DNA of 35,743 nt, taken from Pseudomonadota bacterium (GTDB lineage: Bacteria; Desulfobacterota; Desulfobulbia; Desulfobulbales; SURF-16). Of the stretch, positions 1 to 35,743 are shown piece after piece. The stretch covers positions 1 to 35,743 of the forward strand of contig JAHIVT010000034.1 in assembly GCA_018816555.1 (NCBI GenBank), read 5' to 3'. The position numbers and the translations under genes are program-made. Position 1 is the stretch's first letter, and each line of letters begins with the position of its first letter. The notes below the pieces were generated by a model. It did no database searches. It worked only from the letters and a program-made list of their open reading frames with translations, and was not told the DNA's origin.

Positions 1-136
1 CGGCAAGGGTTTTTGGCATAAAACACACACCGAAAAGTACTGCAATAGTGTAGACACACGCGAAAAATTTACCAACGCCCCAAAGCTAGGCTGGATGAGG
101 CTTTACAGCTGGTGTCTTGCCTAGCTAATAAAAATC
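1..136. other. Left-edge sequence of unknown origin replacing the cpxA body
   Basis: This stretch lies where the rest of the truncated kinase gene should be, and I recognise no gene in it. On the plus strand one frame is open from the window edge to a TAG at 121-123 (about 40 codons, Trp/Thr/Lys-rich), which could be the C-terminus of a protein entering from the left, but an opening this short may be chance. It is probably the flank of a mobile element or a rearrangement junction; no terminal inverted repeat can be shown. Confidence 0.3.
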
Positions 137-469
137 TCAGCCGGACATGACCCGGACTGCGGTATCCTTGGCCTCGGGGGGTGCCTGCCGACCGGAAAGA
201 GCGTTTGTCCGGCCGGCAAAGAGATAGAGGCTGATGCCGGATTGTTCCTCGATTTGTTCCACATAGGCACGCAGGCCTTCCGGTCCGCCTTTCCGCCAGG
301 CGGCAAGGGCTTCGTCACCATACTTAGCCATGGCCTGCATGCTGAAATCGCGCATGCCGGGGTAGGGATGTTCCGGCCGATTTTTCAGGCCCACGAAATA
401 AAACGGCACGCCCATCAGCACGATAGTCAGCCAGAAACTGAAGAATATTTTAAGAAATAAACTGCGCAT
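137..469 (-). pseudogene. Truncated CpxA-like sensor histidine kinase (N-terminal fragment)
   Basis: A 110-residue fragment begins like CpxA-family kinases: a short basic N-terminus, one membrane segment at about residues 5-26 and the start of a periplasmic sensor region with a GISLYLF motif. CpxA-type kinases are usually about 450 residues with a second membrane segment, HAMP, HisKA and HATPase domains; all of these are missing. The frame ends in TGA at 137-139 and another stop follows four codons later. It starts 29 bases after the stop of the upstream regulator gene on the same strand, the normal cpxRA order. I infer that a deletion or insertion near position 140 removed the kinase core, so the fragment cannot phosphorylate its partner. 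Confidence 0.7.
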
Positions 470-498
470 GATCTCCCTGGGGCGGCAGTGGCAAAGGT

Positions 499-1212
499 TT
501 ATGAGGCGGATTGGGTATAAAGGTAGCCCACGCCGCGTATAGTCTTGATCCTTTCCCTGCCCTTGACCTCATGGCCCAGTTTTTTGCGCAGACTGCTGAC
601 ATGCACGTCAATGCTGCGGTCAAAGGTGGAAAGTTTTCTGTCCAGCACTTTTTCGGTGAGTTCCTCGCGGCTGACAACCTGGCCGGCTGTTTTCAACAGT
701 TCGTGCAGCAGGGAAAATTCAACGGTGGTCAGCTCGACGTTTCCGCCGTTCTTGACAACGGATCGGGCGCCGGGATCAAGGTTGATATCGCCGACGGTCA
801 ACTTCTCGGCCCGGCTCTGCTGCCCGGCTTCGAGAAGGCTGGTTTCGCTGCGGCGTTGGATGGCCCGGATTCTGGCCAGCAGTTCACGGGGGTTGAAGGG
901 TTTGGGCAGATAATCGTCAGCCCCCATTTCCAGGCCGATGATGCGGTCAATCTCTTCTCCGCGGGCGGTGAGCATGAGCACCGGCACAGTCGAGCCGGCG
1001 CGGATGTGGCGCAGGACCTCAAAACCGCTCATGCCGGGCAGCATCACGTCGAGCACCACCATGTCATGTTCGCCGGACAGGGCGCAGTCAAGCCCCTCCT
1101 GGGCCTGGTGCATTACCGACACGGCAAACCCTTCCGGCTGCAGATAGTCAATGAGTAACTCGCACAACTCCGTGTCATCATCAATCACCAGTATCCGGTT
1201 CATGGTCAGCAT
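499..1212 (-). CDS. cpxR: CpxR-like OmpR-family response regulator
   Basis: An intact 237-residue two-domain regulator. The receiver domain (about residues 4-120) has the acidic pocket (IDDD), the phospho-acceptor Asp55 in VVLDVMLPG, the conserved Thr/Ala region (MLTARGEE) and the KPF lysine. The C-terminal winged helix (about 140-235) ends in the family signature SSLRKKLG...IRGVGYLY. I start it at 1212 because AGGAG lies six bases upstream; an ATG at 1227 would put that ribosome site inside the gene. In the Cpx pathway this protein senses envelope stress through CpxA and activates periplasmic proteases and chaperones. Its kinase gene downstream is truncated, so it is now either orphaned or phosphorylated by another donor. 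The name is by family resemblance. Confidence 0.85.
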   Translation of the reverse strand: MLTMNRILVIDDDTELCELLIDYLQPEGFAVSVMHQAQEGLDCALSGEHDMVVLDVMLPGMSGFEVLRHIRAGSTVPVLMLTARGEEIDRIIGLEMGADDYLPKPFNPRELLARIRAIQRRSETSLLEAGQQSRAEKLTVGDINLDPGARSVVKNGGNVELTTVEFSLLHELLKTAGQVVSREELTEKVLDRKLSTFDRSIDVHVSSLRKKLGHEVKGRERIKTIRGVGYLYTQSAS

Positions 1213-1670
1213 TTTATTCTCCTGCATAAGATTCAGTAAACATTTTATTATAATGGGGCATGTTAGAATCTGTTGTTAAGAATTGTAAAGTTTATTTTTT
1301 GAACGCGGAGATACCCCGAGTAACGCATGTTGTAACATGCCGGCATTCAGCTTTTTTTTGCATATTTTGTATGCAAAAGAATATTCAGCACTTGCCCGCA
1401 GATAAAGGGATGTAATTTTTTTTACAGTAGAAGGTATGGAATGCCAGGCATCAGTCGCGTCTGACAATAAATCGAAGCAGCATGGTAATAAAAGGTTTAT
1501 GATATTCCTGGCAGTGGGAAAAACTATCTGGCAGGGAAATTGCTGTTAGTTTGCAGGATTATGAAGTAATGACATGAGGCAAGAGGGAGTCAAAAACAGT
1601 GTGGAGTAATGCCTGCTAGGGTTGCGGCAGACTCCGCGATTTTTCTGCAACGCAGAAAAGGAGGAGAGTA
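1213..1670. other. Divergent intergenic region between cpxR and the protease gene
   Basis: A 458-base non-coding gap between divergently transcribed genes. It is AT-rich near 1350-1400 with two small inverted repeats: GCATGTT-GT-AACATGC at about 1325-1340, and a GCATA/TATGC type repeat about 35 bases further on. It must hold promoters for both directions, but I cannot assign convincing -35/-10 boxes. Confidence 0.4.
1641..1670 (+). promoter_or_regulatory. Hairpin abutting the protease Shine-Dalgarno
   Basis: TTTTCTGC (1641-1648) and GCAGAAAA (1652-1659) form a perfect 8-bp stem with an AAC loop, running straight into the ribosome site AAGGAGGAG just before the GTG start at 1671. Upstream ACTCC (1631-1635) could also pair with the GGAG of that site, so the leader could mask or expose ribosome binding. 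The regulatory role is an inference. Confidence 0.4.
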
Positions 1671-3209
1671 GTGAGAAAAATATTTTCAATGTGTCTTATG
1701 GCGGCGACAGTCTGCGGGGTGGTGGCAATCCACGGAACCTGCGGAGCGGCAAATCAGACCGTTAATGCGGACATGTTTCGACAGGGGGAGATCGTCATGG
1801 CCGGCACAGCTGCCCAGGTGCCGGTCGGTTATAAAATAAAAAAGGTGTTGCCCAATGCCGGATTGGTTGTGCTTGAGGTGGCAAAGGGGCAGGAAGCGCG
1901 GCATGTAGGGTTATTGCAGTCCAGGGGAAAAAAATGCGGCTTGAACCTCAAATATCAGGCTTTTTCCGCGCCGGATGATACTTTTTACGGCAGACAGTGG
2001 AATATGCGCATGGTGCAGAGCGAAAAGGCCTGGGATATCAACACCGGGGGAAACGTCACGGTGGCCATTCTGGATACCGGCCTGAGGACGGCAGGGGCTG
2101 AAGACGGTATCTCCTGTGAGGATGTGCGGCCGCAAAGCGATATTGTGAACAACGACAGTGATCCGGATGATCTTGCCGGGCACGGCACTCATGTTGCCGG
2201 CACCGTGGCCCAGACAACGGACAACGGCGTCGGGGTGGCCGGGCTGGCCTTTGGGGCCTGCGTCATGCCGGTCAAGGTGCTCGATGACAGCGGCGCCGGC
2301 ACCTCGGCAGATCTTGCCGAGGGTATTGCCTTTGCCGTGGCCAGAGGTGCCTCGGTCATCAACATGAGTCTGGGCTGGAGTGCCAAGTCGCCGATTACCA
2401 CAGACCAAATCCTTGATCCTGCCCTGGCCGCCGCCCATGAAGGCGGGGTCACCATTGTCTGCGCTGCCGGCAATGACGGATGGCGTAAAAATGTGAGTTA
2501 TCCGGCCATTTCGCCATACACTATCGCGGTCGGGGCGGTTGATATCAACGGCACTGTGGCCTCCTATTCCAACGGCGGCACCGGCCTTGACCTGGTGGCT
2601 CCGGGTGGAGGGGATACGGTTGCCGGAGACGGAATCCTGCAGGAAACCTTTGATGATGCAGGCTGGAACTACTTCTATTACTGCGGCACCTCCATGGCCA
2701 CACCCCATGTGACTGCGGCCGCGGCCATGCTCTATGCCGAAGATCCCACCATCACTCCTGAGGAGGTGCGCACCGCGCTTACCACCACCGCCTCTGATCT
2801 CGGCACCGCCGGCTATGACAGCAATTACGGCTACGGCCTGCTGCAGGTCTATGCCGCACTTACCTCTGTCGGCCAGTGCGCTGATGGCGACGGAGACGGC
2901 TGGACCACCTGCGACGGTGACTGTGATGACAGCAGCCGCGCCGTCAATCCGGATGTTCTTGAGGTGTGTGATGGTATTGACAACAACTGCGACGGCGACA
3001 TTGACGAAGGCTGCGAAGTATGCCCCGACAATGACGGGGACAACTGGAGCACCTGTGACGGCGACTGCAACGACAGCAGTGTTGCCGTCAATCCGGGTGT
3101 TCCCGAGGTATGTGGTGACAGTATTGACAACAACTGCGACGGCAACATTGACGAAGGATGTGGCGAAGTGTCCGGACCACCACGACGAGGACGACAGAAC
3201 CGCCTGTAA
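1671..3209 (+). CDS. Secreted subtilisin-family (S8) serine protease with MopE-like repeats
   Basis: A 512-residue exported protease. A signal peptide spans about residues 1-26, followed by an S8 propeptide-like segment (about 30-95) and a catalytic domain (about 100-395). The triad is complete: Asp135 in VAILDTG, His171 in HGTHVAG and Ser341 in GTSMATPH, with oxyanion Asn268 in AAGND. The tail (about 402-496) carries two Cys/Asp-rich repeats of the type DGDCDDSS..NP....CDG.DNNCDG.IDEGC, known as putative metal-binding MopE repeats. Start is GTG with a strong AAGGAGGAG site. The last 16 residues (GPPRRGRQNRL end) do not fit the repeat and come from a frameshift in a third repeat. It may degrade envelope or external proteins; substrate unknown. 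It lies divergent from the cpxR-like gene, which suggests but does not prove envelope-stress control. Confidence 0.88.
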   Translation: MRKIFSMCLMAATVCGVVAIHGTCGAANQTVNADMFRQGEIVMAGTAAQVPVGYKIKKVLPNAGLVVLEVAKGQEARHVGLLQSRGKKCGLNLKYQAFSAPDDTFYGRQWNMRMVQSEKAWDINTGGNVTVAILDTGLRTAGAEDGISCEDVRPQSDIVNNDSDPDDLAGHGTHVAGTVAQTTDNGVGVAGLAFGACVMPVKVLDDSGAGTSADLAEGIAFAVARGASVINMSLGWSAKSPITTDQILDPALAAAHEGGVTIVCAAGNDGWRKNVSYPAISPYTIAVGAVDINGTVASYSNGGTGLDLVAPGGGDTVAGDGILQETFDDAGWNYFYYCGTSMATPHVTAAAAMLYAEDPTITPEEVRTALTTTASDLGTAGYDSNYGYGLLQVYAALTSVGQCADGDGDGWTTCDGDCDDSSRAVNPDVLEVCDGIDNNCDGDIDEGCEVCPDNDGDNWSTCDGDCNDSSVAVNPGVPEVCGDSIDNNCDGNIDEGCGEVSGPPRRGRQNRL

Positions 3210-3246
3210 TGGCGACTGCAACGGTGTTGTGATCAGTAAGATCTAA
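3160..3246 (+). pseudogene. Frameshifted remnant of a third MopE-like repeat
   Basis: In the next frame the DNA reads CPDHHDEDDRTACNGDCNG before a TAA at 3244-3246. This matches the start of repeat two (CPDNDGDNWSTCDGDCND). The protease therefore once had at least a third repeat; about two bases were lost (or one gained) near 3166, and the current stop at 3209 follows the shift. The end of the third repeat is also missing. Confidence 0.65.
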
Positions 3247-3264
3247 AAACCTGAAGCCTTTGCA

Positions 3265-3301
3265 GGCGCGGAATTCTAGGATTCCGCGCCTGTAATTTTT
3301 T
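3265..3301 (+). terminator. Rho-independent terminator after the protease gene
   Basis: GGCGCGGAAT (3265-3274) pairs perfectly with ATTCCGCGCC (3281-3290) around a six-base loop, followed by TGTAATTTTTT. A classic intrinsic terminator 20-55 bases after the protease reading frames. Confidence 0.85.
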
Positions 3302-3600
3302 ATGGCGAAGTCATTGTCTTTCGGGAAGCGCAGGCAAGAAGTTCGGGAAATGGGCTGAAAGACCTGCTGCAAGATATTGCTAACCAAAAGACAATCATCC
3401 AGCCTGCCCTGATCGGCAACGAAATTGAACTGGGCGGCCTGGATAGGCTCATTGCTCTTCCCCCGTCGCCGCCCTGGAAAAAATGGCTTCTCTGGGGGGT
3501 GCTGATCAGCGGCGTGATGCTGATCGGCGGCATGGCATACAGTCTTTATTGCCAGATGCGATCCGCCAAGCACCCCGACGGAGCGGACAAGAGGGTCTGA
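3280..3600 (+). pseudogene. C-terminal remnant of a DUF3999-like membrane protein
   Basis: An open frame without a start codon runs from just after a TAG at 3277 to the TGA at 3598-3600. It encodes about 106 residues: a soluble part, the stretch PALIGNEIELGG, a proline-rich linker, and one membrane helix (KKWLLWGVLISGVMLIGG) with a short basic tail. This ending resembles DUF3999-family proteins, which are normally about 440 residues with a signal peptide, a large periplasmic region and a C-terminal anchor. More than three quarters is missing and the protease terminator sits at the break. I read it as a dead 3' end left by a deletion. Confidence 0.5.
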
Positions 3601-3654
3601 CCTCGGCACTCAGTCGGAGTCTCTGCCCGCCACCCTTGACGTTCCAGGCGTACT

Positions 3655-3966
3655 CTACTTTTTGATACCCATTTTCTCCATCATCTCTTCCACCTCGCCC
3701 GCACCCTCATCGTAAAATTTCTGCTCATCAGGTTCCAGATGATGGAGCAGCCTGAGGAATTCTCCGGCGTGCTCCCGCTCCTCATCGGCGATATCCTTGA
3801 GCACCGCTTTGGCCAGGGTGTTGTCAGTACTTTCGGCGAGCTGCATATAGAGCTGGATGGCCTCATACTCGGCGGACACCATGAAACGAATGGCGCGCAC
3901 CAGTTCCGCGTCGGTGAGTTTGCGGCCATGGGCAAGACCTGAAAAGGGATTTCCGAACTCGGGCAT
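3655..3966 (-). CDS. Ferritin-like (rubrerythrin superfamily, encapsulin-cargo type) protein
   Basis: A 103-residue protein with the two-helix ferritin-like fold used by small hemi-ferritins. Helix one carries AEYEAIQLY (Glu33), helix two carries DEEREHAGEF (Glu63, His66 as ExxH), the typical carboxylate/His iron ligands. Such proteins dimerise or oligomerise to form di-iron ferroxidase sites, and close relatives are cargo of, or fused to, encapsulin shells. The acidic tail (EGAGEVEEMMEKMG) resembles the linker found before encapsulin domains. No encapsulin gene is present in this window. The start at 3966 is preceded by AAAAGGAG. It is the last gene before the convergent protease region and lies 48 bases downstream of the LTA-synthase-family gene, so the two may be co-transcribed. 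A role in iron storage or oxidative defence is inferred. Confidence 0.75.
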   Translation of the reverse strand: MPEFGNPFSGLAHGRKLTDAELVRAIRFMVSAEYEAIQLYMQLAESTDNTLAKAVLKDIADEEREHAGEFLRLLHHLEPDEQKFYDEGAGEVEEMMEKMGIKK

Positions 3967-4014
3967 GATGATTCTCCTTTTTGCAAAAGATTTCCTGTAG
4001 TGAATGTGGGTTTG

Positions 4015-6087
4015 CTATGGCCGCAGGTGGGCTATTTTCGCAAAGTTCAGCTCTTTTTCATCCATCCGGTGATGATGGGCAAAGATATAGCTGGCAGACT
4101 GGTAATAGGCAATAGCCTGCCAGGCCATGGGAGAATCTTCGGGGATGGGAGCCAGATTGCTGGTCCGCGGGTTCCAATCATAACTTGCCACCTGCTGCAG
4201 GGGTTTGAGTATGGTCAATTCCTTGCCGCGCAGATAACCCAGCTTCTGATAGTTGCCGATGAAGGCACGCTCCTCGTCGGGCTGCATGGCAAAGACGTTT
4301 TTGCCATAGAACTGACTTTCATAGGTCCAGTGCAGCAGGGCCAGCAGGGTGGGAGCGTAATCGATCTGGCTGCAGAGCTTGTCGACCTTTGCCGGCTGAA
4401 ACAGCTGAGGATTGTAAATGATCAGGGGAATTCGGTAATTGCTGACCGGCAGGTCGGTTTCGCCGGCGCTGCCGGCACAGTGATCGGCCACGATGACAAA
4501 GACCGTGTTGGCGAACCAGGGTTTTGCAGACGCCTTGCGGATGAATTCGCCGATGGCATAATCGGTATATTTGACGGCTCCCCGCCTTCCGGTGTGCGAG
4601 GGGATGTCAATCCGACCGTCCGGATAGGTGAAGGGCCGGTGGTTGGAGGTGGTCATGATGAAATGGTAAAAAGGTTTGTCCGCCGCATAGGCGCGGTCGG
4701 CCTCCTGCAGGACCCAGTTGTAAAGATCTCCATCGCAGGCGCCCCAGACATTGGCAAAGGTGACAGCCTCTTTTGGCATAGAGGCACGGTCAATGACTCG
4801 GTAGCCGTTGTTGCCGAAAAAATAATTCATGTTGTCGAAATAGCCGTAACCGCCGTAAATGAAGGCGGTATCGTAGCCGCGCTCCTGAAAGACCGAGCCC
4901 AGGGAAAAAAGGTGCTCATTGTCGGGGCGCTTGATGATGGAGCGGCCCGGCGTAGGTGGCACGGACAAGGTAAGGGCCTCCATGCCACGATCAGTACGGG
5001 TGCCGGTGGCGTAGAGGTTAGTGAAAAGGATGCCTCGACGGGCCAGATCATCCAGATTCGGGGTCAAATCCGGGTTGTTGCCGAAAGCTGCCAGATAATC
5101 GGCGCTTAGGCTTTCAACCGTGATCTGGATGACATTGTAATGCTTTTCAATTCCTTTATTTTTGACGAGTCTGGTTATATTCTCCTCGTCAGGAGAGAGG
5201 AAGAGCGAATTGTCGGTTTTGATGAGTTCCCGCACCTGACGGAAGGCCTCCCCATCGTTCTCGGTCCGGTAAAATTTCCGGAAGTCAAGCTGGTTCTCCC
5301 GAAAGGCGGCAAACAGGGAGTAGTGACCGTTTTTTGTCAGTTCCTGGTTGTAGTTGTTGGCAAATGCCGGAACCATCCTATTATTCAAAGCCAGGGTGAA
5401 AATCACGGGAAGCAGAAAAATGGCGCTGCCCCAGGCAATGCGGCTTCTGGTCGGAGTTTTCGAGGCAAACCAGATGTTGAGCCAGCCACTGCGGCGAACC
5501 AGGTAAAAAAGAACGGCGGCCGCTAGGAGTAGACTGCCGAGGATTGTCGGCAACGGATATGATTCATAAATGTTGCCGACAACTTCAGTGGTATAGACCA
5601 GATAATCGACCGCAATGAAGTTGAAGCGTGCGCCGAATTCATCCCAGAAAACCCATTCGGCCACACCCGTAAAAAGGAGCCCGTAGAGCGCGATAAAGAA
5701 GAAAAGGGCCGACACCTGGCGGTGCCACCGAGAGGAGAATATTTTTTCCGGCAGCAGGATCAGGTAAAACGTCAGGGGGATGATAAAGTAAGAGGCGGCA
5801 GCCAGGTCGTAGACAAAGCCCCAGAGAAAAATTTTGAGCAGCGTAAGCGACCCATGGTCAATCAGGGGATATGATTTGCAAAGCAGGGCGAACCGGGTCA
5901 GAAAGGCAATGAAAATAAAGGCCAGGCCAAATAACAATACCCCGCCAAGCCGATGGGCGAGTATCTTGCCTGGCAGAGAGGGAGAATCCGCGGGTAATGG
6001 ATTGGTGTTTTGACCACCAGCAGAACTATGCAAGACGGGTTTTCTCTTACTTGATGTGGTCAGTGAATGTTCCTCAATCACTTTCAT
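4015..6087 (-). CDS. LTA synthase/phosphoglycerol transferase family membrane sulfatase-fold protein
   Basis: A 690-residue inner-membrane protein. After a 45-residue cytoplasmic tail come about five membrane helices (around 47-69, 82-112, 126-145, 180-197, 217-235), then an extracytoplasmic sulfatase-fold domain (about 315-620). Signature elements are ITVESLS (metal Glu325), TGTRTDRGMEA with the likely nucleophile Thr365, and VIVADHCAG supplying metal Asp/His. The family (COG1368: LtaS, OpgB/MdoB) transfers phosphoglycerol or related groups from lipids to polymers or glycans. In a Gram-negative organism without teichoic acid the acceptor could be a periplasmic glucan or an outer-membrane glycan; it cannot be told from sequence. 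Start ATG has GGAGGAG five bases upstream. Confidence 0.85.
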   Translation of the reverse strand: MKVIEEHSLTTSSKRKPVLHSSAGGQNTNPLPADSPSLPGKILAHRLGGVLLFGLAFIFIAFLTRFALLCKSYPLIDHGSLTLLKIFLWGFVYDLAAASYFIIPLTFYLILLPEKIFSSRWHRQVSALFFFIALYGLLFTGVAEWVFWDEFGARFNFIAVDYLVYTTEVVGNIYESYPLPTILGSLLLAAAVLFYLVRRSGWLNIWFASKTPTRSRIAWGSAIFLLPVIFTLALNNRMVPAFANNYNQELTKNGHYSLFAAFRENQLDFRKFYRTENDGEAFRQVRELIKTDNSLFLSPDEENITRLVKNKGIEKHYNVIQITVESLSADYLAAFGNNPDLTPNLDDLARRGILFTNLYATGTRTDRGMEALTLSVPPTPGRSIIKRPDNEHLFSLGSVFQERGYDTAFIYGGYGYFDNMNYFFGNNGYRVIDRASMPKEAVTFANVWGACDGDLYNWVLQEADRAYAADKPFYHFIMTTSNHRPFTYPDGRIDIPSHTGRRGAVKYTDYAIGEFIRKASAKPWFANTVFVIVADHCAGSAGETDLPVSNYRIPLIIYNPQLFQPAKVDKLCSQIDYAPTLLALLHWTYESQFYGKNVFAMQPDEERAFIGNYQKLGYLRGKELTILKPLQQVASYDWNPRTSNLAPIPEDSPMAWQAIAYYQSASYIFAHHHRMDEKELNFAKIAHLRP

Positions 6088-6501
6088 TCAGACTCCTCCG
6101 GGCTGGTAGATACAAGAAGCGGTTGACCGATTGCGGTCGTTACTCTTTCACCGCAGTATAAGCGGAGTAGCTGAAGACTCTGTGAAGGGCATCTTCACGT
6201 TTTCTTCATGAAGAGCCTGTGGGAATGCTCAGGAGGAAACAAATAACGGAATGGCTGGCGTAATCCTGTTTTGTAAGCGGAAAAACCGGGTGACGATAAC
6301 ATCTTGGTACGTTCGGAATTTGTATCGAGTCAATGCTATAATTTCAATAGTTTTTGCCTATTTAAATAGAAACCTTTTTTGAATTACCTATTGGACAAAT
6401 TGTCGCACCTGGTTTACCAATAAACAGCCTTGGGTAATAAGCGCCAGTTATCAGTTTTTTTTATCCTGGCAGGGTGCTTTTCATGCAAATGAGATGGATA
6501 T
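6088..6501. other. Divergent intergenic region upstream of the MerB operon
   Basis: A 414-base gap between the LTA-synthase-like gene (minus) and the Fe-S/VTT operon (plus). It is AT-rich from 6320 on. A TATAAT lies at about 6340 without a well-spaced -35. GACAA-A-TTGTC (6394-6404) is an 11-base inverted repeat that could be an operator for the operon. A similar core (CGACAA-AA-TTGTCG) occurs at 19368-19381. Confidence 0.35.
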
Positions 6502-8337
6502 ATGCAAAAAATGTCTTCCACTGTTTCTGATGTAAAATCAATGATCAGGCCTCAACTCCGGCAAGAGTTGCGCATGCAGTCTGAAAAATGCATTGAGTGC
6601 AAGCTGTGCCGCAAGGAATGTCATTTTTTGCAGAAATACGGCTCGCCCAAGCACATTGCCGATACCTATGATCCCGCCTCTCCCAAAGACCGGATGATGC
6701 CCTTTGAGTGCAGTCTCTGCCAGCTTTGTGCCGCGGTCTGTCCGGTCAAGATTAATCCCGCCGCCATGTTCCTGGAAATGCGTCGTGAGGCCGTGAGCCG
6801 TGGGGTGCAGGATTTCTCCGACTATGGCGTCATCATGAATTATGAAAAACGGGGGGCCTCCAGGCGCTATTCATACTATGGCCTGCCGGAGAACTGTGAA
6901 ACCGTTTTGTTTCCCGGCTGCACTCTGCCCGGCACCCGACCGGATAAGGTCAAGGCGCTTTTTGATCATTTAGAGCAGACAATCCCGAGTCTCGGTATTG
7001 TCTTGGACTGCTGCACCAAACCCTCCCATGATCTGGGCCGGGAAAAACATTTTCAGGACATGTTCAGTGAGATGAAAGATTATCTCCTGCAGCACGGGGT
7101 GAAAAACGTGCTGGTTGCCTGCCCGAACTGCTACCGCGTTTTTAAACAGTATGGCGAGGGGCTGCAGGTGAAAACCGTCTACGAGCATCTGGTCGCAACA
7201 TCCTTGCCGCAGACGGCAAACATTGCCGGGATGGTCACGGTACATGACCCTTGCGGCACCAGAAATGAGGAGCAGATCCACGCTGTTATCCGGCGGCTTG
7301 CCACCGAGAAATCACTGACAATTGAGGAAATGAAACACCATGGCGTAAAAACCATCTGCTGTGGGGAGGGAGGGTCGGTGGGTTGCGTGAATGCCGATTT
7401 TTCCAAAGGCTGGGGCGTGCGGCGTAAAGGTGAAGCAGGTGGAGTCAGGATTCTCACCTATTGTGCGGGATGCGCCAATTTTCTGGGGGGGCTCAATCCC
7501 ACCAGCCATATCCTGGATTTACTCTTTGAGCCTGAGGCGACCCTGGCAGGTACGGTGAAAATTTCCAAGGCGCCCTGGACCTACCTTAACCGCCTGCGTC
7601 TCAAGAGTTATTTTAAAAAGCATATCAATGCTGCTGTATCCAGGGAAAGGACCTTTACCGGCGAAGAACAGTCCAGGGGGGCAATACTGAAACGTCTGGC
7701 CATTTTGCTGGCCCTGGTCGCGGTCATTGTTGCCGTGCGCATGAGCGGCGCCACGCAATATCTGGAACAGGAGAAACTGCGCGCCCTGATTGCAGGGTAC
7801 GGAGTGCTGGCACCGGTCATCTACATGCTGAGCTATGCGGTGGCGCCTGCGCTGTTTCTGCCCGGTCTGCCGCTGACCATAGTCGGCGGCATCCTTTTCG
7901 GTCCGTTCTGGGGGGTTGTCTACACCATCATCAGCGCAACTGTCGGCGCCAGCGTGGCCTTTCTGGTTTCCCGCTATATCGGCAGGGACTGGATCGAGAG
8001 CAAGCTCCGAAGCCCACGCTGGAAAAAGCTTGATGAGATGGTGGAAAACCACGGCTGGAAAGCGGTGGCCTTTACCCGGCTGATCCCGCTTTTCCCCTTT
8101 AATCTCCTTAATTATGCCTTTGGCCTCACCAGGGTAAAATTTCTTCATTATGTATTGGCAACTTTCTTCTGCATGCTGCCGGCCTGCATTGCCTATATCG
8201 TGTTTTCCAGCTCGCTGCTCAATGTCCTGAGAGGACAGATAACCCTTGAGTTTCTGATCGGCATTGCCCTGATTATCGGGGTATCGCTCATACCCGCGGC
8301 TTACAAAAAAATAAAGGCACGCAGAGCGGAAAAGTAA
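6502..8337 (+). CDS. Fe-S/CCG-domain oxidoreductase fused to a TVP38/TMEM64 (VTT) membrane domain
   Basis: A 611-residue fusion. The N-terminus has two 4Fe-4S ferredoxin motifs (Cys30/33/36/40 and Cys70/73/76/80). Two CCG domains of the HdrD/GlpC/LldE type follow (Cys170-171 with Cys207/210, and Cys286-287 with Cys321/324). From about residue 395 there is a hydrophobic VTT (DedA/TVP38/TMEM64) domain with the diagnostic FLPGLPLTIVGGILFG and FTRLIPLFPFNLLNYAFGL re-entrant motifs. CCG proteins move electrons to or from thiol, disulfide or quinone partners; VTT proteins are membrane proteins linked to small-solute or lipid transport. The fusion puts an electron-transfer module on a membrane carrier. 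It heads a four-gene operon; the next gene starts 17 bases later. The ribosome site is weak (GAGATGG). Confidence 0.88.
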   Translation: MQKMSSTVSDVKSMIRPQLRQELRMQSEKCIECKLCRKECHFLQKYGSPKHIADTYDPASPKDRMMPFECSLCQLCAAVCPVKINPAAMFLEMRREAVSRGVQDFSDYGVIMNYEKRGASRRYSYYGLPENCETVLFPGCTLPGTRPDKVKALFDHLEQTIPSLGIVLDCCTKPSHDLGREKHFQDMFSEMKDYLLQHGVKNVLVACPNCYRVFKQYGEGLQVKTVYEHLVATSLPQTANIAGMVTVHDPCGTRNEEQIHAVIRRLATEKSLTIEEMKHHGVKTICCGEGGSVGCVNADFSKGWGVRRKGEAGGVRILTYCAGCANFLGGLNPTSHILDLLFEPEATLAGTVKISKAPWTYLNRLRLKSYFKKHINAAVSRERTFTGEEQSRGAILKRLAILLALVAVIVAVRMSGATQYLEQEKLRALIAGYGVLAPVIYMLSYAVAPALFLPGLPLTIVGGILFGPFWGVVYTIISATVGASVAFLVSRYIGRDWIESKLRSPRWKKLDEMVENHGWKAVAFTRLIPLFPFNLLNYAFGLTRVKFLHYVLATFFCMLPACIAYIVFSSSLLNVLRGQITLEFLIGIALIIGVSLIPAAYKKIKARRAEK

Positions 8338-8354
8338 TTGCGCGAGAATTATAA

Positions 8355-9020
8355 GTGAATAGAAATACGATGAATGGTACCGCCATAACACCAACAGTCA
8401 CATACAACTTCAAAAAATCTCTCATTACCAAGGCAGTGATTGTGGCCGCCGTCACCATACTTGCCGCCACGGTTTTTTACATTATTCGCCGCTATTTTTA
8501 TATCCTTGATGCCTATGTGTATACCGGGGAGTTTCATCTGCTTTTCATCACGAAAAACATGCATATGACGAAGCTCGAACTTTTTACCGAATACCTGAAA
8601 CCAATGAGTTTTCTCATGGCCCTGCCCATCTGTCTAACAGGGACCTGTTATGCCGGGTTGGACCCGTCATCCTCGCAGCAGGTGCTGATCCAGGCAACCA
8701 CTGATGCCTTTGGCGCACCGATGAGCTTTCTTTTCGATTTTCTTGGTTTTTTTGTCCTCGGGCTCCTGTCCTTCGGCATCGGCTCCCTGATTTTAGGGGA
8801 TATCGTGCCGCTTGCGGTGAGGAATTGCTACTCCGATTATCTGGACAAGCTGAAGAAACCCGCCTTGTTTATTTTTCCCATCGCTTTTGCCCTGCCCTTT
8901 GTGCCGATCATCATAACCTCGCTGGTCGGCGCCATTGCCAAGGTCCCTTTTGCGCGTATAGTGCAATTTATGCTGGCTGGCTTCATGCTGCGAACCCTTG
9001 TCCTGATGCTCTTTCCGTGA
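8355..9020 (+). CDS. Polytopic membrane protein of unknown function
   Basis: A 221-residue protein, probably starting at GTG (an ATG at 8370 is possible). It has about four hydrophobic segments: around residues 26-43, 86-100, 123-148 and 171-220. The amphipathic C-terminus (PIAFALPFVPIIITSLVGA) ends close to the stop, somewhat like a half VTT domain, but I do not recognise the family with certainty. The middle contains ICLTGTCYAGLDPSS, with two Cys facing a likely loop. It sits 17 bases after the Fe-S/VTT fusion and 52 bases before the YdjY-like gene on the same strand, so it is probably a membrane subunit of the same system. The gene order recalls the E. coli ydjXYZ arrangement, in which two TVP38-type proteins flank YdjY. 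Confidence 0.6.
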   Translation: MNRNTMNGTAITPTVTYNFKKSLITKAVIVAAVTILAATVFYIIRRYFYILDAYVYTGEFHLLFITKNMHMTKLELFTEYLKPMSFLMALPICLTGTCYAGLDPSSSQQVLIQATTDAFGAPMSFLFDFLGFFVLGLLSFGIGSLILGDIVPLAVRNCYSDYLDKLKKPALFIFPIAFALPFVPIIITSLVGAIAKVPFARIVQFMLAGFMLRTLVLMLFP

Positions 9021-9072
9021 AAGGAGAGATCAGGCGGGCAAGTGGCTTTTCAATCATAATAAGGAGAACAAG

Positions 9073-9942
9073 ATGAAAACAAATAAAGAGTGCAAATGTT
9101 CCTGCTGCACCGACTCCAGATCAGTGCTTCTCGGCAGGACGGCTGATGGCAACCATGACACAATTAATACAGGCGGCATGACCAGGGGAGAATTTCTCAA
9201 GGTGGTCGGCATCGGCATCCTGGGTCTCAGCACCATACCCGGCACCAAGGCCTTTGCCGCAGCTGAGAAAAATGACAATATCAAAATGCTCCAGGGAAAA
9301 AACGACCGCATGATTGTTGATCTGGAAAACAAGGAAATCCGGGTTTCCACCGACATCACCAAGGATCCGTCCAAACCATCGGTCATTGACTGGGGCAGGA
9401 GATTTCAGGCTTTTTTCGGCTGCTATGGCGGCAAGATGGAAAAGTTTTTCGTGTTCAGCACCGATATTTCCCGTACGAATATCGATAATGCCATCAAGGA
9501 AATCGGCATCAAGTCCCGCCGCCAGATTCCCATGAATGAGGTGGAACAGCGCAAAGGATTGAAAGCCACCACCACGATGGCCGATTATCTGGACGGCGAT
9601 CCGGTCATTGTCATCGTGCGGTTCGTCAAGGATGGTAAAATCGTTGAAACAGCCCTGGAAGACCTGATTGAAGAAAAAATCATTGTCGATGGCGGGGAGG
9701 TCATAAAGCCCTATACCCCGCACTGGGTTTACCACGGCACCGGCGAGGCGATCACCTTTCCCTCCGGCTGCTGCGTCTGTCCTTCCGACTGCAACGGCGG
9801 CATCATTACCGACAACGTCCTGCCCTTGAAGACCACGGAAAACTACTACCGGGTCAACTGGGAGCGGATGCCCCCAGTGGGTTCCAAAGCTGAGATTATC
9901 ATCAAATCTATTTACAGTTCGCCAAAACACGCAACAATCTGA
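9073..9942 (+). CDS. YdjY-like exported Cys-containing protein
   Basis: A 289-residue protein with a Cys-rich cytoplasmic head (Cys7, 9, 11, 12). A Tat-like export motif TRGEFLK follows at 37-43, with only one Arg of the usual pair, then a hydrophobic segment (44-57) and a likely cleavage after KAFA. The mature part (about 75-270) resembles the YdjY domain: VDLENKEIRV near the start, HWVYHGTGEAITFPSG, and a Cys cluster GCCVCPSDCNGG (Cys233, 234, 236, 240) that could bind a metal or cluster. YdjY neighbours TVP38/TMEM64 proteins in E. coli, matching the VTT fusion upstream here. A good AAGGAG site precedes the ATG, and the MerB-like gene starts 15 bases after the stop. I infer a periplasmic redox or metal-handling partner; the activity is unknown. 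Confidence 0.65.
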   Translation: MKTNKECKCSCCTDSRSVLLGRTADGNHDTINTGGMTRGEFLKVVGIGILGLSTIPGTKAFAAAEKNDNIKMLQGKNDRMIVDLENKEIRVSTDITKDPSKPSVIDWGRRFQAFFGCYGGKMEKFFVFSTDISRTNIDNAIKEIGIKSRRQIPMNEVEQRKGLKATTTMADYLDGDPVIVIVRFVKDGKIVETALEDLIEEKIIVDGGEVIKPYTPHWVYHGTGEAITFPSGCCVCPSDCNGGIITDNVLPLKTTENYYRVNWERMPPVGSKAEIIIKSIYSSPKHATI

Positions 9943-9957
9943 TGAGCCATCACTGCC

Positions 9958-10596
9958 ATGCAGGGAACAACCTATTCAGACAGTCTCGGAGACATCCAAA
10001 GCATCGCCTCACGCCTGACCGCGGTTGAACAGCTGGTCAGAGACAGCGTCATGGAGCAGATAATCGCCAAAGGGGGGCCGGTGACCGCATTCGATCTGAA
10101 ACAGGTTGCGACCCTTCACAGCCTGGACGTGGAGGAGCAGCTTGCCGCCCTGATCAAAAAACGGACCATTGTGGTGAGCACGGCAGGATTCATCACCTTT
10201 TCTTACCCGGTTTCAGCCCTGCCCACTCATCACCGCGTGACCCTGGCGGACGGCAGGTCGTTTCATGCCATGTGCGCGGTGGATGCCCTCGGCACCGCCT
10301 TCACCTTCAACCAGAATATCATGGTTGACTCCCAGTGCAGCCGCTGTCGGCAGCCGGTGCACCTGGCAATATGTGATCAGCAGATTATGGTGCTGCAGCC
10401 CGCCGAAACCCGTGTGCTCCACGTAGATCTGAGCCTATACGACAACTGGTCGGGAAACTGCTGAAACATCATGAACTTCTTCTGTACGAAGAAGCATTAT
10501 GAAGAGTGGGTGGCCAAGATGCAGGTCTCGCAAAAGCATTTCTGTCTGACCGCGGCTGAGGCGCTGCAGGTGGCGCAAATGCTGTTTTCCCGGTAG
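9958..10596 (+). CDS. merB: MerB-family organomercurial lyase, candidate selenoprotein (UGA-Sec at codon 169)
   Basis: MerB cleaves the carbon-mercury bond of organomercurials, giving the hydrocarbon and Hg(II). Here the frame meets TGA at 10462-10464 but continues open to TAG at 10594-10596. Read through, it gives 212 residues, the same length as plasmid R831b MerB. A winged-helix N-terminus (about 15-80) precedes the lyase fold. Cys106 and Asp109 (MCAVDALG) match catalytic Cys96 and Asp99, and Cys127 matches structural Cys117. Residue 169, the UGA, lies 63 after Cys106, as Cys159 does after Cys96, so Sec would replace the second catalytic cysteine. The read-through part continues the alignment: the FF pair and then a Trp in YEEW. 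A SECIS-like hairpin follows at once. Stopping at 10464 would leave an inactive 168-residue stub. The alternative is a recent nonsense mutation. Confidence 0.85.
10462..10501 (+). other. Candidate bacterial SECIS element in the merB-like gene
   Basis: After the UGA (10462-10464), CTTCTTC (10476-10482) and GAAGAAG (10488-10494) form a perfect 7-bp stem with loop TGTAC. A lower stem, CATCATG (10467-10473) with CATTATG (10495-10501), has one mismatch and is separated by an AA bulge. The loop begins 18 bases after the UGA and has G as its second base. This fits the published bacterial SECIS rule: a loop 16-37 bases from the UGA with a G among its first two bases. Confidence 0.8.
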
Positions 10597-10927
10597 GTGG
10601 TCAACTAGCCGGAAGAAAATCGAAAACTGTGAATATGCGGCCCAAGCGAGATGAAAATTCCAGCTGTCTGATTTTGTGGCCGGAACTGGCTGCTGCAATC
10701 TGCTTTGGCTATATTTTTCCGACCGAGGTCAGCCTGAAGACGGTTGTATGTGTAAGGAATCAAATGATGTTTTCCAAATTTTCGGAAAAAAACCGAAAAT
10801 CCGGATTTTATTCCCGGGAAACTACAATATTGATTGATGCCAAAAGCAAAAAAAAAGCATACAACTACTTGATGTTGTTTTGTTTTTTAAATAAAATCGG
10901 TTGGGAACCGCAAAGGCATAAAATATG

Positions 10928-10951
10928 CTCTCATTTTGAGAGGGATTTTTT
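10928..10951 (+). terminator. Weak intrinsic terminator-like hairpin
   Basis: CTCTCA (10928-10933) and TGAGAG (10937-10942) form a 6-bp stem with a TTT loop; GGA and a six-T run follow. It could end transcripts from the MerB operon, though it is 330 bases downstream. Confidence 0.35.
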
Positions 10952-10955
10952 CTCG

Positions 10956-11080
10956 TCAGGCCAATAGATCATCAAGAGTACTCGCCATGCTATGACCGCC
11001 TTGAGCAAATACATGGGGTAGATCATGGTTGTGGAAACGTAGTTGTGACCGAGCAGGACTTGTAATGTCCTGTTCGGCAG
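10956..11080 (-). pseudogene. C-terminal relic of an integron-type tyrosine recombinase
   Basis: On the minus strand one frame reads RTLQVLLGHNYVSTTMIYP and the neighbouring frame continues HVFAQGGHSMASTLDDLLA to a stop at 10956-10958. Joined, they match the IntI/XerC C-terminus, in which LLGH.DVSTTMIYTHVL carries the catalytic His and Tyr, followed by a GG..SPLD tail. One frameshift separates the halves, and nothing upstream is recognisable, so only the last 45 or so codons survive. No attI or array of attC sites is evident next to it. Confidence 0.65.
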
Positions 11081-11131
11081 GGTGGTCTCGGCTAGACGTA
11101 ACCGTAACAAAATGAGGAGAATAAACACACA

Positions 11132-11779
11132 ATGAAAAGGGCATCCTTCATCATCATTTTTTGGGCTGTTCTCGGTTTCTCAACTGTTGCCAGTGCAGCG
11201 CTTGTTGTAGATACAGGAGCGCCCACAAATTCTTGGCCTGCAGTACTTATCACAGGATGGGGACAAGATGATTTTATAATAAGTCAATGGCTCGCGGGCC
11301 AGTTCACTCTCAAGCAAGGGTATGACATTGATGAGATGCAGGGTTATTTGGGCGTCAATGTCGCCGGTGAAGTCCGTATCACAATTTACAGCGATAGCCA
11401 GGGGCAGCCGGACACTTCTATCTTCAGCAAGACGTTCATGTCTGAGTCTGATCAATTCTATGGGTGGCAGGGAACGTCCGGATATGCCGGACGTCTCGAT
11501 GCAGGCACCTACTGGATCGCCTTTGAGGTGCCTGTCGATTCACCGTTCCAGGGCGGCATGGGCACAACTGGATTATCCTCTCCGGTTATGGCTGCTGAGG
11601 CCGTCAATGTAAATATGGCGGGAGTCGGCTGGTCCGGCTGGTGGGTTGTTCCTCAGGATTCAGGGCTCGGGGTCTATGCGCGAATTTATGGTAATCCGGT
11701 GCCTGTCCCTGGCGCAGTCTGGTTGCTCGGCACCGGGCTTGCGGGCCTTGCAGCAGTGAGGAAAAAGTTTAGAATGTAG
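11132..11779 (+). CDS. Secreted protein with VPLPA-CTERM sorting signal
   Basis: A 215-residue exported protein. It has a signal peptide (about 1-22, ending VASAA), a beta-rich mature domain rich in Gly, Trp and Tyr, and a C-terminal tripartite sorting signal. That tail reads VPVPGAVWLLGTGLAGLAAV followed by a basic end, the VPLPA-CTERM variant of PEP-CTERM. Such proteins are processed by a membrane exosortase and released or attached to exopolysaccharide. The segment IDEMQGYLGVNVAGEVRITIYSD resembles choice-of-anchor or jellyroll domains of surface proteins. GAGGAG lies about 11 bases before the start. No exosortase gene is in this window, so the sorting machinery must be elsewhere. Exact function unknown. 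Confidence 0.8.
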   Translation: MKRASFIIIFWAVLGFSTVASAALVVDTGAPTNSWPAVLITGWGQDDFIISQWLAGQFTLKQGYDIDEMQGYLGVNVAGEVRITIYSDSQGQPDTSIFSKTFMSESDQFYGWQGTSGYAGRLDAGTYWIAFEVPVDSPFQGGMGTTGLSSPVMAAEAVNVNMAGVGWSGWWVVPQDSGLGVYARIYGNPVPVPGAVWLLGTGLAGLAAVRKKFRM

Positions 11780-12119
11780 GCTGAATATCACCGGTGTAGT
11801 GTCGTCGCACCTCTGACTATTCTAAATCAAACGGCAAAAAATCACCGAAGCGGGTAAGGGGGGCTCCCCCCCCTTACCACAACACTTGGCAAGTTTTGTG
11901 TTCCTCTCAAGGCGATTCCCAGAGGCTACCGAGCCGTAGTGGGGCAATGATGTTTACCCATAGATCTTCGGCAGATAAGAAACCTTGATCGTTAAGCACA
12001 TGGGATTGCCTCTAATATCAGAGTATTCCAAATCCCCCCCCGGGTTGACCTCTCTTTGTATATACGTCGTCAATTACTCTATCTATACTCAGTACTTGTT
12101 AATGCGCGAGATTACTTGA
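11780..12119. other. Intergenic region with a strong G/C hairpin
   Basis: A 340-base gap. The main feature is an 11-bp inverted repeat: GGTAAGGGGGG (11853-11863) pairs with CCCCCCTTACC (11868-11878) around CTCC. It lacks a T-run but could stop or stabilise the upstream transcript. Another C8G3 tract lies near 12034. On the minus strand about 35 codons are open at 11910-12005, but I recognise nothing in them. Confidence 0.45.
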
Positions 12120-12518
12120 ATGGAACAGGCTCGATTCAAATTCATCGGCGTTCTCCACTGTGATATCATGAGCTGCGTGGACGCTCCCAAAAACTTCGAT
12201 GAGTCGGAGCGAGTAGGGACCCTGGAGATTTATCCTGAATATCAGGAGGGGCTTGACGGCATTGCCCCTGGTCAGAGCATCGTCGTGCTTTTTTGGCTCC
12301 ACAAGTCCAGTCGGGATATTCTCAAAGTTTACCCGCGGGGAGACAGGTCAAGGGGGCTGCACGGCGTCTTTGCCACCCGCAGCCCGGTAAGGCCGAATCC
12401 CATCGCCATTTCCGAACTGCAGGTGCTGGCAGTGCAGGGAAATCGAATCGAGGTGTCGGGGCTGGATATTCTCGACGGCACACCCATACTTGATATCAAG
12501 AAGAAGATCACCCGCTGA
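12120..12518 (+). CDS. trmO: TrmO/TsaA-like tRNA t6A-methyltransferase family protein
   Basis: A 132-residue beta-barrel protein of the TrmO (YaeB/TsaA, VirR) family. These enzymes use S-adenosylmethionine to N6-methylate the threonylcarbamoyl-adenosine at position 37 of tRNA-Thr. The signature GVFATRSPVRPNPI spans residues 82-95, preceded by RGLH, and the domain ends with the expected LDGTPILDIKK. It lacks the C-terminal extension of E. coli TrmO (about 235 residues), like the short archaeal and delta-proteobacterial versions. In some genomes short family members sit near metal or molybdenum genes, so a side role is possible. It stands alone, with no convincing ribosome site before the ATG, and a 255-base gap follows. 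Confidence 0.82.
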   Translation: MEQARFKFIGVLHCDIMSCVDAPKNFDESERVGTLEIYPEYQEGLDGIAPGQSIVVLFWLHKSSRDILKVYPRGDRSRGLHGVFATRSPVRPNPIAISELQVLAVQGNRIEVSGLDILDGTPILDIKKKITR

Positions 12519-12691
12519 AAATAGGGTCTTAAGCCCATCCGTTTCCCAAAAAAGTCTTCTGTTTTTTTCGGCTCGCCACCCTGTACGCCTTGGTCTGTAT
12601 GGCTGCACGGGTACACCTTCATCCCAGAGTCTTCTGCGGTTACCTGAAATTCTGCGGTAATAATCTTCCGCAATGAACATTTATTTGCCCT

Positions 12692-12724
12692 CCTAATTTT
12701 CCCCTAATTCTTGCTTGCTATATT
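12692..12724 (+). promoter_or_regulatory. Direct-repeat response-regulator box and -10 of the PepSY operon
   Basis: CCTAATT occurs at 12692-12698 and again at 12703-12709, an 11-base period like the direct repeats bound by PmrA/QseB-type regulators. A -10-like TATATT lies at 12719-12724, so the second half-site sits over the -35 position, as in class II activation. The operon encodes such a regulator, so autoregulation is likely. Confidence 0.55.
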
Positions 12725-12773
12725 TCAGGTAACGCGAATAAGCGCGCAACTCATTTCAAATGGAGGTCATATT

Positions 12774-13115
12774 ATGAAACGCAACATCTATCTCGTGGCG
12801 GCTCTTGCGGCCCTTTCCGTAACCATCATCGGCAGCGCCTACGCGGCTAACGTTATGAAGAATGATAATGATGCCCTGGCGATCCAAACAACCAAGATAG
12901 GCCTGGTGCAGGCTGTCACCATCGCCGAACAGCAGGTTGTCGGCAGGGCTGTCCGCGCCGAGCTTGAAGAACACAATGACCAGTGGGTCTTTGACGTTGA
13001 AGTGGTGAATGGAATGAAGGTCATGGACGTGGAGGTCGACTCGGCAAGCGGCAAGGTTCTCGCTGCCACAGAGGATAAGGCTGATCGTGACGATGAGCAG
13101 GATAAGGACGATTAA
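12774..13115 (+). CDS. Periplasmic PepSY-domain protein
   Basis: A 113-residue protein with a signal peptide (about 1-24, cleaved after AYA) and one PepSY domain (about 38-100): a helix TKIGLVQAVTIAEQQ followed by strands ending in WVFDVEVVNG and MDVEVDSASGKVLA. The C-terminus is very acidic (DKADRDDEQDKDD) and may bind cations. I chose the ATG at 12774 because GGAGG lies seven bases upstream and the signal peptide begins there. PepSY proteins often accompany two-component systems and are thought to bind small ligands or restrain proteases. Here it is first in an operon with a COG4705 membrane protein and a regulator/kinase pair, so it could be the periplasmic sensor partner or the main regulatory output. 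Confidence 0.82.
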   Translation: MKRNIYLVAALAALSVTIIGSAYAANVMKNDNDALAIQTTKIGLVQAVTIAEQQVVGRAVRAELEEHNDQWVFDVEVVNGMKVMDVEVDSASGKVLAATEDKADRDDEQDKDD

Positions 13116-13132
13116 TCACGGCAGCGGTTGTC

Positions 13133-13161
13133 ACGCCGGGGCAGCATGTCCGTCCCGGCGT
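13133..13161 (+). terminator. Hairpin between pepSY and the COG4705 gene
   Basis: ACGCCGGG (13133-13140) pairs perfectly with CCCGGCGT (13154-13161) around a 13-base loop. There is no T-run directly after it. It may be a processing or partial attenuation site making the PepSY transcript more abundant than the downstream genes. Confidence 0.45.
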
Positions 13162-13198
13162 CCCGAAAGAGTAGCCTGTATTTTTAGAGAGGATAAAA

Positions 13199-13963
13199 AT
13201 GAATAAACTTCCACAAATCACGATCTTTTTCTGGATCATGAAAATATGCGCCACCACCCTTGGCGAGACCGGCGGAGATCTGTTGTCCATGACTCTGAAC
13301 GTCGGCTATGCTGTCAGTTCCATCATTCTGGTCGGTATGTTTCTGGCAACCCTTATCTCGCAACTGGTTTCAAGAAAATTTCATCCACTGCTTTACTGGT
13401 CGGTAATTTTGATGACAAGCATGGCTGGAACAACCATGTCGGACTATATGGATCGAACCCTGGGATTGGGTTATGCTAAAGGATCCATGATTCTGGTGTC
13501 GATTCTGCTGACGATTTTTGCGCTCTGGCGTTTGAGCGGAAAATCACTTTCGGTCACCAACATCTCTACTCCCAGTGAGGAGCTGCTGTACTGGACCGCG
13601 ATTCTGTTTTCCAACACCCTGGGAACCGCCCTGGGGGACTTTCTGGCCGATCAGTCAGGATTGGGATACTGCGGCGGCGCACTCTTGATCATCAGTTTGC
13701 TCGCACTGGTGGCCTTTGCAGCATTTTATTCCGGTATTTCCAGGGTATTTCTGTTCTGGATAGCTTTTGTCCTCACCCGTCCTCTCGGTGCCACAGTGGG
13801 CGATTTTTTCACCAAGCCGCTGGATGTCGGAGGCATCGGATTCGGGACTGTAGGAACATCAATCGTCCTTTTTTCCGTGCTCGGCACTCTCGTTGCCTAT
13901 ACCACCTGGAAAACCAGATGGACAAATGCAGTTGTCGAGGAAGATTACAGGATGTTAAGGTAG
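13199..13963 (+). CDS. COG4705 membrane protein with four internal repeats
   Basis: A 254-residue inner-membrane protein with about eight hydrophobic segments. Four copies of a pattern (T/S)-x-x-G-(x)3-(G/S)-D-(aromatic/Leu) are visible: TTLGETGGDLL near 19, SMAGTTMSDYM near 76, NTLGTALGDFL near 139 and RPLGATVGDFF near 194. Each contributes one conserved Asp inside or at the end of a helix, and two are followed by GLGYxxG. This four-fold symmetry with buried acids suggests a cation or proton transporter, but no activity is known to me for the family. It follows the PepSY gene and is followed by a regulator/kinase pair, an association I have seen described for this family with two-component systems. 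No strong ribosome site (GAGAGGAT, spacing about 5). Confidence 0.78.
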   Translation: MNKLPQITIFFWIMKICATTLGETGGDLLSMTLNVGYAVSSIILVGMFLATLISQLVSRKFHPLLYWSVILMTSMAGTTMSDYMDRTLGLGYAKGSMILVSILLTIFALWRLSGKSLSVTNISTPSEELLYWTAILFSNTLGTALGDFLADQSGLGYCGGALLIISLLALVAFAAFYSGISRVFLFWIAFVLTRPLGATVGDFFTKPLDVGGIGFGTVGTSIVLFSVLGTLVAYTTWKTRWTNAVVEEDYRMLR

Positions 13964-14005
13964 AAGAGGCTTGATGCGGGAACTCATCGTGAAGAGAGAA
14001 CAGTG

Positions 14006-14668
14006 ATGCGTATTTTGTTGGTTGAGGATGATTACATGATTGGTGAGGCGGTGTCCGTTGCCTTAAAGGATGCTGCTTATGCCGTCGATTGGGTAAAAGA
14101 TGGCGAGACTGCCGGAAGCACACTTGAATACGGTGAACACGAAGTCGTGCTGCTTGATCTCGGCCTGCCCAAGCGTGACGGATTGGAGGTGCTGCGGCGC
14201 CTGCGCCGGGCCGGAAACAAAATTCCAGTCATCGTTATTACCGCCCGTGATGGGGTAGAAGACCGCATTGCCGGGCTTGATTCAGGAGCGGATGACTATC
14301 TCGTCAAGCCCTTTGACATTAACGAATTACTCGCCCGCCTGCGGGCGGTGGTCCGTCGTCAGGGCGGGCAGGCTGCTCCCATTCTCACCAATGGCAGAGT
14401 AAGCCTTGATCCGGCAACCCATAAAGCGACATGTGGCGACAGAATTGTGATTTTGAGTGCACGTGAGTTTGCCTTGCTTCATGCTCTTATGCTCCGTCCC
14501 GGCAGGATTTTCGCCAGGGCGGAACTGGAAGAGCACATCTACGGCTGGAATGAAGAGGTGGAAAGCAATGCCGTTGATTTTCTGATTTACAGTGTACGAA
14601 AAAAACTCGGGGCCGAGACCATTAAGAACGTACGTGGTGCCGGTTGGATGGTGGAGAACCTGTCATGA
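14006..14668 (+). CDS. OmpR-family response regulator (QseB/PmrA/TctD type)
   Basis: A 220-residue regulator. The receiver (about 1-115) has the EDD acidic cluster (7-9), phospho-acceptor Asp51 in VVLLDLGLPKRDG, the TARD switch region and KPF. The winged-helix DNA-binding domain (about 125-218) ends KKLG..TIKNVRGAGWMVE. I prefer the ATG at 14006 to the GTG one codon earlier. Its stop overlaps the kinase start (ATGA), so the two are translationally coupled. Expected output: binding the direct repeat at 12692-12709 upstream of the PepSY gene. Confidence 0.88.
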   Translation: MRILLVEDDYMIGEAVSVALKDAAYAVDWVKDGETAGSTLEYGEHEVVLLDLGLPKRDGLEVLRRLRRAGNKIPVIVITARDGVEDRIAGLDSGADDYLVKPFDINELLARLRAVVRRQGGQAAPILTNGRVSLDPATHKATCGDRIVILSAREFALLHALMLRPGRIFARAELEEHIYGWNEEVESNAVDFLIYSVRKKLGAETIKNVRGAGWMVENLS

Positions 14669-15981
14669 AGAGGTCACTGCAATGGCGGCTTACTTTCATG
14701 CTGGGCGGTGCCATTCTGCTTTCGGGACTGGTTGCAGCCCTGGTGTCGTTTATCCTGGCCTATGGCGAAGCCAAGGAGTTCCAGGATGACATGCTGCGGC
14801 AGATCGCTCTGCTGACGACACGGAGCGCCACTTCTACCTCCACCAATAATGAGTGGCCTCGGCAAAATCAGGCCAAGATCGCCTTGGCCGAGCCTGAGTC
14901 ACGAATCAGCGTCATTCATTTACTGCCGGATGCCCCTCGCCCCGACTGGCTTGCAGGCAATATGTCATCCGGCCTTCATACCCTTGATAGAGCAGGAGAG
15001 CGTCTGCGGGTTTTCCTGCAGGAAGACCCGTCTGGCAAAATAACGGTGGTGAGCCAGCCAACCGAAACTCGTGACGAAATTGCGATAAACAGCGCCTTGC
15101 GCACGTTTGCTCCCTTGCTGTTTCTGCTCCCGGTCATGGCGTGGTTGATTATGCGCATCGTGCGCAGCGAACTGAGGCCGGTCAGAAATCTCGCCGATCA
15201 CTTGGATGCGCAGCCGGCGGATCAGCCTCGCCCTCTGCCTGATAAGGACGTGCCGGATGAAATTATACCCTTCGTGCACGCTATTAACCGACTGCTTGAC
15301 CGGGTCATGAATCTCATGGGGCAGCAACGACGCTTCGTTTCCGATGCTGCCCATGAGCTCAGGAGTCCTCTCACCGCATTATCGATACAAGTGCAAAACC
15401 TGAAGCAGGCTGGATCAATCGAAAGCATGAACGAACGAATCCTCCCTCTACAGGCTGGCATAGAGCGAGCGAGAAAACTTACGGAACAACTCTTGAACCT
15501 TGCCAGAATTCAGGCGGGAACGGCGGAAACCACCACCGTCGATGTCACTGCGATGTCTCTCAAATTGATCGCGGAATATCTTCCCATGGCGGAGGCCAAA
15601 GGAATTGACCTTGGTCTTGATGCGGAGGAGCCGCTTATGCTCTCGGCTGTATCGGAAAATCTTCGTTTGATTCTCAAGAATGCGCTGGAAAACGCCTTGA
15701 AATATGCCCCTGTGGGCGGCGAGGTAACACTCAGGCTTTATTTGGATGATGAGAGCGCCGTTTTCGAGATAATCGACAATGGGCCAGGTATTCCAGCCCC
15801 TGAGATGGAACGCGTGTTTGATCCGTTCTATCGGCTACCAGGGGCAAGCGGGGAGGGCAGTGGGCTCGGGCTCGCGATTGCCAGGGAAGCCGCAGCCTGT
15901 CAGGGTGGAAGGGTGAGCCTGCTCAACCGGCCTGAAGGCCGGGGATTGATATTCCGCTATTGCCAGAAATACAAAATATGA
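14665..15981 (+). CDS. QseC/PmrB/TctE-type sensor histidine kinase
   Basis: A 438-residue membrane kinase. Membrane helices lie at about 12-34 and 148-165, bracketing a periplasmic sensor of about 110 residues. A HAMP-like region (about 166-222) follows, then HisKA with His230 in AAHELRSPLTAL and HATPase_c (about 330-438) with NALENALKYAP, DNGPGIP and GSGLGLAI boxes. It starts inside the stop codon of the regulator gene, so it is made with it as a pair. The periplasmic sensor has no recognisable ligand fold. With PepSY and COG4705 proteins in the same operon, it likely senses an ion, peptide or envelope signal. Confidence 0.88.
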   Translation: MKRSLQWRLTFMLGGAILLSGLVAALVSFILAYGEAKEFQDDMLRQIALLTTRSATSTSTNNEWPRQNQAKIALAEPESRISVIHLLPDAPRPDWLAGNMSSGLHTLDRAGERLRVFLQEDPSGKITVVSQPTETRDEIAINSALRTFAPLLFLLPVMAWLIMRIVRSELRPVRNLADHLDAQPADQPRPLPDKDVPDEIIPFVHAINRLLDRVMNLMGQQRRFVSDAAHELRSPLTALSIQVQNLKQAGSIESMNERILPLQAGIERARKLTEQLLNLARIQAGTAETTTVDVTAMSLKLIAEYLPMAEAKGIDLGLDAEEPLMLSAVSENLRLILKNALENALKYAPVGGEVTLRLYLDDESAVFEIIDNGPGIPAPEMERVFDPFYRLPGASGEGSGLGLAIAREAAACQGGRVSLLNRPEGRGLIFRYCQKYKI

Positions 15982-16096
15982 ACTACGCAACCGATCTTCA
16001 TTACTCGTGCTTACCCCCTCTGTCAAGGCCTGTTAAATGGCTTAACACCGCCCATTGAGAGTCCGGCACGGCAACATAGTAACAGGATTATTCGAC

Positions 16097-17896
16097 ATGA
16101 CAACAGTTCCCTTTCGTTTTCCGCTTATCCCTTTTCTTCTCTTTCTTGCCCTGCTCAGCGGCAACGTTTCCGCGGCAGAACAAACCGCTACAGGCTCCCT
16201 TGCCATTCTACCTTTTACGGCAAATGCCTCCAAAGATATCTCCTACCTGCAGTCCGGCATCCGCAACATGCTGGCCAGCCGCCTGTCTGCCGACACCGGA
16301 CTTACCATCGTTGACCAGTCCCGGGTTGACCAGCAGGCTAAGGCAGCCGGTGATACCAAACAGCAAAACCTGCTGATCCAGCTCGGTAATACCCTGCAGG
16401 CCGATTATCTGCTGAGCGGCACCCTGACCGCCATCGGCCGGAGCTTCAGCCTTGACGCCAAGCTCTATGCGATAAAAGATCCGAGCAAACCGGTTGAGTC
16501 ATTTTATGCCTCAGCCCCCAGCGAAGACGATATCATCACTGCCGTGGACAGCCTGGCCTGGGACATTGCCGAGAAATCTTTCGGCAAGCAGCGGCCTGCA
16601 CCGAAATATCCCCAGCAGATGCAAATGCCGGGCACTGCAGCCATGCCCATGCAGGGCATGCAGCCCCCCGCATTACCCACCGGTGAACCACAGGGCGATC
16701 CGGCATACAGGACGGCTCATCCGGACCGCCAATTCATGGGCAACTACCAGGGGGGGAATTATGGCGGAGGGTCTTCCATCCTCTACCCCACGGCAATCAC
16801 CAGCGCCTTTGGTTTCACCAAAACCCAGAACTTCGACTACGCCATGCAGGGATTCGACACCGGCGACATTGACGGAGACGGCAAACAGGATGTTGCCATC
16901 GCCTCCAAAAATAAAATTTACGCTTATCACCTGACGGATAACCGCCTGGTGCCCTTCGGTGAACTGGAACTCTCAGCCCGCAGTAAAATCATTTCCCTGG
17001 ACCTTGCAGATTTGAACGGTAACGGCAAGGCGGAAATTTATGTGACAAGTGTTGACTGGATCACTCCCAGTTCAATGGGGTTGGAATGGCAGGGAAAGGA
17101 ATTTGACTACCTCTTCAAGAATGAACGCTGGTATGTGAGAACCATGTATATTCCCGGGCCGGGCAAGACGCTGATCGGCCAGAAGGCGGAAATTAACGCG
17201 GCATTTGCACACGGCATATATCAGCTGCGGGTGACCGACAATATCCTTCAGCAGGAAGAGAAGCTTTCTGTGCCGGATTCCCTCAATCTTTATGATTTTT
17301 CCCTGGCCGACCTGGATGGAGACGGGAAAACCGAGGTCATTGCTCTCGACGAGTATGACAAGATGAAGGTGCTGCAGACAAGCGGCAAGCAGCTCTGGGA
17401 AAGCGATGAAAGCTTCGGCGGAAGCCTGACGTATGTCGGAGGCGAGAACCCGGCAGCTAAAAGCGATAAAAATAACTCGGAAACCAGGGTAAAAGAAAGG
17501 ATCTATATCCATTCCCGCATCATTGTCCAGGATGTCAACAATGACAACCAGCCCGATATTGTCATCAACAAAAATCTGTCAACCGCCTCCCGCGTTCTTG
17601 AAAACATGAAGAACTACCCGAGCGGCGAGATTCATGCCCTGGCCTGGAACGGTATAGGTCTCACCGATCTGTGGCGGACAAGAAAAATCGACGGCTACGT
17701 TGCCTCTTATCAGCTTGATCGCGATCCGGAAAACAAGGACATGGCCACCCTTTTTGTCGGCATCATCACCAATACCGGCTGGCTGGACATCTTCACCGCC
17801 AGCGACAGCACGGTGCTCATGTATCCGCTTGATCTGCGCAAAGCAGAGTCCCAGGATCAAAATGTCCAGCAGGGATATCAATACATGGGCAAGTGA
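16097..17896 (+). CDS. Exported TolB/FlgO-like domain plus FG-GAP/VCBS repeat protein
   Basis: A 599-residue protein starting at ATG 16097 (an upstream in-frame TTG at 16055 lacks a signal sequence). Signal peptide about 1-27. Residues about 34-150 resemble the FlgO/CsgG-like TolB N-terminal fold (LAILPFTANAS, RLSADTGLTIVDQSRVDQ), which in other proteins forms outer-membrane or periplasmic assemblies. A Pro/Met/Gln-rich linker (about 170-230) follows. The C-terminal half has FG-GAP/VCBS repeats, with calcium-loop motifs DIDGDGKQD, DLNGNGKAE, DLDGDGKTE and DVNNDNQPD of a beta-propeller. Monocistronic, followed by a terminator-like hairpin. Likely periplasmic or surface-exposed; role unknown. 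Confidence 0.75.
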   Translation: MTTVPFRFPLIPFLLFLALLSGNVSAAEQTATGSLAILPFTANASKDISYLQSGIRNMLASRLSADTGLTIVDQSRVDQQAKAAGDTKQQNLLIQLGNTLQADYLLSGTLTAIGRSFSLDAKLYAIKDPSKPVESFYASAPSEDDIITAVDSLAWDIAEKSFGKQRPAPKYPQQMQMPGTAAMPMQGMQPPALPTGEPQGDPAYRTAHPDRQFMGNYQGGNYGGGSSILYPTAITSAFGFTKTQNFDYAMQGFDTGDIDGDGKQDVAIASKNKIYAYHLTDNRLVPFGELELSARSKIISLDLADLNGNGKAEIYVTSVDWITPSSMGLEWQGKEFDYLFKNERWYVRTMYIPGPGKTLIGQKAEINAAFAHGIYQLRVTDNILQQEEKLSVPDSLNLYDFSLADLDGDGKTEVIALDEYDKMKVLQTSGKQLWESDESFGGSLTYVGGENPAAKSDKNNSETRVKERIYIHSRIIVQDVNNDNQPDIVINKNLSTASRVLENMKNYPSGEIHALAWNGIGLTDLWRTRKIDGYVASYQLDRDPENKDMATLFVGIITNTGWLDIFTASDSTVLMYPLDLRKAESQDQNVQQGYQYMGK

Positions 17897-17931
17897 TAAT
17901 GCCCAACCGGCAATTTCTTGTTCTTCCCTTA

Positions 17932-17960
17932 ATGCGCCGTGTGATCCACGGCGCATTTCT
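17932..17960 (+). terminator. Intrinsic terminator after the FG-GAP protein gene
   Basis: ATGCGCCGTG (17932-17941) pairs perfectly with CACGGCGCAT (17947-17956) around TGATC, then TTCTCCTC. It lies 36 bases after the stop codon. Confidence 0.65.
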
Positions 17961-18681
17961 CCTCTTTCGCCTGTTTACCGGCCTGCGTTTTTATCAGTTT
18001 TACCAATGGGCGGTTGCCGGCGGCACTTACACGCTAAGGCCACCTGTTTTTACTTTATGGCTCTGTTTACCTTGGTGATCTGACCCCTCTCTCCTCCCTG
18101 CCGATATTTCCCGCTTTATCAATTGGTTTGCAGAAGTTGGGCAAATAACCCAATTTGTATGCCAGTTATAGGAAAAATACTGAGATTGATTCCACAGAAC
18201 GCGGGAAATTGTTTCCCAGTAGGATTTATTTTGTCATGACGAAATGAAAAATTAACACATTTACCCAATATGCTGAGTTCGTCCCCCCCCCTGCAGCTTT
18301 TTGTCCGCACCACCTCTTGTCATGGATGCGACGGTCAATTTTTTAAATGAGCCCAGCCTCAGTTATCTCATTGGAATTAAATGCCAAATTCATGGCCCGC
18401 AATTTGCAATATAATATTTTAAAAATTTGGTCCAGCCAATCAGAAACATGCAAGGACTGTCAGTCGGGCCCATTGTCTTTCTTGTGTTTCTCATTGATAT
18501 GCTTGGCGAGGATCGGTTTTTAGAATTACCGCGGTGGCTGCCATAAATTGATGAACGATTTTCTCTCCATTTGGTTTTGTTTGGTATAGGGCTTTGCCCG
18601 GTTGCCTTGCCAGGTTTGGTCAAGGAATCAGCAGGGCGGGCTGACTAAAGGAAGAACCCGAACTGTGAAGGAGGAATCGAG
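17961..18681. other. Gene-poor stretch with a GGG-N7-CCC palindrome
   Basis: About 720 bases without a convincing gene. TTGGGCAAATAACCCAA at 18137-18153 is a near-perfect palindrome of the same type as three sites at 23732-23923. A half-site (TTACCCAATATG) lies near 18261. The other short open frames here lack ribosome sites. Confidence 0.4.
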
Positions 18682-18885
18682 ATGTCAGTATGGAGATTCT
18701 CAATAGAGGAAGATAAGGTAAATTATGGTGATCGTCAGAGAAAAAAACTCACCCGCAAAGGATGCAATGAGCCTTACAAGGGGCGCTATTGGTGTCCAAA
18801 GGCCATGTGGTTCAAGAAGGAAGTGTGCCCTTTTGTCAACCGCAAGGAATGTGAAAACTTCGTGATGATGTGCGGTAGTCTGTAA
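18682..18885 (+). CDS. Small Cys-rich basic protein, unknown function
   Basis: A 67-residue protein with five Cys (28, 38, 49, 57, 64) and many Lys/Arg. Pairs such as GCNEPYKGRYWCPK and VCPFVNRKEC are spaced as in small zinc- or iron-binding proteins. A strong GGAGG site lies eight bases before the ATG, which makes it a credible gene despite its size. No signal peptide or membrane helix. It stands alone between two long non-coding stretches. I do not recognise the family. Confidence 0.6.
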   Translation: MSVWRFSIEEDKVNYGDRQRKKLTRKGCNEPYKGRYWCPKAMWFKKEVCPFVNRKECENFVMMCGSL

Positions 18886-19344
18886 ACATGATCGACTCAG
18901 GTCTACTAAAAGTCGTCTTGGGCCGGCATATCCGGATGCCGTTTTTCGCTTGCGGACAATATTGCGCTGATCAAGCCACAGGAGTTGTGCGTGTACAAAT
19001 GCAGCATGTTGTGGCTTGCTCGGTGACGATAATGGCTGATTTTGTCCGCAGCACCTGCCGCTTCGCCTGCGTGGCGCAAGTCATACTGCAGTAGCAGTCC
19101 CTTCTCTTTAAGACAGTTACGCAGCGGCCTGTTCCGGCTCCCGTCCTTCCCTCTGTTTTGCCTGCTGGATTCACCAGTTAATTATTCCCCTTTGCTCACC
19201 TCCCAGCCAATATCTGTATATTTTATGTCCATTAGTTGCCTTCCAGAGGCCGGTCTATGACATTTTTGTCGAATTATTATGTTTAAAAGGACGTAGTCGC
19301 GACCGGGCAATGGGCCTTGCTGCGACGGTTTCCTTCTATTGATG

Positions 19345-19381
19345 TGTCACAGGTGCGTGTGACAGTGCGACAAAATTGTCG
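19345..19381. promoter_or_regulatory. Pair of inverted repeats, possible operators
   Basis: TGTCACA (19345-19351) and TGTGACA (19358-19364) form a 7-bp inverted repeat with a 6-base spacer. Four bases later CGACAAAATTGTCG (19368-19381) is a second palindrome. No gene follows within 300 bases, so they may be leftover control sites of a decayed gene. Confidence 0.35.
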
Positions 19382-19629
19382 ATAAATTTGCTTCTTTTGT
19401 TTCATTTTTGTCAGGGTGCTTACAAGAAAGCATCGGCAAAAAGATCAAAACGGAGTTTTCGTAGCAGAAAAATCAGCAAGTCGATTTTTTTATCGCTACT
19501 CTGGCAGGGTGCATGAAATTGATGGAGCGCCTGGGTATCTCATCATCAGACTACTTCGGTCAGTCGGTTGCCCCATGGCCGGAAATGCGCTGATCACCGG
19601 GCCTATGGCGAAGATGATAAAGGGGAATC

Positions 19630-19737
19630 AGTGCGGACGGGCAGATCAAGGCCTTTAGTTCAAGCGCTTCAAACCTGGTGGGCAATGATACGAATTATAC
19701 CTGGGATGTCTTTATCGTTCATCCCTATAATAATTGA
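19630..19737 (+). pseudogene. Relic of a TolB/PD40-type beta-propeller protein
   Basis: The frame ending at TGA 19735-19737 reads SADGQIKAFSSSASNLVG, then NDTNYTWDVFIVHP. This is the blade motif of secreted PD40/TolB-like propeller proteins (typically SADGR.VAF.S.ASNLV..DTN...DVFV.D). Only one blade is recognisable and no start codon or ribosome site exists, so it is a gene fragment. Confidence 0.5.
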
Positions 19738-19862
19738 ATTTCAACTTTCTCAGTTGCTATAACGGATTGAAATCGTGAATTATATGACATTATTGACGGT
19801 CGTCATTCAGGCATGTTTTTTTATATAAAAGTCTGCTCTACGTAGTATGTCATCTTCCGGAG

Positions 19863-19920
19863 CGGACCATGCCCGCGATAATGGTGTTTCCGCGATATCA
19901 AAGGTCGCGGGCATGGCCCG
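19863..19920. repeat. Long imperfect inverted repeat
   Basis: CCATGCCCGCGA (19867-19878) pairs perfectly with TCGCGGGCATGG (19905-19916). Three more outer pairs (CGG/CCG) follow a single mismatch, and the loop is 26 bases. It could be a REP-like or small non-autonomous element. Confidence 0.5.
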
Positions 19921-20142
19921 TTTCGAATTAAGTTCGGCATGACGGATTGCATGCTTTTTTTCATGAATTATTTTGTTTGTCCTCCATTGAACCCGGGGCT
20001 CGTAGTGATTATTTATTGCGGGCTCTTTTTTTGCTCGAAATGATTTTTTGCCTTCAATAACAGAGGCTGTGAGGGAGAAATGGTAGGGCAATGAGAGGGG
20101 TGATCTGATCCTGTCGAACACTTTTCATGTCTCATTTATGTA

Positions 20143-20180
20143 TAAACAAAAAAGGCAGGCGGATACATCCGCCTGCCTTA
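20143..20180 (-). terminator. Rho-independent terminator of the multiheme cytochrome gene
   Basis: On the minus strand AAGGCAGGCGGA (20179-20168) pairs with TCCGCCTGCCTT (20163-20152) around a four-base loop and runs into TTTTTTG. It lies about 35 bases after the cytochrome stop codon. Confidence 0.88.
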
Positions 20181-20214
20181 TCAAAAGAGATCTGTCCTGA
20201 GTCAGATCAGTTGC

Positions 20215-23200
20215 TTACGGGAGTGTTACGGTTAAATCATCATCTTGGGTGGTAGAGAAGGTGGTCTTGATATGAGCAGCGTCAATGGCCTCGACGATGA
20301 TGTTATAGCTGCGGCCGCCGCGGGCGTAAGTATGGCTGATGCCGTTTGCCAGCTCGACCTGCGGGTTGGTGGAAACGGTACGGGTCCGGTCGCCCCAGTA
20401 GATGTAGGCGCGAACCACGCTGGCATCAAGGGTCGGGGCGGTCAGGGTAGCCTGGTTGCCGTTAACTGCCGTGACGAAATCAATAACCGCTGCTTCCGGT
20501 TCAACGATCTTGGCCGTGGCGGTTACGCTGTCTGCGCGCTTCTCACCGGTAACGCTGTCGGTGGCGTAAACCACTGCCTGGTAGCTTCCGGCTGCCGGAT
20601 ACTGGACGATAACCTTATCGGTACCGTTGCCGCCTTGGGAAACGCCGCTGCCGTCGCTGAAATCAAACTCGTAGCTGCAGCCGTTCGGACAGAAGGAGCG
20701 GCTGGCGTTCAGTTCAACTACCCTGTCGGTATCCATGCTTGACAGGGCGCTGAGCTGGGGAACCACCTGGGGCAGTACCCAGTAGTTCTTAGTGGAGAAG
20801 CCGTTGTCGCCATGGCAGGCGTTGGCTGAACAGGTGCCCGGATTGCCCAGGGGATCCGCTGTGTAGGTGAAGGCAAAGGGGCTGCCCGTATCGGAGACGG
20901 ATCCGAAGTCGATGTTGCCGGCGCCGTCGTCATGGCAGGTGGTACACTTGCCGTAACCTGCGGCAACGTGGCGGTTATGGGAGCCGGTGATACGGGTGTT
21001 CAGATAGTCCACGTATTCGGCCCGGCTGGTCTTGGGGCCATCCTGGGTGGTGATGATCGTGCCGTCATAGCTTGAGTTGGCCGGGGTGAAATCAGCCTCC
21101 CACAGGGCCTCGGAACGGTCGATACTGCGCATGGTTGTTTTGCCCGCGCCGTTGAAAACCAGCAGCTGAATGGTGCGTCCATTGCCTTGGGCAGCCTTGG
21201 CGAACAGGGTGGGATGGAAGTCGGTCAACTGATAGTCAGCGACATCGTCTCCGTAAACGCCGTCGGCATCGTAGTCATCCATGTTGACCTTGGTAAAGGG
21301 CACGGCGTCGGTTGCCGCATAGGAGATCTGCAGGTCACGGCCTTTGAGCTCGTAGGTGCCGTTGTAAAAACCCTTGTCCGGACCGTGGCAGTCGGTGCAG
21401 CCGCCAGCGCCCCAGGCATTCCTGGCTGGGTTGACATTGTGATTGACCTTGAACATGGCGCCCATGAAGGAGAGCTTGAGTTTGTCCTGGGCTCCTGTGC
21501 CGTTGGGATCAAGGTTGATGCCCACGGTGGGCAGGTATGCTTTCAAGGCTGCCCGCTGGGCAGCGACTTCAGCTGCGTCCACCACGCCGTCAGCAGTGAG
21601 GGCCGGCAGATTTGCTAAAGCCATGGCGTCGCGCACATGGGATGGGTTGACCGGGTCCATGCCGCCGGTCTGGCCGTCAGCGTTGATGTCCACATAGCCG
21701 CTAGCGCCGCCATTGACAAAATCCTCATCCTTGTCGCGCCAGAACATGGTGATCAGGGCGTTGGTGCGGATCAGTTTGTTGCCTTGCCAGGCCAGGGCCA
21801 GGTTGTTTTCCATGGTGCGTTCGACATAGAGATTCTCATGATCGGTGACGCGTCCTTCGGCGTCAGTACCGGTGGAATCGACCATGGCGCCGCCGGTGCC
21901 CCAGTCGTACAGACTCTCGGCGCCGTCCGGTCCGTGACCGAGTTTACGGACATGACAGCCGGAGCAGTCAATGATGTCGAGATGGCTGGCGTTGGCCAAA
22001 CCGTTGCGGCCGGTCTGCACGATGAGGGAGGTCAGGCCGAGGGCCGCATGGGTGGGAGTGGGATCAACGGCGCCGTAATTATTGGTAACAGGCACTGCGC
22101 TGTGGCAGCCGGAGCAGCCCTTGGAGGCGACGCCGTCATTGTTGTTCCACAGGGAGCTGTAGGGAGCATTACCCTTGGCCGGATCATGTCCCAGTACCGC
22201 GTTGGCCTGGCCGGTCCAGTTGTCCGGCGCAGGTCTGCCTCCTATATCAACACCGTCCGTGCGCTCGTGGCAGCCCAGGCAGCCGATGGCGCCGTGGACG
22301 TCGGCCTCGTAAGGTACGCCCCAGCTGTCGCCGCGTTTCTTCCAGTCAACGGCGTGCATGTCGGAGTGGCAGGAGGAACAGTTCTCGCTGACCGTGGGCT
22401 GGATGCGGTCCCTGACCATGCTGGTCATCCTGATGGTCCAGCCTCTGGAGGATGAGTAGTATGGTTCGATTGAATCAGGGTAGTAGTTGACCGTGGTACC
22501 GGTGACAACCTCGCCGATGCCTGCGCCGGCTACCCGGGAGGCGTCGAATTTACCGGTGCGGATGGCCTCTTTCCTGGCTTCCCAGGAGTAGCCTTCGAGA
22601 TGGCACATGAGGCAGTCCATCTCCAGGACGCCCGTTTGGCTGTAATCCTGGGGTAGAACCTCGCCAAGTTCGCCGTCATTGTCTTCATCGTACTGATCAA
22701 TAAAGTAGTTGAAGGCGTTAACACCGGTCAGGGGTGTTGTGCGCAGCTCCTGGCGGGGGGTGGTGGCGAGATTGGTACCGGGCGCAAGGGGCAGGTACTC
22801 CATGGCGCCGCCGCCGACATGGCATTCGCCGCAGTCGCGCATCTGGCCGGCAATGGAGAGATCAACCTTGGCCTTGAAGGCTGCTTCCGTACCGAAGTCC
22901 ACCGGCGCGGTGAAATTCACCGGGGCCTGGGTGCGGGGTTTGACCGCAAAGGTCGCCTTGATATTGGTGGAGACGCCGTTGGTGTCAAGCCGGCTGTTGT
23001 ATTCATCGACCAGGTTGTCTCCGGCACTGTAATCACCGCTTGAATCGACATCCTCGTAGTATTTGCCTTTCAGACTAGGGTCGAAAGTGGACATGTCATT
23101 GGGGAAAAGCTTCGCCAACTGGCGAGCTGAAGGCGGTCACCATTTGCCGACGTGGCCTGGGGACTGAACCCATGGTTTGCCTTTGGTGGCAATGGAGTTC

Positions 23201-23535
23201 CAGTTGCCCATGGCCCAGGCATTCCAGCCGAGGATTTGGTTGGCGCCGAGCTGGGCATGGTAGGAATGCCGCTCGATGGCTTTGTAATCATGGCAGGCGC
23301 CGCAGCTTTTATTGGTGCTGTAGGCCGGTAATGCGCCGCTGGGCAGTTGATAGGTGTCATCAGCGTTGCCTGCGATTCCGTCGGCGCCGGCATCGACGAA
23401 CGTCGGCCTGACGAACTGGTCTGTGGCGTCCTTGATATAGACGGACGGGTGTGACAATGCCTGGCTGCTGCCCATCATCACGGCCGCTGCGGTTATGGCA
23501 CTGATCACAAATCCGCTTTTATAACTTTTTTTCAT
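20215..23535 (-). CDS. Secreted multiheme cytochrome c with PKD-like domains, candidate selenoprotein (UGA-Sec at codon 133)
   Basis: Read as one frame this is 1106 residues. The first 132 codons encode a signal peptide (about 1-28) and heme motif CGACH (78-82), up to SPGHVGKW. TGA follows at 23139-23137, and the same frame continues PPSARQLAKLFPNDM and on for 970 residues. Nine CXXCH motifs occur in all (CGACH, CGECH, CLMCH, CSSCH, CLGCH, CSGCH twice, CTDCH, CTTCH) plus one CX4CH (CSANACH), so about ten hemes. The C-terminus (about 935-1106) has two PKD-like domains. Likely an extracellular or outer-membrane electron carrier. The downstream part alone has no ATG near its beginning, no ribosome site and no signal peptide, so it is not a separate gene. 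A SECIS-like hairpin sits at the UGA. A nonsense mutation is the alternative, but there is no other decay over 3.3 kb. AAGGAG precedes the ATG. Confidence 0.82.
23108..23139 (-). other. Candidate bacterial SECIS element in the multiheme cytochrome gene
   Basis: On the minus strand, after UGA (23139-23137), TCGCC (23125-23121) and GGCGA (23116-23112) pair around loop AGTT. An outer AGC/GCT stem (23128-23126 with 23110-23108) continues after one bulged A. The loop starts 16 bases after the UGA and its second base is G, within the known bacterial SECIS limits. The stem is shorter than that of the merB-like gene. Confidence 0.65.
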
Positions 23536-24228
23536 TTTCCACTCCTTAGCTAACGATTGTTAACTTCTTCATTGTTCCTTTTTGACAGGCCATTCAACAC
23601 GGTTTGGGGGAACCGCTGATCTCAACGTGAATGGCCTGCAAAAAAATTCATGCCTGTAACACGCTTCATAAAAAGTTGGAGAACTTTGACAGGGGTGTTG
23701 AGCAAACTCTGTGCCCAATATGGAAAATAGTGGGTAATATTACCCTAAGAAAAGAGAAGGGGTGAAATATGAATTGCAGATCAACTAGTTAAAAAAGAAT
23801 ATTTTTTTGACTGATTTTTAAAGATATACAGCGTGGTACCCCTTGCGGTGCAAGGTTGGCGGGGGATATGCCCCATTTTAATAGGGCATAATACCCAATC
23901 GCTTTTTTTAGGGTGTACTGCCCAATTTTTTTTGCGTGGACAGGACGGAGGCAACTGGGGAAAAGGAGAGTGCGTGAAGGAAAAGAAATTAAAAAAAGAA
24001 TGATTGCGAGATTTTTTGAACCCTTTTCGCTGCAAAATGTCCTTACTCTCAACGTCCCGCTGTATCGGTATATTTTCTCTTCATTTATTTCAAATATTTT
24101 GAAAAAACTGGATGAAATAAAATCAGCTTGAGGATAGGTTAAATGGAAACTAACAATAAGTTGCCCGTTTTGTTTTTTTGGGGTTCGAGCCGGCAACTTT
24201 ATTATTCATTTTAAAGAGAGGACAATTC
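23536..24228. promoter_or_regulatory. Divergent control region with repeated GGG-N7/8-CCC palindromes
   Basis: A 690-base gap between the cytochrome (minus) and the isomerase (plus). Three palindromes of one type lie here: GGGTAATATTACCC (23732-23745), GGGCATAATACCC (23884-23896) and GGGTGTACTGCCC (23911-23923). A half-site TGCCCAATATG is near 23712. TATGCCC/GGGCATA (23867-23890) is a further inverted repeat overlapping the second site. AAGTTGCC (24158-24165) and GGCAACTT (24192-24199) form a leader hairpin before the isomerase gene. The region looks like a regulator-bound promoter zone. Confidence 0.5.
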
Positions 24229-25236
24229 ATGAAAATTTCTCTAAATAATGTGCGCAGATTCGCATTGGTTTTTCTTTTCCTGTTCATCGCCTCAACGGCA
24301 ATGGCGGCTGACGAGAAAAAGGAAGACGGTGTTGTGGCCCAGGTCAATGGCCAGCCTATCTCAAGCAGAGATTTCGATTCAGCCATGGAGGTGGCCAAAC
24401 AGCAGTTTGCCGGCCTTGGCTGGCAGGAGGGAGATAAGGAACAGCAGCAGAAAATCGAGAATCTCACCCTGGACCGGCTGATTGATTTCGAGCTGCTGTA
24501 TCAGGCCAGCCAGAAGGAAAAAATCAACGTTGATGAGAATGCCATAACAGAGAAAATGGCTGCTTTTAAAAAACAGTTCCCCTCTGATAAAGAATTCCAG
24601 GATTTCCTGACCACCAATCACTTGACCGAAGATATCATGCAGACTCAACTGCTTCGTAAAATGGCCATAGAGGGTCTGCAGAAGAAACTGTATGACAAGT
24701 TCAGCGCCGAGTCAAAGGTGACGGATGAAGAGCTGCAACAGTTTTATGATGCCAACAAGGATAGCATCAAACAGCCTGAAAAGGTGAGGGCAAGCCACAT
24801 CCTGGTCGCCGTTGCACCAGATGCCGATGAGGCAACAAAGAAAGCGGCCATGGAAAAAATCAAGGGCATTCAGAAGAAACTGCAGGATGGCGGCGATTTT
24901 GCCGAGCTGGCCAAGGAAAGTTCCGATTGTCCGAGCAAGGCCAATGGCGGGGACCTGGATTTCTTTGTCAGACAGCAGATGGTCAAACCCTTTGCCGATG
25001 TGGCCTTCAGCACCCCCGTGGGACAGACCAGCGATATCGTTACCACCGAGTTCGGTTATCACCTGATTAAAGTAACGGACAAACAGCCGGAAAAGCTTTT
25101 GACCTTCGATGAGGTGAAGGAGAAAATCAGCACCTATCTGAGCCAGCAGAAAATCGACAACGATTTTGAAGCATATTTGAAAGGGTTGCGTGATCAGGCA
25201 GATATTAAGAGGATGCTGCCGGTGCAGAACTCATAA
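24229..25236 (+). CDS. Periplasmic parvulin-type peptidyl-prolyl isomerase (SurA/PrsA-like)
   Basis: A 335-residue chaperone/isomerase. Signal peptide about 1-26 (ASTAMA). A SurA_N-like helical chaperone domain (about 33-165) begins VVAQVNGQPISSRDFD. A parvulin PPIase domain (about 186-290) carries VRASHILV, FAELAKESSDCPSKANGGDLDFF and FGYHLIKVTD, the standard core. A C-terminal helix completes the chaperone lobe. I start at ATG 24229, preceded by GAGAGGAC, because the signal peptide begins there. It likely helps fold secreted or outer-membrane proteins, and could assist the large cytochrome encoded divergently across the shared control region. A small terminator follows at 25385. Confidence 0.88.
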   Translation: MKISLNNVRRFALVFLFLFIASTAMAADEKKEDGVVAQVNGQPISSRDFDSAMEVAKQQFAGLGWQEGDKEQQQKIENLTLDRLIDFELLYQASQKEKINVDENAITEKMAAFKKQFPSDKEFQDFLTTNHLTEDIMQTQLLRKMAIEGLQKKLYDKFSAESKVTDEELQQFYDANKDSIKQPEKVRASHILVAVAPDADEATKKAAMEKIKGIQKKLQDGGDFAELAKESSDCPSKANGGDLDFFVRQQMVKPFADVAFSTPVGQTSDIVTTEFGYHLIKVTDKQPEKLLTFDEVKEKISTYLSQQKIDNDFEAYLKGLRDQADIKRMLPVQNS

Positions 25237-25384
25237 GTTTGTTTCTTGTTGTAAAGGAAGTTTTTCAGCCAGGGACCGGGGAGACGGGCGGCTATCGAAG
25301 CCTGACGCCTTGTTGTAACCGGTTCCTTCATTTCGTATCTGCTCCGTCCGGGCGTTCTCTTTACAGACAACTCAACTTCTCCAG

Positions 25385-25402
25385 CCCCTCGCAGGGGTTT
25401 TT
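25385..25402 (+). terminator. Short intrinsic terminator after the isomerase gene
   Basis: CCCCT (25385-25389) pairs with AGGGG (25393-25397) around CGC, then TTTTT. It lies about 150 bases after the stop and just before the next gene's ribosome site. Confidence 0.5.
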
Positions 25403-25424
25403 AAAAAACAGCAGCAGAGGAAGT

Positions 25425-26108
25425 ATGCAGATGAAAAAGATCAGAGTCATGCTGGTGGATGATCATGATGTTGTTCGCTCAGGTTTAAAATCGTTATTGG
25501 GTATGGATCCGCAGATTGAAATTGTCGGCGAGGCGGCGAACGGCGCCGAGGCCCTGGCCCGGATACCGGAATTCGGCCCTGAAGTTGTGGTGATGGATAT
25601 TTCCATGCCCACCATGGACGGGCTGGAGGCAACCAGACGGATCAGCGTCAGTTTCCCGGATTGTCTTGTCCTGGCGCTCACCGTACATGAGGACAAACAG
25701 TATTTTTTTGAGATGCTTGCCGCTGGGGCCAAGGGGTATATCACCAAGCAGGCGGCCGCGGAAGAGCTGGTTTCCGCCATCAAGGCGGTGGCGTCGGGCA
25801 ATGTCTATCTGCAGCCTGCCCTGGCCAGATGGCTGCTGGAGGATTACCAGCGGATCAATAAGAGCGGCATGGGCAGCGGAGAACAAAGCTTGACGTCCGC
25901 CGACCTCGCCACGCTGAGCAAAAGGGAGCTGGAGATTCTGGAGCTGGTGGCGGAAGGGCTCACCACCCCGGAAATCGGCCGGAAACTTGATCTCAGTCCG
26001 AAAACGGTTTCCCGGCATCGGGAACGTATCATGAATAAACTGAACATGCACTCGGCCACAGAGCTGGTCAAGTTTGCCATACGCACCGGACTGATCGATG
26101 TCCGCTGA
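25425..26108 (+). CDS. NarL/FixJ-family response regulator
   Basis: A 227-residue regulator. The receiver (about 4-122) has VDDHD, phospho-acceptor Asp58 in VVVMDISMPTMDG and the conserved Lys in GYITKQAA. The LuxR-type helix-turn-helix (about 157-220) has LSKRELEILELVAEGLTTPE and SPKTVSRHRERIMNKL. AGAGG lies four bases before ATG 25425; ATG 25431 two codons later is also possible. A longer frame upstream carries no domain. The gene lies 73 bases before a HisKA_3 kinase on the same strand, the standard partner for this class. Targets are unknown. Confidence 0.87.
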   Translation: MQMKKIRVMLVDDHDVVRSGLKSLLGMDPQIEIVGEAANGAEALARIPEFGPEVVVMDISMPTMDGLEATRRISVSFPDCLVLALTVHEDKQYFFEMLAAGAKGYITKQAAAEELVSAIKAVASGNVYLQPALARWLLEDYQRINKSGMGSGEQSLTSADLATLSKRELEILELVAEGLTTPEIGRKLDLSPKTVSRHRERIMNKLNMHSATELVKFAIRTGLIDVR

Positions 26109-26181
26109 TCGGCAAAATAACCGGCGGCAATGTCCCGGCCATGGACAGCCGACGTATCCCGAGTAGAGGCAGGAGGGGGGT

Positions 26182-27720
26182 ATGCAGAGTAAGGAAACAG
26201 CAGCGCAGTGCGGTCTCTTCCCGTCAACGTTTTTTCGCGGGCTGGTTTTTATCTCCCTTGTTGCCGTCCTGATCCTGCCTCTCTATACGATTTTCATCCT
26301 TTCCCCTTCTTTTGTCGATTTTGTTATTAAATCCCAGGAAGAACTGGCTGCGGACGTGGCCGTGCACATGGAATCAAAGCTCATCCCGGACAAGAGCCAG
26401 CGTCTGACCAGGGATATTCTTACCGCCGATGTCCTGAAACGAATCGCCGGCACTGCCACTGATTTCAATCTCATGAAGGTGCGCATCATGTTCCCGGATG
26501 GCGAGATTTTTTATTCAACCGATGCCCGGGAGCTTGGTCGGATCATCTCATTCGATGAATTCAAGCGCACGGTGACGTCCGGCGAGCCTTATGCCGAGTT
26601 GCGCAAAAAAGGGGAGAAATCCCTGGAAGGCGTGGTGATGCCGGGCGATATTGTGGAAACCTACGTGCCCATTCTGCGGGATGGCAAGACCATCGGCGTC
26701 TTTGAAATCTATTATGACATTACCGCCAAGAAAGAGGCCTTGAACCGGCTTTTGCGCATTCTCTACTTCACCCTGTTTCCCATAGCCTTTATCCTGTTTG
26801 CCGCGGTTATTTTCAGCTGTCGCCGGGCAAACAACAATATTGCCCGTCGGATTGAGGCTGAAGAAAAATTGCTGCAGCAGCGGGAAGAACTTAAGGAGAA
26901 AAATGAGGAGTTGACGGAACTCATTATCATCTGCCGTGAACGCCAGCGCAGACTGGAAGAGGAGCAGCAGGCCCGCCAGAAGGCCCAGGAGCAGGTGCAG
27001 CAGGAGATGTTGAAGCGGGAAAAAATGCGGATTGATCTTCTGCGCCACATGGTAAAGGCCCAGGAGGATGAGCGGGCGCGTATTGCCCGGGAACTCCATG
27101 ATGAAACGGCCCAGACCCTGACCGCCGCCTCGCTGAATTTCGCCACCCTGCAGAATCTGCTGGTGGCCAATCCTGAGATGTCCGGGGTGGTGGGGCGCCT
27201 GCAGGGGCTCTGCAAGCAGATGCATCAGGATCTCTATCGACTGGTTCATGACCTGCGGCCGGCCCAGCTTGATGATCTGGGACTGGTGCCCGCCCTACGC
27301 TACCTTGTCGACGACGGGCAGCGGAACAGCGGGCTCAAGGTCGGTCTGACCATCAGCGGCACCCAACTGAAACTTGAACCGTTTGTGGAAACCATTATTT
27401 ACCGCTTCGTGCAGGAGGGTCTTACCAACGTGACCCGCCATGCCGAGACTTCCCAGGCCTCTGTTTCTCTCATTTATGAGGAGCAGCAGGTTATCGCCAG
27501 GGTCACCGACAAGGGTAAAGGATTTGATGTCAAGCAGCCCCGGCAGTCCGGATCCGGCTGGGGCCTGGTCGGCATTGCCGAAAGAGCCGAATCACTGAAA
27601 GGAACTTTCCGCATCGAATCAGCTCCGGGCAAAGGGACGCTGCTGGAGATTGCCGTTCCCCTGACCCTCGGCGCATGCCCTTTTGATGCCTTGATCGGGG
27701 AACAGGCTGAGAAAGCGTAA
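26182..27720 (+). CDS. NarQ/DegS-type (HisKA_3) sensor histidine kinase
   Basis: A 512-residue membrane kinase. Helices at about 20-40 and 193-214 bracket an extracytoplasmic sensor (about 41-192) that contains MFPDGEIFYSTDARELG and IGVFEIYYD, a Cache/DUF3365-like fold. A Gln/Glu-rich coiled coil (about 222-290) leads to the HisKA_3 box ERARIARELHDETAQTL, with phospho-acceptor His306. HATPase_c follows with RFVQEGLTNVTRHA, DKGKGFD and GWGLVGIAERA. ATG 26182 has AGGAGGGGGG just upstream. The regulator is encoded upstream, so the pair should work together. Confidence 0.88.
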   Translation: MQSKETAAQCGLFPSTFFRGLVFISLVAVLILPLYTIFILSPSFVDFVIKSQEELAADVAVHMESKLIPDKSQRLTRDILTADVLKRIAGTATDFNLMKVRIMFPDGEIFYSTDARELGRIISFDEFKRTVTSGEPYAELRKKGEKSLEGVVMPGDIVETYVPILRDGKTIGVFEIYYDITAKKEALNRLLRILYFTLFPIAFILFAAVIFSCRRANNNIARRIEAEEKLLQQREELKEKNEELTELIIICRERQRRLEEEQQARQKAQEQVQQEMLKREKMRIDLLRHMVKAQEDERARIARELHDETAQTLTAASLNFATLQNLLVANPEMSGVVGRLQGLCKQMHQDLYRLVHDLRPAQLDDLGLVPALRYLVDDGQRNSGLKVGLTISGTQLKLEPFVETIIYRFVQEGLTNVTRHAETSQASVSLIYEEQQVIARVTDKGKGFDVKQPRQSGSGWGLVGIAERAESLKGTFRIESAPGKGTLLEIAVPLTLGACPFDALIGEQAEKA

Positions 27721-27944
27721 AAGCGTCTATCTCTGCAGGGAAGACCAATCCATTTTTTTTGCTGTACGTCCACAGGCTCTCTCACCTGCGAAAAAAAACC
27801 TCTTCCCTTGTCTGATAAATATCTCTGTTGTCTCCCGGAATCTGCCCGGATATACTGTGGCAACAAATTCTAAGCCATTTTCGATTGTCGGAAGTATACT
27901 GATTAAACGTCCATGTTAATTTTTCCCCTTTCCCCAGGCGGTAC

Positions 27945-30900
27945 ATGAAACCTCTTTTCACCAGAAAACGCCTTATATCACTGCTGAGCGTGCTGCTGGT
28001 AATGGTCCTGTTGGGCGGCACACTTCCCATGACAGGGAAGGTGGTGTTGACCAGGATAAGCGCGCTACTCGGCCTGGAGCTGCAGATTGAGCAGATGGGC
28101 GGCAACATTTTCAACCATCTCACCATTGGCCGCATCAGAGGGATGCGCAGCGATAAGTCTCAGTCGGTGGCCGAGTTTGCGGCGGTTGATGTGCGCATAG
28201 ATTATTCCCTGGCAAGCCTCCTGGGTGGAGTTGATACCTTTCTGGCCCGGCTGCAGGTTGCCGCCGGCCAGGCCCATCTTGTCCTTGACCTGACGGATGA
28301 GCAAAATTCCCAAGCTGAGGCGACAAGCGGCGGGGAAGTTCTGCTGCCTGCAGTTTTGCCGGCGGTGGCTGTGGCCAATATTGATCTGGCCATCCGCGCA
28401 TCCGGTTATGAGGTCACCATGGCTGGTACCTCGCTGCAGATTGATTCGGCAATCGGTCCGTCCGGGCAGTCTGTGCGGTTGGACCTGCCTGAACTGCAGC
28501 TCAATATCGACGGCCGAAAAAAACTGGCAACCTCCTGTAAGGCCAGCCTGCTGTATGCTGCCGATCAGATCCGCATCGAAGAGTTGACCCTGCCGGACAA
28601 GCTCGCCGCACTGAAAGGATCGCTGGTCTGGGGCACTGCCGGCCAGCCGCTGCGCTTTGAGCTGCAGGCCGCGATCAGCGGCGGCCAACTGCAGGGCGCC
28701 GGAACCCTGGCCGCCGACCGGACGGACTTGGCCATGCAGCTGGAAAACATCGATATCGCCGAGCTGGCCCGTCTGCTGCAGTTCGAGGATTTTGCCGTGG
28801 GGGGCAGACTTTCCGGCAGCATTTCCTCACGGTTTGATTCCAGCGATATCGCTACCCTGGCGGCTGATATGAAGCTTGAGCTGATGCAGGGAAATCTGTT
28901 TGGTAAAAAGACCCAGGCCCGGCTGCAGGCGACCATTGCCGGCGGCATGGTCAAGGTGGACGAATTCGCCGCAGACCATGGGGAAAATCGGGCGGAATTA
29001 ACCGGCGGTGCGGCGCCGCTGGCACTCTTCACCGACTGGGCCGTGGCTCGTCTGGCCAGTATAGAGGCCAACTCCATCACCCTTCATCTGCAGGACATCC
29101 CTGGTTTTCTGGCTCTTTTTGGCGTGGCGATGCCCATCCGGGAGGTCCCTGGCCATGTGCTCGATGCCCGGGGCAGCATGGCGGACAGTGTGCTCAGCAT
29201 CGAGCGGGCGGATTTCACCATGGAGCAAAACTCCGCCATCTTGCGAACGGCGCGGCTGCAGTTCCCGTCTGCCGGACAATCCTTTCTTGACTCGGCGGCC
29301 AACGGCGCCCTGCATCTGGACATCAGCGACCTGCAGGAAATCGCGTCACTCTTCGCCCTGCCACAGTTGGCGGGGAAGGTGCGGGGGGACGCGGACATCA
29401 CCGGCACCTTAGGTCATCCTGCCGGCACCATCAATCTGGAAGGGGAAAAGCTTGTCTACGAAGGCTGCAGTCTGGGAGATGGCAAAGTCGAGGGCCGGGC
29501 GGACAGCAAACAGCTGCACATCGCCTCTCTCAAGCTGAGCAATGATGACGACCATCTGCAGGCCGCCGGCACGTATCTCTACGAGACCGGCCGTTTTAGG
29601 GATATCAGCGGTAAGGTGCTGATCGAGGATGTGGGCAGTTACGCCGGGTCTTGTCTTGCTCTGGAGGAAAAACCGGCCGGCCGCCTGCAGGCCGAAGTGT
29701 CAACCACGGAGGACGGCAGGCAGCGGCTGGAACTGACCATGAGCCAGGCAGCCTATGCCGGTGTGCATGATGCGGCACTGAAGGGCGTGGTGACAACCGA
29801 CTGGCAGAGCTACGACATCACGGAGGCGGAACTTGCCACCGACCAGGGAAGCCTTCGATTTGCCGCGCAGATCACGCCCCAGCCCAAGGATGAGCTGGTG
29901 CGGGCCGAGCTTAACCGGCTGACCGTAAATCAGGGCGGTACCGAATTTGTTTTGGAGAGTCCCGCCTTGCTTGCGCTGACCTATGGCGCAAAAGGGATCA
30001 GTCTTGAGGTGGACGAGACGCTGCTGAAGAGTGCAGTGGGCGATATCACCCTGCAGGGTTTTTTGTCCTGGCAGGAGGAGAGTTCCTTTCAGGTGCAGGT
30101 CAAGGGGCTGAGCAGCAGGGGGTGGCTCGACAACCTGACCGGAGAAGGGTACCGGTTCAGCGGCGGGGATCTGCAATTGGCCCTGCATGGTCCACTTGCC
30201 GCGCCTCGGGCTGCGCTTTCCGCCCACCTTGCCGAAATCGGCTGTCCGCAGCTGTCCGTGCCCCTGGCAGGCGACATTGCCGTAGATTATGACCAAGGTT
30301 CAGGGCTCAGCATTCGCAAGTTTCTACTGGTGACTCCCCATGGGCAGCAGATTACCATGGCCGGTCTGCTTCCCTACGACCCGCTGGCTGATAGTCCCTT
30401 TCTGGCAGCCGCCCTGGACCTTAAGGGGAAAATAGTGCTGCCCGACTTGCAGGGCATAGCGGCGAACCAGACGATCAACGCCGTGCAGGAAGGCGAGTTT
30501 TTTGGCGATTTTCAACTTGCGGGTTCCTGGGAGCAGACCACAGGCGAGATCAATTTCAAGGGCAGCAATCTTTACCTGCACCGTTTTGTCAAGCATGCCC
30601 CCATGGATCCTTTGACGGTTGACGGCCATATCAATTTTCTGCCGGGCATGCTCCGTCTGCAGCATCTGACCGTGCAGGGAGCACCCTTATCTTTTAATAT
30701 GACCGGTGCCTGGTCTGATATTCCGTCCCTTGCCGGACTCATCCGCCAGCCCCCGGAAGGACTGCCCGGCACTCTGGACTTTGACGGCAAACTGGAGATG
30801 AAGGAGGTCGGCTGGCTGGCTGCCTATGCCGAAGGCCTGCGCAGGATTTCCGGTCATGTGGCTGCGACCGTGAGTGCCCGCGGTCCTGCCGCCCGGCCGC

Positions 30901-32021
30901 ATTTTTCCGGCTCCGCCACCCTTACCAACGGCATCGTCCGGGTAGAGAACGCCACCCTGCCGGCCATTGAGCAACTGGAGCTTACGGCAGGCTTTGACCA
31001 TGATGTGGTGACGTTGCAGAAGTTCACCGGGATTTTCGGCGGCGCCCCTTTTCAGGCAAGCGGCAGCGTATCGACAACCGGAGCGGATGCCCCGGTTGTT
31101 GACTGTCAGCTGCAGGGGAAAAGCCTGCTCTTCTATCGTGACGAGTCGATGAAGATCCGCGCCGATGCGGATTTGACCGTCAAAGGCCCCTGGCACAGGC
31201 TGAAACTGGCAGGCAAGATTATTATTGTCGACGGTCGCTATACGAAAAACATCGATTTCCTGACCATGTTCCGCGGTTCGGGCAGACCGAAAAGCGATCT
31301 CGGCATGCAGCTTTTCTCCCTTACCGAACCTCCCTGGCGTGACATGGTATTTGATGTGCAGATCTCCTCAAATACGCCATTTGCCTTGTCCAACAACTTT
31401 GCCAGAGGGGCGATGCGGCCGAACCTCCACTTGTCCGGCACCGGCGAAATCCCCGTGCTGACCGGGCGGATTTTTGTCGACCCGACCAGAATCAGTGTGC
31501 CGGCCGGCAAGATTGTCATCGAATCCGGGGTGATCACCTTCCCGGAAAATGATCCGGACCGGCCCACCTTTGACCTCAGTGCCAATTCCAGACTGGCCGG
31601 TTATGATATCACCTTGATTTTTCAGGGAACTTCCGAGGAACCGGTGATCACCATCTCCTCCGATCCGCCCCTGGCCGAGGAGGAACTGGTGCTGCTCGTC
31701 CTCACCGGCAAGCCGCCGCAGTCGGCACAGGACAAGACACAGCGGGCCATGGCCAACATGAATATGGCGGTTTATCTTGGTAAAGGATTACTGAGCAAAT
31801 GGTTTGTCGGTGAATCCGCTGAAAGCGAGGAATCGGTGCTGGACAGGTTTGAGCTTGACCTTGGCCGGCAGCTCAGCAAGACCGGTGAGGAGACGGTTGA
31901 AGCGCAGTTTCGCCTGATGGAAGGGGTATTTCTGCCGGGGGATCGGCTTTTTCTTACCAGTGAAAAAGATATTTATGATAACTTCAATGCTGGAGTAAAA
32001 GTTGTCTTCCGTTTCAAATAA
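27945..32021 (+). CDS. tamB: TamB-like inner-membrane translocation/assembly protein (DUF490)
   Basis: A 1358-residue protein. An N-terminal signal-anchor helix (about 11-30) is followed by a very long repetitive beta-rich periplasmic region (AsmA/TamB-like). A C-terminal TamB domain (DUF490, about 1000-1358) ends in the typical ETVEAQFRLMEG and NAGVKVVFRFK strands. TamB spans the periplasm as a hydrophobic groove and works with TamA in outer-membrane protein insertion and phospholipid transport. The length is close to E. coli TamB (about 1260). It starts at ATG 27945 with a modest AGGCGG site. The tamA-like gene follows 11 bases after the stop, the reverse of the E. coli order. Confidence 0.9.
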   Translation: MKPLFTRKRLISLLSVLLVMVLLGGTLPMTGKVVLTRISALLGLELQIEQMGGNIFNHLTIGRIRGMRSDKSQSVAEFAAVDVRIDYSLASLLGGVDTFLARLQVAAGQAHLVLDLTDEQNSQAEATSGGEVLLPAVLPAVAVANIDLAIRASGYEVTMAGTSLQIDSAIGPSGQSVRLDLPELQLNIDGRKKLATSCKASLLYAADQIRIEELTLPDKLAALKGSLVWGTAGQPLRFELQAAISGGQLQGAGTLAADRTDLAMQLENIDIAELARLLQFEDFAVGGRLSGSISSRFDSSDIATLAADMKLELMQGNLFGKKTQARLQATIAGGMVKVDEFAADHGENRAELTGGAAPLALFTDWAVARLASIEANSITLHLQDIPGFLALFGVAMPIREVPGHVLDARGSMADSVLSIERADFTMEQNSAILRTARLQFPSAGQSFLDSAANGALHLDISDLQEIASLFALPQLAGKVRGDADITGTLGHPAGTINLEGEKLVYEGCSLGDGKVEGRADSKQLHIASLKLSNDDDHLQAAGTYLYETGRFRDISGKVLIEDVGSYAGSCLALEEKPAGRLQAEVSTTEDGRQRLELTMSQAAYAGVHDAALKGVVTTDWQSYDITEAELATDQGSLRFAAQITPQPKDELVRAELNRLTVNQGGTEFVLESPALLALTYGAKGISLEVDETLLKSAVGDITLQGFLSWQEESSFQVQVKGLSSRGWLDNLTGEGYRFSGGDLQLALHGPLAAPRAALSAHLAEIGCPQLSVPLAGDIAVDYDQGSGLSIRKFLLVTPHGQQITMAGLLPYDPLADSPFLAAALDLKGKIVLPDLQGIAANQTINAVQEGEFFGDFQLAGSWEQTTGEINFKGSNLYLHRFVKHAPMDPLTVDGHINFLPGMLRLQHLTVQGAPLSFNMTGAWSDIPSLAGLIRQPPEGLPGTLDFDGKLEMKEVGWLAAYAEGLRRISGHVAATVSARGPAARPHFSGSATLTNGIVRVENATLPAIEQLELTAGFDHDVVTLQKFTGIFGGAPFQASGSVSTTGADAPVVDCQLQGKSLLFYRDESMKIRADADLTVKGPWHRLKLAGKIIIVDGRYTKNIDFLTMFRGSGRPKSDLGMQLFSLTEPPWRDMVFDVQISSNTPFALSNNFARGAMRPNLHLSGTGEIPVLTGRIFVDPTRISVPAGKIVIESGVITFPENDPDRPTFDLSANSRLAGYDITLIFQGTSEEPVITISSDPPLAEEELVLLVLTGKPPQSAQDKTQRAMANMNMAVYLGKGLLSKWFVGESAESEESVLDRFELDLGRQLSKTGEETVEAQFRLMEGVFLPGDRLFLTSEKDIYDNFNAGVKVVFRFK

Positions 32022-32032
32022 GGCATGATTCC

Positions 32033-34195
32033 ATGAAAAAAGTAGCGCCTGCGGGCGGCACGATACTGACCCTTATCGGTCTGCTGATGCTCATGTTTCT
32101 GCTTCAGCCTCTGCAGCAGCAGGCCCGGGCGGGAGACATTACTGAGGAAGCGGCTGCCGGGGCAGCAGGTAAAAGTGCTGATTTCCATGTGGTTTTCCAG
32201 GGTAATGACCACCTGTCCGACAGTGATCTGCGAGCTGCAGTGGCAGAAGAGCTGACCGGGTTTGCCGGATCGGACTATCCGGAGGCCAAGGCTGATGATG
32301 CGGCCTTTCTCCTTGAAAGCGCCTATAAAAAGGCTGGCTATGCCTTTGTCAAGGTGACCTATGCCATTGGGGGGGAAGACGGCCTTTTGCTCACGTTCAC
32401 TGTTGCCGAAGGCCCCCAGGTCCTGGTGAGCGGCATTTTTATTGACGGCAACACCACCTTTGCCGACAAAGAACTCCTCTCCTTTTTTGAAGCAAAAAGC
32501 AGCGGTCTTCTGGGGATGGGCAGCCTGGTCTTTGTCGAATCCCAGATCCGCGATGCCATTTCCGCCATCCATGATCTTTATACCGGCGACGGCTTCCTGA
32601 AAGTGAAGATCGATGGCCCGGTGTTGCAATTCAGCCCTGACCGCAGCAGGGTTGAGGTGCGGATCACCATTGATGAGGGACAGCGCATTACCGTGGGTGC
32701 GGTTCATTTCCAGGGGGACATTCTGGCGGATGCCCAAAGTGAACTGGGTAAACTTGCCGCCCAGTTGCACGGCAAACCGTTTATCGGCAGACGCAAGCTG
32801 ATGCTGCGGAGCGGGGTGCAGGAAATATACGGCAATTTGGGCTACCCGGATGTGCAGGCCGATATTGACGAAAACAGGGCTGATTCCTCCCCTGAGATCA
32901 ATCTCACCTGCACCATCAAGAGCGGGCCGCGGGTGATCATTGCCGGCATAGAGACTGTCGACGACACCCGGACGGACAGGGAGTTTATCCTGAACCGACT
33001 GGCTCTTCGGCAGGGTGATATCTTCAGCAGCCGGAAAAAACGGGAAAGCTTCCAGCGCTTATACCAGACCGGGTTGTTCCGCAGGGTCGCTCTCGATTTG
33101 TCACCAGGGGCCAATGACGATGAGCGGATTCTCACCGTGCATCTTGAAGAGTCCCTGGCCCGGGAGGTCTTTTTCCAGGGAGGCTGGGGATCCTATGAAC
33201 TGCTGCGGGGCAGCGCCGGTTTTCAGGACAGGAACATTTTCGGCAGCGGCCGGGTGTTCCGCGCTGATATCGGCGGCTCGGTCAAGAGTGCCAATGTGGA
33301 GGCGTCGGTGCGGGACCCGTGGTTTTTCGGCACCGACATCAGCGCCGATCTTCCCGTGTTTTATCGCTACCGGGAAGAACCGTCCTTTACCAGCGAGGAA
33401 CTCGGTATGTCCGTGCTCTTCACCAAGGATCTGCGCAAAGACCTGTCAGCCTCGCTGGGTTACCTCTACAGCAGCACCAAGACCACGGATATTGCCGCCA
33501 TGGATATTGCCGATCAGGAAAACAATTATACCATCGCCAGTGTCAAGTTGCAGACCACCCTGGATACCAGAAACGACATCTTTTACCCCACCGGCGGCAG
33601 AAGAATTTTTGTGGCAGCGGAGGTTGCCGAACCCTCCCTGGGCAGCGGGCTGTCCTTTTATCGTTTTAATTTCGGGGCACGGGAGTTTTACCCCCTCAGT
33701 AAAAAAAATACCCTGGCGCTGCGCTATATCACCGGGGTCATTTTTCCCGGTAGGGACCAGATAACCATCCCCATCGGCGAGCGATTCTTTAACGGCGGCG
33801 AAAATACGGTGCGCAGTTTCCGCCAGTCCGAGCTCGGTCCGAAAGATGCCTCCGGCGATCCTCTGGGCGGCATGGCTTATAATGTGTTTACCGTGGAGTT
33901 GCGTCGCCTGCTGACCGATCGGCTTGCCGCTTCTCTCTTCCTGGATTACGGCAATGTCTCCCCCAATCTGTCCCCGGAAGAGGACAGCGATGGCCCGTTT
34001 ACCGACAGTCAGGATGTGATCGACAGCACATTACGTGATTACTTCAGTGATTTCAGGCCGGGGCTGGGCGTGGGCCTGCAGTATCTGCTGCCCATAGGCC
34101 CGGCCCGGCTTGATTTTGCCTGGAATCCGGATCAGGATAAGGACAGGGAGGAGGACAGCTTCACCGTGCATTTCAGCATCGGCATGGCCTTTTAA
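32033..34195 (+). CDS. tamA: TamA-like outer-membrane Omp85/BamA-family protein
   Basis: A 720-residue Omp85 protein. Signal peptide about 1-34 (ending QQQARA). Four or so POTRA-type repeats lie at about 45-380. A 16-stranded barrel (about 385-720) contains the family motifs EVFFQGGWGSYELLRG near its start, a conserved VRSFRQSELGPKD loop (the Omp85 VRGF/Y-like motif in strand lid L6) and the final strand ending FTVHFSIGMAF. The terminal Phe is standard for barrel proteins. It is directly coupled to the tamB-like gene. E. coli TamA has three POTRAs and about 577 residues, so this one is larger. Confidence 0.88.
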   Translation: MKKVAPAGGTILTLIGLLMLMFLLQPLQQQARAGDITEEAAAGAAGKSADFHVVFQGNDHLSDSDLRAAVAEELTGFAGSDYPEAKADDAAFLLESAYKKAGYAFVKVTYAIGGEDGLLLTFTVAEGPQVLVSGIFIDGNTTFADKELLSFFEAKSSGLLGMGSLVFVESQIRDAISAIHDLYTGDGFLKVKIDGPVLQFSPDRSRVEVRITIDEGQRITVGAVHFQGDILADAQSELGKLAAQLHGKPFIGRRKLMLRSGVQEIYGNLGYPDVQADIDENRADSSPEINLTCTIKSGPRVIIAGIETVDDTRTDREFILNRLALRQGDIFSSRKKRESFQRLYQTGLFRRVALDLSPGANDDERILTVHLEESLAREVFFQGGWGSYELLRGSAGFQDRNIFGSGRVFRADIGGSVKSANVEASVRDPWFFGTDISADLPVFYRYREEPSFTSEELGMSVLFTKDLRKDLSASLGYLYSSTKTTDIAAMDIADQENNYTIASVKLQTTLDTRNDIFYPTGGRRIFVAAEVAEPSLGSGLSFYRFNFGAREFYPLSKKNTLALRYITGVIFPGRDQITIPIGERFFNGGENTVRSFRQSELGPKDASGDPLGGMAYNVFTVELRRLLTDRLAASLFLDYGNVSPNLSPEEDSDGPFTDSQDVIDSTLRDYFSDFRPGLGVGLQYLLPIGPARLDFAWNPDQDKDREEDSFTVHFSIGMAF

Positions 34196-34237
34196 TGGGT
34201 GGCCTCACCACAGAGGCGCAGGCCCACTGTAGATACA

Positions 34238-34261
34238 AGGGGCGGTTCGCGAACCGCCCCT
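34238..34261. repeat. 24-bp perfect palindrome (REP-like), possible terminator
   Basis: AGGGGCGGTTCG (34238-34249) is directly followed by its exact reverse complement CGAACCGCCCCT (34250-34261). The same kind of GGGGCGGTTCGNGAACCGCCCC palindrome occurs as dispersed repeats in many bacteria. It lies between convergent genes and may end transcription from tamA. Confidence 0.6.
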
Positions 34262-34313
34262 ACGGTGAAAAAGACCCTTTTACCCAAGGGGCATAAATCC
34301 GGGTCCATCAGAA

Positions 34314-34727
34314 TCAGTTGGTGTGACATACTCCACAGTCGCGTGCGGCGAATGTTGCTGTTTGGTGATGTACGTTGGTACTGCCGGGAGGCCCTTCAAT
34401 GTCTGCCACATCATGGCAGGTAAGGCAATCACGGGGGGAACTGACAACATCGGCTTGCAGAACCTCATTCCAGACCATGGAATGACAGCCGAGACAGTCA
34501 GTGGACAAGGCATGGTGTCTGTCCGGGTTTGGTGCCAGCAGCATTGGAAAGCTCACGAGATCGTCGTGACACATGCGGCAATCGGCTTCGGTGGGTTCTC
34601 CATCATAAATGGACATTCCTCCGGTGGCATCGGCATTTTTTGCGTTTGCCGCCTGGGCGAATATCCACAAGGCAAACAGACAGGCAACGGCCAGGGTCCA
34701 ATTCTTCTTACCTCTTCCCTTCTTCAT
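34314..34727 (-). CDS. Small periplasmic tetraheme c-type cytochrome
   Basis: A 137-residue exported cytochrome. Signal peptide about 1-29 (basic head KKGRGKK, cleaved after ANA). Four CXXCH motifs at CRMCH (50-54), CLGCH (78-82), CLTCH (101-105) and CGVCH (131-135). His71, His72, His120 and His121 could be distal axial ligands (DRHHALS and NVHHQTA). A strong GGGAGGAG site precedes the ATG. Likely an electron carrier between inner-membrane dehydrogenases and outer-membrane cytochromes. It is monocistronic and convergent with tamA. Confidence 0.85.
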   Translation of the reverse strand: MKKGRGKKNWTLAVACLFALWIFAQAANAKNADATGGMSIYDGEPTEADCRMCHDDLVSFPMLLAPNPDRHHALSTDCLGCHSMVWNEVLQADVVSSPRDCLTCHDVADIEGPPGSTNVHHQTATFAARDCGVCHTN

Positions 34728-34993
34728 TGTTCTCCTCCCTCAATAGGTTGGTTCTCATTTCGGTAGATGGCGTGTAGACAACACGTTCCTTCCATCGACC
34801 GTTATAACTTCAGACATCCTGATCTCGAGACTATTTACTATCGAGGGTTGCAATTGTCAACATATTGATTTTCCGTAAAAAAATGATTTTTTGGAGATGA
34901 TCAGCAGAGCGTGCTTGCCGATGCGGCAGGATTTTGATACGGTACCGGAATTCCCTGCCAGATCAAATTCCGTTACCCAGGCGAGGTGCCACT
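34728..34993. other. Upstream region of the tetraheme gene and IS66 target flank
   Basis: AT-rich sequence without a convincing gene. It must hold the minus-strand promoter of the tetraheme cytochrome. A short open frame at 34891-35106 crosses the IS66 end and is not a gene. Confidence 0.3.
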
Positions 34994-35059
34994 ATGCCGC
35001 AACTCCAGCTGCCGATTTTCGACCAGGGCATGACCCTGATCAACGTAAGCGCCAATTAA
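34994..35059 (+). pseudogene. N-terminal fragment of an HTH/transposase-like gene cut by IS66
   Basis: From ATG 34994 the frame reads MPQLQLPIFDQGMTLIN and is then broken by the IS66 terminal sequence, ending at TAA 35057. The start resembles a family of mobile-element proteins beginning MPQ..LPIFP.G.T.IN. Only 17 native codons remain in view; the rest, if any, lies beyond the IS. Confidence 0.35.
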
Positions 35060-35129
35060 AGCGCTTCTTTTCAGCGGTTGCAGAATCTGGCATGCTGTGC
35101 GCCTGAAATTTATCACAGGAGGCACCAGC

Positions 35130-35492
35130 ATGCAGAACGAAATCATTACACATCAATTCCATTCAAGAGCGGCAAAGGAAAAATACTGGCGGACTCATCT
35201 CGCCGCCCAGGGACGAAGCGGACTGAGCCAGGTGGAATATTGCCGGCGTAACCGCCTGAGTAAAAGTACTTTCGGGTGGTGGAAGCAGAAATTAAACAAG
35301 AGCGGCTCACCGCCCTGCACCCTGATTCCGGTTTCTGTAGTAACGGCTAAAAACAGCGCTCCGTTCAAGTCCGGCCCGCAAACGTCCTCGGGCTTGACGT
35401 TGATTGCCCGGAGCGGTGAGCTGATTGAAATCGGGATGGATTTTCATCCGCCCACCCTTGCCCTGGTATTGCGGACCCTGGAGAAAATGTGA
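35130..35492 (+). CDS. tnpA: IS66 accessory protein TnpA
   Basis: A 120-residue protein of the IS66 OrfA/TnpA family. The N-terminal helix-turn-helix (about 12-55) carries WRTHLAAQGRSGLSQVEYCR and LSKSTFGWWKQKL, typical of the family. The C-terminus ends LALVLRTLEKM. ATG 35130 follows GGAGGCACCAGC. Its TGA overlaps the tnpB ATG (TGATG), as usual in IS66. It is needed with TnpB and TnpC for transposition; the exact role is not settled. Confidence 0.85.
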   Translation: MQNEIITHQFHSRAAKEKYWRTHLAAQGRSGLSQVEYCRRNRLSKSTFGWWKQKLNKSGSPPCTLIPVSVVTAKNSAPFKSGPQTSSGLTLIARSGELIEIGMDFHPPTLALVLRTLEKM

Positions 35493-35743
35493 TGTTCGTG
35501 CCCGGAGGCGTTTCGGTTTATCTGGCTGCCGGAGCAACCGACATGCGCAAATCCATCGACGGCCTGTCGATCATGGTATCGCAGGCGCTGAATTTTGATC
35601 CCTTCTCCGGACATCTTTTTGTCTTCAGCAACCGGCGCCGGAATATGGTGAAGATGCTGTACTGGGACCGCAATGGATTCTGCCTTTGGCAAAAACGTCT
35701 GGAGAAGGATCGTTTCCGTTGGCCAGAGAGTGGACACAAGGTC
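35492..35743 (+). CDS. tnpB: IS66 accessory protein TnpB (partial, runs off the window)
   Basis: The first 84 codons of the IS66 Orf2/TnpB family: VYLAAGATDMRKSIDGLS, then LFVFSNRRRNMVKMLYWDRN and GFCLWQKRLEKDRFRWP, all highly characteristic. TnpB is normally about 115 residues. The start is within the tnpA stop, so the two are coupled. The frame is open at the window end, so no truncation can be judged. Confidence 0.9.
   Translation, partial: MFVPGGVSVYLAAGATDMRKSIDGLSIMVSQALNFDPFSGHLFVFSNRRRNMVKMLYWDRNGFCLWQKRLEKDRFRWPESGHKV

Follow-up and report, generated by a model that had tools for sequence, protein, structure and literature searches.

The window analysed here is a complete stretch of 35,743 nucleotides (contig JAHIVT010000034.1, assembly GCA_018816555.1) from a Pseudomonadota bacterium that GTDB places in the Desulfobulbales. 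On its forward strand, genes for an iron-sulphur/CCG/VTT fusion protein, a second VTT-like membrane protein and a YdjY-domain protein precede saoL, which begins 15 bases after the end of the YdjY gene (Table 1). The saoL frame runs from 9958 to 10461, meets a TGA at 10462-10464 and then stays open for 43 codons up to a TAG at 10594-10596. Its product has 212 residues if the UGA is decoded as selenocysteine (Sec) and 168 if the UGA is a stop. An earlier note on this DNA had given the same frame, codon positions and protein length, all of which were correct on re-reading. Because standard gene models stop at the UGA, the selenoenzyme is truncated in annotation.

Table 1. Features of the saoL locus (positions in the window; strand; basis of the assignment).
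Feature	Position	Strand	Basis
4Fe-4S dicluster/CCG/VTT fusion protein	6502..8337	+	Pfam VTT 107.7, Fer4_8 38.0 and CCG 34.1 bits, all over cut-off
Second VTT-like membrane protein	8355..9020	+	Pfam VTT 17.9 bits, under the cut-off of 33.9
YdjY-domain protein	9073..9942	+	NF040466 84.5 bits, cut-off 50
saoL, predicted Sec-containing MerB-like protein, 212 residues with UGA as Sec	9958..10596	+	Pfam MerB, NF040728, MerB fold
Cys106 codon, MerB Cys96 column	10273..10275	+	Alignment
Asp109 codon, MerB Asp99 column	10282..10284	+	Alignment
Cys127 codon, MerB Cys117 column	10336..10338	+	Alignment
Cys168 codon, immediately before the putative Sec (motif CU)	10459..10461	+	9/9 SaoL rows
UGA codon, residue 169, MerB Cys159 column, very likely read as Sec	10462..10464	+	25-row alignment and translations
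SECIS-like hairpin, 7-bp stem, loop UGUAC	10476..10494	+	Predicted fold, pairing over 9 sequences

Taken alone, the open frame after the UGA is no more than chance would provide, with a probability of about 0.12 at the local base composition; the homology past the UGA, judged by sequence comparison, is more than that. The Pfam MerB match spans the codon (residues 86-210, 4e-29, 101.6 bits against a cut-off of 27). Both the UGA and the MNFF tail that follows it are kept in all eight distinct SaoL homologues, which are 37-85% identical to the window protein, so that close relatives neither end at this codon nor continue with random ones. The nine distinct SaoL sequences were the window, L024, L004, L025-L029 and L031, after removal of the duplicates L003 (identical to L024) and L030 (identical to L026); L031 was entered with 156 residues, its N-terminal part being out of frame. 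When the 43 post-UGA codons were compared with those of the 85% identical relative, 13 had changed synonymously and 7 non-synonymously, and beyond the stop the ungapped identity to this relative dropped to 28%.

Of the 25 rows of an alignment, 22 had UGA in column 169 and the remaining three (L046, L049 and MerB 1s6l) had Cys, which is the Cys/UGA alternation at the Cys159 column that the earlier note had proposed looking for. Only Cys106, Cys127, column 169 and Phe175 were invariant. From the loci found by searching 395 genomes with the SaoL model, L032, L033, L035, L040, L044, L047, L048 and L051-L058 were omitted from this alignment; some of their genomes recur in the 15-locus check described below. 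The source genome (4.93 Mb, 183 contigs, 97% complete) encodes SelA (623 bits), SelB (372 bits), SelD (380 bits) and tRNA-Sec (71.5 bits), each over cut-off, and does not lack the Sec genes whose absence would have spoken against the earlier note. All four Sec-gene controls gave below-cut-off matches in unrelated genomes, and so only over-cut-off scores were counted. The selD gene of the source genome (L060, G000:C145:35773-36699) itself has one in-frame TGA within the SelD match. The alignment and the Sec machinery together support the reading of saoL as a gene for a MerB-like protein whose Cys159 column is occupied by Sec, and UGA169 is very likely decoded as selenocysteine.

The fold prediction places a hairpin downstream of the UGA, with 10476-10482 paired to 10488-10494. 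The 7-bp stem described in the earlier note was thus recovered, but its distance of 18 bases from the UGA applies to the start of the loop; the stem itself begins 11 nt after the UGA. Across the nine SaoL sequences 98.4% of the hairpin cells pair, compared with 48-68% when the hairpin is slid. At one pair, three of the nine have U-A in place of C-G, with both sides at third codon positions, and L031 has one broken pair and only 4 strict pairs in the recoding analysis. The hairpin was rejected as proof of Sec, since a stem as long was also reached when the same window peptide was recoded synonymously, in 479 of 3000 trials. The count of pairs changed on both sides was reached by 391 of 500 shuffles and the covariation score by 8 of 500. 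When 34 post-UGA stretches were put through the recoding test, 9 lay at or below 5% (the second UGA of L005, L036, L050 and L039; the first UGA of L037, L039, L041, L043 and L045) and the rest did not. The hairpin is therefore compatible with the Sec reading without being decisive. Near the saoL locus, Rfam gave four matches, all below the gathering score. Promoter-like sites (7, against 5.2 in shuffles) and terminator-like sites (12, against 6.1 with sd 2.7) were not used as evidence.

The window protein matched the NCBIfam model NF040728 (MerB-like organometallic lyase SaoL) over model positions 1-159 of 159, with 171.4 bits against a cut-off of 140; the match stops at residue 168, immediately before the UGA. 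The MerB models NF009710 and NF033555 gave 69.2 and 63.2 bits, far below their cut-offs of 193 and 200. In excerpts of PMC13188914, SaoL is a known selenoprotein family with the motif CU, the SAO operon is described and the family is traced to Haft and Gwadz 2023; an excerpt of PMC9312934 already lists an alkylmercury lyase MerB-like selenoprotein. The novelty of the protein was accordingly overstated in the earlier note: the window gene is a new SaoL member with a different operon, in a family that is itself already named.

In the alignment Cys106, Asp109, Cys127 and U169 each lie 10 positions beyond Cys96, Asp99, Cys117 and Cys159 of MerB (numbered as in 1s6l by counting along the alignment), and the FF and Trp positions that follow Cys159 are retained at the same offset, bearing out the spacing noticed from the sequence alone. 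A pairwise phmmer alignment set U169 against Cys160 by opening a gap; the 25-row alignment assigns it to the Cys159 column. All nine SaoL rows keep the three MerB active-site columns and the Asp. Cys168 is likewise present in all nine and is absent from the other 16 rows.

An AlphaFold2 model of SaoL built from seven sequences reached a pLDDT of 86 and a pTM of 0.84, with low confidence near U169 (mean pLDDT 56 for residues 161-170). All 11 Foldseek matches with E ≤ 0.001 were MerB entries. VIA Z scores with seven MerB crystal entries were 19.2-21.4 over 192-201 residues; for the SaoL model with 1s6l, VIA Z was 12.8, and 8.9 in the next row. The read-through protein is thus modelled as a MerB fold over nearly its full length. 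SaoL resembles MerB (PDB 1s6l, 3f2f and 5c17) in this predicted fold and in the Cys96, Asp99, Cys117 and Cys159 columns. In contrast to MerB, it would carry Sec in place of Cys159 with an additional Cys before it, is only 19-24% identical and falls under both MerB cut-offs.

The partners of saoL in the window differ from those in the SAO operon. In L029 (genome G528) the genes of the SAO operon, SaoE-C-X-B-P-A, are each over cut-off and are followed by saoL. The window protein is of the same type as this operon-terminal SaoL and shares with SAO-linked SaoL a score above the curated cut-off, the CU motif with Sec and the predicted MerB fold. Unlike in the SAO-linked case, the source genome gave no match for the SaoB marker, no ABC transporter gene was recognised among the scanned window proteins, and the neighbours are the Fe-S/CCG-VTT, VTT and YdjY proteins. 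Among the nine SaoL genomes searched, three (G391, G526 and G528) gave a SaoB match. The other six, the source genome among them, all have YdjY (next to saoL in five), along with Fe-S/CCG and VTT membrane proteins; YdjY is present in G526 as well. With SaoB as the sole marker of SAO and nine genomes as a small sample, the distribution suggests that the window SaoL belongs to a group with another membrane module in place of the SAO ABC transporter. The locus represents SaoL without the SAO transporter marker, and its other partners hint at which process the enzyme supplies.

The gene order of the window is identical in G018, a genome of the same family as the source. In L025 (Desulfuromonadales) and L028 (Halodesulfovibrio) the module is fused or re-ordered, and on the short contig of G001/L024 the end of YdjY precedes saoL. 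In G267 a VTT protein and a window-type YdjY share one contig while saoL lies on another (L096, G267:C1; G267:C54), which shows that assemblies may separate the module from saoL. The YdjY-domain protein has a C-x2-CPSDC motif conserved in a five-row alignment and, by eye, a hydrophobic, signal-like N-terminal segment; a twin-arginine start, also seen by eye, is present in the L025 YdjY protein and absent from the window protein. VTT proteins alongside a YdjY-domain protein also make up the ydjX-ydjY-ydjZ gene group of E. coli, and a YdjY-domain match was found in the E. coli control genome. In contrast to that group, one VTT of the window is part of a fusion with Fe-S and CCG domains, and saoL lies downstream. 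Elsewhere in the window, a long open frame on the reverse strand (20215-23118) has many CxxCH motifs by eye and is multihaem cytochrome-like, with no NCBIfam match at 1e-4; a forward-strand protein (13199-13963) has four DUF347 repeats and is followed by a response regulator and a histidine kinase.

We consider it probable (roughly 0.7), on these comparisons, that saoL encodes a selenocysteine form of the MerB fold that acts as an organometal lyase, in a module replacing the SAO transporter; MerB-like catalysis by SaoL is likely. MerB holds the metal with two thiols, and the carbon leaving group receives its proton from Asp99. By analogy, the thiolate of Cys106 and the selenolate of Sec169 would attack and hold the metal of the organometal, and Asp109 would protonate the carbon leaving group, after which the metal would be handed on. 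Cys168 may aid metal release, guard the selenium or be bonded to Sec169 through Se-S in the resting enzyme. The substrate may be organomercury, another organometal or a metalloid, and the tuning to methylmercury or another metal proposed in the earlier note would be one possibility. The module at 6502-9942 would take the place of the SAO ABC transporter in this branch: its Fe-S/CCG part could provide electrons that re-open the Se-S bond or reduce the released metal, and the VTT and YdjY proteins could handle the metal at the membrane or move the product. The presence of hgcA was ruled out as an explanation of the window gene, the best HgcA match in the source genome having 65.9 bits against a cut-off of 275, and no link of this genome to methylmercury production was seen. 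HgcA was over cut-off in four of the nine SaoL genomes (G267, G525, G526 and G527).

A selenoprotein need not be a lyase. Cys168-Sec169 together with Cys106 and Cys127 could form a site that binds and hands off a metal or metalloid, or a redox switch, serving the Fe-S/CCG-VTT-YdjY module. The confinement of the vicinal CU motif to SaoL rows, the redox and membrane proteins next door and the below-cut-off scores with the MerB models all point this way. Such a role is nevertheless harder to reconcile with the retention of all three active-site columns and the Asp throughout the SaoL rows and with a MerB fold extending over nearly the whole chain, and we regard it as rather unlikely, though credible. 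The same scores, of 69 and 63 bits, disfavour a classical organomercurial lyase of a mer operon that carries Sec incidentally. Fold and active-site columns would suit such an enzyme, but no mer gene was recognised among the scanned window proteins, and this reading appears very improbable.

Equally slim are the chances that the UGA is an ordinary stop and the gene a truncated, decaying or 168-residue MerB relative. An open run of 43 codons is not rare by chance and the hairpin does not settle the matter, both of which would allow it. Against it stand the same UGA and conserved tail in every distinct homologue, the Cys that other relatives have in this column, the excess of synonymous changes past the UGA and the Sec genes of the genome.

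In the survey of 395 genomes of the phylum, the SaoL model matched in 52 but exceeded its cut-off in only 3. Many of the weaker matches are interrupted by an in-frame TGA. Full translation of twelve of these proteins put UGA in the Cys96 column as well as in the Cys159 column, and at 15 of 15 further loci both columns became Trp when TGA was set to Trp and Cys when it was set to Cys. UGA therefore occupies both catalytic columns in 27 of the 27 two-TGA loci inspected (L005, L006, L007, L036-L039, L041-L043, L045, L050, L070-L072, L075, L077, L079, L081 and L084-L091). Exactly two TGA codons were found at 40 loci in 31 of the 395 genomes (from 97 match rows), and one of these loci, in G154, also has a TAA; 24 of the 27 inspected loci belong to this set. 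These counts come from draft genomes, some of them 8-9% contaminated.

The double-UGA proteins fall into two clades, both distinct from SaoL. Clade A has Glu in the Asp99 column and stands beside Cys/Cys proteins (support 99/97), whereas clade B, apart from clade A, has Asp there. After the second UGA, GGUC lies between complementary bases in 12 of 12 sequences, and a hairpin was predicted in all five that were folded, for which the peptide partly accounts. None of the six double-UGA proteins scanned reached an NCBIfam cut-off, and ten open frames near five of the loci, a small sample, showed no common family. No description of a two-Sec MerB was found in the literature searched, a body without Haft and Gwadz 2023 and Haft and Tolstoy 2025.

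HgcA was over cut-off in 20 of the 31 double-UGA genomes and in 93 of the 364 others (Fisher p 1.6e-5). Stratification by family, which covered only genomes with a printed family and excluded G505 and G517 (whose matches are split in two) from the double-Sec group, weakened this to an odds ratio of 3.6 (z 2.0), and much of the association therefore follows taxonomy. The other 11 of the 31 genomes have no HgcA over cut-off, two of them (G200 and G220) having partial matches of 257 and 241 bits.

Tentatively, and at somewhat less than even odds, we propose that Sec entered the catalytic-thiol positions of the MerB superfamily in these anaerobes on more than one occasion. SaoL would have one Sec, here with the Fe-S/CCG-VTT-YdjY module and without the SAO ABC transporter, and the two other clades would have replaced both thiols (Cys96 and Cys159), forming an unnamed, widespread enzyme acting on methylmercury or related organometals in hosts many of which also make methylmercury (hgcA). 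If this is true, enzymes that grip the metal through selenium at both positions would mark an extreme of mercury chemistry in nature, and they would offer a testable candidate for methylmercury handling by anaerobes. Of these results, the different operon and the double-Sec relatives deserve to be followed up.

A MerR-type-regulator-like open frame, recognised by eye (L045:682-1330), lies directly before a double-UGA MerB-like gene. The MerB-like protein L034 (G179:C171) has Cys at the Cys96 column and UGA, in the motif TU, at the Cys159 column, and groups with MerB rather than with SaoL at modest support (81/90).
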